Notes under the pieces: generated by a model | Databases searched by the model: none | Told to the model about the DNA's origin: nothing | The model's input: the letters and a program-made list of their open reading frames with translations, nothing else | NCBI GenBank assembly: GCA_017514665.1 | Contig: JAFWIX010000001.1 | Location: 1-64,000, forward strand | DNA length: 64,000 nucleotides | Direction of reading: 5' to 3' | Origin: Candidatus Saccharimonadota bacterium | Lineage (GTDB): Bacteria; Patescibacteriota; Saccharimonadia; Saccharimonadales; Saccharimonadaceae | Position numbers and translations under genes: made by a program | Part shown: positions 1 through 64,000 of the stretch, in pieces | Layout of the letters: every line of letters begins with the position of its first letter | Numbering within the stretch: position 1 is the first letter of the stretch

Positions 1-14
1 AACTCTCCATTAAA
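1..14 (-). rRNA. rrs: 16S rRNA, extreme 5' end only
   Basis: On the minus strand the sequence running into the window edge reads TTTAATGGAGAGTT, which matches the conserved 5' end of bacterial 16S rRNA just before the universal TGATCCTGG segment. It sits about 110 nt downstream of a perfect consensus promoter, as expected for an rrn operon. Only about 14 bases are inside the window, so the call rests on this short match plus the promoter context. The rest of the gene must lie to the left. Confidence 0.6.
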
Positions 15-127
15 GTTGAATCTTTTTAGACTCATAAAAAATGAACTGACGAATAAATTGCACAACTAAACTGTTAAGGTTTTTCTAAGCTGCTAAAAAA
101 CATACTCGCAGTTCTCAGACTGCTACC

Positions 128-156
128 ATTATAGCGCACTTTTCTCTAAATGTCAA
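128..156 (-). promoter_or_regulatory. rrn promoter, perfect sigma-70 consensus
   Basis: Minus-strand TTGACA (151-156) and TATAAT (128-133) are separated by exactly 17 nt. The predicted start is near position 121, leaving a leader of about 105 nt before the 16S 5' end. The leader contains AT-rich stretches and a boxA-like segment, but no convincing antitermination site can be proven by eye. Confidence 0.85.
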
Positions 157-175
157 GGGGTTTTTCAGGGATTCT

Positions 176-613
176 CTAAAATACCCACCACACGCCTAAT
201 GCAATCAACACCCCCAATAAAATTCCCAAGATAATTTGCGGTATTGTATGCCCTTCTACAATACGGATTTTTTTGGTTTTAATATGATAATACGAGATAA
301 TCTTCTCGATAATCTTTCCCTGTTCTCCTACTGCATAACGTACGTTGAGCGCATCATATATCACAATCATTGCCATACAGGCCGACAAGGCAAAAATTGG
401 TGCATCAAACCCTTGCGATAAACCCAAATACATCGTCACACCAGTAAAACCTGCCGTATGGCCAGACACTGTGCCTCCTGAGCGCACCACAAAAGCAATT
501 TTATCTCTCATTCCCTTCTGTTTCTTGAAATCTGGGAATGCCAATACTGTTTTAATTGCCTGCGCCAGTAAAAACCCCAAAACAAATACAATAATAATCT
601 TTATGGCTTCCAT
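176..613 (-). CDS. Divergent PAP2 family membrane protein (DUF212)
   Basis: A small integral membrane protein of about 145 residues resembling the divergent PAP2/DUF212 family (YuiD-like), which is related to lipid phosphatases. It has three or four hydrophobic segments and the family block SGGTVSGHTAGFTG in place of the usual GGMPSSHSA. A GTG six codons upstream (631) is possible, but ATG at 613 is preferred because a TATAAT box (620-625) ends 6 nt before it, giving a leaderless mRNA. The gene is the last one before the rrn promoter. The family is clear; the substrate is unknown. Confidence 0.75.
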   Translation of the reverse strand: MEAIKIIIVFVLGFLLAQAIKTVLAFPDFKKQKGMRDKIAFVVRSGGTVSGHTAGFTGVTMYLGLSQGFDAPIFALSACMAMIVIYDALNVRYAVGEQGKIIEKIISYYHIKTKKIRIVEGHTIPQIILGILLGVLIALGVWWVF

Positions 614-630
614 GTTTTCATTATACCACA

Positions 631-1707
631 CTAATCTTCATCCTTATGACGTCGTTTTATCAAGAGAAATATCCACCAACCCGCTATAATTACCCCTATC
701 GCACCCAGTACGCCGATTAATATTCCCCAACCGTTCACGTCATCCCTATCGTCATCCGCTATTTCACCAAGAGACGCGCTCAAGACTTCAGCCATACCAG
801 TATCAGTAGTCTCCTTAGACATTCCTTTATTAACTGGGGTCGCTATTATCATTTCTCCTCCAGTCGACGAGGTCGTCGCCATCACACCAACGCTCTTCGC
901 CCCAGAAGTCGCAATGGCATATTCTACTGATTTTGCCTCTACAGATGCTTGCGTGTCACTCTGGTTTTGGTCTTGGCTCCCATCGCCACTCGCACCACCA
1001 CCAGAATTATCACCAGAAACATCGCTGGTACCATTTTCGTTTTCATCTGGCACCACATCATAATCTTCTGGCACTTCCACTCTCTCCCCTGTAGCTACTA
1101 CATACGGCTGATATTGAATGCCATTTCCATTAGCTTTCGTCTCTACCTTACAGGTCATTTCTTCCCTGTTGAACACTCTTGAACCAGCACAGCGTTCATA
1201 ATTTATCTTACCCGTATAAAAACTTGTCTGCTGTGTATTCGGTCCAACATAGATTGAATAATAAAGTTTCATATTAGGACTATCAGAGAGCGGGCTGTGC
1301 ATCTCACTACTTCCAATCATCTCTTCTACCCCCTTGGCAAACTTATTACCAAACAAATAGTGTGATTTGTTGTACACGACGTACGCATAAGAGGGTGTCG
1401 AATAATGGATAGATGGCAAAACCCAATCTAGATAATCTTCGTTATCTTTACCTCCAGCCGCCCCCGGTTTCCAGGTTAAAAGATCTACATTCCTTAATTT
1501 TACTTCCCCTTCTATTCCGCCGTTATAAATCACTTTTAAATAGTTATCGCGTAAATTAACCTCGGTAATTACAAATGGCGAGCTCATATCGCCACCATTC
1601 TCTGGCACATCACCGCGGTATTCATTATATTCCGCATAACTATCATTTGCGCTTACGCCCACCATCAATGTTGCGAGCAATACGCTCGCCAAAACCTGCT
1701 TTTTCAT
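631..1707 (-). CDS. Secreted, membrane-anchored surface protein of unknown function
   Basis: A 358-residue protein with an N-terminal signal peptide (MKKQVLASVLLATLMVGVSA, cleavage likely near SYA), an extracellular domain of about 200 residues, a Gly/Ser/Asp-rich linker around residues 205-245, and a C-terminal transmembrane helix near 325-350 followed by a basic tail (KRRHKDED). This is the topology of a cell-surface protein tethered at its C terminus. No known domain is recognised. The start has a good ribosome binding site (AAGGAAATATT before ATG). It lies downstream of gyrA but is separated by about 100 nt. In an epibiont it could be involved in host contact; that is inference only. Confidence 0.7.
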   Translation of the reverse strand: MKKQVLASVLLATLMVGVSANDSYAEYNEYRGDVPENGGDMSSPFVITEVNLRDNYLKVIYNGGIEGEVKLRNVDLLTWKPGAAGGKDNEDYLDWVLPSIHYSTPSYAYVVYNKSHYLFGNKFAKGVEEMIGSSEMHSPLSDSPNMKLYYSIYVGPNTQQTSFYTGKINYERCAGSRVFNREEMTCKVETKANGNGIQYQPYVVATGERVEVPEDYDVVPDENENGTSDVSGDNSGGGASGDGSQDQNQSDTQASVEAKSVEYAIATSGAKSVGVMATTSSTGGEMIIATPVNKGMSKETTDTGMAEVLSASLGEIADDDRDDVNGWGILIGVLGAIGVIIAGWWIFLLIKRRHKDED

Positions 1708-1804
1708 AATATTTCCTTACATTATTTGATAATAACGCTGGAAATATAGCAAAACAAAAATCCAAAAGTCAAGCTTAACCTCAATAAAAAGTGTCAAAAA
1801 CGTC

Positions 1805-4297
1805 CTATTTCTCAGATTTTTCGGACTTTTCGTCCTTGTCTTCGTCTTCCGGCAAGACAATACCAATCGAAGCTACCGAGTCGCCTTCAGCCATCTTCAT
1901 AATCCTTACGCCTTGTGTAGCACGGCCCAGAGTTGGGATTTCTTTCGTAGCTACTCTGATCGCCTGACCTTTAGTCGACATCATAATTACCTCCTTGGCT
2001 GCTAAATCCATCGTATGCACCGCTACTATTGGCCCCGTTTTTGCTGTCACCGCTGCCACCTTGATGCCTACGCCGCCGCGTCGGTGCGCTGGGAAGTTCT
2101 TTGCCAAAGTCGCCTTGCCGTAACCATTAGCTGACACCACTAATAATTTCTGTTCATCATCGACAATGATATCCATACCCACAATTTCATCTTTCGGACG
2201 CAAGCGGATGCCTCTCACTCCTCTCGCAGCTCGACCCATACCCCTGACATCTTTCTCGTTAAATCTCACCGCTTGGCCAGCCGAAGTTGAAATTACGACA
2301 TCATTATTGCCAGTCGTACTCTGTACCCACTTCAGTTCATCGCCTTCATCCAGCTTAATTGTAATCAAGCCAGTCGAGCGAATATTGTCGTAATTATCCA
2401 TCGGCGTCTTCTTGATGGTGCCCTTCTTGGTCGCCATGAACAAGAAGCCGTCTTTATTTACGTCGTCTCCCTGTTTGATAATCGCGGTAATCTTTTCTTC
2501 GGGGTGCATGTTCAATACATTCACTGCTGCGGTACCCTTGGCCGCTAGAGTAGCTTGTGGCACCTCATAAGCCTTCAATCTAAATACTCTACCTTGATTA
2601 GTGAAGAACAACAAGAAGTCATGCGAATTTGCCGTTACAATCTGGGCAATCACGTCTTCTTCCTTAGTAGTCATGCCACGCTTACCGTTTCCACCTCTGT
2701 GTTGGCGACGGAAACCATTCTGTGGTACTCGCTTGATATAATTCTCAGTAGTCAGCAAAATCACGCTTTCTTCTTCTGGAATCAATTCTTCCTCCGAGAA
2801 TTTACCCACCTCGTGCTTAAATATCTTCGAGCGACGTGGATCATCGTACTTCTCCTTCACGGCGATTAATTCTTCCTTTACCACTCTGAGGACTTCCTTC
2901 TCATCTGCCAAAATCGCCTCTAGTTTCGCAATCAATTCATGTAGTTGTTTCAATTCGTCTTCAATCTTGTCGCGTTCCAACCCCTGCAAACGCCTCAGTT
3001 GCATCTGCAAAATCGCCTGTGCCTGAATTTCGCTCAAGCCAAACTTTTTCATCAACTGTTTATCGGCATCGTCATAGCTAGCGCGAATTACCTTGATTAC
3101 TTCATCAATGTGATCAAGGGCAATCTTCAAGCCTTCCAAGATATGCGCACGTTCTTTGGCTTTCTTGAGATCAAACTCAGTCCTGCGACGTACTACTTTC
3201 TGGCGATGCTTGATAAACTCCGCTAAAATCTCTTTGAGTCCCAAGATTCTCGGTTGAATACCATCAACTAGCGCCAACATATTATAATGGAAAGTCGTCT
3301 GTAATCCTGTCATCTTGTAAAGTTGATTCAAAATTTTCTTCGGGAAGGCGTCTTTCTTGAGCTCTACCACCACTCTCACCTTGCCACGCGCCGATTCATC
3401 TCTGGCATCGGCAATATGATCGAGTTTCTTACTTAGTACTAATTCACGGACTTTTTCAATGAAGCCTTCCTTGCTCATACCATATGGTACTTCGGTAATC
3501 ACGATGTTATAACGGCCATTCTTACGTTCTTCGATGTTTGCGACCGCGCGAATCGTCACTGACCCCTTACCAGTCGCGTAAGCTTGGCGCATCGGTTCGC
3601 CACCATAAACTTCTGCTCCCGTCGGGAAATCTGGACCTTTGACGTATTTCATCAAATCTTCTAGAGAAATCTCAGGGTCGTCTATCTGGGCTACAGTAGC
3701 ATCTACTAGTTCGCCGAGATTGTGTGGTGGAATATTGGTCGCCATACCAACTGCAATACCCATCTGACCATTCAAGAGAATATTTGGTACTGCCGACGGC
3801 AAAACCACCGGTTCTTTCTCTGAACCATCAAAGTTATCACGAAAATCTACTGTGTCCTTCTCGATATCAGCCAAGAGTTCTGCGCCTACTTTATCTAGAC
3901 GTGCCTCGGTATAACGTGAAGCTGCTGCTTCATCGCCATCCATCGAGCCAAAGTTACCTTGACCTTCCACCAAGGTATAACGCATTTTCCAGTTCTGAGC
4001 TAAGTTCACCATCGCATCATAAATCGAAGTGTCACCATGCGGGTGATATTTACCCATCACTTCACCAACGATACGGGCTGATTTTACTGTCGCATGTGGT
4101 GCTTTCCAGCCGTTCTTGTTCATCGCATATAATATACGACGATTTACTGGCTTCAAACCATCACGTACGTCCGGAAGCGCGCGATCCACAATTACCGACA
4201 TCGAATATCTCAGGAAGTAATCTTCCATCATATTTTCAACAGTGCGAAATTCAATTCCTGGTTCTTGAGTATTCTTTAATTGTTCTTCTTCTGCCAT
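1805..4297 (-). CDS. gyrA: DNA gyrase subunit A
   Basis: An 830-residue GyrA that cleaves and rejoins DNA in the gyrase A2B2 heterotetramer to introduce negative supercoils. The catalytic tyrosine is in SRYTEARL (Tyr129), and the quinolone-determining region reads [10 protein letters not shown] with Thr at the position of E. coli Ser83. The GyrA-box QHRGGNG near residue 532 marks it as gyrase rather than topoisomerase IV, though its second residue is His where Arg is usual. The C-terminal beta-propeller repeats follow, with an acidic/Lys tail. A strong Shine-Dalgarno (AAGGAGG) precedes ATG 4297, only 9 nt after gyrB, so the two are one operon. Confidence 0.97.
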
Positions 4298-4306
4298 ATT
4301 GCCTCC

Positions 4307-6304
4307 TTAAAAATCCAAATCATCCAAATTAACTGTCGCCGCTCGTGCCTGAATAAAGTTCTTGCGTAACTCTGCTTGGTCGCCCATCAACTTCGTAAAT
4401 ATCGCATCTGCTTTCTCGGCATCCTCGATATTTACTCTGACTAAAATACGATTCTCGGGGTTCATTGTAGTCTCCCAGAGTTGTGCTGCATCCATCTCGC
4501 CTAGACCCTTAAACCTCTGTTGAGCAGTATAACCAGCTTGTTTAAAGCGTTCCGCTTCTTCGTCAACCTTAGTACCAGCCTTTTTGCGCTCGGCAATCTT
4601 CTCTGTCAAAGTTTTTTCTAGTTCATCTTCGTCATAAATATAATCAATCTTGCGCCCGCTGCCCGTTCCTTTGATTAAACCAAATAGTGGCGGCTTTGCT
4701 AGATATACATGGCCTTCTTTGATAATGTCAGGCATATAACGGAAGAAGAAGGTCAAAAGCAAAGTCGAGATATGTGAACCATCTACGTCGGCATCAGTCA
4801 TAAACACAATCTTGTGATATCTCAACCCCGAGATATCAAATTGTTCGCCAATTCCCACACCGAGACCCTTAATCAATGATACCAATTCTTGATTGGCCAG
4901 CATCTTATCAAGCCTGGCGCGCTCAGTATTTAACACCTTACCGCGCAGTGGCAAAATCGCTTGAATCTTAGAGTCACGGCCTTCCTTAGCTGAACCAGCC
5001 GCCGAATTACCCTCTACGATAAAGAGTTCGCAATCCTCGGCGCTCTTTGAGGAACAATCTGCCAACTTCGAAGGCAAATTCAATCCTTCAAACGCTCCCT
5101 TACGAATTACATTATCACGCGCCGCTCTCGCCGCCTTGCGTGCTCTAGCTGCCAGAGTAGCCTTGTTAACAATTTTCTTGGCAACTTGCGGATTCTCCTC
5201 GAGGTAATAAGAGAAGTACTCGTTCATTACCTTGTCGACATATCCTCTAACCTCTGGGTTACCTAACTTATTCTTGGTCTGACCTTCAAACTGTGGATCT
5301 GGTAATTTCACCAAAATCACCGCCGTCAGACCCTCTTTAATATCATCACCAGTCAAATTATCATCTTTTTCCTTTAAGAGGCCGTTCTTGCGCGCATAAT
5401 CGTTAATAGTGCGGTTTAAGGCCGTCCTAAAGCCTACTACGTGCATACCACCATCCGGCGTCAACACGTTATTGGCAAATGGCTTCAGAGTTTCAGCAAA
5501 GCTATCATTATACTGTACGGCAATCTCCACCTCAGACTTCTCAATCTTCCTCTCTACGTAGAAAATGTCATTTGAAAGGACTTCCTTGCCGTTGTTCAAT
5601 CTCTTTACATAACTCTTGATACCGCCTTCAAAGTAGAACGATTCCCCCGCACCTGTACGCTCATCCTTGACTGAAATCAAAATTCCTTTCGTCAGATAAG
5701 CTTGGTGTCTAGCATAATTTACAATCCAATTAAAATCAAAATCTACCGTCTCGGTAAAAATCGCTGGATCTGGATAAAAGGAAATCGAAGTACCACTCTC
5801 TCTCGGTGACCCCTGGGTAACTTTCAGCTCTGAGGTTGGCTTACCCATATCAAAATCAATATGGTGCGTTTTGCCATCTCTATAAACCTCGGCGCTCATA
5901 CTGGTAGATAACGCATTTACCACCGAAGAGCCTACACCGTGCAAACCTGAGGATACCTTATAGCCACCATCGCCAAACTTACCACCTGCATGGAGTACCG
6001 TCAACACTGTCTCTAAGGTAGACTTACCAGTCTTGGGGTGAATATCTACTGGGATACCACGCCCGTTATCATCTACTCTGATTCCGCCATCCTTTAATAC
6101 TGTAATCTCAACTTTATTAGCATAACCAGCAATTGCCTCATCTATCGAGTTATCAGCAATCTCTTTAATCAAGTGGTGCAAACCATCATAACCAGTAGAG
6201 CCGATATACATACCAGGGCGCAAACGCACCGGCTCTAGGCCCTCTAATACCCTAATTTCAGACGAATCATAATTTCCCGCCCCACCTTTTTGTTTTTCAG
6301 ACAT
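4307..6304 (-). CDS. gyrB: DNA gyrase subunit B
   Basis: A 665-residue GyrB, the ATPase partner of GyrA. The GHKL ATPase motif (KEIADNSIDEA) is near residue 50. The TOPRIM domain begins with EGNSAAGSA near residue 428 and continues to the metal site DADVDGSHI. The C-terminal signature RFKGLGEMDAAQLWETTMNP is intact. Length is typical of short GyrB proteins without the proteobacterial insertion. The start is preceded by AAGAGGTAATT. It sits 50 nt downstream of a VirD4-like ATPase gene and directly upstream of gyrA. Confidence 0.97.
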   Translation of the reverse strand: MSEKQKGGAGNYDSSEIRVLEGLEPVRLRPGMYIGSTGYDGLHHLIKEIADNSIDEAIAGYANKVEITVLKDGGIRVDDNGRGIPVDIHPKTGKSTLETVLTVLHAGGKFGDGGYKVSSGLHGVGSSVVNALSTSMSAEVYRDGKTHHIDFDMGKPTSELKVTQGSPRESGTSISFYPDPAIFTETVDFDFNWIVNYARHQAYLTKGILISVKDERTGAGESFYFEGGIKSYVKRLNNGKEVLSNDIFYVERKIEKSEVEIAVQYNDSFAETLKPFANNVLTPDGGMHVVGFRTALNRTINDYARKNGLLKEKDDNLTGDDIKEGLTAVILVKLPDPQFEGQTKNKLGNPEVRGYVDKVMNEYFSYYLEENPQVAKKIVNKATLAARARKAARAARDNVIRKGAFEGLNLPSKLADCSSKSAEDCELFIVEGNSAAGSAKEGRDSKIQAILPLRGKVLNTERARLDKMLANQELVSLIKGLGVGIGEQFDISGLRYHKIVFMTDADVDGSHISTLLLTFFFRYMPDIIKEGHVYLAKPPLFGLIKGTGSGRKIDYIYDEDELEKTLTEKIAERKKAGTKVDEEAERFKQAGYTAQQRFKGLGEMDAAQLWETTMNPENRILVRVNIEDAEKADAIFTKLMGDQAELRKNFIQARAATVNLDDLDF

Positions 6305-6353
6305 AATTACCTCTTATTTTTAACAACTATATATAATTATACACCAACCGTAG

Positions 6354-8927
6354 CTAATTTTCAAGGGTTTCAGAGGGCGGTTCTGGCTCCGCTGGTGATT
6401 CTGGTTCCGCTGGCGGTTCTGCTGGTGGTTCTGCTGGTGGTTCTGTCGAAGGCTGTGCTTCAGCTTTTTCCACGCGCCAGCGTTCTTGAATCTCCGCCTC
6501 TACTTCTTCCCTGGTTCTACCATACTTCATCGACGCGTACTCTTTCAAGCTATTACCAAGTTCTTTGTTAGGTTTCGCCAATGGCGGCAACAGGCGCATC
6601 GTAAACGGTGCCGAAGGCATATCAAACATCATCACCGTTGATATCACATGGTAGTTTGCCTGTTTATGTAAATCTTCGGCATTAAAAGTCGGCGCAAAAG
6701 CCTTTTCCATCAATTCCGCATCAGTCACGCCCAAACGCCCAGACATCAACGTACCCACGTTACCCAGTACACCCTCTCTAATCTTATCTGTTAGCTGCGT
6801 CATAAATTGATTTACGATAAAGAGATTTAATCTAAATTTCCTCGCCTCTGACAAAATCGATTCAAAACTCTCAGTTGAGAAGTTTTGGAACTCATCTACA
6901 AATAGGCAGAAGTCCTTTCTTTCACTCTCTGGCATATCCGCTCGACTCATCGCCGCCGCTTGGAATTTCATCACTAATATCATGCCCAAAAGTTGTGAGT
7001 TAATGTCACCAAGTTGTCCTTTCGAAAGATTTACCAAGAAAATCTTCTTATTATCCATAATTTCACGCAAATTAAAGCCCGATTTGGTCTGTCCCAAAAT
7101 ATTACGCATCGTTGTGTTCGCCAAGAAAGGTCCCCACTTCGAAGTAAACCATGTAATTACTTCGCCTGCATCATTTGATTTCTGTGATTGCGGAAACTCT
7201 TTTGTCCAATAGTCATATACCGCCTTGTCTGTTACATATTTCAGTTTCGATTTTACAAATTCTACGTCCGTAAAACATTGTGGAATATCAACAAATGTCG
7301 CGCCCTTAGGATCAGACATCAGAAGTAATGCTGCATTACGGAACATGTGTTGACCTCTTGGTCCAAAAAACCCCTGATTAGACGGGTCAAACAGGCTCTG
7401 TAACATGTTAATCCCCTCTTGGACAATAAAGTCCTTCTGATCCGGAGTAGTAAATTCAAACATATTCATGCCCACCGGTCGTTCCATATCTGCCGGGTTG
7501 AAGTATATTACGTCATCAATACGCTCTCTTGGCACCATACCCATCAAATCCTCTACCGCATCACCGTGTGGATCAAGGAACGCAAAGCCTCTGCCGTCGC
7601 ACATATCCTGATAAGCAATGTTCTTCATCAAGACTGATTTACCAGAACCGGTAGAGCCAATCATGTAAACATGGCGTCTGCGATCATTATCGAGCAATCT
7701 AATCTCTTTTTGTTCGCCCCTAAATTCATTCACGCCCAGAATTACACCTTCAGTTGGCACTTTTGCTGGCCCATCTACTTGTTTAGTTAATTGTCTTTCT
7801 ACTTGGCTATTCGGAATTACGTTTTGCTCCGGCAAATGAAACAGCGACGCCAACTCTACACTATTTAATATAGTACTACGATTTTTTTGATCAAAGAATC
7901 TAAAAATGTAGTCAGTCGCTAATTTCTCTGTATCCCGCGCTTGGGCAAACCGAAATCCGTTATAAGTCGCCGAGTCAAAGTGTGAAAATGCTGCTACCAC
8001 AGCCCCCAGCATCGCTTCTGAGCGCTGTTTGACCTTAGAGCTAGCTACAACTCTTATCATTACCTCAAAACCAGGATGTTTAATCTTATTTTCAATAGCA
8101 TTTATCTCTTCTTGCTGTAGATTTGTCAGGGGTTTTTCCTCTTTCTTTTCTTCGTTCTCACGTTCCTGCGGTGTTTCAAATGGTGCTCGCATTACATCCA
8201 TTGTTAAATCTAGTACTTTGCCCGAAAATCCCGCCGAAGAAGATTTTTTCTTATCCCTAATTTGTTCAATTTTAGCCTTCGACTTGTTGGTCCATTTATC
8301 ATAAGCTGGTCTTATTATTATCTGTAATGCTAACCCTTCTCCCTGTTTCGTGCTAGACATCGCTGTCAAAAGTGGCGCCATCGCATCACGTTTTGAATCT
8401 TCGTAAGTGTTTATCGGATAAATAAACTCTTTCTTTAATGTCAGTTCACCACCAGCTACACCACCAATTTTGCCTTCCTCTGAGAATATATTTTCTGGTT
8501 CTACTTCCTCAACCTTTGCTGTCGAATAGGTTGACAAAATCGCTTGCTTAACCGTCTCGGTCAGCACCGTCGGCACCACTGTATAGAATTTGATTACTCC
8601 CTCGTTGGCTATAATCTCAAATGACAAATGGCGTTGCCCAAAGACTTTTGCCTTCACACCCTTTGTCACCGTCGAAGCAATTATCGAATACATCACTTCA
8701 GCTTGCGATATCACCTCGCTCGCCAAATCACGTTCATCTCTACCCTCATTGCCCTTAGCATGCCTATCGTCAGTAGATGGTGGTAAATGAATCATCATCG
8801 GAATCATCTTGAGGCCGCGCTCGTAATTTTTAAATTCCCTTCTTTTTGCTAAATAAATCGTCCAGCATACTATACCGGCTAGCGCCACTATACCTATTCC
8901 AACCAATCCAGGCACCCACCCATCCAT
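6354..8927 (-). CDS. VirD4/TraG-like (type IV secretion coupling) ATPase with N-terminal membrane anchor
   Basis: An 857-residue P-loop ATPase of the HerA/FtsK/VirD4 class. It has one N-terminal transmembrane helix (residues 4-27), a long alpha/beta region, Walker A GSTGSGKS near residue 425, Walker B CLFVDEFQN near 674 and a late RecA-fold segment. The tail is low complexity with repeated PAEPPAEP units. Proteins of this type are common in CPR genomes and are annotated as type IV secretion DNA-binding or conjugative coupling ATPases; what is moved is unknown. No other type IV secretion genes are adjacent. The start lies 3 nt from the preceding stop, so it is translated with the zinc-ribbon gene upstream. 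Confidence 0.8.
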   Translation of the reverse strand: MDGWVPGLVGIGIVALAGIVCWTIYLAKRREFKNYERGLKMIPMMIHLPPSTDDRHAKGNEGRDERDLASEVISQAEVMYSIIASTVTKGVKAKVFGQRHLSFEIIANEGVIKFYTVVPTVLTETVKQAILSTYSTAKVEEVEPENIFSEEGKIGGVAGGELTLKKEFIYPINTYEDSKRDAMAPLLTAMSSTKQGEGLALQIIIRPAYDKWTNKSKAKIEQIRDKKKSSSAGFSGKVLDLTMDVMRAPFETPQERENEEKKEEKPLTNLQQEEINAIENKIKHPGFEVMIRVVASSKVKQRSEAMLGAVVAAFSHFDSATYNGFRFAQARDTEKLATDYIFRFFDQKNRSTILNSVELASLFHLPEQNVIPNSQVERQLTKQVDGPAKVPTEGVILGVNEFRGEQKEIRLLDNDRRRHVYMIGSTGSGKSVLMKNIAYQDMCDGRGFAFLDPHGDAVEDLMGMVPRERIDDVIYFNPADMERPVGMNMFEFTTPDQKDFIVQEGINMLQSLFDPSNQGFFGPRGQHMFRNAALLLMSDPKGATFVDIPQCFTDVEFVKSKLKYVTDKAVYDYWTKEFPQSQKSNDAGEVITWFTSKWGPFLANTTMRNILGQTKSGFNLREIMDNKKIFLVNLSKGQLGDINSQLLGMILVMKFQAAAMSRADMPESERKDFCLFVDEFQNFSTESFESILSEARKFRLNLFIVNQFMTQLTDKIREGVLGNVGTLMSGRLGVTDAELMEKAFAPTFNAEDLHKQANYHVISTVMMFDMPSAPFTMRLLPPLAKPNKELGNSLKEYASMKYGRTREEVEAEIQERWRVEKAEAQPSTEPPAEPPAEPPAEPESPAEPEPPSETLEN

Positions 8928-8929
8928 AG

Positions 8930-9391
8930 CTAATTCTTATCTCCTATAGCACGATTAAAGCGCTTTTTTAGATAATCTGCCTTGAGTTCGCCCACTTGAA
9001 TCTCTTCTTCTCTGGGATCATCCTTTGTTTTATCGACTACTTCTTTGGTTTTCTCTACCCACTCTTTTTCTAGTTTGTGGCCGTCACTCGCAATTTCTGG
9101 ATTCTGTTCTTCTACTGGTTTATCATGTTCGGATATCGCCAACTCATCTTGTTCTAACGTCGGCATTCCGCATTTTGCGCAAAACGCTGCATCTGCTTTA
9201 ATCTCGAAGCCACAATGTTTGCATTTCTTTGTTGCTTCTACTTTTGGCGCTTCCTCATGCGGACGCTTTATCTTGTTTTGAGATTCATGCTTCTCTGGGC
9301 TATTTTCACCAACCTTCTCTAGGCTTTCAAAATCCGGTGCCTCTAGGCGCTCTCCCGTATTTTCCTGTTCTCCGCTTTTGTTATAATCCAT
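8930..9391 (-). CDS. Small acidic protein with double-CxxC zinc ribbon
   Basis: A 153-residue, highly charged and probably disordered protein with one zinc-ribbon module (CKHCGFEIKADAAFCAKCGM, residues ~59-78). Such modules usually mediate protein or nucleic-acid binding. The -10-like TAAAAT (minus strand, 9398-9403) ends 6 nt before the ATG, indicating a leaderless start. Because the ATPase gene starts immediately after its stop, it may be a partner of that ATPase; this is inference from context. Confidence 0.65.
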   Translation of the reverse strand: MDYNKSGEQENTGERLEAPDFESLEKVGENSPEKHESQNKIKRPHEEAPKVEATKKCKHCGFEIKADAAFCAKCGMPTLEQDELAISEHDKPVEEQNPEIASDGHKLEKEWVEKTKEVVDKTKDDPREEEIQVGELKADYLKKRFNRAIGDKN

Positions 9392-9408
9392 ATGCTTATT
9401 TTACCATA

Positions 9409-9756
9409 CTATACCCGTTTATACACCAAAAAACAGCCCAAAAATTCAAATAATACAATCAACATCAACGTAAACCAAGTCAACGACCCCAGCGACTGCG
9501 CTAGTAGTAACATAATCGGCGCAAACGCCAACACCGCTGTATACAAATAGCTTTTACGGCTAAAACCCTTTCTTCCCAGGGCTTTACGAAACATCTTTAA
9601 AACCAGCATTGCCACCCCATACATCACTATATAAACCAGCACAAAAAACAGCAAAATCCCCAACGGGCCAAGGCCAGTCGGGGTAGTAAAATTCAACATA
9701 ATCAAAATAATCGCAGTTGCTAATAAACTTGCTACTAATACGGCTCTATTAGACAT
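9409..9756 (-). CDS. Small multi-pass membrane protein, unknown function
   Basis: A 115-residue hydrophobic protein with about four predicted transmembrane segments and a short basic loop (KMFRKALGRKGFSRKS) in the middle. No family is recognised. TATAAT (minus strand, 9763-9768) ends 6 nt before ATG 9756, so its mRNA is predicted leaderless. It is the first coding gene of the run leading into the VirD4-like ATPase and gyrase. Confidence 0.6.
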   Translation of the reverse strand: MSNRAVLVASLLATAIILIMLNFTTPTGLGPLGILLFFVLVYIVMYGVAMLVLKMFRKALGRKGFSRKSYLYTAVLAFAPIMLLLAQSLGSLTWFTLMLIVLFEFLGCFLVYKRV

Positions 9757-9789
9757 AAGCTCATTATAGCATATTCTGCGATTTTTTTG

Positions 9790-10241
9790 TAACTGGTATT
9801 TCCCCCAAGAATTCCCCCGATATATAGAGCCAGAGAGACACTGAGTTATCCGGCGCTTTATAAAATTACTTTAGACCGCAACTCAAGTGCACTCTCTTAG
9901 CTTTGACCGCTCCACGTATAGTGAAGCATAGTCCTTACTAGCTGCTTTATTTATCTAAGTTATGTCTAAGGTGCTGATAAATAAAACTCTAGTGCGCTCA
10001 TAGCAGCTCAGTGGAAAAGTCCACTGTTCCGCGAGCTTTAGGTAATTCCTAACTTTCAAATGCTCCTCCTAATATTTCTAAATACAAATCCGAAAATCTA
10101 TATCTAAATTTACCAAAAGTTGCACTTTAAAGGTGTAATTTATGGCTAGAAACTACCTTTTAGCCCGCCGAACGGCTATGGTTTAGTTCTTATTCTGTTC
10201 ATGTGCTGTCCTTTATTTTTATGTTTGTTTTTGTAAAGGCT
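9790..10241 (-). ncRNA. Candidate structured noncoding RNA of about 450 nt, unassigned
   Basis: No long reading frame spans this stretch, but it has its own promoter and many helices. Examples are a 7-bp hairpin CAGTGGA/TCCACTG (10009-10015 with 10020-10026), a two-part helix AGCTGCT/AGCAGCT (9940-9946 with 10002-10008) continued by a 9-10 bp TTTATTTATC/GATAAATAAA pairing (9946-9955 with 9976-9985), TTAGG/CCTAA (10038-10052) and TAGCC/GGCTA (10161-10178). tmRNA and RNase P RNA are both found elsewhere in the window, so it is neither. No signal-recognition-particle or 6S signature was recognised. The 3' boundary is uncertain; an 8-residue leader ORF at its 5' end is possible. Confidence 0.5.
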
Positions 10242-10247
10242 ATCTTG

Positions 10248-10276
10248 ATTCTATCATATATTCACCAAAAAAGCAA
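10248..10276 (-). promoter_or_regulatory. Promoter of the unassigned structured RNA
   Basis: On the minus strand TTGCTT (10271-10276) and TAGAAT (10248-10253) are 17 nt apart, and the -10 is preceded by ATATGA, the same extension seen at the strongest promoters of this window. The predicted start is near 10241. Confidence 0.6.
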
Positions 10277-10369
10277 TACCATTTTGAGCATATTGGCGAG
10301 TATTTTTTACAACAATCCTCCGTTTCCCTCCTACGCATTAGTGTTGTATTTCTCACAACAATAATATTA

Positions 10370-10508
10370 GACAAAACAGAAATAGGCACTTTTGTTCGTG
10401 GACTTGAAACGAAAAAATGTCATATTTGGCGAGCGTCAAAAATATACATTTTTTCGTTTCAAATCTAACTTAACAAATACTCACAAAAGCACCTATTTCT
10501 ATTTTGTC
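10370..10508. repeat. Long-hairpin element, copy A
   Basis: A ~139-bp imperfect palindrome. The outer arms are GACAAAACAGAAATAGG (from 10370) and its near-perfect reverse complement ending at 10508. The inner arms contain TTGAAACGAAAAAATGT and ACATTTTTTCGTTTCAA, and the loop is around 10440. The arm sequence is related to copies B and C, but the GC-rich inner hairpin is missing. It is non-coding and lies between the unassigned RNA and tmRNA. Confidence 0.75.
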
Positions 10509-10522
10509 GTCAACATATTTTT

Positions 10523-10689
10523 AAAAAATAAGCAAACAAGTTTTTGTAAGTATTTTGATTTAAATTGCCAAAAATCTATATTCCTGCCGCAACCAAAAGG
10601 TTCGCCCGCAGGGCGGTTCTTTTGGCTTGCCAGTGTATGAGATTTTTGCAATTTAAGTCACGCACAAAAGCTTCGTTTGCTTATTTTTT
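10523..10689. repeat. Long-hairpin element, copy B, with GC-rich inner stem
   Basis: A ~167-bp imperfect palindrome directly beside copy A. The outer arms are AAAAAATAAGCAAAC and GTTTGCTTATTTTTT; the middle arms are AT-rich. The tip is CCAAAAG-GTT-CGCCC-gca-GGGCG-GTT-CTTTTGG (10593-10625), two perfect stems around a fixed GTT/GTT internal loop, flanked by GCAA and CTTGCC. Copy C has the same architecture with compensatory base changes. It lies downstream (minus strand) of the tmRNA terminator. Confidence 0.8.
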
Positions 10690-10716
10690 ATGGCTTTTTG
10701 GATCGTTTTTATATAG

Positions 10717-10752
10717 AAAAAGACCGGCAACTGCGAGGAAGGCCGGTCTTTT
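10717..10752 (-). terminator. Intrinsic terminator downstream of tmRNA
   Basis: The stem AAAAGACCGGC/GCCGGTCTTTT has a 13-nt loop and is followed on the minus strand by TTTTTC. It lies about 190 nt beyond the encoded tmRNA 3' CCA. The plus-strand U-tract is shorter, so the minus direction is favoured. Confidence 0.75.
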
Positions 10753-10943
10753 GTAGAGTGTGGAGTTATTTTGGCTATAATGTTTATTTTTGGCTTTTGT
10801 ATAATTTTTTTATTCAAAAGCTACCTCTATAATATCGCGAAAAATTGCTTATGTCAATACTTTTTTGCATAATTTTTTTACTTTTTTTGCCGAGTTTTCC
10901 ACAGGCCATTTTCACATCATTTTTTATTTTTTGACACAAAAAA

Positions 10944-11306
10944 TGGTGGAGCTGCCGGATACTGCCTCCGGGTCCGAATCATCACTTGGATACCATTCTA
11001 CGTGCGTAGTCTTCTGTTTCATTTTGGCAAGTTTTAAGCAGCTGCAAAAGACCAAACTGCCTAACGCCATGACTAAATTTTCGTGTCATAGTTCGTCACA
11101 TCCACGACCTTAGCTTCATAAGTTATGATAATTCTGAAGTTTATGAAACTTCGCTCCAGAACCAGCCTAATTTATATAATTTTAGGCATAGGCCGGCATG
11201 TAAGCAACATGCTGGACTTTAGTGTTTTTAGCACTTATTCAATACTTACGGTATCATTCGACACGCCTGATATCTGTTAATGGTCCGTCTAAGCTTTGTC
11301 AGCCCC
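10944..11306 (-). ncRNA. ssrA: tmRNA with non-canonical T-loop
   Basis: A 363-nt RNA that rescues stalled ribosomes. The 5' GGGGCTGA and 3' CAGCTCCACCA form a 7-bp acceptor stem with one G-U pair and an encoded CCA. The 3' block TTCGGAC-CCGGA-GGCAGTA-TCCGG-CAGCTCCACCA aligns with the E. coli tmRNA end, with a 5-bp T-stem, but the 7-nt T-loop is GGCAGTA instead of TTCRANY. The 5' D-like region is also divergent. After an AGTC motif matching that before the E. coli resume codon, ten codons read QHVAYMPAYA and end in TAA inside a GCCTAA/TTAGGC helix; this is the best tag candidate but is unproven. Confidence 0.88.
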
Positions 11307-11316
11307 AACTGTTACT

Positions 11317-11345
11317 ATTTTACCACACCCCTGATATTTTGTAAA
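11317..11345 (-). promoter_or_regulatory. tmRNA promoter
   Basis: On the minus strand TTTACA (11340-11345) and TAAAAT (11317-11322) are 17 nt apart, placing the start about 10 nt before the mature 5' GGGG. The promoter is divergent from, and about 75 nt upstream of, the comM-like gene. Confidence 0.65.
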
Positions 11346-11396
11346 GTATCAAGCTCAAGCTTGCTTTTTCAAATTCGTTTTGCTACCCTGCTTGCC

Positions 11397-12914
11397 ATGA
11401 TAGCAAAAGTATATTCTGCCATTCCGGACGGGTACGAGGGTTCAATCGTAGAGGTTGAAGGAGATATGAACAGGGGTCTCCCCGCTTTTAATATCGTCGG
11501 TATGGCCAATAAAACCATCAATGAGGCCAAAGATCGTGTGCGCTCCGCCCTAGTCAATTCTGGCTTCTCTTTCCCTGACAAAAAGGTTACTATCAATCTA
11601 GCGCCAGCTGAACTCATGAAGAATGGTACCAGTCTTGATTTACCTATCGCATTGGCCATTCTAGTGCTCTCTCGGCAACTTTTACCCCGCGACATAGCTG
11701 ATTGTCTATTTGCCGGCGAACTCTCGTTAAATGGCAAAATACGCCCGATTCGCGGAGTTATCAATATCGTCGAATGTGCCAAAAAGTCTCATTTTAAACG
11801 TATTTTTGTACCAATAGATAACATTTCTCAAGCTAAACTTGTTAATGGCATTGAAATCATTGGCATTTCTAGCCTCCAAGAGCTCTTTATGTTTTTAAAA
11901 CAACAACTTGACATTACTCATCTGTCCACCCCTAATATTGTAAAAAATACTACAACAGATAGCACAAGCGTTTTACTTGATCACATCCGCGGTCAGGACT
12001 TCGCCAAACGCGCCATTGCCATCGCTATTGCCGGTCATCACAACATTCTCATCTCTGGTCCACCAGGGGCCGGTAAGACTCTACTTGCTAAAGCTGCCAT
12101 GAATCTCCTCCCCGACATCACCTCCGAAGAACAGATTGCCATCACCAAAATTCACTCTCTCGCTCATCTCACTGATAACATCGTATCTGCCCGCCCCTTC
12201 AGAGCACCCCATCATACCGCCAGCGCCACTTCTATTATCGGTGGCGGCATCAACGCTCTCCCTGGAGAAATCTCACTTTCACATTATGGTGTACTCTTCC
12301 TTGATGAACTCCCAGAATTTCCCCGTAATATCCTCGAAGCTCTTCGTCAGCCCCTGGAGGACAAGCATATCACCATCTCGCGTGCCAATCAAAAAGCCAC
12401 CTACCCCGCTGATTTTATGCTCATTGCCACCATGAACCCCTGCCCCTGTGGCTACGCTGGCGACCCCACACACGAATGCACTTGTACTCTTCAAGAAATC
12501 CAAAAATATCACAAAAAACTCTCTGGTCCTCTGTTTGACCGTATCGACATTTGCGTAAACGTTAGCAAAGTCGACAATTCTGAACTCTCAAAACCACTTT
12601 CTAGTGAAAATCACCAACATAACGATGTAAAAAACACAATAAAACGCGCTTCCCAGAGACAATATAGCCGTTATGGCAAGAATAATTTTTACAACAGTTC
12701 ACTTTCCTCCTACCAAGTTACCAAGCTTCTACCCCTGAAAACAGCTTCTGAACAATTTTTGTTTGAAGCGTCTAAAAAACTTGATCTTTCCGCTCGCGGT
12801 TATTTCAAAGTCATCAAAGTTGCTCGCACTATTGCCGATCTTGAAAATTCAAAAGACATCGAAAAACACCATCTTGCCGAGGCTCTTACTTTTCGCGCTC
12901 ACATCAAAACCTGA
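11397..12914 (+). CDS. comM: YifB/ComM family Mg-chelatase-like AAA+ ATPase
   Basis: A 505-residue ATPase of the ComM/YifB family; E. coli-type ComM promotes branch migration during integration of taken-up DNA. The N-terminal domain begins MIAKVYSAIPDGYEG as in the family, followed by Walker A GPPGAGKT near residue 220, Walker B LFLDELPEF, and the cysteine cluster NPCPCGY...CTC near 345-365. An upstream in-frame ATG at 11280 would add 39 unrelated residues lying inside the tmRNA gene, so ATG 11397 is chosen. Type IV pilus genes and a prepilin in this window make a natural-transformation role plausible. Confidence 0.9.
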   Translation: MIAKVYSAIPDGYEGSIVEVEGDMNRGLPAFNIVGMANKTINEAKDRVRSALVNSGFSFPDKKVTINLAPAELMKNGTSLDLPIALAILVLSRQLLPRDIADCLFAGELSLNGKIRPIRGVINIVECAKKSHFKRIFVPIDNISQAKLVNGIEIIGISSLQELFMFLKQQLDITHLSTPNIVKNTTTDSTSVLLDHIRGQDFAKRAIAIAIAGHHNILISGPPGAGKTLLAKAAMNLLPDITSEEQIAITKIHSLAHLTDNIVSARPFRAPHHTASATSIIGGGINALPGEISLSHYGVLFLDELPEFPRNILEALRQPLEDKHITISRANQKATYPADFMLIATMNPCPCGYAGDPTHECTCTLQEIQKYHKKLSGPLFDRIDICVNVSKVDNSELSKPLSSENHQHNDVKNTIKRASQRQYSRYGKNNFYNSSLSSYQVTKLLPLKTASEQFLFEASKKLDLSARGYFKVIKVARTIADLENSKDIEKHHLAEALTFRAHIKT

Positions 12915-12941
12915 CCCCAGGATATCTGTTATAATAAAAAA

Positions 12942-13499
12942 ATGAAACATAAAAATCAACACACAAAAACCAATAAATCAGATGCTCGCTACCAAAAAAG
13001 CGAACACAAAATCAAAACCGCTCTCAATTCCCTCCTGGGGCAACGCGTCATCACTCTTAAGGTCAAAGATATCTGTTGTTCTGCTCACCTCAAGCCTCCC
13101 ACTTTTTATCGTCATTACCGCAACCCTAATCAGGCCTTTACTTCTCTGGAAGATAACCTCATTAATGAATTCCGAAACTTCATCATTAACACCCCAAAAG
13201 ACAAATTATCTCCTCACAAAGTTTTCACTTTCCTCTTCCTATTTGTCTATCAAAATCGTTCTTATTTTAAGACCGCCAATCGTCGCGACAATCACTATCT
13301 CCTCAATCAAATCATCCCGTACGCTTATAAAAACACCTATAATTCGCACCGCCATGTCTCCACCTTAACTCTCAACGCTTACTACGGTGCTGTCATTTAT
13401 TCGATTGTTTGCTGGGGCAAAACCACAAATTTCGACCTCGCCAAATCCCCTCGTTTCATCAATTACATTCTCGACCTGCCTAAAATCCTCGATCTTTAA
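12942..13499 (+). CDS. TetR/AcrR-like transcriptional regulator
   Basis: A 185-residue protein with an N-terminal helix-turn-helix of TetR type (residues ~20-62, containing LKVKDICCSAHLKPPTFYRHYRN) and a helical C-terminal domain that probably senses a ligand; no ligand can be inferred. TATAAT (12930-12935) ends 6 nt before the ATG, so its transcript is predicted leaderless. It follows comM on the same strand by about 27 nt with its own promoter. Confidence 0.7.
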   Translation: MKHKNQHTKTNKSDARYQKSEHKIKTALNSLLGQRVITLKVKDICCSAHLKPPTFYRHYRNPNQAFTSLEDNLINEFRNFIINTPKDKLSPHKVFTFLFLFVYQNRSYFKTANRRDNHYLLNQIIPYAYKNTYNSHRHVSTLTLNAYYGAVIYSIVCWGKTTNFDLAKSPRFINYILDLPKILDL

Positions 13500-13573
13500 C
13501 ATTTTCCCCTTGCCAACCCCAAAAATTTTTGCTATAATACCATCAGGTTAAATCAAGAGAAAGGAATACACCC

Positions 13574-14098
13574 ATTAGTAAAAATTCACGCACCAAACTC
13601 AACGAAGAAATTCGTTATCCTGAAGTTCGCGTAATCGGCGCTAATGGAGAGCAGCTCGGCATTATGTCTAGCCGAGAAGCTTACAAACTTGCTCAAGATC
13701 AGGGAGTAGATTTAGTGGAAATCGCCGCTAACGCCACCCCGCCTGTCGTTAAAATCATCGATTGGGGCAAATTTCAGTACCAAAAGATGAAAGAAGAAGC
13801 CAAAAATCGCCGCAAGGCTCGCGAGAAACAATCCGAGCTTAAGCAAATGAAATTTGGCCTTAAGATTAGCGACAACGACCTTAACATTAAAGTCCGCAAG
13901 ATCAACGGTTTTCTCGCCGATGGCGATCGAGTCAAAATCATGGTTATCTTCAGAGGACGCGAAATGGCTCACAAAGATGTTGGCCAGGCCATCCTCACCA
14001 AGATTCTTAACACCATTGAGGCTACTCAGCCCATCGTTGTCGAGGGCAAACCCAGTTTCAACGGACGCAACTTATCAGTCGGAATACGGAAGAAGTAA
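13574..14098 (+). CDS. infC: Translation initiation factor IF-3, with ATT start codon
   Basis: A 174-residue IF-3, which binds the 30S subunit and proofreads initiation. The N-domain starts ISKNSRTKLNEEIRYPEVRV and contains GEQLGIMSSREA and VDLVEIAANATPPVVKIIDWGKF; the C-domain has KVRKINGFLADGDRVKI. The first in-frame ATG (13664) would remove 30 conserved residues. The only sensible start is ATT at 13574, preceded by AAGGA at good spacing. An AUU start is the classic autoregulatory feature of infC in E. coli, so the same feedback is likely here. A TATAAT box lies at 13533-13538. First gene of infC-rpmI-rplT-rpmB. Confidence 0.93.
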   Translation: MSKNSRTKLNEEIRYPEVRVIGANGEQLGIMSSREAYKLAQDQGVDLVEIAANATPPVVKIIDWGKFQYQKMKEEAKNRRKAREKQSELKQMKFGLKISDNDLNIKVRKINGFLADGDRVKIMVIFRGREMAHKDVGQAILTKILNTIEATQPIVVEGKPSFNGRNLSVGIRKK

Positions 14099-14161
14099 TT
14101 TCCTACTTCCACGGTTCCCTGTTTGTACCTTCTTCAATATCAATTAAACGAAAGGAAATAT

Positions 14162-14356
14162 ATGCCTAAGTTAAAAACTCATAAAGGCACCGCCAAGCGT
14201 ATCAAAGTTACCGGCTCCGGCAAACTTATGCGTGAACGCGCTTTTGGCAACCATATCTTAGCCAAAAAATCCAAGGCCAGAAAGCGCAATATCAAAACTA
14301 CCGCTTCTATCAGCGGTAAAAACGCTAAAAACATTAAGAATGCACTAGGAGCTTAA
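14162..14356 (+). CDS. rpmI: Ribosomal protein bL35
   Basis: A 64-residue basic protein starting [21 protein letters not shown], the bL35 signature, and ending [14 protein letters not shown] 14162 follows a clear GAAAGGAAATAT ribosome binding site; a more upstream in-frame ATG at 14123 lacks family similarity. It is the second gene in the conserved infC-rpmI-rplT operon, 1 nt before rplT. Confidence 0.95.
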
Positions 14357-14357
14357 G

Positions 14358-14705
14358 ATGAGAGTTAAACGCAGCGTCCCTGCACGCAAGAAACACAAGA
14401 AGATTTTATCACAAGCCAAGGGCATGCAGCATTACCGCACCCGCAGCTATCGCCTCGCCAAACAAGGTGTTATTAAGTCACTTCGTTACAGTTACCGTGA
14501 TCGTCGCAACAAGAAACGCGACCTTCGCGCCCTCTGGATTACCCGCATTAACAACGCCTCGCGTGAGCTCGGTCTTTCCTATTCTCAGTTAATCGCTGGC
14601 CTCAAAGCCAAAAATATCGAAATCGACCGCAAGATGCTCGCTGAGCTTGCCGTTCACAATCCCGAGGCTTTCAAAGCAATCGTTAACACCGTAAAGGAGA
14701 AATAA
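14358..14705 (+). CDS. rplT: Ribosomal protein bL20
   Basis: A 115-residue bL20, an early-assembly 50S protein. It shows [22 protein letters not shown] and the conserved [24 protein letters not shown] segment. Its start follows the rpmI stop closely, with AGGAGCTTAAG as ribosome binding site. Confidence 0.96.
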
Positions 14706-14930
14706 ATGGCTATTTGTGAAGTATCCGGCAAGGGTAAAATGTACGGTCACAACGTTTCGTTTTCGCAACACAAGACCCGCAAAGTTTTCAAACCCAACAT
14801 TCAAAAGAAAACCCTAGTCATCAACGGCAAAAAGGTCAAGATGAACGTCTCGACCTCTGCTCTCCGCACCCTCAAGAAAAAGGGTATTATCGAATCACCA
14901 AAAACTAACACCGAGAGCAAAGCAAAATAA
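14706..14930 (+). CDS. rpmB: Ribosomal protein bL28
   Basis: A 74-residue bL28 with the N-terminal signature MAICEVSGKGKMYGHNVSFSQHK followed by TRKVFKPNIQKK. The start codon directly abuts the rplT stop, with AAGGAG upstream. Finding bL28 as the fourth gene of the infC operon is not the common arrangement in model bacteria. An intrinsic terminator follows. Confidence 0.93.
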   Translation: MAICEVSGKGKMYGHNVSFSQHKTRKVFKPNIQKKTLVINGKKVKMNVSTSALRTLKKKGIIESPKTNTESKAK

Positions 14931-14940
14931 ATACTCTGTA

Positions 14941-14972
14941 AAAAAGCCTACCTTGCAAGGTAGGCTTTTTGA
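14941..14972 (+). terminator. Intrinsic terminator of the infC-rpmI-rplT-rpmB operon
   Basis: The stem AAAAAGCCTACC/GGTAGGCTTTTT has a TTGCAA loop region and a U-tract. It lies 11 nt after rpmB and could act in both directions for the convergent gene at 14997. Confidence 0.9.
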
Positions 14973-14996
14973 TGCACTGGAATAATTTAAATCTCG

Positions 14997-15662
14997 TTAT
15001 TTTTTATCCCACAAATGTACTCCACTCTCTTTGTTATAACTACCAATCACTTTAGTTCTGTCAGGACTTTCTGAAGAATAGTGCTTCATAGGACCGTCAT
15101 ATCCAACGTTGTTGCCTTCTTCAGCAGTCCCTTTAGTTACGACAATTCCTCTTCCATGGCTGACATCACAATGGCTGCGCTCTCCTCCATACGCCGCAAT
15201 TTTCGTAAAACTACCATCTTTATTCTTAAAGCTCATCTGAAACGGAACTTCAAAAGTTTTACCATCTTGATTATAAAGCGTCTCACCATATTTTACATCA
15301 AATTCTTCACCTTCAGTAATCCCGACTTTATCCAATAACTCACAAACATCATCTTTTTCTTCAGGGTCAACATAAAGACATTCCTTTAAAATACCAAAAG
15401 TATCCTCTCCGGTAAGGTTTTCGCCATTCATTAGCTTGTCATATACTTTTTCATGAGCATCAGAAATCCAATGCATGTTTTCTCCGAGTTCTCCTCTGTT
15501 TTTTACGCTAGGACGCATAGCGGCTCGCGTGTTGTGCGCCGTCTGCATTGCCTTATCCATTTTCATATGCTCATCAAAGGAAAGGGGCTTTTCTTCGTCT
15601 TGATTTTTATTTGTTTGTTCGTTCGGAGTTTGCTCTCCAGATGGAAATGACTCGCCTATCAT
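14997..15662 (-). CDS. Hypothetical soluble protein
   Basis: A 221-residue acidic protein with no recognised domain. The first ~55 residues are Glu/Gln/Asn-rich and probably disordered; the rest looks globular, with a Gly-rich segment (YGGERSHCDVSHGRGIVV) and a Trp near the C terminus. ATG 15662 is chosen because AAAGGAGGAAAA precedes it; the longer frame to 15737 has no such site. No signal peptide or membrane helix is visible. Confidence 0.55.
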   Translation of the reverse strand: MIGESFPSGEQTPNEQTNKNQDEEKPLSFDEHMKMDKAMQTAHNTRAAMRPSVKNRGELGENMHWISDAHEKVYDKLMNGENLTGEDTFGILKECLYVDPEEKDDVCELLDKVGITEGEEFDVKYGETLYNQDGKTFEVPFQMSFKNKDGSFTKIAAYGGERSHCDVSHGRGIVVTKGTAEEGNNVGYDGPMKHYSSESPDRTKVIGSYNKESGVHLWDKK

Positions 15663-15772
15663 TTTTCCTCCTTTTTTATCACTACTATACTTTATAATAA
15701 TACCAACCCCAGTAGCATCCGTCAAGCAACAAGACATGCCGCAGAGAAGTAAAACTAGCTTTTACGAGGATT

Positions 15773-15802
15773 TTGTTAAGTTTATAGGGGGAGCGATATA
15801 AT
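15773..15802 (+). promoter_or_regulatory. Plus-strand promoter immediately before long-hairpin copy C
   Basis: TTGTTA (15773-15778) and a perfect TATAAT (15797-15802) are separated by 18 nt. The predicted start (~15808) coincides with the first base of the left arm of copy C, so the element may be transcribed as one long hairpin RNA. No coding sequence follows. Confidence 0.5.
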
Positions 15803-15807
15803 GGGGG

Positions 15808-16007
15808 TTTTGTGAGTTTTAAAAAGGAGCAGAAATAAGCCTTTTTGTAAGCATTTAGATTTGAATTGAAAAAATGTATATTCTTGACGCAACCGAGAGG
15901 TTCGTCCGCTAGGACGGTTCTCTCGGCTTGCCAATGTATGACATTTTTTCAATTCAAGTCGCTTTACGAAAAGGTCTTATTTTGCTCCTTATTCAACTCA
16001 CACAAAA
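15808..16007. repeat. Long-hairpin element, copy C, with GC-rich inner stem
   Basis: A ~200-bp imperfect palindrome. The outermost arms are TTTTGTGAGTT and AACTCACACAAAA, followed inward by AAGGAGCA/TGCTCCTT and AT-rich middle arms. The tip is CCGAGAG-GTT-CGTCC-gcta-GGACG-GTT-CTCTCGG (15894-15927). Compared with copy B both inner stems are changed at paired positions while GTT/GTT, GCAA and CTTGCC are kept. Its right end abuts the 3' end of rnpB. Confidence 0.82.
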
Positions 16008-16009
16008 AA

Positions 16010-16347
16010 TGAGCCTTCAGTAAGCCGGGTTCTGTAACCTGCAAGCAGGCTTAGCAACCATCTATCTAGACCATAAATTGCTCTATGGTTCCAGCGGTGA
16101 GCGTACATCCTCGGACCAAGGTTTTTTAGTACTCCTTGCAGCAAATAGGGTTTGCCTCCATTAAATGTCACCATCTAACGCTGTGAGCTCTTACCTCACT
16201 CTTTTCACTTTTACCTCATAAGAGGAAACATTGTCTCTGTGGTACTTTCCCTACCCTTGCGGGCGGTCGCCGTTAGCGACTATTCTGTCCTGTGCTGCCC
16301 GGACTTTCCTCTGATTAAAAACCAGCGGTTGCCTTTCAGGCTCACCC
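16010..16347 (-). ncRNA. rnpB: RNase P RNA, class A
   Basis: The catalytic RNA of RNase P. The minus strand shows the universal segments GAGGAAAGTCCGGGC, AGGGTAGGGAAAGTACCACAG and, near the 3' end, ACCCGGCTTACTGAAGG. The 5' GTGAGCC pairs with the 3' GGCTCAT as P1. The 5' end lies directly after the stop codon of the upstream Nudix-RNase HI gene. The promoter TAGACA-17-TAAAAT sits inside the last codons of that gene. Confidence 0.96.
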
Positions 16348-17208
16348 TTATTTTATCACTTTTTCATCAAAATGTCTATCCACCGCCAGATTAGCTTCTC
16401 TGTCGGCATGTTGGTTCTGGGAGCGTTTTACATGCACAAACGCCACCGCCTCAAAATCTTTCAACATCCCCTGAATATCCTTATAAATCGGCAACAAATC
16501 ATTGTTTTTTATCTCGTAAATGCCATTCAATTGATTAATCACCATCAAATTATCACCTACAAAGCGCACTGTCTTGAGACCTAACGCCCTAGCTCTCTCT
16601 ATTCCTAACTTCATCGCTCGGTACTCTGCTTCCCTACTCGAGGCAAAACCAATAAATTCGCCACCATGCTCCATAATCTGACCATCCGGCCCCACGATAT
16701 AATAACCTATACCAGCCGCCCCAGGATTACCCCTAGAACTGCCGTCTACATACACCGTAGCACCATTTGCCGCCGCCTGATAAGGTATATCTTCATAACT
16801 ATCACGTCCGTTTTCGATATCAATCACCGATAGGCTCGCTTCATCCACTTTCAATTTCGCTAATTCGTCTGGATTTACATACTTATAAGCCGAATAGCGT
16901 TCCATCGGCACCAGACGCTCATTTTCTCCTAGTATAATCTCATATACTATATACAAGTTACTCAATTGGCTCGCTCCCTCAGGCGCGATAAAGGTAATCA
17001 CGTCCTTCAAGGTCACCTTAGTAGCATGCACCCCGAGAAATTCAAACAGGGCTCTTAGCATCGCTTCTTCGGGCTGTTCACCAAATTGTATCTTATTAGT
17101 CAAAAGCTCCCAGGTGGGTTCTTCAATCGCTCTTCCCTGTGCTCGCTTCAAAAACAAGAAATTGTCTCCCTGTTTGATAATCCCGACTGTTCTAATTCTT
17201 TGCTTCAT
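16348..17208 (-). CDS. Fusion of degenerate Nudix domain and RNase HI
   Basis: A 286-residue two-domain protein. Residues 1-~135 have a Nudix-like fold (TVGIIKQGDNFLFLKR), but the Nudix box reads GEQPEEAMLRALFEFLG, lacking the REXXEE core, so hydrolysis by this domain is doubtful. Residues ~150-286 form a type 1 RNase H that degrades RNA in RNA-DNA hybrids, with catalytic acids in VYVDGSSRGNPG, REAEYRA, VGDNLM and HADREANLA. The start is AAGGTGGGAATATG, and this Shine-Dalgarno can be sequestered by its leader. rnpB follows at once, so two RNA-processing genes are neighbours. Confidence 0.85.
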   Translation of the reverse strand: MKQRIRTVGIIKQGDNFLFLKRAQGRAIEEPTWELLTNKIQFGEQPEEAMLRALFEFLGVHATKVTLKDVITFIAPEGASQLSNLYIVYEIILGENERLVPMERYSAYKYVNPDELAKLKVDEASLSVIDIENGRDSYEDIPYQAAANGATVYVDGSSRGNPGAAGIGYYIVGPDGQIMEHGGEFIGFASSREAEYRAMKLGIERARALGLKTVRFVGDNLMVINQLNGIYEIKNNDLLPIYKDIQGMLKDFEAVAFVHVKRSQNQHADREANLAVDRHFDEKVIK

Positions 17209-17211
17209 ATT

Positions 17212-17371
17212 CCCACCTTAGTTGTACCTCCGATAACTTTTGTTTTCCCCGTAATATTTACAAGGTGGGTAAAATCTTATGCGCGACTTCCACGGAAATC
17301 TGCCACGAAATCCCTTTAACATGATTATTCAGGAAAATCATGTCGTTACCAAGAGGTACATCTTTATTATA
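17212..17371 (-). promoter_or_regulatory. Structured 5' leader with Shine-Dalgarno sequestration, upstream of the Nudix-RNase HI gene
   Basis: A TATAAT box (17366-17371) starts a leader of about 150 nt. The ribosome binding site AAGGTGGG (minus strand, 17212-17219) is perfectly complementary to CCCACCTT at 17262-17269. Upstream is an 8-bp hairpin ACATGATT/AATCATGT (17317-17341 region). Two short reading frames run through the leader and the second ends at the anti-Shine-Dalgarno. This looks like translation-coupled or ligand-controlled expression; no known riboswitch class was recognised. Confidence 0.5.
17258..17341 (-). CDS. Putative 27-residue leader peptide
   Basis: The frame encodes MIFLNNHVKGISWQISVEV... 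and terminates at TAA directly after the codons ACC CAC... that form the anti-Shine-Dalgarno. Its ATG overlaps the TGA of an even shorter frame (17338-17361, MYLLVTT) that begins a few bases after the -10 box. Coding status is unproven; position and coupling are the only support. Confidence 0.3.
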   Translation of the reverse strand: MIFLNNHVKGISWQISVEVAHKILPTL

Positions 17372-17376
17372 CCACG

Positions 17377-18015
17377 TCACGCGCCAACAATGAAGTAAAA
17401 ACCGTGCAATATTCCATTCATCGCATTAATCAATATTGTAGATAACACATTGGCAAACACCATCACTAATATCAATACTAGCCAAATCCCCCATCGTTCC
17501 ATATTTTGCAAAAATACCCTCACGCCATCTGGAGAAATTGCGTATAACACTCTTGAACCATCCAGCGGTGGTATTGGAATCAAGTTGAAAATTCCGAACC
17601 CTAAATTCACCATCACAAATTCCTGCGCAATCAACCCCATCAATCCGTCATCCACCCACCAACCGACAAAATAACTAATCAAAAACCCGATAAATGCCAA
17701 TATAAAGTTCATCAGCGGCCCTGCAATCGCTACCAGAGCAAATCCCCATTCATTAAACTTCAGATTGCGAGTATTGATTGGTACTGGTTTGGCGCCACCA
17801 AAGATCGGTCCGCCCGCAATAAACAACATCACCGGTAATAGCACTGACATAAATGGGTCCAAGTGTTTCAAAGGATTCAATGTTAATCTGCCATTTTCTT
17901 TAGCGGTATCGTCACCCAGCCAATATGCCACATAGCCATGCGCCAACTCGTGCAACATCATCGAGATCAAAATTACCGCTAATAATACCACCAACCCTAT
18001 AATTGTCTCTGTCAT
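17377..18015 (-). CDS. Site-2 protease family intramembrane metalloprotease (M50)
   Basis: A 212-residue multi-pass protein. The zinc motif HELAH is near residue 27 in the first membrane segment region, and the second family motif LIPIPPLDGSRVL is near residue 143, supplying the aspartate ligand. It has about five hydrophobic segments and no PDZ domain, as in the small Rv2869c/SpoIVFB-like group. It would cleave membrane proteins within the bilayer. It follows an MBL-like gene by 4 nt, so they are likely co-transcribed. Confidence 0.88.
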   Translation of the reverse strand: MTETIIGLVVLLAVILISMMLHELAHGYVAYWLGDDTAKENGRLTLNPLKHLDPFMSVLLPVMLFIAGGPIFGGAKPVPINTRNLKFNEWGFALVAIAGPLMNFILAFIGFLISYFVGWWVDDGLMGLIAQEFVMVNLGFGIFNLIPIPPLDGSRVLYAISPDGVRVFLQNMERWGIWLVLILVMVFANVLSTILINAMNGILHGFYFIVGA

Positions 18016-18019
18016 CTTC

Positions 18020-18469
18020 TTAATTCAGCGCCACAACTTCTAACGTCGCTGGTAGCGCATCTACGTTCTTTACTTTTAATTTCTTCTCAGTCTTTGCGGT
18101 CAATTTCAGCTCTGTCACCATACCATCAATATTGCCCATCGCAATTACCAGTTTGGGCTCAATTTCACGTACTGCTCGTACCGATGACGTACAGAGAATA
18201 TCAGCCACCCCTAAATCATCTAATCCTTCTTCGCAACCACCGATAATTCCGACATGCGCACCCCCAATCTCAACATCATAAATAATCTTATTACTCTCGG
18301 TCGCAATCGCTCTAATTGCTACATCACCAATTTCAAATTCTCCTGCTCCCCTAATTTTACCCACACCAAGGTCAGCATCAATTGCAAAATCAGCTGTGTC
18401 AAACGCAATTTTAGCCTGTTTGGTGATAATTGTAATTTCTTCTGGGCGTTTACTTTCGATTTCAAACAT
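18020..18469 (-). CDS. Degenerate metallo-beta-lactamase-fold protein
   Basis: A 149-residue protein resembling small CPR members of the UlaG/MBL-like superfamily, with GAGEFEIGDVAIRAI and a later IDGMVTEL segment. The metal-binding HxHxDH motif is absent, so catalysis is unlikely. ATG 18469 is preferred over ATG 18481 because GGAG lies 6 nt upstream; the start overlaps the stop of the preceding gene, so translation is coupled. Confidence 0.5.
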   Translation of the reverse strand: MFEIESKRPEEITIITKQAKIAFDTADFAIDADLGVGKIRGAGEFEIGDVAIRAIATESNKIIYDVEIGGAHVGIIGGCEEGLDDLGVADILCTSSVRAVREIEPKLVIAMGNIDGMVTELKLTAKTEKKLKVKNVDALPATLEVVALN

Positions 18470-19082
18470 TTTTATCTCCATCTCCTATAATTTTTTCTGG
18501 ATCAATCAGATCACTTACCTCTAATTCTAAAATATCTAACACGAAACGATCTCTCACGCTCTTGCGATAAGTAAAATCGTCTGCACTCATGATTACATAA
18601 TTCAGTGGTTTACCCTGTTTCTTTTCTACTACGCCGGCCCAATGGGTTAATTTCTTAGTGCGATCATCACCAACTATCAACATATCCACCCCTTCCTGAC
18701 CAGGAAGACGATTGGTAATCAAAAGCGCCCTTAAATAATTCTTAACTGGACGAATGTATTCATCCCAACCGCTCTTGAGCACATCACGTTCACGTGTTGT
18801 ATCAAATTTTGCTGTAAAAATCTCATTTAGCGCATGGCTATATGGGTGTTTACGATTAGCCGAGTAATAAACTTTATTATCATAAGTTTCGCTTTTAATC
18901 ACCCCTATACTTTCTAGATTCAACAGTTCTCGACGTACCGAGTTAATCTGCTCATTAATCACCCTGGTCATCTCGCGCACATAATAAGATTTATTCGGGT
19001 TCTCAAAGAATAAATTAAGGAGTTTTGCTCGTGTTTTCGACCCGAAAAGTTTTTCGACTGGTGTATTATTTTCTTTACTCAT
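18462..19082 (-). CDS. Winged-helix DNA-binding protein
   Basis: A 206-residue protein with an N-terminal winged helix (KLFGSKTRAKLLNLFFENPNKSYY, then VREMTRVINEQINSVRRELLNLESIGVI, residues ~10-70). The C-terminal half includes LLITNRLPGQEGVDMLIVGDD, reminiscent of a nucleotidyltransferase-like fold seen in archaeal and CPR regulators. TAAAAT ends 7 nt before ATG 19082, suggesting a leaderless transcript, though the frame also overlaps the miaA end by 8 nt. Confidence 0.65.
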   Translation of the reverse strand: MSKENNTPVEKLFGSKTRAKLLNLFFENPNKSYYVREMTRVINEQINSVRRELLNLESIGVIKSETYDNKVYYSANRKHPYSHALNEIFTAKFDTTRERDVLKSGWDEYIRPVKNYLRALLITNRLPGQEGVDMLIVGDDRTKKLTHWAGVVEKKQGKPLNYVIMSADDFTYRKSVRDRFVLDILELEVSDLIDPEKIIGDGDKNV

Positions 19083-19785
19083 CTTGAATATATTTTAGCA
19101 CATGAGGCTTAACTTTTTCAAGTGCCAGCCATGTGATTTCCGGCGTTCGTTTAAACCAAGTCATCTGTCTTTTAGCCAAATGCCAGTCCGCATAAAAGCA
19201 TTTTTCCTTAGCTTCGCCTAAGCTCATTTCGCCCTGCAAATATTTCCACGCATATTGATAAATGTTACTTTTCATCGCCTGGCTCCCCCAACCATACTTT
19301 TTTACCAGCTTTTTTGTTTCGTCATACAACTCTTGAGTAAACATTTTATCCACTCGTTTCTTTAATCGTTTTCTTAGCTCTACCGAAGGAGTTTTCACCC
19401 CAATGAGCAAATAATTTATACAAACGCTACTGCGATCAGGAGCCCCTACACCAAATTTGTAATCATACACCAGTGCATCTATGTATAAGCCTGTACCGCC
19501 CACTACCATCGCTATCTTCCCTCTTTCCTCAATCTCCTTAATCTTCTTTTCCGCATATTCTTTCCAATCCGCCACCGTAAATCTCTCCCCTGGTCTTACT
19601 AAATCAATTCCCCAGTGCGGCACCAACTTCTGCTCCTCGACACTTGGCTTCGCTGTCCCGATATCCATTCCCTGATAAATCGCCCTTGAATCAGCCGAAA
19701 TAATTTCCGCATTAATCTCTCGTGCGATTTCAATCGCCACCCCAGTTTTACCCGACCCAGTCGGACCCAAGATTACGATAACGAT
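19075..19785 (-). CDS. miaA: tRNA dimethylallyltransferase, compact, probable ATC start
   Basis: MiaA adds a dimethylallyl group to A37 of tRNAs reading UNN codons. The P-loop GPTGSGKT, the ISADSRAIYQGMDIGTAKP block and VGGTGLYIDALV are intact. At about 236 residues it is shorter than the usual ~300, mostly through loss in the insertion domain after residue ~120. No in-frame ATG or GTG precedes the P-loop. TTG at 19770 would remove the first beta strand (VIVIL), whereas ATC at 19783-19785, 8 nt after GGAG, restores it. The gene overlaps the thrS 3' end. Confidence 0.8.
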   Translation of the reverse strand: MVIVILGPTGSGKTGVAIEIAREINAEIISADSRAIYQGMDIGTAKPSVEEQKLVPHWGIDLVRPGERFTVADWKEYAEKKIKEIEERGKIAMVVGGTGLYIDALVYDYKFGVGAPDRSSVCINYLLIGVKTPSVELRKRLKKRVDKMFTQELYDETKKLVKKYGWGSQAMKSNIYQYAWKYLQGEMSLGEAKEKCFYADWHLAKRQMTWFKRTPEITWLALEKVKPHVLKYIQDE

Positions 19786-21524
19786 TTCAAATACTCCGCT
19801 AGTTTACTCAATTTCACCGTTTCTTCGGAATCACGCAGCCTCACGTTCACCGTATCAGCCGCAGCATCTTTTGGCCCTACTACTAATATCGCTGGAATCT
19901 TCATATCTACTGCCTTGCGAATCTTCTTGCCTAGGCTCTCATCGCTATCATCCACCTCGTAACGTAAAGCGTTATTTCTCACTGGCTCATCTAGCACTAC
20001 TCCATCTAGTACCTTGCGAATCTTACCTACGTACTCAGATACTGAATCGTTTACCGTTACAATTCTTACCTGTTCTGGCGCGCACCACAAGGGGAACCAA
20101 CCCGCCGTATGTTCAATAAAGATACTCATAAAGCGCTCTATCGCCCCTAATAAGGCGCAATGAATCATAATCGGTCGCTTCTTGGTGCCGTCCTTATCGG
20201 TATATTCCAGTTCAAATCTCTCTGGTAAAGCATAGTCTAACTGTACAGTTGCTAATTGCCATTCCCTGCCCAGTGCATCTACTGCCATAAAGTCCATCTT
20301 TGGTCCATACATTGCGGCTTCACCTTCACCGATAAAATAATCCATCTCAAACTTGTCCGCCATTGATTTGATTGCCGATTCTGCCTTCTGCCACATCTTC
20401 TTATCACCGATATAACCATCGCCATCATCCCTAAACGACAATCTCAAGCTTAATTTCATATCGATTCGTTTATACAAATCCTTGGCTGACTCAATCAGTT
20501 CGCCAAATACTTCAGCTACCTGATCATCAGTACAGAAGATATGCGAATCATCCTGCGTAATCGACCGTACTCGAGAAAGCCCACCTAATTCCCCTTTGCG
20601 CTCATCGCGATACACCATAGTCGTTTCTAGATATTTCACCGGCAACTCCTTATATGAACGCGGTACACTAGCGAAAATCTGACTATGATGCGGGCAACTC
20701 ACCGGCTTAATCGCCAATTCATCACCTGATTCATCACTGATAAACTTAAACATCTCTGGGAATTTATCATAATGTCCTGATTTCTTATAGAGGTCAATCG
20801 TGGCAATATGGGGAATGCACACCTTACGATAGCCGCACCTCAAGCGATACCCCTGGGAAAAATCGTTCAAAAGGTCGCGCAAAATCGTCCCTCTAGGGGT
20901 AAACAACGGCAAACCCGAACCTACTAAATCTGAAAAACAGAATAAATCTAGCTCTTTCCCCAGTTTCCTGTGATCACGCTTCTTAGCTTCCTCCTGGCGA
21001 GCCATATATTCCTTTAGCTCCGCCTCAGTGTTAAATGCCACCCCATAAATACGGGTCAACATTTCGCGCTTTTCGTCGCCTCGCCAATAGGCACCTGCTA
21101 CCTTAGTCAACTTAAATACCCCTATATCAGAGGATTTTGTCACGTGTGGCCCCTTGCACAAATCCGAAAAAAGCACGTCTGAGCCCACTACGAGGTCATA
21201 GAACGATATTTTCTCATCAGCTGGTAAATCTTCTATTAATTCGGTTTTATACGTCTGAGCGCCTTCTGAAGCCCATTTAAGGGCATTTTTGCGCGACTCT
21301 TCACGTCGTTTCATCTCAAAGCCACGACTAATGATACCGCGCATCTTTTTCTCAATCTTTGGTAAGTCCGTTTCTGATAACTTCACCTTGCCAAAGTCAA
21401 TATCATAATAAAATCCGTCTTCAACTGCCGGCCCAATCCCAAATTTCACCTCTGGGTACAGCTCTTTTACTGCCGCTGCCAGTACGTGGCTCAAAGTATG
21501 TCTGGCTTTTTCAATTTTCTCCAT
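19773..21524 (-). CDS. thrS: Threonyl-tRNA synthetase lacking the TGS domain
   Basis: A 583-residue class II synthetase. It starts directly at the editing/SAD domain (ARHTLSHVLAAAV with the HxxxH zinc-type motif, and LFSDLCKGPHV), so the N-terminal TGS domain is missing. The catalytic core shows KPVSCPHHSQIF and ETTMVYRDERKGELGGLSRVR (motif 2), and a C-terminal anticodon-binding domain follows. AAAGGAGATTTGTAG precedes ATG. It is 22 nt downstream of an SDR gene and overlaps miaA. Confidence 0.94.
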   Translation of the reverse strand: MEKIEKARHTLSHVLAAAVKELYPEVKFGIGPAVEDGFYYDIDFGKVKLSETDLPKIEKKMRGIISRGFEMKRREESRKNALKWASEGAQTYKTELIEDLPADEKISFYDLVVGSDVLFSDLCKGPHVTKSSDIGVFKLTKVAGAYWRGDEKREMLTRIYGVAFNTEAELKEYMARQEEAKKRDHRKLGKELDLFCFSDLVGSGLPLFTPRGTILRDLLNDFSQGYRLRCGYRKVCIPHIATIDLYKKSGHYDKFPEMFKFISDESGDELAIKPVSCPHHSQIFASVPRSYKELPVKYLETTMVYRDERKGELGGLSRVRSITQDDSHIFCTDDQVAEVFGELIESAKDLYKRIDMKLSLRLSFRDDGDGYIGDKKMWQKAESAIKSMADKFEMDYFIGEGEAAMYGPKMDFMAVDALGREWQLATVQLDYALPERFELEYTDKDGTKKRPIMIHCALLGAIERFMSIFIEHTAGWFPLWCAPEQVRIVTVNDSVSEYVGKIRKVLDGVVLDEPVRNNALRYEVDDSDESLGKKIRKAVDMKIPAILVVGPKDAAADTVNVRLRDSEETVKLSKLAEYLKSLS

Positions 21525-21546
21525 CTACAAATCTCCTTTCAACTCC

Positions 21547-22308
21547 TTAGATCGCCGTATAGCCACCGTCTACCGGCATAATTAGTCCTGTTACATAAGA
21601 AGCTTCTTCTGAGGCCAAGAACACCGCTGCTGCATCTAGTTCCCCTGGCTGCCCGTATCTTTGCATCGGTACGTGGGCCTTGGCAAATTCCTGGAACTTC
21701 GGTGTATCTAGCACTTCTTTAGTCAATTCTGTCTCAAAATAGCCAGGACAAATCGCGTTACAAGTAATGCCATCTAGTGCCAATTCAGCTGCTACTGCTC
21801 TAGTAAAGTTCACCACTCCCCCTTTAGAAGTATGGTACGCCACTGTATGGATCTCGGTATTTCCCACTAAACCATACATCGAAGCAATATTGATAATCCT
21901 ACCGTAATGATTCTTCTGCATAATCTTTGCAAACGCCCTAGTCATCTTAAACACGCTAGTCTCATCAGTCGCAATTGTAAAATCCCATTCTTCGTCAGTC
22001 ATTTCAGTTACGCCCTTATCCTTAGAGGCCCCTGCGCAATTTAACAAAATATCTACCTTACCAAATTTTTCTTCTACTTCTCTAGCTGCATTATCAATAT
22101 CTTCTGTGGAGGTCACGTCACATTTCACCGCCAATACCTCTGGCGCTCCTGCTTCAATCAATGCTGGTTTGAATTCTTCTAATCTGTCTGTACGCCTCGC
22201 CAAAATCGCCAACGATGCTCCCTGTTTCGCAAAAGCCATCGCCATTTGTTTGCCCAGTCCACTTGACGCCCCCGAGACTACAGCTACTCTTCCCTTCAAA
22301 TTAAACAT
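21547..22308 (-). CDS. SDR family NAD(P)-dependent oxidoreductase
   Basis: A 253-residue short-chain dehydrogenase/reductase. The cofactor loop is SGASSGLGK (residues ~13-21), the NCAGAS motif is near 90, and the catalytic Ser and YHTSK are near 145-160. It resembles FabG/gluconate 5-dehydrogenase-type enzymes; the substrate is unknown, and no other fatty-acid synthesis gene is nearby. It starts after AAAGGAGGATA and leads into thrS. Confidence 0.85.
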   Translation of the reverse strand: MFNLKGRVAVVSGASSGLGKQMAMAFAKQGASLAILARRTDRLEEFKPALIEAGAPEVLAVKCDVTSTEDIDNAAREVEEKFGKVDILLNCAGASKDKGVTEMTDEEWDFTIATDETSVFKMTRAFAKIMQKNHYGRIINIASMYGLVGNTEIHTVAYHTSKGGVVNFTRAVAAELALDGITCNAICPGYFETELTKEVLDTPKFQEFAKAHVPMQRYGQPGELDAAAVFLASEEASYVTGLIMPVDGGYTAI

Positions 22309-22381
22309 TATCCTCCTTTTTCTAGGTTATTTACCTTTAGTATATAAGACAACCCCCAAAATTACAAGAGTACTTCGAAGG

Positions 22382-22410
22382 TTGACAATTTTTACTAAGT
22401 ATGATATAAT
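22382..22410 (+). promoter_or_regulatory. Perfect consensus promoter of paralog 1
   Basis: TTGACA (22382-22387) and TATAAT (22405-22410) are 17 nt apart and the -10 is preceded by AAGTATGA, identical to the promoter of paralog 2. Confidence 0.88.
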
Positions 22411-22416
22411 AAAAAA

Positions 22417-22570
22417 GCTAGACTCGGGTAGGCGTCTATGTACATTACTATCGTTTTTGGAATGCCGTAGCAAAGCTGCCTAGCAGCGCAAGATGCAAGA
22501 TTCAAATCGTACATCCTGCGCTGCTAAGCAGTAATCAGTTATTTTTTAGTAAAAAGAAGGGGGACAAACA
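22417..22570 (+). ncRNA. Structured 5' leader of paralog 1
   Basis: A ~150-nt leader. It holds ATCGTTTTTGG (22450-22460), complementary to a segment just after the gene, and a hairpin TAGCAGCGCA/TGCGCTGCTA with an inner GATG/CATC extension. The segment CATTAC before and GCAGTAAT after could close the structure. The leader of paralog 2 has the same layout with compensatory changes. It ends in a strong AGAAGGGGGAC ribosome binding site. Confidence 0.7.
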
Positions 22571-23215
22571 ATGTTTGTAATTAATTATCAAGAGGTCGTA
22601 CCACCACTTAAACGCGACCGTATTAAAATTTCGACCCAAGAAGAGCTTGTCTTTCTTGGAATCGAAAACCTGCTATGGATCCAGTCAGAATGGAGAATCT
22701 GGCAAGACGTCGAGACTAAAAAGCTCGACGGACTCAATAAAAAGCTCGAAGAGCTTGAGGAAACGCCAGAGCTTTCCAGCGAAGGATTAAAAAAGATGCT
22801 CAGCGAAAACACTAAACGCGAAGTGGCAGAACAGCAAAAAAAGATTGATAGGATTGAAGTAATTATCGATCTTATCACAGACGCTACAGTTCTCGCCGAG
22901 AACAAACCGATTCTGCCATGTGCGCGAAAGCGAGGCCACTTCATCAGAGACGAATATCTGGTTGTTTTCGACGACGGCAAGTTCCTCAATGCTGAAGTCG
23001 TAAGCGAGGAGATGCCGGCAAAAGATCGGCCATTAATCGTCTTCATAAGAGATGGTCGGGCTCGAGCATACAACGATATCAGCCCAACAATAATGAAACG
23101 CTCTGAGTTCGAATACTTAGAGCACCATCCGGAGTACACAAAAATCTGGATAAAAAGCGCCGGGTGGTTCCCAGAAGAGATGCTGGAGGCATTCGCTGAG
23201 AGATATCCCGACTAA
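22571..23215 (+). CDS. Unknown protein, paralog 1 of tandem pair
   Basis: A 214-residue soluble protein with no recognised domain. The N-terminal third contains QEELVFLGIENLLW, followed by a charged, probably coiled-coil stretch (residues ~55-100). A conserved C-terminal half shared with the gene at 23533 includes KPILPCARKRGHFIRDE, then DGKFLNAE, RPLIVFI and HPEYTKIWIKSAG. No signal peptide or membrane segment. It is transcribed from an rRNA-grade promoter with a structured leader and its own terminator, so it is probably abundant. Function unknown. Confidence 0.75.
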   Translation: MFVINYQEVVPPLKRDRIKISTQEELVFLGIENLLWIQSEWRIWQDVETKKLDGLNKKLEELEETPELSSEGLKKMLSENTKREVAEQQKKIDRIEVIIDLITDATVLAENKPILPCARKRGHFIRDEYLVVFDDGKFLNAEVVSEEMPAKDRPLIVFIRDGRARAYNDISPTIMKRSEFEYLEHHPEYTKIWIKSAGWFPEEMLEAFAERYPD

Positions 23216-23216
23216 T

Positions 23217-23260
23217 CCAAAAACGATAATACCCTCTGCAACACCGTAGGGGGTATTTTC
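23217..23260 (+). terminator. 3' UTR segment and intrinsic terminator of paralog 1
   Basis: CCAAAAACGATA (23217-23228), complementary to the leader, is followed by the stem ATACCCTCT/AGGGGGTAT (23229-23256) with loop GCAACACCGT and a U-tract. The loop is identical in paralog 2 while the stem covaries. Confidence 0.88.
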
Positions 23261-23332
23261 ATGCCCTTTTATATATTTAATGCACCTACACGCAGAATAT
23301 CAAGAAGCGGCAAAGTTACTAACCGGGCATAT

Positions 23333-23361
23333 TTGACAGCCACAAACAAGTATGATATAAT
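23333..23361 (+). promoter_or_regulatory. Perfect consensus promoter of paralog 2
   Basis: TTGACA (23333-23338) and TATAAT (23356-23361) are 17 nt apart, with the shared AAGTATGA before the -10. Confidence 0.88.
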
Positions 23362-23367
23362 ATAAAA

Positions 23368-23532
23368 CACGAGTGCCCCTGGTACTTGTGGAACATTACA
23401 ATCGTTTTTGGGTATCACAGCAAGATGCTTAGCAGCGTAGGGTGTAAGAACAAAATCATACATCGTACATCGTACGCTGCTAAGCAGTAATCTGTTATTT
23501 TCTAAAGCACATATGGAAGGGGGAAATCACAT
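23368..23532 (+). ncRNA. Structured 5' leader of paralog 2
   Basis: The 165-nt leader contains ATCGTTTTTGG (23401-23411) and a perfect 13-bp hairpin GCTTAGCAGCGTA/TACGCTGCTAAGC, followed by GCAGTAAT and a GGAAGGGGGAAA ribosome binding site. The stem differs from that of paralog 1 at paired positions (GCGTA/TACGC versus GCGCA/TGCGC). Confidence 0.7.
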
Positions 23533-24129
23533 ATGTCATTCAACTACAAAAAAGTAATACCGAATCGTTACCGGTACTTACTGAAAGTGCTCGATCTTTC
23601 CAGCCAGGAAGATCTAATCTGGCTTGGATGGGATAATCTCACCCTTTACAAGGAGTACTGGGAAAAAGAGCTCGAAGAGGAGAGAAAAGAGCTGAAAAAG
23701 AGGCAAGAGGTAGGGCTCTCGACAAAAGTAGAGGAAGAATGGATTGACGAATTCGTCGAAATCGTAGACATTCTTACCTCTTCTATCAAAGAAGCGGTAA
23801 ACAAGCCACTCTTCCCATGCGAGAGAGAAAACGACCATTTTGCTAGAGACGAAGGATTCTTCATCTTTCTAGATGGCGAATTCCGAAACGCCGAAGCGGT
23901 GGCACCACCAATACCATCCAGAAAACGGCCAATGATCGTTTATGTTGCAGAGTGCAGAAAGGCTATTCTTTGCAACATCAAAGATCCAACTCTAATGAAA
24001 TACACGGAATGGAAGTATCTGAAGACGCATCCAGACTATACAGAAGTGTGGTTGAAAAGCGCCGGATACGACGGGACTGAGACCGAAAAGGCTATGACGG
24101 AAGCTTTCCGCTCATGGTACTCATGGTAA
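23533..24129 (+). CDS. Unknown protein, paralog 2 of tandem pair
   Basis: A 198-residue homologue of the protein at 22571. Shared features are the N-terminal QEDLIWLGWDNL, a Glu/Lys-rich helix, and the C-terminal blocks KPLFPCERENDHFARDE, DGEFRNAE, RPMIVYV and HPDYTEVWLKSAG. Divergence is substantial (roughly a third to half identity by eye), so the duplication is not recent, yet promoter, leader and terminator architecture are preserved. Function unknown. Confidence 0.75.
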   Translation: MSFNYKKVIPNRYRYLLKVLDLSSQEDLIWLGWDNLTLYKEYWEKELEEERKELKKRQEVGLSTKVEEEWIDEFVEIVDILTSSIKEAVNKPLFPCERENDHFARDEGFFIFLDGEFRNAEAVAPPIPSRKRPMIVYVAECRKAILCNIKDPTLMKYTEWKYLKTHPDYTEVWLKSAGYDGTETEKAMTEAFRSWYSW

Positions 24130-24130
24130 T

Positions 24131-24175
24131 CCAAAAACGATTAATGCCCCCTGCAACACCGTAGGGGGCATTTTT
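24131..24175 (+). terminator. 3' UTR segment and intrinsic terminator of paralog 2
   Basis: CCAAAAACGATT (24131-24142) is complementary to the leader. The stem ATGCCCCCT/AGGGGGCAT follows with loop GCAACACCGT and TTTTT. Confidence 0.9.
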
Positions 24176-24220
24176 CATACACTTTAAATATGCTATAATA
24201 GGCAGAAGGAGTAAAGCATA

Positions 24221-25663
24221 ATGGTAGCACCTAACCAGCCACCACCATCGACAGAAACTTCAAACGATATGCAAACTAACGAGTGGGAGAGCGTAGCAGC
24301 ATTAGCCGATAATAAGATGCCCACTAACGAAAAACAAGAAAAGGAGTCCACGGTGGAAAAAGAGCCAATAAACACAGAGCCTTATTTTGGTGAAACATAC
24401 AAAGCCTATATGGTCAATGTTTTTCGACTATATGAAAACATAGAACAAAGCGATATGTCAGAAGAAGAAAAAGAAACCGCGTTTAATTCCGAATTAGCTG
24501 ATTATCTCATTAGTGATAGAGAAAAAATGAATACTTTGTTAAAAACACAAACAGAAGATCAGAGATTAATTGATTTGGCTCCTACAGAATTTCACAGAGG
24601 GGCGGAATCACTAAATTTTGCATCCGTGAAAAATCTATACGATACTTTTATAAATGACGTAAATGTAGTCAATGATGACTATGAAGGCAACATGTACATC
24701 ACCGTCCCAAAAGGACAAAAGATTTTTGATGAACAAATATTGAGTGATGATGACGAAATACAAATCAACCCAGAAATTAAATACGATTTTTCTATGTTAA
24801 AAGATATCTATGATTTTGCCAAAGAGCACGACAAACAAATTAAATTTCATGTTTTCTTATGGCATGATGCAATTCCGGATAATCTAAAAGCAGAAGTAGA
24901 TAATGTAACCGATCCTTCGTTAAAACGAAGAATGATTCTAAGTTTCTTAGATGATTATGCTTCGAATCTCGCCAAATTTATTAAAGAGAATGGGTATGAT
25001 TTGAGACAATTGGAGGCACTAAACGAAATCGCATTCAACGATGGCCCAGAAAAAACTACCCTAAGAGATTCTTGGTGGAAAAATGTTATTGGAGAAAACC
25101 CAGAAAACGGCGACCCTTATTACATTGATGTGTTAAAAATCGTAAAAAAGAATTTTCCGAACACAGAGATAATCTACAATGAATATAATGAGTTTATCGA
25201 TTGTAAAACCGATAGAATAGTAAATATCCTCGAAGAAGTAAAGCGCATCGAGGAGAGGGATGGCATAAAAATACTAGACGGTATTGGACTGCAAGCTCAT
25301 TATTCAGATTTCATAAAAGGCCCTGATGTTCCCTTGACTGAATGGGATATTAAGAAGTCTGCAGCAAAATTAGAACATGCTTGCAGAGGCAAGAAAATTT
25401 ACATCACCGAGTATGATTTTATAGATACCATGAAAGACGGAAGTAAAGAACAATTAGAAAAAGCCTTCGTCGAAATTTATAGCAAAATAGCAAATGGATT
25501 CATTACGTGGGGCAACAGCGATGCTCTAACCTGGTATCATTGCATTGATAAAGAAGGCAACTCCATGGACGCTCAGATTATTGATTCTGACGGCAAACCA
25601 AAAGCAATATACCAAAAAATTAAAGAAGCTTTCTATCTTAGTAAACAGCGAGACGATAAATAA
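24221..25663 (+). CDS. GH10 endo-1,4-beta-xylanase-like protein without signal peptide
   Basis: A 480-residue protein whose residues ~150-470 match the GH10 TIM barrel. Recognisable blocks are KFHVFLWHDAIPD (family HTLVWHSQ-like), LEALNEIAFND with the acid/base Glu, IYNEYN, DGIGLQAHYS, KIYITEYDF with the nucleophile Glu, and a late WGNSDALTWY. Both catalytic glutamates are present. The N-terminal ~60 residues are Pro/Asn/Glu-rich and disordered, with no secretion signal. AT-rich composition differs from neighbouring housekeeping genes. TATAAT (24194-24199) and AGAAGGAG precede ATG. Confidence 0.78.
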   Translation: MVAPNQPPPSTETSNDMQTNEWESVAALADNKMPTNEKQEKESTVEKEPINTEPYFGETYKAYMVNVFRLYENIEQSDMSEEEKETAFNSELADYLISDREKMNTLLKTQTEDQRLIDLAPTEFHRGAESLNFASVKNLYDTFINDVNVVNDDYEGNMYITVPKGQKIFDEQILSDDDEIQINPEIKYDFSMLKDIYDFAKEHDKQIKFHVFLWHDAIPDNLKAEVDNVTDPSLKRRMILSFLDDYASNLAKFIKENGYDLRQLEALNEIAFNDGPEKTTLRDSWWKNVIGENPENGDPYYIDVLKIVKKNFPNTEIIYNEYNEFIDCKTDRIVNILEEVKRIEERDGIKILDGIGLQAHYSDFIKGPDVPLTEWDIKKSAAKLEHACRGKKIYITEYDFIDTMKDGSKEQLEKAFVEIYSKIANGFITWGNSDALTWYHCIDKEGNSMDAQIIDSDGKPKAIYQKIKEAFYLSKQRDDK

Positions 25664-25684
25664 AAAACAAATTTATAAATTGTT

Positions 25685-25761
25685 TGGTGGGTTGCAAGGG
25701 ACTCGAACCCCTGACCTTCTCGGTGTAAACGAGACGCTCTAGCCAGCTGAGCTAGCAACCC
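25685..25761 (-). tRNA. tRNA-Val (anticodon TAC)
   Basis: The minus strand gives a cloverleaf with acceptor GGGTTGC/GCAACCC, anticodon stem TCTCG/CGAGA around loop TTTACAC, T-loop TTCGAGT, discriminator A and encoded CCA. Confidence 0.95.
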
Positions 25762-25819
25762 AACTTTTTCCATTATATCATACGCGTATGTTATAATAAA
25801 AGAAATAAAGGAGTTTTTT

Positions 25820-26521
25820 ATGTCAGGACATAGCAAGTGGGCTACTACTAAGCGCCAAAAAGCCGTCGTTGATGCCAAGCGCGGCGCCCTTTTCACCAAA
25901 ATCGGTAATCAAATCGCCATCGCCGCTCGTAGTGGCACCGACCCCAACATGAATCCTTCCCTGGCCATGGTACTCGAAAAGGCTCGTCTTGCTAACATGC
26001 CCAAGGCTAATATCGAACGTGCTATCGCTAGGGTTAAAGACAAATCCTCCGCTGATTTAGCCGAAGAAACTTACGAAGGCTACGGCCCTGGTGGCATCGG
26101 TATCGTCATCGAAGCTGCTACTGACAACAAAAACCGCACCGTTCCCGCCGTTCGCCACGCTCTTGATAAAAACGGTGGTCGTCTCGCCGATCCTGGTTCT
26201 GTCCTCTTCCAATTCTCCCGCAAAGGTGTCATTATTATTTCTGACAAAGGCGAAGATGCTCTGATGGCCGCCCTCGAAGCTGGTGCCGAAGATGCCGAAG
26301 AGGTCGATGATGGCATCGAAATTTACACCGCCGCCTCTGATTTAATGAAAGTCCGCCAAGCTCTCCTTGATGCCGGCATGAACGTCACCAGCGCCGAACT
26401 CCAATATGTTGCCAACAATCTCGTTCCTGTTCCCGAAGACCAAGCCGAAAAACTCGAAAAACTCCTCGACGCCCTTGACGATCTCGACGATGTCACCGCC
26501 GTTCACACCAACGCCGCTTAA
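25820..26521 (+). CDS. yebC: YebC/PmpR family protein
   Basis: A 233-residue YebC/TACO1 family protein; members are described as transcriptional regulators and as factors relieving ribosome stalling. It starts MSGHSKWATTKRQKAVVDAKRG, the family signature, and contains NMPKANIERAI and YEGYGPGGIGIVIEAATDN. Length is typical. AAAGGAG precedes the ATG after a TATAAT at 25791-25796. Confidence 0.95.
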   Translation: MSGHSKWATTKRQKAVVDAKRGALFTKIGNQIAIAARSGTDPNMNPSLAMVLEKARLANMPKANIERAIARVKDKSSADLAEETYEGYGPGGIGIVIEAATDNKNRTVPAVRHALDKNGGRLADPGSVLFQFSRKGVIIISDKGEDALMAALEAGAEDAEEVDDGIEIYTAASDLMKVRQALLDAGMNVTSAELQYVANNLVPVPEDQAEKLEKLLDALDDLDDVTAVHTNAA

Positions 26522-26538
26522 TGTGATATAATGTGTTT

Positions 26539-26934
26539 ATGAATACTACCAAAAAAGGTTTTACCGTCATTGAACTCTTAGTCGTCTGTACTTTTGCTTG
26601 TCTTTTGTTAATTTTCTTCTTCGTCCAAAAATCTAATGTCGATGCTATGAACCGCGACGATCAGCGCAAGACCGCTATCAACGCCATGTTTTATGCTCTC
26701 GAAGAAGGCTTCTTCGCCGAAAATGGTTATTATCCCGACTCCATCTCCGAAGAAAACCTCAAAGTCATCGACCCTGCTCTCTTTACCGATCCCGATGGTA
26801 TCAATCTTGGTACCGAAGGCAGCTCCTATAGCTACGAGCCCGCCAACTGCAAAAACGGCAAATGCAAAGAATACACCCTCCGCGCTACTCTTGAAAAAGA
26901 AGACATCTACACCAAAAAGAATCGCGTCAACTAA
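26539..26934 (+). CDS. Type IV pilin-like (prepilin) protein
   Basis: A 131-residue pseudopilin. After a short basic leader comes the class III cleavage site KKGFTVIELLVV, where PilD would cut after Gly and methylate Phe; the hydrophobic helix follows, then a globular domain with a Cys pair (PANCKNGKCKEY). The GTG at 26533 touches the -10 box, so ATG 26539, 6 nt after TATAAT (26527-26532), is the likely leaderless start. It is away from the main pilus cluster at 52-64 kb and could be a minor or competence pseudopilin. Confidence 0.85.
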   Translation: MNTTKKGFTVIELLVVCTFACLLLIFFFVQKSNVDAMNRDDQRKTAINAMFYALEEGFFAENGYYPDSISEENLKVIDPALFTDPDGINLGTEGSSYSYEPANCKNGKCKEYTLRATLEKEDIYTKKNRVN

Positions 26935-26946
26935 ACACCGACCAAT

Positions 26947-27519
26947 CTAATCTTTTTTATCTTTCTTCTCTTTTGCTACGTGGAGTAAATGCGTAATTAC
27001 ATCCATCTCGTCTGTTGGTTTATCCAAATAAGTAAACGTATAAGTTGTTTCGTCGCCCACCGTCGCCATTCTCAAAGTGCCATAACGGAACAGGTATTGC
27101 ATCACCCCAGTCTGTTTGAAACTTACGTCTTCTATCGACACCAGGTCAATCACATTTTTCGATTTCGCAAATAGCGAAGTCATCTCGAGTTGAATCACGC
27201 GTCGATTGGTAATATAAATACTGTTACCGTTGTAGACTTTAGTCGCCACCAGCGCAATCACCAACATTACCCCAAGTAATGCCAGCAGCAAGAACATCAA
27301 ATACTGCTCAGTGTCAGCATTCATGGTGTTTGAAACGCCAAAAATCGCCAGCACTAGCATCAGCAGCAAGCCGCCAATTACTGCTCCTGACCAGATTAAA
27401 ATTATTCCTATTCTCGTGCGCCTGAGCGCCAACTCTACAAATTCATCATCTTCCAGTTTTAATTCCGGAAAATCTTGTCGACTCCTCGCATGATGTAAAT
27501 TTACTAAATCTTTTTTCAT
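26947..27519 (-). CDS. Bacterial PH-domain membrane protein
   Basis: A 190-residue protein with two transmembrane helices (residues ~38-60 and ~72-92) followed by a bPH2-type pleckstrin homology domain marked by IYITNRRVIQLE and IDLVSIEDVSFKQTGVMQYLFRYGTL. A similar gene lies at 48441. Function is unknown; such proteins sit in the cytoplasmic membrane. The start is preceded by AGGGAGACTAAATT. Confidence 0.75.
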   Translation of the reverse strand: MKKDLVNLHHARSRQDFPELKLEDDEFVELALRRTRIGIILIWSGAVIGGLLLMLVLAIFGVSNTMNADTEQYLMFLLLALLGVMLVIALVATKVYNGNSIYITNRRVIQLEMTSLFAKSKNVIDLVSIEDVSFKQTGVMQYLFRYGTLRMATVGDETTYTFTYLDKPTDEMDVITHLLHVAKEKKDKKD

Positions 27520-27555
27520 AATTTAGTCTCCCTGAATTACCCCTATTGTACCACA

Positions 27556-28563
27556 TTATCGCTGATTTAGATGTTTTTTTGCCTTTTCAGTCACTTTGCG
27601 CCCCCGTGGCGTCCTTTCAATTAATCCCAATCTCAAGAGGTATGGTTCATAATAATCTTCAATTGTTGAAGTTTCATCCCCTGTGAGAGCGGCAATCGTC
27701 GTCAATCCCACTGGGCGTGATTCGTAATTTTCTAGCATCAATCTCAACATATTGCGGTCCGCCGGATCGAGTCCCAGTTCATCAATTTCCATCAAATCCA
27801 ATGCTTTTTGTGCCACTGGGAGGTCAATAATACCATCTCCATTCACATCCGCATAATCGCGCACGCGTTTTAATAATCTATTGGCAATTCTCGGAGTCAA
27901 TCTTGACCTCTCTGCCAATAATTCTGTCGCATCTGGTCGTACCGTCGTCCCCAATATCCCTGCCGTTCGCTTAATAATCTGTTCAATCTCTGGCTTTTCG
28001 TAATATTCTAATCTGTGAATTATGCCAAATCTATCTCTCAAAGGCCCCGCCAACGCCCCTGTCCTCGTAGTTGCACCAATCACCGTAAAATGCGGCAAAT
28101 CTAGTCGCACGCTTCGCGCCGCTGGTCCCTTACCAATCACAATGTCTAATTTGTAATCCTCCATCGCCGAATATAATACCTCTTCCACCGTCCTTCTCAA
28201 TCGGTGAATTTCATCTATAAACAGCACGTCACCATCTTGTAAATTCGTCAAAATCGACGCCAAATCCCCCGCCCGTTCAATCGCTGGCCCCGCCGTCACG
28301 CGCAAATTCGTCCCCAATTCATGCGCAATCACGTTCGCCATTGTAGTCTTCCCTAACCCCGGTGGCCCATATAGTAACACGTGATCCAAAGTCGTCCCAT
28401 CATCACGTTTTTTTACTGCATCAATTGCTAATTTTAAATTGTTTTTCAGTCTTTCCTGCCCGATATATTCATCAAAATTCGTCGGTCTCAGTGTCACCTC
28501 TGTCTTTTTTTCTTCGGCATCTTCCTCGTGCGCACCAGTATCCACAATTCTATCTATTGCCAT
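27556..28563 (-). CDS. ruvB: Holliday junction branch migration ATPase RuvB
   Basis: A 335-residue RuvB. It shows [19 protein letters not shown], Walker [10 protein letters not shown], Walker [28 protein letters not shown] and the C-terminal winged helix ([16 protein letters not shown]). It drives branch migration with RuvA. ruvA and ruvC are not adjacent. TAAAAT (28570-28575) ends 6 nt before ATG, indicating a leaderless transcript. Confidence 0.97.
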
Positions 28564-28655
28564 ACCCTTATTTTAGCACATCTTCTAAAATCTCTAAAAT
28601 CTTACCCCATTTTCCCCATTTTATGAGATAATAGTAGTAAATAAGGAGTATTCTT

Positions 28656-29201
28656 ATGAAAAAATTAGATAAAAGTAGCAAGACTTGGCAAAATCTCGAA
28701 GCCGCTTTTGCCGGCGAATCCCAAGCTTGCGTCAAATATCAATATTTTGCTAGCAAGGCCAAAAAAGACGGCTATGAACAAATTTCTGCTATCTTTGACG
28801 AGACTAGTCACAACGAAAAAGAACATGCCAAAATCTGGTTCAAACTTCTTCACGACGGCGCCGTCCCTGATACTGACAAAAATCTAAAAGCCGCCGCCGC
28901 TGGTGAAAATTACGAATGGACCGACATGTATAAAAAGTTCGCCAAAGATGCCCGCGCCGAAGGTTACGACGAGATTGCCGACAAATTCGAAGCTGTCGCC
29001 GCCATCGAAAAAGAACACGAAAATCGCTATCTCAAACTTCTTGACAACGTCGAGCACGATGTTGTCTTCAAGAGCAACAAAGTCACCGTCTGGAAATGCC
29101 GCAACTGTGGTCATATTTACGTTGGCGACGTCGCCCCTGAAGTCTGCCCAGTTTGCGATCACCCTCGTTCTTACTTCGAAATTCGTGCTGAGAATTATTG
29201 A
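28656..29201 (+). CDS. Rubrerythrin
   Basis: A 181-residue rubrerythrin that reduces peroxide in anaerobes. The diiron four-helix domain carries [18 protein letters not shown], then NEKEHAKIW and [10 protein letters not shown]; the C-terminal rubredoxin-like iron site is CRNCGHIY...CPVCDHP. Length is typical for short rubrerythrins. AAGGAG precedes ATG 28656. It implies exposure to oxygen or host-derived peroxide and an anaerobic or microaerobic lifestyle. Confidence 0.95.
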
Positions 29202-29226
29202 CATTTTTCCATAAGTGTGATATAAT
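29198..29226 (+). promoter_or_regulatory. Perfect consensus promoter overlapping the rubrerythrin stop codon
   Basis: TTGACA (29198-29203) contains the rubrerythrin TGA stop. TATAAT (29221-29226) lies 17 nt downstream, preceded by AAGTGTGA as at the paralog promoters. The ~73-nt leader holds two hairpins, GTTAC/GTAAC and AATGGTG/CACCATT, and AAGGAG. Confidence 0.85.
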
Positions 29227-29305
29227 AAGAAAAGTTACACCCTAGTAACAGGTTTAATGGTGGCCTGCACCATTTTCGCTCTTTTAGGAAGGAGTGTGAT
29301 AGATA

Positions 29306-29626
29306 ATGAAAACGCCTCCAGAAATCATCTTTTTGGGTTATGACACAAGCGCCCAAAGATGGAGAACCCTCTTCAAAGGTGAAATTTCGACAACCGAGGA
29401 CAAAGACCCGATTATTGAAATACTCCTTAACATAAAGGAAGAATTCATTCAGAAAGAAGGGGCATGCGTTGTTCCCTACAACCCCGTTCGTTATGAGCAG
29501 GATGGAAACAATTTTATCCTAGTTGACTTCATCGTTGACTACAGAGTTCAAGATGAAGACGATGTAATGACGAGGTTTTTAAACAAGTTCGCCAAAGAAC
29601 TTCAAAAAAGCTTCTTTGACGAATAA
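29306..29626 (+). CDS. Small unknown protein under a consensus promoter
   Basis: A 106-residue acidic, soluble protein with no recognised family. The pattern of alternating hydrophobic strands (EIIFLGYDTSAQRWRTLF, NFILVDFIVDYRV) and a C-terminal amphipathic helix suggests a small alpha/beta fold. There is no clear similarity to the 22571/23533 pair, but all three share the same promoter type and a hairpin leader. Confidence 0.65.
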   Translation: MKTPPEIIFLGYDTSAQRWRTLFKGEISTTEDKDPIIEILLNIKEEFIQKEGACVVPYNPVRYEQDGNNFILVDFIVDYRVQDEDDVMTRFLNKFAKELQKSFFDE

Positions 29627-29757
29627 TTAACGAAATTCTGATAGGCATTGTTGCAAGACTTCTTTAATCCTATCTTCTATATCATTCATTCTATCTTTTA
29701 GCACATACCTATATTCTTTATGTCTGTAGCAATGTTTATCTCTTCCTTCCCCTCAAC

Positions 29758-29785
29758 AAAACTCCCCTCACGGGGAGTTTTGACT
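29758..29785. terminator. Bidirectional intrinsic terminator
   Basis: The stem AAAACTCCCC/GGGGAGTTTT with a TCAC loop is symmetrical, with A and T runs on either side. It separates the plus-strand gene at 29306 from the converging rpsO. Confidence 0.88.
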
Positions 29786-29806
29786 ATTTTGACTATTTTA
29801 TCTCTA

Positions 29807-30073
29807 TTATTTCCTTAAGCCACAAGCCGCAACAGTTTTCTTGTACAATTCAAAATCAGTGCGTTCAAGGTATTTTAGCAACTTTTTACGCTTCCCTACC
29901 ATTTGCATCAGGCCGCGTTTCGCCATATAATCATGCTTGTTTTCTTTTACGTGTTCAGTCACTTCTTTGATTCTTTCAGTCAAAATCGCCACTTGCACCT
30001 CAGGAGAGCCTACATCGCTCTTGCCCCTTGCAAGTTTTGAAATCGCCTCTGTTTTCTTCTCTTTTGTAATCAT
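29807..30073 (-). CDS. rpsO: Ribosomal protein uS15
   Basis: An 88-residue uS15 (the usual length) starting MITKEKKTEAISKLA and containing GSPEVQVAILTERI, HDYMAKRGLMQMVGKRKKLLKYL. An ATG three codons upstream overlaps the -10 box, so ATG 30073, 7 nt after TATAAT (30081-30086), is chosen as a leaderless start. truB lies just upstream, as in many bacteria. Confidence 0.96.
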   Translation of the reverse strand: MITKEKKTEAISKLARGKSDVGSPEVQVAILTERIKEVTEHVKENKHDYMAKRGLMQMVGKRKKLLKYLERTDFELYKKTVAACGLRK

Positions 30074-30103
30074 ATCCCGCATTATACCATACTTTTTTTC
30101 TTC

Positions 30104-30748
30104 TTACAACCCCAATTTCTTCGCGTCTTCAACCTTATAATCTCCTACCCGTGTGCGTCTTAATTCTGTCAAATATCCCCCTACACCTAATTCTTTCCCA
30201 ATATCTTTACCCAGCGCTCTAATATACGTTCCGCTCGACACATGACAGCGGATTTTTAAATCTGGCCACTTGTATGACACTAATTCCAGCGCATATACCT
30301 CCACCTTACGCGTTGGCATTTCCACTTCTACGCCTTTTCTCGCCAAATCATAAGCCCTACGCCCATTAATTTTCACCGCCGAATATTGCGGCACTTTTTG
30401 TTCAATTTTCCCAGTAAATTTTTCTAAAGCCGCCTTCACGGCGTCAATATGCACTTCAGAAACTCCAGTGGTTTCACTAATTTCTCCTTCTACATCTCCA
30501 GTCGTCGATTCGGCTCCCAATCGTATCGTTGCTTCATACCATTTATCTAGCTTCAAAAACTCATTAGACCGTTTTGTTGCCTTCCCTGTCAGTAAAATCA
30601 AAAGTCCAGTCGCAAAAGGGTCTAAAGTACCTGTATGACCCACTTTCACTTTATGCCCAACTTCTTCCGAAAGTCGCCGTCGGACTTTTGCTACCACACC
30701 AAAAGACGATATTCCCGCCGGTTTATCAATCAATAAGATTTCATTCAT
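30104..30748 (-). CDS. truB: tRNA pseudouridine-55 synthase
   Basis: A 214-residue TruB that makes pseudouridine 55 in the T-loop of tRNAs. The catalytic aspartate is in HTGTLDPFATGLL (~residue 43), and KWYEATIRLGAESTTGDVEGE and GTYIRALGKDIG are present. No C-terminal PUA domain, so it is shorter than E. coli TruB. Note that its usual target base U55 is absent from the tmRNA T-loop of this genome. The start directly abuts the upstream stop. Confidence 0.95.
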   Translation of the reverse strand: MNEILLIDKPAGISSFGVVAKVRRRLSEEVGHKVKVGHTGTLDPFATGLLILLTGKATKRSNEFLKLDKWYEATIRLGAESTTGDVEGEISETTGVSEVHIDAVKAALEKFTGKIEQKVPQYSAVKINGRRAYDLARKGVEVEMPTRKVEVYALELVSYKWPDLKIRCHVSSGTYIRALGKDIGKELGVGGYLTELRRTRVGDYKVEDAKKLGL

Positions 30749-32836
30749 TTATTGTGGCAAATTTGGTATCTGGAAAGCATCTGGCATAGCCGATCCGTTG
30801 TCTACCGGTTGAGGTGGTACATCAGGAGTTAATTCAGTTGTCGGTTCGGGTGTTGATGACGCTGATGGCTCAGCACCAGGAATCGCTCCAGGCACCGATT
30901 CAATCGGTGGCAAAGTCGGCGCTTCTACATCTTGTGCTGGTGCCGCCATTTGTTGTAACTGTTCTAAAGCATTGCCTGCAGGTGCTGCTGCGGCAGGCTC
31001 CGCAATCGGGGGCTGTTCAGTCATCGGAGTTGGCTCAGCAACCGGAGCAGTAGTTTCAACTGCAGGTTCGGGTGCCATAGCATCAACTGGTGGCATCGCT
31101 GCAGAAGATTCACTAGTAGCCGCATCTGGCGTTGGTGGCAAAGATAACTGATCGCCACCTGGTGCTGCACCAAAATCAATCGGTGGCGCCGGTGGTGGTG
31201 GTAAATCAGGTAAAGGTTCTACTGTTTTCGGTGCTTGATCAAATACATATGAATCGTCTTGCAAAGCCGCTGGTTCACTTGCCATTTCTGGTGATTCTGG
31301 TTCATTGCTAGATTCTTCTTTCTTTTCAGAATCATCAGTCGTGCTAGCCGGACCACTAGTTATTGGTTCAATCGGCATCGGTGTAGCCGCCGCACCTTCT
31401 GGTATTGATTCCGCCAAAGCCTCAGACATCATCTGGCTATAATCCGGTGTTGCCGACGATTCAATTGGTGCCACTTCTGGTTTTGGTTCTTCTGGTATTA
31501 CCATTGATTCTGTAGGCGCAGATTCCTCTGTCACTGGCGCAGGCTCTACTGGTGCAGATTCCGCTGGTGTGGGTTCCGCGACAGCAGGTCCCTCAGGCGC
31601 CACTCCCTCGGGCGTTGTTTCAACTACTTCCGGCATAGCCACGTTCTCTTCTGATACAATTTCAGGAGTCTCAGGTGCAGGCGCTTCAGACGTTTCAGCT
31701 ACTGGCGCCTCAGTAGTTTCAGTGACTTCAGCAGTTTCTGCGCCTTCAGGAGCTGCTTCAGCTTCAGGCGTTTCTTCCGCTGGAGTCTTAGCTACCGCTT
31801 CACTTTTTACTTCTTTAGGCGCAGCCGCTTCTTCTGCGGCTTCCTTAATAGCGCCTTCTAATTCTTCATTTTCATGCCCTACCATCAACAAAGTCTTATC
31901 ATCTTTGACTTTCTTCTGACTTGGGGCTTCTTCAATGTCTACCGCACCAATCAATTCTGGTTCGCTGTTTTCCATCACATTCATCGCTACCAATTGTTGG
32001 TCAGCGCCTAATTCCATCAGTTTCGCTGCCATTGTCATCGTAGTAGATTTAGTATTTTCGCTAGCAAAACGATTAGTTGCTGCCATCATCGCCGCCAAAA
32101 GCGCTGTCGCCACAACTGGTGTAATTTCCGGCTTCTTAATCACCGTCAACAAATTCGCTACCATCTCACCAATCGAGCTCGATTCTGGATCGCTCCATTC
32201 AATTTCACCGAATCTACCTGGTTCACCAGTAGTGATATCTATCGCCGACGCATCATGCATAATCCTGCCATGTTCACTCAACGCCGCATCAAGATCGCTA
32301 GCCGTCGGGACATTTAATGCTATTACCAAATCAACATTGTAATCACCATGCGAAAATTCCAAATCATCTTGATCTATTTTGGCTTTGTATGGCGTAATAA
32401 AAACTTTTACATAATCGCCGTCCACTTTATAGCGTAAGTGGTCAGCTTTTTCTTTGCTAAGTGCAATAATAAAATCTTGTAGGCTATCAGTGTTGTCTTC
32501 AAAAGTTTCTTCTGGTTTCAAAAATTCTAGGACATTTGGTGTTTCACCAGAATAAATCGCCGTAACATGCTTGCCAGCGTCCTCCAAGAAAAGCGCCAAA
32601 CCTACCGCTGAAGCAATCTCATCCACCGAGGGATTGCGCGACAAAGCCACCAAAATATTTTCTGAATTAGTAATTTTTGCAACTATTTGTTTGATAAAAT
32701 CCGCATTGGTTGGCTGAGCAACCTGCGCTTCATCTTCTGGTGCTTCTGGTGCATCTGCTACATCCGGAGCATCAGGCTCATCACCATTTGTCGGGGTGAT
32801 TGGCGGAATTGGTGGTCTGGTGTCTTCGTCTTTCAT
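30749..32836 (-). CDS. Degenerate DHH phosphoesterase-like protein with long Pro/Ala/Glu-rich tail
   Basis: A 695-residue protein. Residues ~45-290 resemble the DHH/NrnA fold (NSENILVALSRNPSVDEIASAVGLALFLEDAGK; later VDLVIALN and MHDASAIDITTG), but the DHH triad and the first aspartates are missing, so catalysis is doubtful. The remaining ~400 residues are low-complexity Pro/Ala/Glu/Thr with many PAE, VAE and PTP repeats. No signal peptide. ATG 32836 is preferred over TTG 32860 because AAAGGAC lies upstream of it. It is co-transcribed with truB, whose start abuts its stop. A scaffold or RNA-binding role is possible but unsupported. Confidence 0.6.
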   Translation of the reverse strand: MKDEDTRPPIPPITPTNGDEPDAPDVADAPEAPEDEAQVAQPTNADFIKQIVAKITNSENILVALSRNPSVDEIASAVGLALFLEDAGKHVTAIYSGETPNVLEFLKPEETFEDNTDSLQDFIIALSKEKADHLRYKVDGDYVKVFITPYKAKIDQDDLEFSHGDYNVDLVIALNVPTASDLDAALSEHGRIMHDASAIDITTGEPGRFGEIEWSDPESSSIGEMVANLLTVIKKPEITPVVATALLAAMMAATNRFASENTKSTTMTMAAKLMELGADQQLVAMNVMENSEPELIGAVDIEEAPSQKKVKDDKTLLMVGHENEELEGAIKEAAEEAAAPKEVKSEAVAKTPAEETPEAEAAPEGAETAEVTETTEAPVAETSEAPAPETPEIVSEENVAMPEVVETTPEGVAPEGPAVAEPTPAESAPVEPAPVTEESAPTESMVIPEEPKPEVAPIESSATPDYSQMMSEALAESIPEGAAATPMPIEPITSGPASTTDDSEKKEESSNEPESPEMASEPAALQDDSYVFDQAPKTVEPLPDLPPPPAPPIDFGAAPGGDQLSLPPTPDAATSESSAAMPPVDAMAPEPAVETTAPVAEPTPMTEQPPIAEPAAAAPAGNALEQLQQMAAPAQDVEAPTLPPIESVPGAIPGAEPSASSTPEPTTELTPDVPPQPVDNGSAMPDAFQIPNLPQ

Positions 32837-32963
32837 ATCTATTTTTGTCCTTTTATACAACTATATTAGCATAAACTTTTTCATCTGTCTACCCCAAAAT
32901 CCTTTACAATTACCCCAATTTGCGGTATAATTATCCAAAAGTTTATTAATTTAAAGGAAAATT

Positions 32964-33446
32964 ATGCCAATTATCAAATCTGCTAAAAAAGCTGCCCGCC
33001 AAACTGTCAAGCGCACCGAGCACAATAAGCAAATCAAAAAAGATATCAAGACCGCTATCAAGGCTTTCCGTGACACTCCTACAGGCGAAAATCTTGCTAC
33101 TGTCCAGTCCGAGCTCGACAAAGCCGTTAAAAAAGGCCTCATCAAGCTCAACACCGCTTCCCGTCGCAAAGCTGCCCTCCATCAGATTGCTAAAGCTGCC
33201 GGCGTAGTTGCCAAAGAAGCCAAAAAGGTTGAGAAAAACGCCAAGACTGCTGCCGATAAGCCAGCCACTACTAAGAAAACCCCGACCGAAAAAGCCCCAG
33301 CTAAAAAGGTTTCTACTACCAAGAAGGCTCCAGCCAAGAAACCAGCCACCAAGGCTACTACGGCTAAGACAGCTACCAAGAAATCTACAGCTGCGAAACC
33401 CGCAGCAAAAAAGCCTGCACCAAAAGCCAAGGCTGCATCGAAGTAG
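32964..33446 (+). CDS. rpsT: Ribosomal protein bS20 with histone H1-like C-terminal tail
   Basis: A 160-residue protein. Residues 1-~85 are bS20 (MPIIKSAKKAARQTVKRTEHNKQIKK, and ASRRKAALHQIAKAAG). Residues ~86-160 form a tail of Lys/Ala/Pro/Thr repeats such as APAKKVSTTKKAPAKKPATK, like histone H1 or Hc1-type tails. Normal bS20 is about 87 residues, so the tail nearly doubles it. AAAGGAAAATT precedes the ATG. The last 62 nt overlap the 3' end of the antisense holA gene. Confidence 0.9.
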   Translation: MPIIKSAKKAARQTVKRTEHNKQIKKDIKTAIKAFRDTPTGENLATVQSELDKAVKKGLIKLNTASRRKAALHQIAKAAGVVAKEAKKVEKNAKTAADKPATTKKTPTEKAPAKKVSTTKKAPAKKPATKATTAKTATKKSTAAKPAAKKPAPKAKAASK

Positions 33447-33993
33447 TTTTCATTTGCATATCGAGTTTAGAGAGTTCTTTGAGGGCTCTCTTTTCTTTTG
33501 TCCCCGCTCGCCACTCATATTTTTTCAAAGCTTGCGACACCATTAGTCCCACAAACATATACGGATTGCTTGTGTTCTCAATTTTTTTACACATTTCTAC
33601 TGCTTTTTTACCGTCCTTCAAAGCCATTTCATAGATATCAAACACCATCTTCTTCTCTGGCGGATCCAACAATTTAAATTCTTTCATTTCCACGCCCGCC
33701 GATTTCAGCAACTTGTAGCCCTGTTTTCTTTTGTCTAGCTTCGTTTCTAGAATTGCTATTTTGTGTTCCGTATCGACAAAATCCGCTACCTTTTCCCAAA
33801 CCGCCTGATTTTCACTGATGTCTTTAATCAAAATTGCTCTCTTTTCGCTAAACAGCGATGTCCCCTTAAACACGTTCGGCAAATCGCCAATTTTCAGTTC
33901 TCCCCCCTCTATTACTTCATAATTTTCGCCCAAAAAACGATCTATTTCTGATTTTGCTTTTATTCTGTCATCTCCATAAAATATCTTAATCAT
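33385..33993 (-). CDS. holA: DNA polymerase III delta subunit, short
   Basis: A 202-residue HolA-like clamp-loader subunit, starting MIKIFYGDDRIKAKSEIDRFL with GTSLFSEKRAILIKDI and a C-terminal helical collar region (VGLMVSQALKKYEWR). It is much shorter than the ~340-residue E. coli protein. AGAAAGGAAAGC precedes ATG 33993, which overlaps the mutM stop by 8 nt. Assignment is by pattern and is less certain than its neighbours. Confidence 0.75.
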   Translation of the reverse strand: MIKIFYGDDRIKAKSEIDRFLGENYEVIEGGELKIGDLPNVFKGTSLFSEKRAILIKDISENQAVWEKVADFVDTEHKIAILETKLDKRKQGYKLLKSAGVEMKEFKLLDPPEKKMVFDIYEMALKDGKKAVEMCKKIENTSNPYMFVGLMVSQALKKYEWRAGTKEKRALKELSKLDMQMKTTSMQPWLLVQAFLLRVSQL

Positions 33994-34855
33994 GCTTTCC
34001 TTTCTTCTGACAATGCGGACAAATATGTGTACCACGTCCCGCCACCTTAATTTTTTTTATTTCCTTTCCACATTTCGGGCATCTTTGTCCCTGTTTACCG
34101 AAAATTTGCGCAAAATTATCCAAATAATTCCCCCTGGCCCCATCCGCTTTCACATAAGTTGCCATTGTACTTCCGCCCGAATCAATCGCCGCCTCCATCA
34201 CTCGTCTTGCTTCAGTCAGAACTTTTGCCACCTCTCTTTCAGACAAACTCCCAGCTCTTCGTTCAGGGTGTATCCCGGCCGCAAACAATGCCTCATCTGC
34301 ATAAATGTTCCCTAAGCCTGCTATTACTTCCTGGTTCAACAAAACCGCCTTAATCAGTGCCTTGCTATGTCTTTGGCAGCGCCTGTATAATTCTTTTTCA
34401 TCCATATCCCACGGTTCCGGTCCTAACTTTTTGATGAAAGCGTCATTTTCTACCTCTGTTGTTGGCATTAATTTTACAAACCCAAATTTTCTTTGATCGT
34501 TAAAAAACAATTTACCATCTTCAAATTCAAAAATTACTCTCGTCTGTTTATTTGGCAATTCCGCCACAAAATTTTCGCTTGGATGCCCTGCTGCAAATTC
34601 TCCCTTGTCGCCCCGCCAAATCAACTGTCCCGTCATCCTCAAATGTATCATCAACGAATAACCATTGTCCAAATCTATAACTAATGCTTTTCCAAACCGT
34701 CTCAAGTTTCGGATGGTCTTATCTAATAATTTTTGGCATTTTACGACCGGCTGGAAAGATTTGTTTTCGAGGACGGTAATTCGAACAATTTTTTTATTCA
34801 GAATATACTTCTTAAGCCCCCTGCGCACCGTCTCCACTTCTGGCAATTCCGGCAT
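33986..34855 (-). CDS. mutM: Formamidopyrimidine-DNA glycosylase
   Basis: A 289-residue Fpg/MutM, which excises 8-oxoguanine and opened purines. It has the catalytic N-terminal Pro-Glu (MPELPEVETVRRGL), the LRMTGQL segment, the H2TH region (NQEVIAGLGNIYADEALFAAGIHP) and the C-terminal zinc finger CPKCGKEI...CPHCQ. Its start overlaps the polA stop by one base and its end overlaps holA, so polA-mutM-holA form a repair/replication operon. Confidence 0.96.
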   Translation of the reverse strand: MPELPEVETVRRGLKKYILNKKIVRITVLENKSFQPVVKCQKLLDKTIRNLRRFGKALVIDLDNGYSLMIHLRMTGQLIWRGDKGEFAAGHPSENFVAELPNKQTRVIFEFEDGKLFFNDQRKFGFVKLMPTTEVENDAFIKKLGPEPWDMDEKELYRRCQRHSKALIKAVLLNQEVIAGLGNIYADEALFAAGIHPERRAGSLSEREVAKVLTEARRVMEAAIDSGGSTMATYVKADGARGNYLDNFAQIFGKQGQRCPKCGKEIKKIKVAGRGTHICPHCQKKGKHD

Positions 34856-37296
34856 TATACTTCCCCCCAGTTATCTCCCACCTTTACCTCTACCATCAAC
34901 TTCACATTAAGCTCTGGCGCCACATTCTCCATTTCTTTTACCAATATCTTCTTCACTTCCGTCACCAATCCTTCGCCACACTCCACCATCAAAGAATCGT
35001 GCACCTGCAACACCAGTTTTGCCCCTTCCGGCAACGCCTTATCAACTCTAATCATCGCTCGCTTCATCAAATCGGCCTCTGTTCCCTGAATTGGCATATT
35101 CTGCGCGGCTCGTTCCGCACCGGTTCTAATCAAGAAATTCGGCGATTTCACATCCGGCGTCGGGCGTTTTCTACCAAAATAAGTCTCCACATATCCTTGT
35201 TCACGCGCCTGTTTCAAAATTTTCTCCAAATATTCCTTAATTGGACGTCTCAACTCAAAATATTTATCGATAAACTTTTTTGCTTCTCCGATATTCATCC
35301 CCGTCGCATCCGCCAAACCTTTAGCGCTCATTCCATAAAGCACTCCAAAATTCACCACCTTGGCGGCCCTGCGTTGCTGTTTTGTCACTTTATCCATCGG
35401 CACTTTAAACACTTCCGCCGCTGTCTTAGTATGAATATCAATTCCGGCATTGAAGTCATCCAGCAACTTTTGGTCACCCGCCAACACCGCCGCCAACCTC
35501 AATTCAAATTGTGAATAGTCTGCCGACACCAATTTTTTGCCCTTCGGCACTACAAAGCCAGTCCTAATGCGTTTCCCTTCCTCTGTCCTAACCGGAATAT
35601 TCTGCAAATTCGGATTCAAACTCGAAAGTCTCCCGGTCGCCGTCACATTTTGCGTAAAGGTCGTGTGGATTCTTCCCTCGTCATCTGTCAAACCCGGAAA
35701 CGGCGAAATGTAGGTTGACAGTAGTTTCGCCACTTCACGGTATTCCATAATCAAAGTAATAATTGCATGATGATTCTTCAGTTTTGCCAACTCTTTCGCC
35801 CCTGTTGAGTAGCCTCGCTGAGTTTTCTTGATTCCCTTAGTTGGCAACTCCAACCTGTCAAACAACACTTCCGACAGTTGCAAAGGTGAATTGATATTAA
35901 ACTGTCCGCCCGCCAAAGCCCAAATTTCCTGTTCAATTTTCCCTATTTGCTGTTCAAATTCTTTTTTTAGCTGCGCAAAATAGGCCTTATCTATCAACAT
36001 TCCTTGTTCTTCCATCTTGTAAAGCACTGGTATCAGTGGTAAATCAAACTCTGTCAAAATTTTTGCCAACTTTGGTTGCTGTTCAAATTCCCGTTGTTGC
36101 CTCTGGTATTCTGTCAATTTTTCCTTTTCTAAATGCTCCTCTTTTCTCTCTAGCGGGTTCAGCAAGAAACTACCTTGTTTCAAATCCCAAAACTCCGCTC
36201 CCGCCAGAATCTTCTTCGCTATCGCTTCGTCTTTATGCATCTCCCCCTTCACATCCCACTCGATGATAGAGCTAATGGAAGTTGCATCTAATAGTTCTCG
36301 ACTCTTTGCGCTCGACTGGGAAGCTTCACCAGATGATTCGAGGTATTTTGCGCCCGACGGGGAGCGCAATATAGCGAACGAGGCCTGTGACGACAGGCCC
36401 GAGTGAGCGTGCCGAGAATCATTTGGTGAAGCTTCCTTATCCAGCCCAAATCGTCGTATTAGCGATCTAAATTCCAGCTTTTCCAGCGCTTCTTTTGTCG
36501 CCGCTGGATTGTATTCAAACTCCGGCACTTCCTCTAGTTTCACCGGCGCATCCTCCATAATCTTTGCTAATTTATACGACAAATACGCGCTATCTTTACC
36601 AGCTATCAACTTATCCTTCACTGAGCCTTTGATTTTATCTATATGCTCATAAATTCCATCTAAGCTACCGTATTCATTCAATAATTTCGCTGCACCCTTC
36701 TCGCCAATTCCCGGCACGCCAGGAATATTGTCCGAAGCATCACCCTTCAGTGCTTTGAGGTCCAAAAATTGCGACTTTTTAATTCCATATTTCGCTTCTA
36801 CTGCTGACACGTCAAGTTCTTCCAGCTTGCTAAAGCCCTTCAAAATTCGGTACATCTTTGTGTTTTCGTCCACGATCTGCAGCATATCCAAATCAGACGA
36901 GATAATATAAGTCTCCCACTCCAATGCATCGTCGGCTTGCTTAGCTAACGCGCCAATGATGTCGTCTGCTTCATACTCATCACACTCGACAAAATCCCAG
37001 CCCAGGCCACTTACCAATTCTATCAACAGTGGTATCTGCGCGTAAAAATCTTCACCTGGTTTCACTCGTCCAGCCTTATATTCCGAATACAGTTCCTTGC
37101 GTTTTGCAGTTGAACTTTTGGAATCCCACGCCACCACTACTCTATCCGGCTGCAAATCTTTTACAATTTCCATCGCAATCGCTGCAAATCCGTACACGCC
37201 ACCAGTTGGCGTACCATCCGCGAGCGATAAATTTCCCATCGCATAATACCCCCTATAGAATACCGACTTCCCGTCAATTATGACTAATCGTTTCAT
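34855..37296 (-). CDS. polA: DNA polymerase I, proofreading domain degenerate, with in-frame palindromic insertion
   Basis: An 813-residue Pol I. The 5' nuclease domain (residues 1-~285) is intact, with DASDNIPGVPGIGEKGAAKLL. The polymerase domain (~415-813) has VSADYSQFELRLAA, KVVNFGVLYGMSAKGLA and QVHDSLMVE. The region between them is short and lacks the DEDD 3'-5' exonuclease motifs, so it is unlikely to proofread. Residues ~288-326 are Ser/Ala-rich and encoded by a 117-bp palindromic insertion. TATACT (37303-37308) ends 6 nt before ATG, suggesting a leaderless start. Confidence 0.94.
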   Translation of the reverse strand: MKRLVIIDGKSVFYRGYYAMGNLSLADGTPTGGVYGFAAIAMEIVKDLQPDRVVVAWDSKSSTAKRKELYSEYKAGRVKPGEDFYAQIPLLIELVSGLGWDFVECDEYEADDIIGALAKQADDALEWETYIISSDLDMLQIVDENTKMYRILKGFSKLEELDVSAVEAKYGIKKSQFLDLKALKGDASDNIPGVPGIGEKGAAKLLNEYGSLDGIYEHIDKIKGSVKDKLIAGKDSAYLSYKLAKIMEDAPVKLEEVPEFEYNPAATKEALEKLEFRSLIRRFGLDKEASPNDSRHAHSGLSSQASFAILRSPSGAKYLESSGEASQSSAKSRELLDATSISSIIEWDVKGEMHKDEAIAKKILAGAEFWDLKQGSFLLNPLERKEEHLEKEKLTEYQRQQREFEQQPKLAKILTEFDLPLIPVLYKMEEQGMLIDKAYFAQLKKEFEQQIGKIEQEIWALAGGQFNINSPLQLSEVLFDRLELPTKGIKKTQRGYSTGAKELAKLKNHHAIITLIMEYREVAKLLSTYISPFPGLTDDEGRIHTTFTQNVTATGRLSSLNPNLQNIPVRTEEGKRIRTGFVVPKGKKLVSADYSQFELRLAAVLAGDQKLLDDFNAGIDIHTKTAAEVFKVPMDKVTKQQRRAAKVVNFGVLYGMSAKGLADATGMNIGEAKKFIDKYFELRRPIKEYLEKILKQAREQGYVETYFGRKRPTPDVKSPNFLIRTGAERAAQNMPIQGTEADLMKRAMIRVDKALPEGAKLVLQVHDSLMVECGEGLVTEVKKILVKEMENVAPELNVKLMVEVKVGDNWGEV
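36319..36435. repeat. 117-bp palindromic element inserted in frame in polA
   Basis: The arms at 36319-36339 and 36415-36435 are inverted repeats identical at 20 of 21 positions (for example GAAGCTTCACCA and TGGTGAAGCTTC). Between them are two further hairpins, TTGCGC/GCGCAA (36348-36369) and GGCCTGT/ACAGGCC (36382-36399). The length is 39 codons and the reading frame stays open. A partial copy of the inner motif (TTTGCGCTCGACTGGGAAGC) lies just outside the left arm. The design recalls Rickettsia palindromic elements, but no sequence relation is claimed. Confidence 0.75.
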
Positions 37297-37311
37297 ACTT
37301 CTAGTATATCA

Positions 37312-37872
37312 CTAGAACTCAATCTCTTGCAAAATTTCCTCTATGCGAGCATGCAAATCTTTTACTGTACCATTATTCAAAGCGTAATAATCTGCCATCG
37401 CAATCGGACCGCCCTTTTCGATATTTTCAATTTCGGTACGATCGCGTTCTTGAATTTCCTCCGTGTTAAACGGTCGCTCTTTTCTTATGCTTACTCTCTT
37501 GTGTCGTAAATGTTTGTCCACCACTACGCCTAAGAACGTAATCTCTCCCGGGAATTCATGCTTCAAAGTCACATACTCCGTCCAGGAATACACTCCGTCT
37601 AACACTATACGTTTTTGCCCAGCTTCTATCAAATCGTGCACTTCTTCTATGACTTGTTTCACCACCCAATCGTTACCTTCGGTTCCTCTAATCATCTCAC
37701 GAAACTCACGTTCACTTTCCGCTGTTCGCTCAATCCCACGTTTTTCCATTTCCTTCAAAATCATCCCACCAAAATACACCTTAGGGAAACCTTTTTCCGT
37801 CAGATAATCCACCACTATTGATTTGCCGCTGCCGCTCATCCCCACTACGGCTAAAATTTTTACATCTTTCAT
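37312..37872 (-). CDS. P-loop kinase of the UPF0200/dephospho-CoA kinase-like group
   Basis: A 186-residue nucleotide kinase-like protein: P-loop VGMSGSGKS (residues ~9-17), RGTEGNDWVVKQVIEEV, VLDGVYSWTEY and a lid-like arginine-rich segment (RHKRVSIRKERPFNTEEI). Similar proteins in archaea and CPR are called UPF0200; substrate unknown. ATG 37872 is chosen because TATACT (37879-37884) ends 6 nt upstream; the longer frame to 37905 enters the neighbouring gene. Confidence 0.75.
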   Translation of the reverse strand: MKDVKILAVVGMSGSGKSIVVDYLTEKGFPKVYFGGMILKEMEKRGIERTAESEREFREMIRGTEGNDWVVKQVIEEVHDLIEAGQKRIVLDGVYSWTEYVTLKHEFPGEITFLGVVVDKHLRHKRVSIRKERPFNTEEIQERDRTEIENIEKGGPIAMADYYALNNGTVKDLHARIEEILQEIEF

Positions 37873-38774
37873 GCTTTTAGTATAACACGAACTGGGTTTT
37901 CGCACTTTCTAATCTCAATCTTTTTCACATTTTTGAGTCGCTGATACTCCCCCTCCGCCTGGATTTCCAGTTCATTCTCACCAACAAACTCTAGTACATC
38001 GCCATTAGACGATTCCACTGGCACTTTCGCTAAAATACTTCGCATCATAAACCAAACTAAAGACCAAAAGCCCGCCAAATTCTCACATCGCACGCCAAAT
38101 TTCTTCGCATCACTATAATATTGCCCTCCACGCATCATTTTAGCCATTGTTTTTCCGTTCACTGTCAAATAATCTGTCATTCCTTCTACTTTTTTCCCAT
38201 TCAGTGTAAATGTTGGCAAAAATTCTCGCTTGCGATTCTTAAAATACCAATCCTTCAAAACCCATACCGAATACACTAACCGCTTCAGGCCTTTTTCTTC
38301 TCTCAATTTGTGTCGTATTTTTGGTACATCAAAGATTTTCGTCGACTCAGCAAACAATCCCATCGTCACATAACAAGCTGCATATCGCCAATGTTTACCG
38401 TCAATCTTCACCTCCAGTGGCCACAGCTTTCCTGTTTTACCGCCAACGATATCTTCTATAGTTTTTACCTTTAAAATCCCCGCTAGGTCATTAAAGTTTC
38501 CATAGGGTAAAGCTGCCAATTGAACACTTTTTTTACTCAAAATCGCCCCATTTAATCCAATTGTTGCTGTACCGTCACCACCCGCTGTAATCAAAATATC
38601 GTCGTCTTCCAGTAGCTTTGCTAGTACGCTCGCATTGTCGTCCACATTAGTTGGACGCACCTCATACTTACCCACCGTATAACCCTTCAACTCCCATACT
38701 TTATCCAGCACCTCTTGCTTAATTAGCGCCTGTTTCGACGACCTTGGATTATACACTAAAATTATTCGTTTCAT
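37869..38774 (-). CDS. Diacylglycerol/lipid kinase family protein
   Basis: A 301-residue protein of the DAGK/sphingosine kinase-like family. The N-terminal YNPRSSK and the nucleotide motif ITAGGDGTATIGLNG (~residues 62-76) followed by ALPYGNFNDLAG are characteristic. A C-terminal beta-rich domain follows. It would phosphorylate a lipid such as diacylglycerol or undecaprenol-type substrates; which one cannot be told. It starts 13 nt after rpoD and overlaps the next gene by 4 nt. Confidence 0.85.
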   Translation of the reverse strand: MKRIILVYNPRSSKQALIKQEVLDKVWELKGYTVGKYEVRPTNVDDNASVLAKLLEDDDILITAGGDGTATIGLNGAILSKKSVQLAALPYGNFNDLAGILKVKTIEDIVGGKTGKLWPLEVKIDGKHWRYAACYVTMGLFAESTKIFDVPKIRHKLREEKGLKRLVYSVWVLKDWYFKNRKREFLPTFTLNGKKVEGMTDYLTVNGKTMAKMMRGGQYYSDAKKFGVRCENLAGFWSLVWFMMRSILAKVPVESSNGDVLEFVGENELEIQAEGEYQRLKNVKKIEIRKCENPVRVILKA

Positions 38775-38787
38775 TTCAAAATCACAG

Positions 38788-39762
38788 TTATTTCAAAAAT
38801 TCGTGCAATTTCTTGATGTCTTTGTGCTTGCGCAATTTAGACAAAGCCTTAGCTTCAATCTGGCGGATACGCTCCCTTGTCACTGAAAATTCATTACCAA
38901 CTTCTTCTAGAGTGTGTGGTTTGCCGCCACCAATACCAAAACGCATCTTCACAATCTTCTGTTCGCGTTCTGATAAAGTCGACAAAATCCCTGCCAATTT
39001 TTCTTTCAAAATCTGGTTTGCCGCTGCATCTTCTGGCGTAATTCTCTCTTCGTCTTCCACGAAATCACCCAGCACCGAGTCTTCGTCGTCGCTATCACGC
39101 CCCACCGAAGCATCGAGCGATGCAATATCTTGCTTAATCTTCATCACGTAGTCGACTTTTTCTGGCTCCATCTTCATCTCTTTGGCAATTTCTTCTACAG
39201 TCGGCTCACGGTTCAATTCTTGGGTCAATTTACGAGTTACTCTCAGCACTTTGTTAATCGTTTCCACCATATGTACTGGGATGCGAATCGTTCTCGCTTG
39301 ATCAGCAATCGCCCTAGTAATCGCCTGGCGAATCCACCAAGTCGCATAGGTCGAGAACTTAAAGCCTTTGTCCGGATCGAATTTTTCTACCGCTCTCAAA
39401 AGTCCTGTGTTTCCCTCTTGAATTAAATCCAAGAAGTCTAGCCCCCTACCACTATAACGTTTCGCTACCGATACCACTAGGCGCATATTCGACTCGGCTA
39501 ATTTATCCTTGGCTTTCTTGTCGCCATTCTTGGCCTTTTCTGCCAATTCCATCTCTTCTTCTGGTGTTAACAGTGGCACGCGACCAATCTCGCGCAAATA
39601 CAATCTCACTGAATCATCCGCAAATGCATCTACATTTTCGGCAGTAATTTCTAAATCTTCACTCGATAAATCTTCTTCAGCTGCCAAATCACCATTGTCT
39701 GGTTCATCTGACTCAATCACTACATTTTTGTGCTTCAAAATATCGTCTTCGTCAACTTTCAT
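38788..39762 (-). CDS. rpoD: Primary sigma factor (sigma-70)
   Basis: A 324-residue group 1 sigma factor without region 1.1. Region 1.2 is [16 protein letters not shown], region 2 includes [29 protein letters not shown] (core and -10 binding), region 3 has [15 protein letters not shown], and region 4.2 ends [19 protein letters not shown]. Its consensus fits the TTGACA/TATAAT promoters seen throughout. TATAAT (39771-39776) ends 8 nt before ATG. dnaG lies upstream, so the rpsU-dnaG-rpoD macromolecular synthesis arrangement is partly preserved. Confidence 0.97.
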
Positions 39763-39804
39763 TACCCACCATTATAATAGCTTTTGCTAAAAAAAGCAAA
39801 CCTT

Positions 39805-41415
39805 TTATTTCCTCTTTTGGATCTTCGTAATTTCTTGTAATATTTTGTCAGTTAATTTCTCGTCACCCTCAGCTTGTTCTAATTTTTTGTTTAGCTCCAT
39901 AATCTTCGCTTTTTTCTCATACTCTACTAATCTTTTCTTTAATTCTTCGGCTTCTTTTGCCAATGCTTCCTTTTTCCAGTCTCCATATTTTTTTGTAAAA
40001 ATTAGCTCTAACTCCGCCAACTTAGTTTCGTCTTCAGGTAAATCAATCCCTTTAACATCAACGCCACCGTATACCACCAAAGCCGATAAATTATCTTCTA
40101 GCGCTCTCATTTGGCTACTTTTACTATCACTTTTCACTTTTTTCAAAAATCTTCTCTGTTTTTTATCATGCGTTTTCTTGTTAAGCAAGTCTTCTACTGT
40201 TACACCCAACTTATCTGCCACTAATTGCTCGTAATGCTTTCTCTCCACCGCATCACCCAAATATCCAATCACTCGCATTGCCATGTCTGAATATTCACGT
40301 TTACCATCCCCACTATTTAAGTCCAGCTTTTGCCCATATTCCTGCAATAACCATTCTACCGCCGGCATCTTATTCTGCACTGCTTCCTGCCACAATTTCG
40401 GGTCTTTTTGGATTAGTTCGTCCGGGTCTTTCGCATCACCATACCCCGAAATTACCGACAAATTTATCCCCATATCTCCCGCCAACATAATCGCTCGCTC
40501 AGTCGCTTTCACGCCTGCTTCGTCGCCGTCATAAGCCAATCTTATATCATTAGTTAGTCGCGACAGCATCTTCAGATGTTTCTCCGTCATTGCTGTTCCG
40601 CTTGTCGCCACTGCTTCTTTTACGCCCGCCTGGTGCGACGAAATCACATCCATATTCCCCTCCACTATCACCACAAAATCATTCTTTCTAATCACTTCTT
40701 TGGCTTGCGCTAGGCCAAAGATAAAACGTGACTTATTGAATAGTATCGTTTCTGGCGTATTCAAATATTTTGGTTCTGATTTATCCAACACTCGCGCCGT
40801 AAAGCCAATCACGCCATTCGTATCGATAAAAGGCACCATCATTCTCCCTCTAAACAAGTCCGTTTTGAAGCGGTTTAGCAGTCCCGCCACTTCTAATTCC
40901 TCTAATTTAAAACCTTTCTTTTCTAAAAACTCAATCAAAGCTTTTCCGGTCGCCGGTGCATAACCTATGCGAAAATCTTTCACCGTCTGTCGATTCAAGT
41001 TGCGTTTATAAAATACGTATTCACACACTTTTTTATTGCGCGATAAGCAAAATTGATAGTACTTAGTGGCATATTCCAGAGCTTCACTAGCGCGTTTCTT
41101 GCGTTCTGCTACCTTGGCGTCACCACCACTATATTTTTTCAGTTCCACTCCCGCTTGCGCCGCTAATTTTTCTAGAGCTTCCTTAAAAGTAATCCCTTCC
41201 ACTTCCATCACAAAAGTAAAGATGTCACCACCCTTATTAGCCGAAAAATCATGCCAAATCCCCTTTTCTGGTGACACCATAAAAGATGGTGTTTTATCGA
41301 CCCCCCAAGGACTACGACCCTTTAGGTTTCTACCAGCGCGCTTCAATTCTATATACTGCCCGACCACATCCTCTATCGCCAAACGCTCTCTGATTTCCTC
41401 CTTCACGTCATTCAT
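39805..41415 (-). CDS. dnaG: DNA primase without zinc-binding residues
   Basis: A 536-residue DnaG that makes replication primers. The N-terminal domain aligns with the CHC2 zinc-binding fold (KGRSPWGVDKTPSFMVSP and GIWHDFSANKGGDIFTFV), but all Cys/His ligands are replaced (CPFH by SPWG; CFGCG by DFSAN). The TOPRIM catalytic core is intact: VIVEGNMDVISSHQAG and IRLAYDGDEAGVKA. The C terminus is Lys/Glu-rich and shorter than a full helicase-binding domain. TATACT (41422-41427) ends 6 nt before ATG. Confidence 0.93.
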   Translation of the reverse strand: MNDVKEEIRERLAIEDVVGQYIELKRAGRNLKGRSPWGVDKTPSFMVSPEKGIWHDFSANKGGDIFTFVMEVEGITFKEALEKLAAQAGVELKKYSGGDAKVAERKKRASEALEYATKYYQFCLSRNKKVCEYVFYKRNLNRQTVKDFRIGYAPATGKALIEFLEKKGFKLEELEVAGLLNRFKTDLFRGRMMVPFIDTNGVIGFTARVLDKSEPKYLNTPETILFNKSRFIFGLAQAKEVIRKNDFVVIVEGNMDVISSHQAGVKEAVATSGTAMTEKHLKMLSRLTNDIRLAYDGDEAGVKATERAIMLAGDMGINLSVISGYGDAKDPDELIQKDPKLWQEAVQNKMPAVEWLLQEYGQKLDLNSGDGKREYSDMAMRVIGYLGDAVERKHYEQLVADKLGVTVEDLLNKKTHDKKQRRFLKKVKSDSKSSQMRALEDNLSALVVYGGVDVKGIDLPEDETKLAELELIFTKKYGDWKKEALAKEAEELKKRLVEYEKKAKIMELNKKLEQAEGDEKLTDKILQEITKIQKRK

Positions 41416-41456
41416 AATCCTAGTATATCATATCGACTTGTGCTATAATAATGCTT

Positions 41457-42083
41457 ATGGATGGACAAGATTACTTAGATCAAATTTCCGCGACTACCGC
41501 CCCTAGCGGTCCAGCTTCTAAATTTGATCTCAAAAACATTATGTCGTCTAAACTCTTTCGTATTATTGGAGCCAGTGTCATCCTTCTCATTCTCCTTATT
41601 ATTGTTGGTAATATTCTCAGCAGCGCTGCTAATAAGGGTCGCAACCTCGCCGAACAACTTGAGGTCCGCCTCACCAATCTTACTGCTATGTTAGACGAAG
41701 ATTGCAATACGTATCTCAAAGATGCCAATTTACGTTCATACAATTCCTCTCTCTCCGGCATTCTAAAAAATACCGACACTCAACTCACAGAATATCTAAC
41801 CGAAGCTTATGATTTCACCACCAAAAACATCCCTGCGGGCATCCAAGAAGAAGAAACTGATTATATTGAAGCGTTAAAAGCCGAACTCGAAGAAGCCCGT
41901 CTCAATGGTCTCTATGATCGCACCTACATTAATTCCATATCTACTGAAATCAACCTTATCATCGCACTCGAAGAAAATATCCTTGAACGTATCAGTAGCG
42001 AAAAGCTTATTGATATTCTAGAGCAATCTATTTCTAGCTTAACTTCTATTCTAGAAAGTTACGAAAACTTTAATAATTCCTGA
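41457..42083 (+). CDS. Single-pass membrane protein, unknown function
   Basis: A 208-residue protein with a transmembrane helix near residues 37-58 (IIGASVILLILLIIVGNIL) and a mostly helical, acidic outside or periplasm-like domain containing no cysteine motif beyond one Cys. ATG 41457 is 7 nt after TATAAT (41444-41449); the ATG at 41451 is too close to the -10. Divergent from dnaG and 23 nt upstream of mscL. Confidence 0.6.
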   Translation: MDGQDYLDQISATTAPSGPASKFDLKNIMSSKLFRIIGASVILLILLIIVGNILSSAANKGRNLAEQLEVRLTNLTAMLDEDCNTYLKDANLRSYNSSLSGILKNTDTQLTEYLTEAYDFTTKNIPAGIQEEETDYIEALKAELEEARLNGLYDRTYINSISTEINLIIALEENILERISSEKLIDILEQSISSLTSILESYENFNNS

Positions 42084-42106
42084 AAATATGATATAATATC
42101 CTCATT

Positions 42107-42601
42107 ATGGATAAAGAAGAAATTAAGAAACGCTTAGACAAGCAGCGCGCTAAGCAGACTGCTACTGTCAAAAAAGTCAAGAATAACAAATTTTTAAATG
42201 AATTCAAAGAATTCATCAACCGCGGCAGCGTGATTGACTTAGCCGTAGGTATCGTCGTAGGCGGCGCTTTTACCTCTATTGTTAACTCTTTAGTTAACGA
42301 TATTTTAATGCCTCTTATTGGTATTGTCTTAGGTGGTATTGATTTTTCTACTCTATCGATCACCGTACCAAACATCATGGACGAAGGTTCTTCTGTCACC
42401 TTAGCCTATGGTAATTTCATTCAAGCTATTATTAACTTCCTCATTATTGCCTTCTCTATCTTTATTCTAATTCGCTTTATCAACCGCACTAAAAACGCCG
42501 TTGTTAAGAAGAAAGAAGAAGCCGAAGAGAAACGCGAAAAAGAAGAGCTTGTTCTGCTTCGCGAAATTGCCGAAGAGCTCAAAAAAGCTAATAAAAAATA
42601 G
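42107..42601 (+). CDS. mscL: Large-conductance mechanosensitive channel
   Basis: A 164-residue MscL that opens under hypo-osmotic stress. After a ~30-residue basic extension comes the family core FLNEFKEFINRGSVIDLAVGIVVGGAFTSIVNSLVNDI, the periplasmic loop, TM2 and a C-terminal charged helix bundle (KKKEEAEEKREKEELVLL). The N-terminal extension is longer than usual. TATAAT (42092-42097) precedes the ATG by 9 nt. Confidence 0.94.
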   Translation: MDKEEIKKRLDKQRAKQTATVKKVKNNKFLNEFKEFINRGSVIDLAVGIVVGGAFTSIVNSLVNDILMPLIGIVLGGIDFSTLSITVPNIMDEGSSVTLAYGNFIQAIINFLIIAFSIFILIRFINRTKNAVVKKKEEAEEKREKEELVLLREIAEELKKANKK

Positions 42602-42614
42602 TTCCGCCTACTAA

Positions 42615-42647
42615 ATAACCCTGCCTTAAGGTAGGGTTATTTTTTTA
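42615..42647. terminator. Bidirectional terminator between mscL and the glycosyltransferase
   Basis: The stem ATAACCCTgCC/GGtAGGGTTAT has a TTAA loop and seven T on the plus side. It overlaps the stop codon of the converging gene. Confidence 0.88.
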
Positions 42648-44259
42648 CTATCTTACGCGTAACGTCAAAGTTCTCCATGTATTTACCTAAAAACAATCTA
42701 GTCTGTGAATAAAACGCCGCTGCACTCTGATACAAAATCGCCACAAACGGCATCAACACCCACTGCAACACCATCAATGCGGAACGTCCTTTCTTATAGC
42801 GTTCCGGGCGTTTGGGGAGCATCTTCATCGATGTTAAAATCGTCACGAGCAAACCAATCATCGCCACTGTCTGGATGATTCCTACTACCGATGGCAAATT
42901 ATAAGCCACTGCCGAACGTGCTCCCAGATTCATCAACATTGGCACCCAACCGCCAAACGCCACTACCGGCGCCATCACCGCCAACATCACATGTCCATCC
43001 AGTAATCTCACGAACTTCGTAAATAGTGGCCAAAATGGCATATTACGGTCTTTGCTAAACAACCTTACCCCTACATAGGCTACATCACTAGCTCCATAGT
43101 CCCAGCGTCTCAACTGCACAAACTGCGCTTTCAAAGCTTCCCATAGAGTTTCCCCCACTACCACGTCTTGATAAATCGGCACTCTAATTGGCAACACTTC
43201 ATAATCCCCATCAAAATAAAACAAGCTGCGCCAAAACTGATGGCCATCTTCCACGATCGTGCGCTTACTCCAGAAATTCATCCCTTTTAGTGCCGCTAGG
43301 GGTTGCGAATGCGAAGCAAAGTTTCTAATCGCATGTGGGCGCATCGTCGTAATAATATTAAAGAAAGAATTTGAAACTCCCACCACACGCATCGGCGCTG
43401 GTGCATCCCAAATATTATTCATAAATAGTGATACCGGTTGAAAACTCATGTGTTGACGATTATTGTTCACTACAAATTCATACGCTACATAATCCAAATA
43501 TGACTTACTTAATCTGTTATCACTATCTAGTGACGTGATAATTACGTTTTCTACTGGTATATTCTTCTTCTCAACATATTTAGTTAAAGCCTCACCCGCA
43601 CAAGTCAAGTTTGGGCCCTTTCCTTTTATCTCGCCCTTAATACCATCTGGGTGTTTCACTAGCAAAAATTCATAAAAAGTATCTTTAAATTGTTCCTTCA
43701 ACTTCTTAGCAGTCACCTCAATTTCCTCGCCACCACGCTCTTCGTATCCGAGCACAAAAATTATCCGTTTGTTGTCAAAAGTCGTCTCTGCCACTGCTTG
43801 AATCGAAGGCGCCAAGGTTTCCATTCCCTCGTTATAAGCCACCATTATTACTGCATGATAAACTTCTTTTGGGTCTGGATGATTGCCCTTATCAGCAATT
43901 GATAATAGCTTCAGGTTCTGTACATGTTGATCAAAATCGTAAGCTTCAGATTTTACACCATACAACCTCTCGTAAGCATCGTGCGGTTTTGTTAAATCAT
44001 TAAATCTGTTCGCCCAATCTACGCGTTGTGCCTTCTTGACAATCTTATACCCTTGTAAAGTACGATAGGCCGTCCCTACCGCTTTTACTAAAGTAGACGC
44101 AATAATCAGCAAAAGATAAATTGCACCAAGCAACGGATTAATAATTGATAAAACAAATAATAGTATCACCAACGAGTAACTCAGCATCGCTGGCAACATT
44201 TCAAAAAAACGGTATTTCTTGGTTCTTTTCCCTCTTGGGATTTCAATATCTTTACTCAT
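42637..44259 (-). CDS. Membrane glycosyltransferase, family 2, processive type
   Basis: A 540-residue glycosyltransferase. Two N-terminal membrane helices (residues ~20-60) are followed by a GT-A domain with VAYNEG, TSLDSDNRLS (the DxD site), EDGH and the QLRRW motif (QxxRW) typical of cellulose/hyaluronan synthase-like processive enzymes; two or three membrane helices end the protein. It probably makes an envelope polysaccharide or glycolipid; the sugar is unknown. A small membrane protein is encoded 0 nt upstream. Confidence 0.85.
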   Translation of the reverse strand: MSKDIEIPRGKRTKKYRFFEMLPAMLSYSLVILLFVLSIINPLLGAIYLLLIIASTLVKAVGTAYRTLQGYKIVKKAQRVDWANRFNDLTKPHDAYERLYGVKSEAYDFDQHVQNLKLLSIADKGNHPDPKEVYHAVIMVAYNEGMETLAPSIQAVAETTFDNKRIIFVLGYEERGGEEIEVTAKKLKEQFKDTFYEFLLVKHPDGIKGEIKGKGPNLTCAGEALTKYVEKKNIPVENVIITSLDSDNRLSKSYLDYVAYEFVVNNNRQHMSFQPVSLFMNNIWDAPAPMRVVGVSNSFFNIITTMRPHAIRNFASHSQPLAALKGMNFWSKRTIVEDGHQFWRSLFYFDGDYEVLPIRVPIYQDVVVGETLWEALKAQFVQLRRWDYGASDVAYVGVRLFSKDRNMPFWPLFTKFVRLLDGHVMLAVMAPVVAFGGWVPMLMNLGARSAVAYNLPSVVGIIQTVAMIGLLVTILTSMKMLPKRPERYKKGRSALMVLQWVLMPFVAILYQSAAAFYSQTRLFLGKYMENFDVTRKIVKK

Positions 44260-44622
44260 TTAGCCTTCTCCTAGAAGTCTAATCAGCACTATAAATGCTC
44301 CTATTAGCAAAAATATACTAGTGACTACCAATACTTTTGCTAGACCATCTCCCTTTTTACGAAAAACCTTTACTACTAATAAATTATGCAGTATCCCTAA
44401 GATAATTGCGAATATCGCAAATGCTAACATATTCACCCAATTACCAGTGCGATAACCGCCAATATCACCATAGCCTACATTAGTTACCGAGACATTAGGA
44501 TTCAACGTCACCAAGGTAGTGATAAAAAGCCCTAAACTACCCACAAAAAGCAGCGCCATCAACCACATCAAATCGTGATGTTTTTTTATGATTTCTTTCA
44601 AATTTTCTTTTATTTCTTCCAT
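44260..44622 (-). CDS. Small three-helix membrane protein upstream of the glycosyltransferase
   Basis: A 120-residue membrane protein with three hydrophobic segments (around residues 18-40, 64-84 and 96-118). No family is recognised. Its stop abuts the glycosyltransferase start, with AGGAGAAGGC as that gene's ribosome binding site, so it is probably an accessory subunit. Confidence 0.6.
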   Translation of the reverse strand: MEEIKENLKEIIKKHHDLMWLMALLFVGSLGLFITTLVTLNPNVSVTNVGYGDIGGYRTGNWVNMLAFAIFAIILGILHNLLVVKVFRKKGDGLAKVLVVTSIFLLIGAFIVLIRLLGEG

Positions 44623-44712
44623 ATAGGTATCTAAATTATACCAATTTTTTTACATATCGACAATATTGTAATGCCAAAATCAAATCAATATCAAAACCAG
44701 TTCTGATTAAAT

Positions 44713-45258
44713 TTAATCTTCGGTATTCTCAGTATTACTAGTATTTTCGGTACTGTACTCTTCACAATCGTAAATAGTCAAACCATCCGCCAGAATAATA
44801 CCGTCATAATAAAACACCTTATCTTTATCATCATCAAGAACAATTACGCTATCTCTGACAATCGAATAGGTACCAGAACCATTAGGCGATGCATATTTTT
44901 GATCAACAGAGAACGTAAAGTTATCACCGTTGTCTTCGTTCGTGCAAACAGCATTAAAAGCGACCAATCTTTCTTCATCATCATAGACATAGTTGGAATC
45001 ACTAGAAACAACCGAGGTTTCATCAGTCTCGGTCGTCGATTCACCAAATGATTCGGGAATAAAATTGATAAGCACAATTATCAAGACCACTACTTGAAGA
45101 AGAACTACTGCGGAAAGTATCGCCACAATAACCCAAGGAAGTGCAGATGGCGTACTGCTCGTCGAGCTTTGGTTAGTAACACTGGAAGTTGGTGGCGCAA
45201 CGCTCACTTGTTGCTGAACGTTTTTGGCAAATTGTTGTTCAAAATTATCATTATTCAT
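44713..45258 (-). CDS. Single-pass membrane protein with extracellular domain
   Basis: A 181-residue protein: a Gln/Ser/Thr-rich cytoplasmic N-terminus, one long transmembrane helix (residues ~40-68, PWVIVAILSAVVLLQVVVLI), an acidic Thr/Glu linker and an extracellular beta-rich domain with a Cys near residue 100 and another near 165. Unknown function. TATAAT (45265-45270) ends 6 nt before ATG. It is divergent from the DUF2207 gene. Confidence 0.6.
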   Translation of the reverse strand: MNNDNFEQQFAKNVQQQVSVAPPTSSVTNQSSTSSTPSALPWVIVAILSAVVLLQVVVLIIVLINFIPESFGESTTETDETSVVSSDSNYVYDDEERLVAFNAVCTNEDNGDNFTFSVDQKYASPNGSGTYSIVRDSVIVLDDDKDKVFYYDGIILADGLTIYDCEEYSTENTSNTENTED

Positions 45259-45331
45259 AACCTCATTATAGCATAAAAATTATGACTTTTATCCTATTCT
45301 TATAAGATCGTTCCATGCTATAATATAAACA

Positions 45332-47098
45332 ATGGAAAAGCCTAGATTATCAAGTAAGAGTATTGTTTCTTTCTTTGGTCTTGCTCTGTTATTTTCTTTA
45401 TTATACGCCCTTCCGGCTTCTGCCGTTTCAAATGTCAGTGGTTATACTTTTGATTCTCACGATGTGGATATTAAAGTTAATCAAAATAATTCCTTTGACA
45501 TTTCCGAAACCATTATTGCTGATTTTGACACTCCGCATCACGGTATTTATATGACCCTACCTTTATTTAACACCCTTCGGCGCCTCGATGGCACCACAAC
45601 CACTAATCACGCTCGTATTACTAATCTATCAGTCAGTGAAGATTACACCACCGAAGTCGAAAATAGTAATTACGTCATCAAAATTGGTTCCGCCGATAAA
45701 ACAATCACCGGTAAACACACCTATCTTGTTAAATACAACTACAACATTGGTCGAGATCCGCTCAACGATAAAGATGAACTTTATTTTAATATTATCAGCG
45801 ACAACTGGGAAACCCCTACCGACAAAGTGACTTTTAAAATCACTTTACCAGAAGCTTTTGATTCTAGCACGCTCGGATTTAGTTCCGGTCTCACCGGTTC
45901 CGTTACCAACAAAGTTCACTACTCCATAGATAACAATACCATTTCCGGCTCCTACGATGGCCCCTTAAAGGCACACGAAGCTATTACCATCCGTCTAGAA
46001 CTCCCCGAAGGTTATTTTGTCACCCCATCACCAAGCAACAATCCACTAGTTTATATTCTCTTCTTTGTTATTCCCTCCATCTTCGTTGGTATTTGTTTTT
46101 ATCTCTGGTTTAAGTTTGGTCGCGATGATTACGTCGCTGCCGTCGTTGAGTACAAACCACCCAAAGACCTAAACAGTCTCGACGCCGGCTTCCTTTACAA
46201 AGGGCGTGCTACTTCAAGCGATGTTACTTCTCTTCTTATTTACCTCGCCAATCAAGGTTATCTCAAGATTTCCGAAGTTGAACAAAAAACTTTTCTCGGT
46301 AGTACCAAAAAAACCTTCAAAATCACTAAATTAAAAAATTATACCGGCAAAAATACTAACGAGCGCGTCTTTATGGATGGCCTATTCGCCCTCAGTAAAA
46401 GCGAAAAAGCTCCCCTAGAAGTCACCCCCAAAGACCTTGAAAACCATTTCTATACCACCGTAAATAGCATTTTATCTGATATCAACTCCAAGGACAATTT
46501 AAACAAAATTTTTGAAAAATCTGCTTCTAGTAAATCTATCTTTATATCTTTAATGATTCTTGCCGTCATGGCTATTATTATTATTCTACCAATCGCTCTT
46601 TACGGCACGCCCGACAACTTCATTGCTGATTACTTCTATGCCGTTATGCATGACCAAATTTGTTTATTTGGAGTTCTTTATGGGTTTGCCTGTATTATTA
46701 GTATGACAATCTTCAAGAAACTTCTTCCCAAACGCACCAAATACGGCACCGAAATGCTTGGTAAACTTCGCGGTCTCAAAGACTTCCTTCAAACCGTTGA
46801 AAAAGATCGCATTGAAACCATGGTAGAAGAAGACCCCAAATTCTTTTACAATATTCTTCCCTTTGCTTATGTTCTCGGCGTTTCTGATAAATGGATTAAG
46901 AAATTCGAGAGCATCTCCATGGAGCCACCTTCCTGGTACGATGGCCCTGATGCCTTTGATATGGTGATGTTTGGTTCGTTTATCAGTTCTACTATGTCCT
47001 CCGCTAATAGCAGCATGGCGTCCAGCCCTAACAGCTCCAGCTCTGGTGGCGGCTTCTCTGGCGGCGGTTCTGGCGGCTCCGGCGGCGGCGCCTGGTAA
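45332..47098 (+). CDS. DUF2207 family membrane protein
   Basis: A 588-residue predicted membrane protein of the DUF2207 family. It has a signal peptide (SFFGLALLFSLLYALPASA), an extracellular domain beginning YTFDSHDVDIKVNQNNSFDI, a transmembrane segment near residue 235, a cytoplasmic domain (YKPPKDLNSLDAGFLYKG), two more helices (~400-460), and the family C-terminus GGGFSGGGSGGSGGGAW. Function is unknown in the literature I can recall. TATAAT (45319-45324) ends 7 nt before ATG, a leaderless design. Confidence 0.88.
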   Translation: MEKPRLSSKSIVSFFGLALLFSLLYALPASAVSNVSGYTFDSHDVDIKVNQNNSFDISETIIADFDTPHHGIYMTLPLFNTLRRLDGTTTTNHARITNLSVSEDYTTEVENSNYVIKIGSADKTITGKHTYLVKYNYNIGRDPLNDKDELYFNIISDNWETPTDKVTFKITLPEAFDSSTLGFSSGLTGSVTNKVHYSIDNNTISGSYDGPLKAHEAITIRLELPEGYFVTPSPSNNPLVYILFFVIPSIFVGICFYLWFKFGRDDYVAAVVEYKPPKDLNSLDAGFLYKGRATSSDVTSLLIYLANQGYLKISEVEQKTFLGSTKKTFKITKLKNYTGKNTNERVFMDGLFALSKSEKAPLEVTPKDLENHFYTTVNSILSDINSKDNLNKIFEKSASSKSIFISLMILAVMAIIIILPIALYGTPDNFIADYFYAVMHDQICLFGVLYGFACIISMTIFKKLLPKRTKYGTEMLGKLRGLKDFLQTVEKDRIETMVEEDPKFFYNILPFAYVLGVSDKWIKKFESISMEPPSWYDGPDAFDMVMFGSFISSTMSSANSSMASSPNSSSSGGGFSGGGSGGSGGGAW

Positions 47099-47108
47099 TC
47101 ATAAAAAA

Positions 47109-47184
47109 TGGAGCCGTTGACTGGGATCGAACCAGCGACCTGCTCGTTACGAATGAGCTGCTCTGCCAGCTGAGCTACAACGGC
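47109..47184 (-). tRNA. tRNA-Thr (anticodon CGT)
   Basis: Acceptor GCCGTTG/CAACGGC, anticodon stem GCTCA/CGAGC around loop TTCGTAA (one imperfect pair), T-loop TTCGATC, discriminator T and encoded CCA. Confidence 0.93.
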
Positions 47185-47244
47185 ATCCAAAATCTATTAT
47201 AGCACAAAACAAAAAGTGGTATTTTTTCAATACCACATTTCTTG

Positions 47245-47321
47245 TGGCGGGTCCGACGAGACTCGAACTCGCGACCTCTGCCGTGACAGGGCAGCGCTCT
47301 AACCAACTGAGCTACGAACCC
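47245..47321 (-). tRNA. tRNA-Asp (anticodon GTC)
   Basis: Acceptor GGGTTCG/CGGACCC (one G-U), anticodon loop CTGTCAC, T-loop TTCGAGT, discriminator G (an Asp identity base) and encoded CCA. Confidence 0.95.
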
Positions 47322-47368
47322 AACCTGACACCATTATATATTATTTTCTTTTTTCTTACAACCCCTAA

Positions 47369-47443
47369 TGGTGCGGGTGGAGGTAGTCGAAACCTCATCT
47401 CATCCTTGGGAAGGATACATAATAGCCGTTATACGACACCCGC
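47369..47443 (-). tRNA. tRNA-Gly (anticodon CCC)
   Basis: Acceptor GCGGGTG/CACCCGC, anticodon stem with loop TTCCCAA, T-stem GAGGT/ACCTC around TTCGACT, discriminator A and encoded CCA. Confidence 0.93.
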
Positions 47444-47464
47444 ATACCCCCATTATATCACCAT

Positions 47465-48448
47465 TTACTCAATCGTAATATATTCCCTAACTCCGCCATT
47501 GTCGCGCAAATTCTTCATGTCCTCATCAAATTTGGCAAACGGAACTTTAATCGACGCATAATTTACTTGTGTATCAGTTTTAGAAATCAATTTTATATAA
47601 TAATAGCCATCACCACTAGTAGAGATAAATCTTTCACTTATTTCGCCCGGTTTCAAAGTCTGTGCGGTAGTGGCTCTACCGCCGTCAATATTCTTGTTGT
47701 CCACCAAGCCGCCCGTCTCTTCATATTGTACAGCTTCCCCCAATTCCTCTGCTACCGCGGCCATATCTCCACCTTTTTCTTGTAATAATTTCTGCACTTT
47801 TTTGTCAATCTTTTCGGCATTTTCGTCAATTTCTACCATCACCTTGTATTTTAAGAGTGACATTTTGAGCATTCTTTCATATTCATTCTTTGTCATACCA
47901 AAATTATCGTGCAAAATCTTTAAGAAGCTTTCCTCGCTTCTCTCTACGCCACCCATATTTAAATGTTTGTTAAACTCTTCGGCAATCTCTTCATCTGACA
48001 CCGTAATTCCCCTTTCTTCAGCCAATTTCATGGCGTAGGTATACTCTTCGGCATTATCGAGCGATGCACGTTTGTATTCGTTTCTCACGGCGTTCGCATC
48101 CTCATCGTCACCCAACTTACCACTCTGTTGTTCCACTGTTTGCAAACTGCTTCTGTAAATCATCAAATAATCGCTATATTTCACTTCCTTGCCATCCACA
48201 TTAGCCACGCTCACTGGCAACACTTGCGTTGCTCTATAAAGTACCTCGCTAGTAGTTTGGGTTTTGTAAAGCATTAGCCATCCCGCCACTACGACCAAAA
48301 CTATCGCAAAAAGCGTTATGATGATGGTATTAAAAACTAATTTGTGCTTTGCGTATTGCAAAGGATACTTAAACTTTCGACCCTTGGCTAATACCTTTTC
48401 GCGGCGCTCTTCTAGTTGTTCTTTTTCGGTCAATTTTTTCTTAGTCAT
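47465..48448 (-). CDS. SurA/PrsA-like peptidyl-prolyl isomerase-type foldase
   Basis: A 327-residue membrane-anchored protein: a basic cytoplasmic N-terminus, one transmembrane helix (~residues 37-60), a SurA-type N-terminal helical domain (VDGKEVKYSDYLMIYRSSL, then AEERGITVSDEEIAEEFNKHL) and a C-terminal parvulin-like domain (AEELGEAVQYEETGGLVD, LKPGEISERFISTSGDGYYYIKL). It would fold exported proteins outside the membrane. Its start overlaps the upstream PH-domain gene by 8 nt. Confidence 0.8.
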   Translation of the reverse strand: MTKKKLTEKEQLEERREKVLAKGRKFKYPLQYAKHKLVFNTIIITLFAIVLVVVAGWLMLYKTQTTSEVLYRATQVLPVSVANVDGKEVKYSDYLMIYRSSLQTVEQQSGKLGDDEDANAVRNEYKRASLDNAEEYTYAMKLAEERGITVSDEEIAEEFNKHLNMGGVERSEESFLKILHDNFGMTKNEYERMLKMSLLKYKVMVEIDENAEKIDKKVQKLLQEKGGDMAAVAEELGEAVQYEETGGLVDNKNIDGGRATTAQTLKPGEISERFISTSGDGYYYIKLISKTDTQVNYASIKVPFAKFDEDMKNLRDNGGVREYITIE

Positions 48449-48929
48449 TGTTTTCTCCTATTACGTCTTGCAATTTATTATAAATTTTCTCTGGTTTTGA
48501 TACTGTACTTACTACCATATCTCCCACTTGCGTTTGTATTACTAAAGTCCCATAACCAAGCATCCCGCCAAAAATACCAGGAATGTTATACGAAACTGTT
48601 TGAATTTTATCTAATCCCAAATCCACCACAGTTTTTTTAAATAATCCCCTCTGATTTACTTGTCTGATTCTCTGGTTAGTCACAACATATATCGAAAAAT
48701 ACCATAGCATATAATCATACAATAGCTTCAACAGGCCCAGCCCTAAAGCCCCTATAAATACCCAAAACAGCATATTTGATTGTTCTGGCCATATCAGCAT
48801 CGGCATAAACCCCAAAACCGCTAATACCACCAAGAAAAACAGTCCTTTCTTCGTTGTTATCATATGTTTACGAAAAATAAATTCCAAATTTTCCCCCTCG
48901 CGTTGCCCATCAAATTGAGTTTTACTCAT
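48441..48929 (-). CDS. Bacterial PH-domain membrane protein
   Basis: A 162-residue protein of the same type as the one at 26947: two transmembrane helices (~residues 28-75), then a bPH2 domain with VVTNQRIRQVNQRGLFKKTVVDLGLDKIQTV and GYGTLVIQTQ. TATAAT (48937-48942) ends 7 nt before ATG. It is translationally coupled to the foldase gene. Confidence 0.78.
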   Translation of the reverse strand: MSKTQFDGQREGENLEFIFRKHMITTKKGLFFLVVLAVLGFMPMLIWPEQSNMLFWVFIGALGLGLLKLLYDYMLWYFSIYVVTNQRIRQVNQRGLFKKTVVDLGLDKIQTVSYNIPGIFGGMLGYGTLVIQTQVGDMVVSTVSKPEKIYNKLQDVIGENND

Positions 48930-48956
48930 ATCATATATTATAGCATATTTTTAATC

Positions 48957-50420
48957 TTAGTTTATGTCTACCTCGACACCAGAGGTCACATTTATACCAA
49001 GATTAGCCAAGACGACCAACTCGTCGTCAGAAATCATATGCGTAGCGTGAAACTCCGCCCCCTGTAATTTATCTAGATTTTCAAAAACCTTTTCAATAAC
49101 CGGATTAGTAGTTGAACAAATAGAGAGCGCGATTAAGACTTCACCAAATCTTAGATAAGATTCCTTGAAATTAGAGGTCTTATTTTTAATTTCAAGAATT
49201 GGTTCTAATACAATAGGAGAAATTAAATCAACTTCATCTGGAATATGGCTTAAAGTCTTCAAAGCATTTAACATTGTTGATGAGACAGGTGAAAGATAAC
49301 CAGTTTTTCGGCCGACAATATAGCGTCGTCCAACATTAATACAAGCGCTAGGAAGATTTCCAGATTTTTGGCGTTTCTCATTAGCTTTTGTTGCCACCTC
49401 ACGATCTTCTTCGGAAAGCCCCAATTCATTCATTAATAGTTTAATCCGTTCTGGTACTTCAGAATCAACTAAACCTTTTTTACAATCTACTTCTGCGCGA
49501 TAAAAACGTCGAATTATCTCGTCTTTAGCGGCCCGCTGAACAGCTTTATCATCAGTGATACATTCGCCAATCACATTTACTCCCATGTCAGTAGGAGAAT
49601 AGTAAATTGTTTTACCAGTAATACGTTGTAAAATTTCTTTCAGTACTGGAAATGTTTCAAGATCACGATTGTAATTGACAGCCGGAATACCATATTTTTC
49701 TAGATGGAAATAATCAATCATATTTTTGTCGTTTAAATCGGCCGTGGCAGCCTCATAAGCAATATTCACGGGGTGTTTTAAGGGCAAAGACCATACCGGA
49801 AATGTCTCAAATTTAGCATAACCAGCATTAGTACCACGTTTTGATTCGTGATAAAGTTGCGACAAAGAAGTAGCAAGCTTACCCGAGCAAGGCCCTGGAG
49901 CAGAAACTACCACTAAGGGACGCTTTGTTTTGACGAAAGGATTAGCGCCATAACCTTCTTCACTCACAATAGTATCAACATCAGTCGGGTATCCCTTCGT
50001 AAAAGTATGAAAATATGTCGCTATATTGTAGTCCTTCAAGCGATTAGCAAAATCAGCTGCTTTCTTTTGTCCATCAAAAAGCGTAATCACCACTGAGCTT
50101 ACATAGAGGCCACGGCTACGCAAAAACTCAACCAATCTCAAAACCTCAGTCTCGTAAGAAATCATTCGATCCGCGCGAATCTTAGACTTCTCAATCGCAT
50201 TCGCATTAATACAAAGAATTATCTCGGCGTCATCTTTGAACTCTTGCAACAACCTAATCTTTAGATCTGGCAAAAACCCAGGGAGAGTGCGCGCTGCATG
50301 TTGATCATCAATCAGTTTACCGCCAAATTCCAGATAGAGTTTGTCAAACATTTTGATGCGATCTTTAATCTTCTTCTTCTGAATTTTTAGATATTTGTCT
50401 GCATCAAAACATTTTTTCAT
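48957..50420 (-). CDS. DUF1846 (UPF0371) family protein
   Basis: A 487-residue protein matching DUF1846, known mainly from Firmicutes and Actinobacteria; structures are solved but the function is unclear. Marker blocks are FDADKYLKIQKKKIKDRI, FGGKLIDDQHAARTLPGF, YGANPFVKT, SAPGPCSGKLATSLSQLYHE and YYSPTDMGVNVIGE. ATG 50420 follows AAAGGAGGAG; a longer frame to 50468 would run into tRNA-Arg. The tRNA 3' end is only 20 nt upstream, so tRNA and mRNA may be co-transcribed. Acquisition from a Gram-positive host is plausible but untested. Confidence 0.88.
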   Translation of the reverse strand: MKKCFDADKYLKIQKKKIKDRIKMFDKLYLEFGGKLIDDQHAARTLPGFLPDLKIRLLQEFKDDAEIILCINANAIEKSKIRADRMISYETEVLRLVEFLRSRGLYVSSVVITLFDGQKKAADFANRLKDYNIATYFHTFTKGYPTDVDTIVSEEGYGANPFVKTKRPLVVVSAPGPCSGKLATSLSQLYHESKRGTNAGYAKFETFPVWSLPLKHPVNIAYEAATADLNDKNMIDYFHLEKYGIPAVNYNRDLETFPVLKEILQRITGKTIYYSPTDMGVNVIGECITDDKAVQRAAKDEIIRRFYRAEVDCKKGLVDSEVPERIKLLMNELGLSEEDREVATKANEKRQKSGNLPSACINVGRRYIVGRKTGYLSPVSSTMLNALKTLSHIPDEVDLISPIVLEPILEIKNKTSNFKESYLRFGEVLIALSICSTTNPVIEKVFENLDKLQGAEFHATHMISDDELVVLANLGINVTSGVEVDIN

Positions 50421-50440
50421 TATTTTACTCCTCCTTTGAA

Positions 50441-50516
50441 TGGTGACCCGGGTGCGAGTCGAACGCACAACCTTCTCCTTAGGACGGAGCTGCTCTATCC
50501 ATTGAGCTACCAGGCC
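50441..50516 (-). tRNA. tRNA-Arg (anticodon CCT)
   Basis: Acceptor GGCCTGG/CCGGGTC, anticodon stem GCTCC/GGAG around loop GTCCTAA, T-loop TTCGACT, discriminator A and encoded CCA. Confidence 0.93.
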
Positions 50517-50538
50517 AACATTCTCATTATAACATATT

Positions 50539-51054
50539 TTATCTGGTAAACTTGGCTCTTACATCTGAATAGTCATAGAGCTCATCGTCTTTAAACCACA
50601 AAGCAATTTCTCTCTTTGCTTCACTCACGTTGCCGCTCGCGTGCACTAAATTTGGCACTCCAATGCCCTTAGCATCTGAATAACCAAAGCTCATATGTGA
50701 AAAATCACCACGAATTGTCCCCATCTCTGCTGATTTCGGCTCTGTAGGGCCCACAATTTTGCGTACTAAAGGCACCGCCTCCACCCCTTCTAACACCATC
50801 GCAATTACCGGTCCGGTAGTCATATAAGCCAAGTTATATTGAAAAGTTTTTTCTCCTCTACGTGTAATCATTTCACCAATGTCCTCATAATGCGCACGAT
50901 AATGATCTTCATCTGGCATTACCATCTTCATACCAACAATTTTCAAGCCAACCTGTTCAAAACGCTGCAAGATTTTTCCCACAATTCCCCTCTGCACTGA
51001 ATCTGGTTTAAAAACTACCAAACTTCGCTGAATTAAATCTTGTTCCTTACCCAT
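50539..51054 (-). CDS. ndk: Nucleoside-diphosphate kinase
   Basis: A 171-residue Ndk that balances NTP pools. RSLVVFKPDSVQRGIVGKIL, the GPTEPKSAEMGTIRGDF segment and the phospho-histidine in NLVHASGNVSEAKREI are present. It is about 30 residues longer than typical bacterial Ndk, with extra sequence before the GPT block and at the C terminus. ATG 51054 follows AAAGAGGAGGAGT; the earlier in-frame start at 51075 is unlikely. Confidence 0.94.
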   Translation of the reverse strand: MGKEQDLIQRSLVVFKPDSVQRGIVGKILQRFEQVGLKIVGMKMVMPDEDHYRAHYEDIGEMITRRGEKTFQYNLAYMTTGPVIAMVLEGVEAVPLVRKIVGPTEPKSAEMGTIRGDFSHMSFGYSDAKGIGVPNLVHASGNVSEAKREIALWFKDDELYDYSDVRAKFTR

Positions 51055-51116
51055 ACTCCTCCTCTTTAGCAACAAAAGTCGCCTTTTTTATTCAATTTAT
51101 GAGATAATTATATCAT

Positions 51117-52046
51117 ATGTACATATCGGATTTAATAGAAGATTTTCTTGAACACTTGGAAATTGAAAAAGGTCGCTCTACGCGCACCATTGAAAATTAT
51201 CGCCTTTATCTTAATCGTTTTTATGAAATCACTAGCGAAATTACTAAGAAGGAACTAAAACCCAAAGATATTGACCTCGAATTGTTGCGCAAATATCGTC
51301 TTCGCCTCAACCGCACCAAATTTGACGGCCGAAACCTCTCTGTTATTACTCAATCCTACCATTTAATTGCCCTGCGCGGATTTCTTGCTTATCTCTCTCG
51401 CCGCAATATCGAAACTCTTAACCCTACTTTAGTAGATGTTCCTAAAGTCACTCGCAAACAAGTTACCTTCCTTCATTACGACGAAGTGCAAAAAATGCTA
51501 AATCAAATTCCTTTAGATGACGAAAACGGCCTCAGAGATCGCGCTATTATTGAGCTTCTTTACTCCGGAGGATTACGCGTTTCTGAGCTCACCAACCTCA
51601 ATCGTGATTCTATTAATCTTAGTCGTCGCGAATTCATGGTACGCGGTAAAGGCGGCAAAGATCGTCCTATTTTCATTAGTCAAGCTGCCGCTGATCGCGT
51701 TAAAGATTACCTTGATGCTCGCACTGATTCTCTTACCGCTCTCTTTCTTAACAATAGCAAACGTACCAATGATTTAGATACTAGCGGCAATTTTCGTCGC
51801 ATTACCCCTCGTAGTATCGAACGTATTGTCGAAAAATACGCTCGTGCCGCCGGTATTACTAAACATGTTACACCCCACACTTTGCGCCATAGTTTTGCCA
51901 CCGACCTTCTCATGAATGGCGCCGACCTCCGTTCGGTTCAAGCCCTCCTTGGACATTCTAATATTAGTACTACTCAAATTTATACTCATGTCACCGACCC
52001 TCACCTCCGCGAGGTTCACGAAAAATTTCACTCTGAAACTGATTAA
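51117..52046 (+). CDS. xerC: Tyrosine recombinase XerC/XerD-like
   Basis: A 309-residue tyrosine recombinase. An N-terminal SAM-like DNA-binding domain (DLIEDFLEHLEIEKGRSTRTIENY) precedes a catalytic domain with Arg in GGLRVSELT, Lys in RGKGGKDR, HTLRHSFA, LGHSNISTTQIYTH and the nucleophile Tyr. It is the probable chromosome dimer resolvase because it lies outside any mobile element, although the XerC versus XerD choice is arbitrary. The stop overlaps the converging pilD by 4 nt. Confidence 0.9.
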   Translation: MYISDLIEDFLEHLEIEKGRSTRTIENYRLYLNRFYEITSEITKKELKPKDIDLELLRKYRLRLNRTKFDGRNLSVITQSYHLIALRGFLAYLSRRNIETLNPTLVDVPKVTRKQVTFLHYDEVQKMLNQIPLDDENGLRDRAIIELLYSGGLRVSELTNLNRDSINLSRREFMVRGKGGKDRPIFISQAAADRVKDYLDARTDSLTALFLNNSKRTNDLDTSGNFRRITPRSIERIVEKYARAAGITKHVTPHTLRHSFATDLLMNGADLRSVQALLGHSNISTTQIYTHVTDPHLREVHEKFHSETD

Positions 52047-52882
52047 AGATTAAATAATGACGGTAAGGCACTACCTAGCCAAATCGCCAACACAAAGCCA
52101 ATCATCAAGAATGGCCCAAAATGCAGCACATGATTCCCTTTTTGAATCAGAGATGGCATCATAATAATATCCCCCAGCAAATTAGCTAAAAACATCGCCC
52201 AAAGCGACAACCACCAGTCCCCAATCGCCAAAGCAATTGCCAAAGCCAATATCCAGTCACCACCCCCCATTAAGCGTTCATTTGAAGCCTTGTATATTGC
52301 CCAACACACCCCAGCTAATATCGCTACGCCGCTCACTGCACTAATCAGAAGCTGCAAGACATCACCGTCATCTAATATCGTAGTCCATATCTTTAATCCC
52401 AATATGACGGCCCCTAGGCTCACTACTAACACCAATAATAAAACTGGCAATTCTCCCCATTTTGCATCATATACCGATAAAATCGTCAGTACTACCAACA
52501 TTATCAACAGCAACACTATAGTCGCCACTAAAATTGCCAAACTCATCGGTTTAGTCGCTAATACTGTCCAATAATAAATTGTTGGCACCACGTAAACGTG
52601 TCCTATCATCGCAAAAGCCGTCCCTAGTCCCAATTCAGAAAGAATCTCCGCATAACCAATTTTTTTACCACATTTGCGACATTTTCCTCGAAGCATTATC
52701 CACGAAATTACCGGTACATTATCGTACCATTTCAATGTATATTTACAAGACATGCACACCGAACGTTTACCTAATGGTTTTTTACCTTGTATTCTGTAAC
52801 GCCAACGCCAAGCCTGACAACAAGCAAACGAACCAAACACCGCGCCCAGCACAAACATTACTAACAGAACTAATAATTTCAT
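52043..52882 (-). CDS. pilD: Type IV prepilin peptidase
   Basis: A 279-residue PilD (A24 aspartic protease) that cleaves and N-methylates prepilins. The N-terminal cytoplasmic domain carries two CxxC pairs (CMSCKYTLKW, CRKCGKKIGY), and the catalytic aspartates lie in YDAKWGELP (~residue 138) and GGGDWILALAIA (GxGD, ~205). About seven membrane helices. It is 4 nt downstream of pilC in the pilus cluster. Its substrates would include the pseudopilin at 26539. Confidence 0.93.
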   Translation of the reverse strand: MKLLVLLVMFVLGAVFGSFACCQAWRWRYRIQGKKPLGKRSVCMSCKYTLKWYDNVPVISWIMLRGKCRKCGKKIGYAEILSELGLGTAFAMIGHVYVVPTIYYWTVLATKPMSLAILVATIVLLLIMLVVLTILSVYDAKWGELPVLLLVLVVSLGAVILGLKIWTTILDDGDVLQLLISAVSGVAILAGVCWAIYKASNERLMGGGDWILALAIALAIGDWWLSLWAMFLANLLGDIIMMPSLIQKGNHVLHFGPFLMIGFVLAIWLGSALPSLFNL

Positions 52883-52886
52883 AATT

Positions 52887-54092
52887 CTAAATACTATTCA
52901 CGAGCGAGTAAATCGGAAGTAGCGTACCACCAAGCACCACACCAATCACCGCTGCCATTACTACCATCAAAATCGGTTCAATCATCGTCGAAATTGTAGC
53001 AATTCTTTCATCCAGCTCTGTCTCATATACCGTTGCCGCTCGCCCTAGCATTTCGTCAATTTTACCAGACTGCTCACCAATATTTGCCATCTGTGGTACT
53101 AACGGCAATATATACATTTTGCCTTCCAGAGATTCACTCAAAGCTTTGCCGCCCTTAACCTCTTCAGCGGCTTTTTCTAACTGTTCTTCAATTACAACAT
53201 TATTCACTGCTTTCATGCCAATATGTATCGAGTCAAGCATCGATACGCCTACCGCAAGCAGCATCTCAGTAGTCCTGGCAAAACGTGACATATAAAGTCT
53301 TAGAAATAGGTCCTTGAACAGCGGTATATGTAATTTCATGTTGTCAAAGAAGCGCTTACCACCATCAGTTCTCTTGTACTGGATAATTCCCCACACTACA
53401 ATCACCAAAACCGCCAACACTAGCCACCAGAAATTAGCAAAGAAATCCGTCAATCCGACCAAAAACTTCGTTAATCCAGGTAATTCTTTGTGCATATCTT
53501 CATAAAGACCTCTCACCTCTGGTACCACCATAATCATCATAAATGCCAATACTGCAATAATTACCGCCAAAATAATTGCTGGATATACCATAGCACCGCG
53601 AATCTTTGACAGCATTGCTGCGTCTTTTTCTTGTTGATTCGCTACCCGATTCAAAGCTTCATCTAGAGTACCACTACTCTCACCAGCACGTATCAAGGCG
53701 ATAAACACATTGTCAAAAACTCTGGGGTGTTTCTCAAAAGATTCAGACAAGGTTTTACCAGATTCTACACTCGCCAAAATTTCCTCGATAATATTACGCA
53801 TTTCTTTGTTTTGGGTCTGTTCTGCTACAGTTTTTAAGCTATTCGCTAACGGCAAACCTGCACCAATCAACGTCGCAAATTGCCTCGAAAAAGTTACCTT
53901 ATCTTTAGAAGTAATTCGATTTGTTAATTTATCAATAATACTTCTTTTACTGGATTCGTCTTGTACGCTTTCCGGCACAAAACCTTGGTCCACTAATAGA
54001 CGACCCGCTTCATGCTCGGTTTCAGCCTGAATCGCGCCTTTCACGATTTTACCAGTCTTCGGATCTTTGGCTACGTAATTAAATCTACGCAT
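52887..54092 (-). CDS. pilC: Type IV pilus inner-membrane platform protein PilC
   Basis: A 401-residue PilC/GspF protein with two T2SSF repeats: the first around residues 65-190 (KVTFSRQFATLIGAGLPLANSL) and the second around 268-395 (FARTTEMLLAVGVSMLDSIHIG), each ending in membrane helices. It anchors the PilB and PilT motors. It starts 1 nt after the pilT stop. Confidence 0.95.
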   Translation of the reverse strand: MRRFNYVAKDPKTGKIVKGAIQAETEHEAGRLLVDQGFVPESVQDESSKRSIIDKLTNRITSKDKVTFSRQFATLIGAGLPLANSLKTVAEQTQNKEMRNIIEEILASVESGKTLSESFEKHPRVFDNVFIALIRAGESSGTLDEALNRVANQQEKDAAMLSKIRGAMVYPAIILAVIIAVLAFMMIMVVPEVRGLYEDMHKELPGLTKFLVGLTDFFANFWWLVLAVLVIVVWGIIQYKRTDGGKRFFDNMKLHIPLFKDLFLRLYMSRFARTTEMLLAVGVSMLDSIHIGMKAVNNVVIEEQLEKAAEEVKGGKALSESLEGKMYILPLVPQMANIGEQSGKIDEMLGRAATVYETELDERIATISTMIEPILMVVMAAVIGVVLGGTLLPIYSLVNSI

Positions 54093-54093
54093 T

Positions 54094-55182
54094 TTAACCT
54101 CTCACCAACCTTTCAAATTCTTCTAAGTCTACTGCATATTCCTTGGCATTATCATAAGTTATTATGCCGCTTTTAATCATACTTACCAAAGTTCTATCCA
54201 TTGTCTGCATACCTTGATCCGCGCCGGTCTGAATGACCGTATCAAGTTGGTGTGACTTACCTTCTCTAATCAAGGATTTTACCGCATTATTAGTCACCAT
54301 AATCTCAGCTGCCGCTACACGACCACCACCAATTGCTGGTATCAAACGTTGTGAACAAATCGCCATCAACATATTTGCCAATTGTGTCCTAATTTGCGGT
54401 TGTTGATGGGCTGGAAATACATCTATTACGCGATCTATAGATTGGGCTGCTGAATTAGTATGCAAAGTTGCAAATACCAAGTGGCCAGTCTCTGCAATTG
54501 TAATCGCCGCCGCAATCGTCTCAAGATCACGCATCTCACCAATCAACACTACATCTGGATCTTCGCGCAAAGCCGATCTCAGAGCCGCCGCAAACGAATA
54601 CGTATCATAGTGGACTTCCCTTTGTACGACCGCTGAACGTTTAGATTTGTGCGTATATTCAATTGGATCTTCAATCGTGATAATGTGTGCGGCCTTCTCT
54701 CGGTTAATTTTATCAACTAGAGCCGCCAAAGTCGTAGATTTACCAGAGCCAGTCGGTCCAGTCACTAATACTAAGCCCCTTGGATAATTAGCAAAATTTT
54801 CAACTACGCCAGGTAACCCTAATTCATTAATGCTCTTAATTTCATTTGGGATCAAACGAAATGCCGCTGCCAAATCACCTCTCTCATGAAAAGCATTAGC
54901 ACGGAAACGCCCTAATTCACCAAAGGCAAACGAGTAATCAAACTCCTTATCTTTTGCCAAAATCTTCTGTTGTTCTTCGTCTAAAGTCGAAAAAACCAAG
55001 TTTTTTACCACTTGATTGGTCAAAACTGGCGTACCATTTACAGGCGTCAAAGCACCATCGATTCTCAAAAGTGGCCTCAAACCCACCTGAACATGCAAGT
55101 CCGAAGCTTTACGTTTGATACACTCCTCTAATAATGTTTCTATTCTCAGCGACTGTGTCGCACCTTGCCCACTATCTTTCAT
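54094..55182 (-). CDS. pilT: Type IV pilus retraction ATPase PilT
   Basis: A 362-residue PilT. Walker A GPTGSGKSTT is near residue 138, the Asp box (TIEDPIEY), Walker B-type LREDPDVVLIGEMRDLETI and the His box TGHLVFATLHTNSA are complete. It powers pilus retraction for twitching or DNA uptake. TAAAAT (55189-55194) ends 6 nt before ATG, so it has its own leaderless start, now separated from pilB by the island. Confidence 0.95.
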   Translation of the reverse strand: MKDSGQGATQSLRIETLLEECIKRKASDLHVQVGLRPLLRIDGALTPVNGTPVLTNQVVKNLVFSTLDEEQQKILAKDKEFDYSFAFGELGRFRANAFHERGDLAAAFRLIPNEIKSINELGLPGVVENFANYPRGLVLVTGPTGSGKSTTLAALVDKINREKAAHIITIEDPIEYTHKSKRSAVVQREVHYDTYSFAAALRSALREDPDVVLIGEMRDLETIAAAITIAETGHLVFATLHTNSAAQSIDRVIDVFPAHQQPQIRTQLANMLMAICSQRLIPAIGGGRVAAAEIMVTNNAVKSLIREGKSHQLDTVIQTGADQGMQTMDRTLVSMIKSGIITYDNAKEYAVDLEEFERLVRG

Positions 55183-55256
55183 ACTATCATTTTAGCACAA
55201 GTTCTTTCATATAGCAACTTGGTTTTTTCAGATAAATATGCTAAAATAACTCCAGT

Positions 55257-55333
55257 GGTACCGTAGCTCAGTTGGTTAGAGCGTAGGACTCATAAGCCTA
55301 AGGTCGCTGGTTCGATCCCAGCCGGTACTACCA
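55257..55333 (+). tRNA. tRNA-Met, elongator type (anticodon CAT)
   Basis: Acceptor GGTACCG/CGGTACT (terminal G-U), anticodon loop CTCATAA as in elongator Met, T-loop TTCGATC, discriminator A and encoded CCA. The three G-C pairs of initiator tRNA are absent; tRNA-Ile with a modified CAT anticodon is the alternative. The 3' half is overlapped by the antisense recombinase frame. Confidence 0.9.
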
Positions 55334-56885
55334 TACTGAAATTAGAGTCAGCGTTTGACTCTTTTTTGTTGCAAATAACAGAGTAGAGTGGGCTTAAATC
55401 TTCCGTTCCAAATTTTCGTTCCACGATATCGAAATGTAAGCCCTTTGGAAACATGGTCTTTTGGAACGCTTGGCGAGTTTCAAGGTCAGCATCACGCCAT
55501 AGTTTGGCTGGCTTAGTAATGAAATTGCAGACATATGCAATCGTGGTTTCATTGATGCGTTGAATTTTTTCAAGCTCAGCGACTTGCTGTTCAATTTGAC
55601 TTCGTTTTTCTACTAATGCTTCGGAGTACCTAGCCTTTTCAGAAGCGTCGATTTTGCCTTCTAGGAGAGCTTCTAAGGCGTTATTAAGCTTCGAGTCGAT
55701 ACTGGATATATCTTCACGATATTTCGCTAATTCTTTGTTTGTTTCACTAAGCTTTTTAGCTGATGTGCGTTTAACGATCTCTCTAAATAATTTGACTGCT
55801 CCATCAGTTGGTGCAATCTCATTCATATAGTCGATAAATAGTTGGTGCATTTCTGCAACGCCGATAGAACTATGACCACGCTCGCAGCAATGATAGCGTG
55901 GAGATTTCTTGCCACTACCAGCTTTTGGCGCACTAGCACGAATTGGTTTGCCGCACTTAGAACAAATAAGAGTATGTTTGAGCGGATACATTTCATTATC
56001 GCTTGGTGTAAGTTCTCGCATATCGCCTTTGATTATTTGTTGGTTCTTATTGAAAGTGTCGAGCGTGATAAGACCATCAAAATCCTTTATTTTAACAACC
56101 TCTCCTTTTAGTAGTCTCGGCGATGAATTATAGCCAGCATATACGGACTGCAATAGAATGCCGTTTAGTGTAGTGAATTGAATAAGCTTTCCGTTCTTTG
56201 ATTTAACGCCCATCTTTTGAGCGAGTCTTACTAAGTCGGCGATGTTGATATCTCCTTCAGAAAAACGATTAAGCAAGAATCTGATATTTTCGCCAATGTT
56301 GTCGGTGTTATCGATTTCGAGAGTATTGTGATATTTTTTCTTGCCATCCTTTGTCGTAATGCCATCAATAAGAACATGCTTTAGTTTGAGACCGAGTGGA
56401 GCTTGAGACATCCACCAGCCTTGTTTGGCGAGTAAGCTCATATTGTCTTTTACGGTTTGTGCTTTAACATCGTTGTCGTATTGATGGACGGATAATGCGA
56501 TATTGAGCATTAACTTGCCTTCGGGCTTATCATTAATGGCTTCGAGAGTAGAGCGTAAGGTGCAACCACAGCTTGCTAAACGATATCCGATATCTCTACT
56601 AAATGATTCGAGATTTCTAGAGATGCGGCTAACATTGTAAACGATTACATGGTCGACTTCGCCTTTATTCTTGTAAATGCTATCGAGCATCTTTTGAAGT
56701 TCTGGGCGATGAGCTGTTTTAGCGGAGAAGCCTGCATCGGTAAACCAACCAACTATTTCGATATCGTTTTCATCTGCATATCGTTGTATGGCGATGCGTT
56801 GATTTTGGAGCGATGCACCTGGAACTTGCTCGTCTGTAGATACACGAGTATATCCGTAGGCAGTGCGTCGTATTCCGTCGTTCAT
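55290..56885 (-). CDS. Large serine recombinase (integrase) of the island
   Basis: A 531-residue large serine recombinase. The resolvase-type catalytic domain starts TAYGYTRVSTDEQ with the nucleophile Ser near residue 17 and contains VYNVSRISRNLESF. The recombinase domain follows, then a zinc ribbon (CSKCGKPI...CCERGHSSI, ~residues 300-335) and a coiled coil (~370-440). The last residues, VVPAGIEPATLGL, are the antisense of tRNA-Met, and the stop lies inside the tRNA, so the reading frame was completed by integration. TATAAT ends close to ATG 56885. Confidence 0.92.
   Translation of the reverse strand: MNDGIRRTAYGYTRVSTDEQVPGASLQNQRIAIQRYADENDIEIVGWFTDAGFSAKTAHRPELQKMLDSIYKNKGEVDHVIVYNVSRISRNLESFSRDIGYRLASCGCTLRSTLEAINDKPEGKLMLNIALSVHQYDNDVKAQTVKDNMSLLAKQGWWMSQAPLGLKLKHVLIDGITTKDGKKKYHNTLEIDNTDNIGENIRFLLNRFSEGDINIADLVRLAQKMGVKSKNGKLIQFTTLNGILLQSVYAGYNSSPRLLKGEVVKIKDFDGLITLDTFNKNQQIIKGDMRELTPSDNEMYPLKHTLICSKCGKPIRASAPKAGSGKKSPRYHCCERGHSSIGVAEMHQLFIDYMNEIAPTDGAVKLFREIVKRTSAKKLSETNKELAKYREDISSIDSKLNNALEALLEGKIDASEKARYSEALVEKRSQIEQQVAELEKIQRINETTIAYVCNFITKPAKLWRDADLETRQAFQKTMFPKGLHFDIVERKFGTEDLSPLYSVICNKKESNADSNFSMVVPAGIEPATLGL
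55344..55367 (+). terminator. Terminator of tRNA-Met
   Basis: The stem AGAGTCA/TGACTCT with loop GCGTT is followed by five T, 11 nt after the tRNA. It lies within the recombinase coding frame on the other strand. Confidence 0.85.
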
Positions 56886-56895
56886 ATTACTACCA

Positions 56896-57117
56896 TTATA
56901 CCGCCATATGATTCTTTGGAACTATTTTTGCATTCAATAAACAATCTGCCATCTTGGACATTGAGCCAATCATTACAGCAAGGTCATGGTCGGAAATCTT
57001 TTCGGAATCATCTTTGCCGAGTAATTTTCGAGCTTCTTTAAGGGAAATAATCATCTTGTCAGAACACAAAAAGCCGCTCTCTTTCTTCGGCGACTTATTG
57101 TATTTTCCTCTCGACAA
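56896..57117 (-). CDS. Small island protein upstream of the recombinase (TTG start)
   Basis: A 73-residue protein, basic at the N-terminus and helical later (ISLKEARKLLGKDDSEKISDHDLAVMIGSMSKMADCLL). The start codon is TTG 57117 with a strong AGGAGG ribosome binding site. Its stop lies inside the -10 box of the recombinase. Its place in the cassette suggests a recombination directionality or accessory factor, which is inference only. Confidence 0.6.
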   Translation of the reverse strand: MSRGKYNKSPKKESGFLCSDKMIISLKEARKLLGKDDSEKISDHDLAVMIGSMSKMADCLLNAKIVPKNHMAV

Positions 57118-57145
57118 TTTAACCTCCTACGATTGGCAATAAAAA

Positions 57146-57176
57146 AGCGCCCAATCTACTTTCGTAGATGAGCGCT
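57146..57176 (-). terminator. Minus-strand terminator inside the island
   Basis: On the minus strand AGCGCTCATCTAC-GAAA-GTAGATTGGGCGCT is followed by TTTTTA. It probably ends the methyltransferase transcript before the small gene and recombinase. Confidence 0.82.
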
Positions 57177-57231
57177 ATTGATACTACGATAATTATACCA
57201 TGAGCGGCATAAAAAGTGAAGAGCAGCCACC

Positions 57232-57410
57232 TTTCGTCCGCCTTCTTATTGTCATATGACCGTGTTTCGTCCGACTTTCACGGTAAGAGTCATCCACATT
57301 TCGTCCACTTTTTATAGAGATAAATGCTGTAAAAATGACAGCATTTTTAACCGACTTTCTTCCGATTTTTACAGAGGTAGATTGCTGTAAAAAATACAGC
57401 ATATTTTTCG
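57232..57410. repeat. Iteron-like repeats and paired hairpins in the island
   Basis: Four TTTCGTCC-type motifs start at 57232, 57265, 57299 and 57356 (the last with one change). The last two head ~50-nt direct repeats that each contain a TATAGAGATA-like segment and a GCTGTAAAAA...ACAGC hairpin. The spacing of the first three is 33-34 bp. A small frame here (57193-57402) overlaps all repeats and is judged non-coding. The rest of 57118-57500 holds only the terminator above. Confidence 0.65.
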
Positions 57411-57500
57411 CATTAAAAATAGGCTAAATTTGTTAGATTGCCTCTGAACTAACTTAGCCTATTTCTTTGATTGTATTACTAAGTGTTAGTTTTGCAAGCA

Positions 57501-58721
57501 CTAGAATCTTTTCGTGAGCTCGTTTGCTATTCTTTCGATAATCGGCACGACTAATGCATTGCCCATAATAAAATAGCGTTGTCTTTCTGGCATATCAGTA
57601 TTAGTCCAGTTGTCCGGGAAACCGTTGATGCGCTCACATTCAATAGGCGTAAGCTTTCGTAGTTTCTTAGTTTTAGGATCTTCAATTACATGAGTGCTGC
57701 GATTGAGTGAGCTTTCACTTGTAAGCATTGTCCTCGCTGGTCTATCTAGCGGGTCTGGAAAGGCAATAGCTCCCTCGGAGAATGTATATTTGTAGCCGGA
57801 TGTAGACGTTCTTTCGATTTTCTTTGAACCCTTAAGATAAGTCCATTTATCCATTTTGTCATCAGAAATAAAGTAGTGCTTGTCTACGCCGTCTCTTTCG
57901 ACAATTTTTGCGAGAGTAGTTGGTTCTTCGTAAATTGGAGTAGTTTCAATCGAAAGTATTTTGCCATTAGCCATTACGCCGGCATTGTTTAGCTGTGCTG
58001 AGAAATTGTCGGTTAAATCAACGAGGTCTTTATAAGTTGAAACATCGGCTTCTTTCGAGCGTTTAATTGAATCTTTATCTACTGGGAACGCTGTGCCAAA
58101 AACGCCATCCGAAAGAATCCAATCTTTCATGCCGTCTTCTTTTTCGATTTGTTTTTCGAGAGCTTTATGCAGTTTAGTACCTTGTTTGTAGGCGAGAATA
58201 AAAGTCCTTCTGCGTCTTTGAGCATAGCCGTATTCTGCACCGTTAATGACACGCCATTCTACGAAATAACCTTCATCCATTAGACAGCGGAGAATAACAC
58301 CAAAATCTCTTCCTCTTTGTTTTGCTGGCGACTTAAGCAATCTATCAACATTTTCTAGTAGAACATAGTTTGGATGGCGAAGCTTGATAATATCATTGAT
58401 TGACCACCAAAGAACGCCTTTTTTACCCTCGATGCCTTGTGCGCCGGTGTGAGCGACTGAATAATCTTGGCATGGGAAACCGCCGCATAATAAATCATGT
58501 TCTGGCGTTTCTTCGATTACGGTTGCAATGTCTTCATTTGAGCATTTCTCTGGGTTGCCAAAATTTTTGACGTAGCACTTATAAGCCCATTGTCCTTTTT
58601 GTCCTGGTTCCCATTGATTAGCCCATACCGTATCGAAAATAGGAGAGCTTTTTTCGAATCCAACACGGAAACCGCCGACGCCAGCGAACAATTCTACGAC
58701 CCGAATTTTCTCCTTAGACAC
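57501..58721 (-). CDS. DNA (cytosine-5) methyltransferase
   Basis: A 406-residue C5 methyltransferase. Motif I is VVELFAGVGGFRVGF, motif IV DLLCGGFPCQDYSVA with the catalytic Cys, motif VI ENVDRLL, motif VIII QRRRRTFILAY, and motif X GNALVVPIIERIA. The target-recognition region (~residues 195-330) gives no clue to the site. GTG 58721 is the start, after GGAGGATATTCC. It is the modification half of the island's R-M-like module and is divergent from the HTH gene. Confidence 0.95.
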   Translation of the reverse strand: MSKEKIRVVELFAGVGGFRVGFEKSSPIFDTVWANQWEPGQKGQWAYKCYVKNFGNPEKCSNEDIATVIEETPEHDLLCGGFPCQDYSVAHTGAQGIEGKKGVLWWSINDIIKLRHPNYVLLENVDRLLKSPAKQRGRDFGVILRCLMDEGYFVEWRVINGAEYGYAQRRRRTFILAYKQGTKLHKALEKQIEKEDGMKDWILSDGVFGTAFPVDKDSIKRSKEADVSTYKDLVDLTDNFSAQLNNAGVMANGKILSIETTPIYEEPTTLAKIVERDGVDKHYFISDDKMDKWTYLKGSKKIERTSTSGYKYTFSEGAIAFPDPLDRPARTMLTSESSLNRSTHVIEDPKTKKLRKLTPIECERINGFPDNWTNTDMPERQRYFIMGNALVVPIIERIANELTKRF

Positions 58722-58810
58722 GGAATATCCTCCACTTAATAATATTACTTACATTATATCACATTTTTTCACTTTCAAAACATAAGCGTAAACTTAAAAT
58801 GCTACTTAAA

Positions 58811-58845
58811 GTCTGTAGACCTAAAGAATGCAAGCGGGTATAAAT
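58811..58845 (+). promoter_or_regulatory. Putative C-box operator and promoter of the HTH gene
   Basis: The palindrome GTCTGTAGAC (58811-58820) overlaps a -35-like TAGACC, 17 nt before TATAAA (58839-58844). An operator over the -35 fits a C-protein autoregulatory circuit. A separate TATAAT on the minus strand (near 58755) would drive the methyltransferase. Confidence 0.5.
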
Positions 58846-58865
58846 GAAGTAAAAGGAAAAGCATT

Positions 58866-59090
58866 ATGGATATAGTAAAAGTTTTCGGAAAAAACTTAAG
58901 AAAATATCGCTTAGAGCTTGGTCTTTCTCAGGAAAAGCTTGCTGATAAATGCGGTTTACATAGGACATATATCGGAAGCATCGAATGCTTTCAGCGAAAT
59001 GTTTCGTTGGAAAATATTCAGAAAATAGCAAATGCTCTCGGCGTAGAACCTTACCAATTATTAATTAAGGATAAGGAGAGCAAAAAATGA
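58866..59090 (+). CDS. XRE-family HTH protein, R-M controller (C protein) candidate
   Basis: A 74-residue protein that is essentially one helix-turn-helix: FGKNLRKYRLELGLSQEKLADKCGLHRTYIGSIE, then NVSLENIQKIANALGVEPYQLL. Size and position, divergent from the methyltransferase and directly before the next genes, match C proteins that delay endonuclease expression until the host DNA is methylated. Its TGA overlaps the ATG of the next gene (ATGA), so translation is coupled. Confidence 0.85.
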   Translation: MDIVKVFGKNLRKYRLELGLSQEKLADKCGLHRTYIGSIECFQRNVSLENIQKIANALGVEPYQLLIKDKESKK

Positions 59091-59878
59091 GAATCGAGTA
59101 TTCTTCTGAACTAAAAAGAGAAAGTGATGAGAAGAAACTTTTCAATATAAACACATTTAGTAAGTTGGATAAAAGTGGTCTTTCTTATGGCGGCATAGAG
59201 CGCAGAATTTTAATGAAAGAGTATCCAACTGGCGAAAAGCTTTACATTCAATATCCGGGCAAAGAATCTGCACGAGACAAGAATGTTAGACCTTGGGATT
59301 TTCGCCCAAAGCTACAGCTACCTAATGGTGAATGGCTTAAAGATTTAAGTTTCAAGGATGTCTGGGATGACTTATATTCTTTCAAGGACATTGCCTGCGA
59401 TATGAGTTATATTGCGACCCTATTCTTTAGGATTGCTTACATGATAGATGCCAAGAAGACTACTCGTGCGCTTCATTATGAAGATGTTGATAGCAAGACT
59501 GGGCAGATAGTAAATGAAGGCGACGTTGAATTGACTTGGTATGAATACGCTCCAGAAGAGGATATTCTAAGCGGTTTGCAAGTTTCCCCAGAAGCAATTC
59601 GTGGTTGTTCTGTGCCGGCATATCTTGCCTATAATGACTATTTGGCTCAGAACGAAGACTGTAAATATTATTATCGTGCCGTTTATGATAAGGGCGAAAC
59701 ATGGAAGACTGATACTGGCAGAAGAAACACACTTTTAACTCATATGGCTGTAATTGCATTTATCGAAGACAAGCTAAGGTTTACTGAAATTACTGATATG
59801 TTCCAGAGAGGCATGGGTGTAGCAAACCTACCAACTAAATACTGGGAAGAGACTACTGGCGGTAGGGTTATTAAATAG
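59087..59878 (+). CDS. Unrecognised island protein 1, restriction endonuclease candidate
   Basis: A 263-residue soluble protein, rich in Tyr, Asp and Lys, with no recognised domain. Segments such as WDFRPKLQLPNGEWLKDLSFKDVWDDL and ALHYEDVDSKTGQ give no clear PD-(D/E)XK, HNH, PLD or GIY-YIG motif. Its translational coupling to the C-type HTH gene is the usual place for the R gene. It could be the endonuclease, one of its subunits or an unrelated effector. Confidence 0.6.
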   Translation: MRIEYSSELKRESDEKKLFNINTFSKLDKSGLSYGGIERRILMKEYPTGEKLYIQYPGKESARDKNVRPWDFRPKLQLPNGEWLKDLSFKDVWDDLYSFKDIACDMSYIATLFFRIAYMIDAKKTTRALHYEDVDSKTGQIVNEGDVELTWYEYAPEEDILSGLQVSPEAIRGCSVPAYLAYNDYLAQNEDCKYYYRAVYDKGETWKTDTGRRNTLLTHMAVIAFIEDKLRFTEITDMFQRGMGVANLPTKYWEETTGGRVIK

Positions 59879-59908
59879 AATTGTAAAAGTAGAGCGACGG
59901 AGTGATTG

Positions 59909-60700
59909 ATGAGTCGAAAAAGTATATATGATTTGCTGGAGGAGAAAGAGTTTAATCCTAGCTATGAGTTTGCTCGGCTAAGATATCGCTTTGATCATGA
60001 TGGCTCTTCTTTTCACGGCGTATTATTAGATGCCTCGACAATTTATCACCACATCGGAACTCGTGTTTTTGATAGATTGCCAATCAAAGGAACATGTATT
60101 AATTTAGATGATTTATTGCATGAATTGGGAATTAATTTGAACAAGAAGAATGCCACGCTTGATGATATATTCAACCTGGCAGAGTTCATCCTTTGTGCTG
60201 CCGATGCCGACTATGATGGCTTACAGTCGCTTTATAAACCACTTTTGGACAATATAGATTTAATTTTAGAGAAAACCTCTCACAAAATCATCAATGTTGG
60301 AAAAGGTAAGATAATCGTTCCTAAGGATGCAAAAGTAGAGCAAGCAGCATCCTTAGTGAAAAGCAGCTCGTTGTCGCTAGAAATCTTGAAATATAATCAT
60401 CGTTCGAATATCGGAAATATCGAAAACAAGCGAGTGATATTGGCATCGATAGGAAAGAACTATGAGGTTGCCTTAAAGAAGGATAAAAGCCAATTGAGTT
60501 CCGATATTCGTTTCTTATTAAACAGCTTAGATATTAGGCATGATAATCGTGAAGGCGACGATAGATTAATAAAAATAGTTGGTGATAATTTAGAGCAATG
60601 GTATGACAATCTCTATTCACTATTTGTTGCTTATATTATTGAAGATGAAAAGAATGGCGTTCTCGAACAAGTAAAGAGATTAAAAGAGCAACTAAAGTAG
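59909..60700 (+). CDS. Unrecognised island protein 2, restriction-module partner candidate
   Basis: A 263-residue protein predicted mostly helical, with DLLEEKEFNPSYEFARLRYRFD at the start and a C-terminal helical bundle containing LNSLDIRHDNREGDDRLIKIVG. The latter faintly recalls HEPN/abortive-infection-type helices, but the RX4-6H motif is not clearly present. ATG 59909 follows GGAG at 6 nt; a TTG at 59906 is less likely. It is 30 nt after the preceding gene and ends the operon. Confidence 0.6.
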   Translation: MSRKSIYDLLEEKEFNPSYEFARLRYRFDHDGSSFHGVLLDASTIYHHIGTRVFDRLPIKGTCINLDDLLHELGINLNKKNATLDDIFNLAEFILCAADADYDGLQSLYKPLLDNIDLILEKTSHKIINVGKGKIIVPKDAKVEQAASLVKSSSLSLEILKYNHRSNIGNIENKRVILASIGKNYEVALKKDKSQLSSDIRFLLNSLDIRHDNREGDDRLIKIVGDNLEQWYDNLYSLFVAYIIEDEKNGVLEQVKRLKEQLK

Positions 60701-60765
60701 AGAGTTTACCACAGGATGGCTTGCTATGTGGGGAGCCGCCACCTGATGGAAAACTCTCTTTCTTC
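60699..60765 (+). terminator. Branched 3' hairpin ending the island operon
   Basis: The outer stem AGAGAGTTT/AAACTCTCT encloses an inner imperfect stem (CAGGaTGGC with GCCgCCACCTG) and is followed by TTTCTTCT. It starts within the stop codon of the last island gene. The rest of 60766-61006 holds a tRNA-like end at 60873-60894, the deleted tRNA-Ser copy at 60925-60962 and a small hairpin GAGAGC/GCTCTC. Confidence 0.6.
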
Positions 60766-60924
60766 TACATTGTAGCTATACTGGTTCTACTACTTCTAGG
60801 AATGTAGTTTGTAGGATATAATACAGTCAGTAGACCCTTGATGCGGTACATATCCGATATGATTATGTTCCAATTCGACTCTACTAGGTCTACCATTTTT
60901 ATGTCTTTAATATTTTCAATTTCT

Positions 60925-60962
60925 TGGCGGAATGGACAGGATAAAATATCCTGCCACCTTCC
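60925..60962 (-). pseudogene. Internally deleted copy of tRNA-Ser (acceptor/T-arm minihelix)
   Basis: On the minus strand the 5' end GGAAGGTGGC and the 3' end CCTGTCCATTCCGCCA match the ends of the intact tRNA-Ser at 61007-61092 (17 of 18 bases at the 3' end, 10 of 11 at the 5' end). The D arm, anticodon arm and variable arm are missing, and the T-loop is replaced so that CAGGATA pairs with TATCCTG. The CCA is retained. It lies 44 nt downstream of the real tRNA. Confidence 0.65.
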
Positions 60963-61006
60963 TTGAACTTAAAAAATAGAGAGCAAGCTCTCAATTTTTC
61001 AAGTTA

Positions 61007-61092
<86 letters not shown>

Positions 61093-61119
61093 GTTTTTTA
61101 TCTTATCACACTTACCAGA

Positions 61120-62886
61120 TTATGCCAAATCACTCGCCACACGATTGACTTCTTCAATCGTGGTAATACCAGAGAGCGTCTTTAAAATTCCATCCTGACG
61201 CATTGTTACCACGCCTTTAGACTTTGCTACCTTCATAATATCATTCGCTGTAGCATGTGAAATAATCAACTTCTGAATATCCTCATCTACCGTAATTGCT
61301 TCATAAAGACCAGCGCGACCCGAATATCCACCTGGATTTTCCCTGTCATCAACTCCTTTTGCTAAAGTATATGACGACTGTTGCGCCAACGGCAAATTCG
61401 GATATCCTAAATCTTTGCTCACTTTTTCTACTTCTTCTTTTGTTTTCGGTAATAAATTCTCCATTACTTCATTAATGACACCGGTTTCAATTTCGTTAGA
61501 CTGATAAGTTTCACGTTTTGTTGCCACTCGACGCACCAACCTCTGTCCAATTACCGTATTCAAAGTCGATGCAATCAAAAACGGCTCAATATTCATATCC
61601 AAGAGACGTGGCAAAATACCGGCTGCCGAATTAGTGTGAAGCGTAGAGAACACCAAGTGGCCTGTCAACGCTGCCTGTACTGCCAAATTTGCCGTTTCTG
61701 AATCACGAATCTCACCTACCATTACCACATCTGGGTCTTGACGCAAAATCGAACGCAAACCCGAAGCAAACGTCAAACCTGCTTCTTCATTCACCTGAAT
61801 CTGATTGACGCCATCCATTTTGTATTCAACCGGGTCTTCAAGTGTCACAATATTAATCTTTTCGTTTTTAATCTGCGAAATCAAAGCGTAAAGCGTTGTC
61901 GACTTACCAGAACCAGTTGGACCCGAAGTCAAAATCATCCCGTTCGGACGGCTGATCCCTTCCATTACTACCCTCAATGGTCTTCCGGTCATACCCATTT
62001 CATTAATTTTCATTGTGGTTCCACTTTTATCCAACAAACGAATAACTACCTGCTCGCCCCATACTACCGGTGAAATTGCAATACGTAAATCGATTTCTTT
62101 CCCTGCAGCCATCACCGTAAACTGACCATCTTGCGGGATTCTATGTTCATCAATCTTTAAGTTCGCTAGAATTTTAATCCTTGATATCAAGGCCGGCTCA
62201 ATTGCCTTCGGCAGTTCCATAATCTGCCTCAACACACCATCTATGCGACATCTAATTATCAAAGATTCTTCTGTTGGTTCAACATGTATATCAGATGCTT
62301 TCGATTTTGCCGCATAATCAAGAATCTGATTCAAAGCTCTAGAAATCGGTGAATCCTCATTAATAACCTTAATATCGCCACGAGCCTTTTTCTGTTCTAT
62401 TTCGCTGTTTGTCGCCTTTACTGCTTGCTTAACGCTCGAAAAATCTCCCTTGTACTGTTCTAGTACCGCTTGCACCCCTTCAGTGGAGGTCATATAGGTT
62501 TTAATTGGCTTCTGCGCTACCGAAGCCAAATAATCAATCGCTTGTACATTTGTAGTGTCAAGCATTGCCACCACCAATTGGCCATTTAGCTCACCTAATG
62601 GTATCGCCATTGAGCGTTCCACCACGTCACGCGGCAGAGCCAACAAAATTTCCTGTTCTACGCGTACATTTTTTAAATTCACATACGGAATATTATTAAC
62701 TACTGCAGTCGCATGTGCTATAGCTTCATCAGTTACCGCGTTTTGCGACGCCAGTATCGCCAAAATTGGTTTTCTTACCTTTTCCGCTTCAATCTGAGCT
62801 TGTTGTACCACATTAGCATCAGCCAAGCCTTCGTTCACCAAAAGCGTCAAAACTTGATCTTGGGCTTCTTTCGTTAAAAGCCCCAT
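61120..62886 (-). CDS. pilB: Type IV pilus extension ATPase PilB
   Basis: A 588-residue PilB/GspE. The N-terminal MshEN-type domain (~residues 1-150) precedes the RecA-like core with Walker A GPTGSGKSTT (~328), Asp box TLEDPVEY, LRQDPDVVMVGEIRDSETA and His box TGHLVFSTLHTNSA. The usual tetracysteine zinc site near the C terminus is absent. AAGGGAATAAA precedes ATG, overlapping the stop of the upstream gene. It forms the cluster pilO-like / EF-hand gene / pilB and, past the island, pilT-pilC-pilD. Confidence 0.95.
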   Translation of the reverse strand: MGLLTKEAQDQVLTLLVNEGLADANVVQQAQIEAEKVRKPILAILASQNAVTDEAIAHATAVVNNIPYVNLKNVRVEQEILLALPRDVVERSMAIPLGELNGQLVVAMLDTTNVQAIDYLASVAQKPIKTYMTSTEGVQAVLEQYKGDFSSVKQAVKATNSEIEQKKARGDIKVINEDSPISRALNQILDYAAKSKASDIHVEPTEESLIIRCRIDGVLRQIMELPKAIEPALISRIKILANLKIDEHRIPQDGQFTVMAAGKEIDLRIAISPVVWGEQVVIRLLDKSGTTMKINEMGMTGRPLRVVMEGISRPNGMILTSGPTGSGKSTTLYALISQIKNEKINIVTLEDPVEYKMDGVNQIQVNEEAGLTFASGLRSILRQDPDVVMVGEIRDSETANLAVQAALTGHLVFSTLHTNSAAGILPRLLDMNIEPFLIASTLNTVIGQRLVRRVATKRETYQSNEIETGVINEVMENLLPKTKEEVEKVSKDLGYPNLPLAQQSSYTLAKGVDDRENPGGYSGRAGLYEAITVDEDIQKLIISHATANDIMKVAKSKGVVTMRQDGILKTLSGITTIEEVNRVASDLA

Positions 62887-62887
62887 T

Positions 62888-63241
62888 TTATTCCCTTACG
62901 AGATCAAGAGTAGCACCTCCCCCACCACTCTCATTATTCTCATTATTAGAGTTTTCTTCTTCCTCTGTGTTGTGGCAAGCCGTCCACTCTGCATCATCAA
63001 TTGTGCCATTTCTATCCCAGTCTTCACAATCCCCTACGTACACTTCAACTGTTGGATTGATTGCCTTAGAATTAAATACTTCCGAGTTAGGTTCATCTAC
63101 TTCGTTCGAAACCACATTAATAGTCTTAAAGCTTTTTGAATTCTCTTCTGGGTCACCTAGCAACATATTGCAAAGTAGTAATGAGACCAAGAAACCGCTA
63201 ATTGCTAACACAGCTACCATTAAAATGTCACTTTGTTTCAT
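62888..63241 (-). CDS. Membrane-anchored EF-hand protein in the pilus cluster
   Basis: A 117-residue protein with an N-terminal transmembrane helix (ILMVAVLAISGFLVSLLLCN) and an extracytoplasmic acidic domain. The segment DWDRNGTIDDAE (~residues 75-86) is a full 12-residue EF-hand/dockerin-type calcium loop, flanked by cysteines (GDCEDW and TACHN). An Asn/Glu/Gly-rich tail follows. It is encoded between the pilO-like gene and pilB, so it is probably a calcium-responsive pilus-assembly component. Confidence 0.6.
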   Translation of the reverse strand: MKQSDILMVAVLAISGFLVSLLLCNMLLGDPEENSKSFKTINVVSNEVDEPNSEVFNSKAINPTVEVYVGDCEDWDRNGTIDDAEWTACHNTEEEENSNNENNESGGGGATLDLVRE

Positions 63242-64000
63242 TTATTTTTCCTCCGTAGTCGTTACGCCTGTTGTCGCTGAAGAGCTACCAACAGCTGTAG
63301 CTTTATCACCACCATACACAGTTTTGTCAAATTCGCGCGCCTTCAAGTCATTCGAATAATAAGCATCGGAATTTACAGTTGTCTCTAACACACCATTACT
63401 CCATTCAAAATTCGCAGTTTTTATATGAAAAGTCCTAATTGATATTTCCAAATTTTCTAAAAATTTTTGTACTGTAACCAAAGGAGCTTTCATCGAAAAT
63501 GTTATTGGTATTTTTTGTAAGCTAGAACTCTTTGTCGGATCCGTTTCCGCTCCTTCATCTTCTACTACAGCCATTTCTTGATCGTCTGCTGACAAAGTTT
63601 CCGGCTCTGTTCCTGTTAACAAGAAAATTTGGTTTAAGCTTGCCATCGTTGCCTCTAGGTTCTCTTGTCCGGGCAAAGCATCTGGTATCACCCTCAAAGC
63701 AGAACACATACTCATCATCTTCAAGGCTTGTTCTTTTTCTTTGTCTGAGGTCGCTTTTTGATATTCTTTACTAAAATCAACCTTCTCATTGCCATCGTAG
63801 CACACAGCCTGGCTCTCTCGCGCCACCGACTCCAAGCTTTGATTGTTTGCCATCTCAACCAACACATTATATCTTAAAGTTTCTGGAATATCTTGTATAT
63901 TAATTGAATTCGGATCGCAAGAAGCCAACTCAGCATCACTTAATTTTTTATCGCCACCCGGATTACATACTCCTATATTGATAATTGTATCTTCGTAGGC
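63242..64000 (-). CDS. pilO: PilO-like pilus alignment protein, partial at window edge
   Basis: The frame is open to the window edge, so the N-terminus, expected to hold a transmembrane helix, is missing; at least 252 residues are present. The C-terminal part PITFSMKAPLVTVQKFLENLEISIRTFHI resembles the ferredoxin-like PilO domain (short strand, F-x-x-F-L-x-x-L-E, R). The middle is Cys/Asp-rich and may hold an extra domain. It abuts the EF-hand gene, whose start follows its stop by AAATAA spacing. The PilO assignment is by pattern and place, moderately sure. Confidence 0.6.
   Translation of the reverse strand, partial: AYEDTIINIGVCNPGGDKKLSDAELASCDPNSINIQDIPETLRYNVLVEMANNQSLESVARESQAVCYDGNEKVDFSKEYQKATSDKEKEQALKMMSMCSALRVIPDALPGQENLEATMASLNQIFLLTGTEPETLSADDQEMAVVEDEGAETDPTKSSSLQKIPITFSMKAPLVTVQKFLENLEISIRTFHIKTANFEWSNGVLETTVNSDAYYSNDLKAREFDKTVYGGDKATAVGSSSATTGVTTTEEK

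Follow-up and report, generated by a model that had tools for sequence, protein, structure and literature searches.

Paralogous genes of a Saccharimonadota bacterium whose mRNA ends are complementary, covary among homologues and probably pair

Introduction

An interaction between the 5' and 3' UTRs of the hbs mRNA was reportedly described by Braun et al. in 2017. A review that leaves the generality of the phenomenon open gives RNAIII, icaR and hbs as three bacterial mRNAs whose two ends pair (PMC7821165), and in its account the 14-nt 5'/3' interaction of the B. subtilis hbs mRNA protects the message from RNase Y. The 5'/3' pairing of S. aureus RNAIII, an RNA with a short coding region, has been probed (PMC7821165). 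The icaR mRNA of S. aureus pairs its 5' UTR with its 3' UTR inside one molecule; through a UCCCC anti-Shine-Dalgarno motif, its ~390-nt 3' UTR inhibits translation, and S. epidermidis is without it (PMC3868564). The icaR pairing is not conserved even between staphylococci. Long-distance end pairing with phylogenetic support is also found in the structured mRNAs of the hok/Sok and AapA1/IsoA1 systems (PMC6733600).

Here we describe two genes, A and B, in a 64,000-nucleotide stretch of DNA (the window) from a Saccharimonadota bacterium. They fit the mRNAs with 5'-UTR/3'-UTR pairing in having better-than-chance complementary segments, with compensatory change in homologues, although not in all branches. 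By analogy, the hbs mRNA as the review presents it would be the closest precedent for closure of these messages: in each case the leader of a single mRNA matches its 3' UTR over a similar length (14 nt in hbs, 9–15 here), and the review's passages on hbs do not describe masking of the Shine-Dalgarno sequence (PMC7821165). That account concerns one gene and its protection from RNase Y; here, the arms covary across a gene family, and the leader has a further conserved hairpin. Unlike these units, RNAIII is a dual-function regulatory RNA, and its 5'-3' helix is 7 bp. In contrast to icaR, the 3' UTR is short, most members have the arm away from the Shine-Dalgarno sequence, and compensatory changes preserve the pairing. 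The hok/Sok and AapA1/IsoA1 messages differ in encoding small toxic peptides, in their antisense RNA and in their masked Shine-Dalgarno sequence (PMC6733600); the proteins here have 200–350 aa. End pairing is already known in single genes, and what is new is a covarying family with a helix off the ribosome-binding site. A search of the literature on RNA motifs and UTRs of Saccharibacteria and candidate phyla, which left most subscription journals outside and is weak evidence of novelty, did not turn up the element.

Results

Two paralogous transcription units with complementary ends

The source genome has 670,673 bases and is 95.65% complete. Genes A and B are paralogues, each in a unit that begins with a promoter and a ~160-nt leader, which holds the first arm and a long hairpin, and continues with the Shine-Dalgarno sequence, the open reading frame, a second arm and a terminator. 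Their features in the window are as follows.

22382..22410, +, promoter of A (TTGACA-17-TATAAT, 12/12 consensus positions; TG before the -10)
22417..22441, +, 5'-terminal hairpin of mRNA A (weak, z -1.0; stronger in most homologues)
22449..22461, +, leader arm of A, TATCGTTTTTGGA, complementary to the tail arm of A
22476..22531, +, second leader hairpin of A (CTGCCTAGCAGC...GCTGCTAAGCAG)
22555..22563, +, Shine-Dalgarno sequence of A, outside the pairing arm
22571..23215, +, gene A (214 aa, uncharacterised family)
23216..23228, +, tail arm of A, TCCAAAAACGATA, directly 3' of the stop codon, partner of 22449–22461
23229..23258, +, intrinsic terminator of A
23333..23361, +, promoter of B (TTGACA-17-TATAAT, 12/12 consensus positions)
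23370..23392, +, 5'-terminal hairpin of mRNA B (z -4.1)
23400..23412, +, leader arm of B, AATCGTTTTTGGG, complementary to the tail arm of B
23425..23487, +, second leader hairpin of B
23515..23523, +, Shine-Dalgarno sequence of B
23533..24129, +, gene B (198 aa, paralogue of A)
24130..24142, +, tail arm of B, TCCAAAAACGATT, directly 3' of the stop codon, partner of 23400–23412 with one G-U at the end
24143..24172, +, intrinsic terminator of B

An earlier sequence-only reading of this DNA had drawn attention to most of this layout. Both promoters proved as perfect as it had claimed, matching the consensus at 12/12 positions, and the hairpins it described are present in both leaders. For both genes we verified the arms and coordinates of the match that it reported between the leader and the sequence right after the stop codon. 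Its identical terminator loop stood in part: the loop sequence is common to A and B, and part of the quoted GCAACACCGT belongs to the terminator stem. The arms of A and B have a common core of 11 nt. Across all 670,673 bases of the genome, CCAAAAACGAT or its complement occurs five times; four of these occurrences are the arms of A and B, and the fifth lies on another contig, without leader or tail context. The gene adjoining B (24221–25663 of the window) codes for a protein with a glycosyl hydrolase family 10 domain (Pfam, E 3.4e-28), in what is a very small genome; it has no clear link to the two units.

The end complementarity exceeds chance

For both A and B, the leader/tail pairing reached p ~0.0005 against shuffled tails, the smallest value that the shuffle allows. 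Only transcribed sequence was counted as leader, the tail ran no further than the start of the terminator, and helices were sought with a scanner that allows one mismatch; RNAduplex with long loops was uninformative. In a similar control on 56 genes of the window, run with fixed upstream and downstream stretches, 7 genes fell at p<0.05 and only A and B at p<0.01. These tests confirm that the complementarity of the A and B ends is beyond chance and that the observation is real.

The same signal was seen across the family. Nineteen independent arm sets, which include weak and negative members of a branch with its own promoters, gave a Fisher combined P of ~2e-11, although some single members reached only p=0.05–0.12. 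When tails were swapped among members, none of 100,000 permutations matched the sum for the own pairs (-283 vs -205, sd 10). The arms had been located by seeking pairing, a bias that the shuffles and permutations correct, but not fully, and promoters and tail ends were placed by hand.

Both arms change together in homologues

When relatives were searched at the protein level, three distant copies came to light in the genus, and two of these have the same leader and tail. Scanning 174 genomes of the genus for a sequence pattern gave one more copy with leader and tail, and a leader covariance model brought in further, more divergent copies. One match to the leader model in another genus (L036) was a tRNA region and was rejected. 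The arms of the close relatives G005, G044, G157 and G159 differ little from those of A and B, with one extra A in the tail of G157 and one G-U in the helix of G159; the arm sequence is almost invariant in this A-like branch, and the leader/tail pair ATCGTTTTTGG/CCAAAAACGAT is common to A, B, G005 and G044. The twelfth pair, previously put forward as a covarying pair that is kept, is T-A in A and A-T in B, G005 and G157, but an unpaired T-T in the close homologues G044 and G159, so that this position alone is not a conserved pair. The more distant homologues, not the twelfth pair, give the good evidence of covariation. Leader/tail pairs in which both arms have changed together include the following.

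G044, second copy: AATCGTTTTGA/TCAAAACGATT
G040: GCGCTTTTG/CAAAAGCGC
G040, second copy: CAATTTGGCATATGA/TCATATGCTGAATTG
G024: AATTCGTTATA/TATAGCGAATT
G211: AATCGTCTT/AAGACGATT
G050: CTTTCTGGAAAA/TTTTCTGGAAAG
G212: TTAATAGTTGAT/ATCAACTATTAG
G199: AAGAATGGGTT/AACCCATTCTT
a further distant copy: ATCGTTTGAAGTA/TACTTTAGGCGAT
G375, another genus: TAATTCGTCT/AGGCGAATTA (10 bp with one G-U, p=0.055)
G562, a third genus: AGAAGCATTA/TAATGCTTCT (10 bp, p=0.004)

The pairs of G375 and G562 were met after the hypothesis had been set. Paired arms flanking homologues in related genomes, for which the earlier reading had suggested looking, were thus found with compensated changes in much of the set, but some branches are without arms. 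The leader/tail pairing of G581 (p=0.17) and G556 was below significance, the p value of G579, whose leader had been cut at 1,417 nt, was left out, and no significant arm pairing was found in G123, G144, G195, G179, G124 and G053, in tandem copies linked to typA or in most copies from genus g48. Because of these members and branches, arm pairing is not universal in the protein family; it therefore marks a part of the family or has been lost repeatedly. Loose DNA pattern scans of genome contigs and of viral contigs listed at least 213 loci; those listed were chance matches, none with the protein family and none with the hairpin together with the tail.

These copies also bear on whether pairing would occur within one molecule. 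Cross-pairing of the A leader with the B tail, the reverse, or dimers is possible given the shared 11-nt core, and the icaR mRNA dimerises in vitro (PMC3868564). However, genomes in which a single copy was detected retain arm pairing too, and the arms differ between the two copies of G044 and between the two copies of G040, as expected if each copy pairs with its own tail. We consider pairing in trans, in place of closure of a single molecule, highly improbable.

G-U pairs and flanking hairpins point to RNA

Several diverged leader/tail helices are lengthened by G-U pairs. A raw tally inside the chosen arms gave 15 G-U against 0 A-C pairs, but this count is biased; we set it aside because the arms had been chosen with G-U allowed, and used a symmetric mirror control in which the longest helix allowing G-U pairs and the longest allowing A-C pairs were each tested against one set of shuffles. 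Significance with G-U and not with A-C was reached by G105, G024, the second G040 copy and G159. G375 leaned towards G-U, and G050, an exception, was low with both.

This control helps to separate RNA pairing from two readings at the DNA level. If the arms were paired DNA sites bound by a protein, perhaps the gene's own product, that coevolves with an operator at both gene ends, they would also change together, and the near invariance of the arms in the A-like branch is what a protein site would show. Yet all arm-bearing members have the arms in inverted orientation, which DNA looping does not need (the search itself sought complementarity); the helices of G105, G024, G375, the second G040 copy and G159 beat chance, or nearly so, with G-U and not A-C, G050 excepted; and the sites are themselves transcribed and adjoin structured RNA. 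We regard such protein sites as very unlikely. The sequence-only reading had also offered a mobile or cassette-like unit with 12-bp inverted ends, and a mobile or invertible cassette bounded by the arms as terminal inverted repeats would suit a family that is patchy (26 of 174 genomes) and whose copies lie at unrelated places, beside an SDR gene, metK, lepA and typA. That proposal was not supported. The promoter and terminator lie outside the arms, are conserved and move with the unit; the arms differ among members, and imperfect ones are extended by G-U; and the orientation with respect to promoter and terminator is identical in every copy. No relative turned up on the viral contigs searched with single proteins or on the plasmids and phages searched by tblastn. 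We find a cassette scarcely credible. RNA pairing is favoured over DNA inverted repeats or a mobile cassette because of the G-U extension and the location of the arms inside the promoter–terminator unit.

The second leader hairpin was 95.2% paired over 12 stem pairs in 14 sequences. Consistent with the leader-stem covariation claimed earlier, four pairs have changed on both sides and none of 500 shuffles reached its covariation score, in a hand-made alignment, which leans towards structure. Most leaders also fold into a hairpin at their very 5' terminus (22 members, mean z -1.6). No Rfam family reached its gathering score; the palindromic hairpin drew miRNA and sRNA matches below threshold only. 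When whole transcripts were folded, closure of the ends was highly probable for 7 of 12 members and poor, down to near zero, for the others. From their sequences, the 5' hairpin, arm, second hairpin, ribosome-binding site, gene, arm and terminator appear to form an RNA architecture.

The arms lie away from the ribosome-binding site

In most of 12 members, the predicted accessibility of the Shine-Dalgarno sequence was nearly equal with and without the tail, and removing the tail left it unchanged in A (0.42/0.42) and B (0.83/0.85). Direct masking is disfavoured for this reason, and the models make masking of the kind seen in icaR or AapA/hok unlikely for A and B. We likewise rejected an icaR-type anti-Shine-Dalgarno 3' UTR for A and B, whose arms lie ~110 nt or more before the start codon and whose Shine-Dalgarno accessibility is the same without the tail. 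The products of A and B do not fit a type I toxin mRNA either: at 214 and 198 aa, they are charged and are not small hydrophobic toxins. G199, in which the arm touches the ribosome-binding site, could work by direct masking.

A less direct control of translation has also to be weighed. The end helix could refold the leader, so that the full-length mRNA is poorly translated until its 3' end is trimmed, or the leader arm could first pair beside the Shine-Dalgarno sequence and later be released by the tail, as in hok, AapA1 and icaR. The long-distance topology is the same as in hok/AapA1 (PMC6733600) and icaR (PMC3868564); the arm of G199 abuts the Shine-Dalgarno sequence, with predicted accessibility dropping from 0.33 to 0.17 when the tail is present; and a CCAAAA(A)G stretch just 5' of the Shine-Dalgarno sequence in G005, G044 and G040 (L008, L009, L025) could compete with the tail for the arm, making a possible switch. 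However, A, B and G157 have no such stretch, and the A and B leader arms end ~110–120 nt 5' of the start codon, where the tail leaves predicted accessibility as it is. Nor is there a small hydrophobic toxin or a strong antisense promoter; antisense promoter-like sites at A and B are only 9-of-12 matches, in numbers near chance. We judge a translation gate of this sort unlikely.

The protein family is uncharacterised

With protein profiles, the family was detected in three other genera of the same taxonomic family, g48, g62 and g42 (the last a short match), besides 26 of the 174 genomes of the genus. Members have in common an N-terminal motif, IP...dLxFLGxxNLxxlxxyW, a middle segment, A..KP...F..gD, and a C-terminal segment, YLxxhPxYxxxW, with a Cys-rich insertion in the longer ones; A and B have a charged, helical N-terminal half. 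The strong divergence of the two proteins noted in the sequence-only reading is borne out by their 35% identity. This uncharacterised family diverges fast.

That reading had proposed profile searches and structure prediction for both proteins. There was no match above cut-off to the A/B family in Pfam, NCBIfam, PHROGs, PADLOC or PDB sequences. AlphaFold2 with a two-sequence alignment gave pLDDT 59.7 and 56.0, with poor models outside an N-terminal helical hairpin, and a PDB fold search with these models had no match below E 0.18. A modelled resemblance to DksA/Gfh1-type coiled coils is only a lead. In a conserved-block search with the protein alignment, conserved stretches were too few.

The family gene of G024 (L028:1616-2303) looks broken, its frame split into two overlapping ORFs, and the copy in G159 (L024:1620-2075) looks truncated, with its ends missing; the arms of both are still paired. 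In G213 (L027:1500-2023) the same second leader hairpin precedes a 134-aa ORF that matched neither the protein family nor Pfam and had no significant leader/tail pairing; a long G run near its start could be a slippage tract. Tandem family copies without leader or arms lie 3' of a typA-like GTPase gene in several species (L052, L053, L056, L057, L065), and several of their tails have a GCGCT...AGCGCC hairpin. A SAM riboswitch (RF00162; L016:7263-7359) precedes metK, with the G157 copy of the unit lying just downstream.

Discussion

The idea of an mRNA whose ends pair, one of two offered by the earlier reading, is supported by arms that change together across homologues and use G-U where they are imperfect. 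On this sequence evidence, end pairing at the RNA level is very probably real and selected. A and B would each be transcribed alone into an mRNA that closes on itself, the arm close to its 5' end pairing with the one between the stop codon and the terminator, and this pairing would be under selection at the RNA level across the protein family within this bacterial family. We infer that it occurs in cis and in cells and affects message stability.

The leader arm would pair only after RNA polymerase has reached the terminator, so that the closing helix would mark full-length transcripts. Together with the 5'-terminal, second leader and terminator hairpins, the closed form may shield the message from nuclease at the leader, and closure would couple survival of the message to its completeness, as reported for hbs mRNA. 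Because the helix does not mask the ribosome-binding site, stabilisation of the full-length mRNA by end closure is our best guess. By analogy with hbs, this stability role is about as plausible as its opposite, and we hold the combined reading, a selected end-pairing mRNA whose closure stabilises the full-length message, to be rather probable. A bolder idea takes the protein and its own end-paired message as a unit: a fast-evolving protein of ultra-small bacteria, with a class of closed-ring mRNAs, in which the protein (a helical hairpin and a small beta-rich domain) would bind its own 5' hairpins or the closing helix, for example in autoregulation or in an RNA particle. We consider this quite doubtful.

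The compensatory upkeep of pairing across species and genera suggests that closure of the message is itself selected. The family offers natural variants for testing end pairing that does not simply cover the ribosome-binding site.
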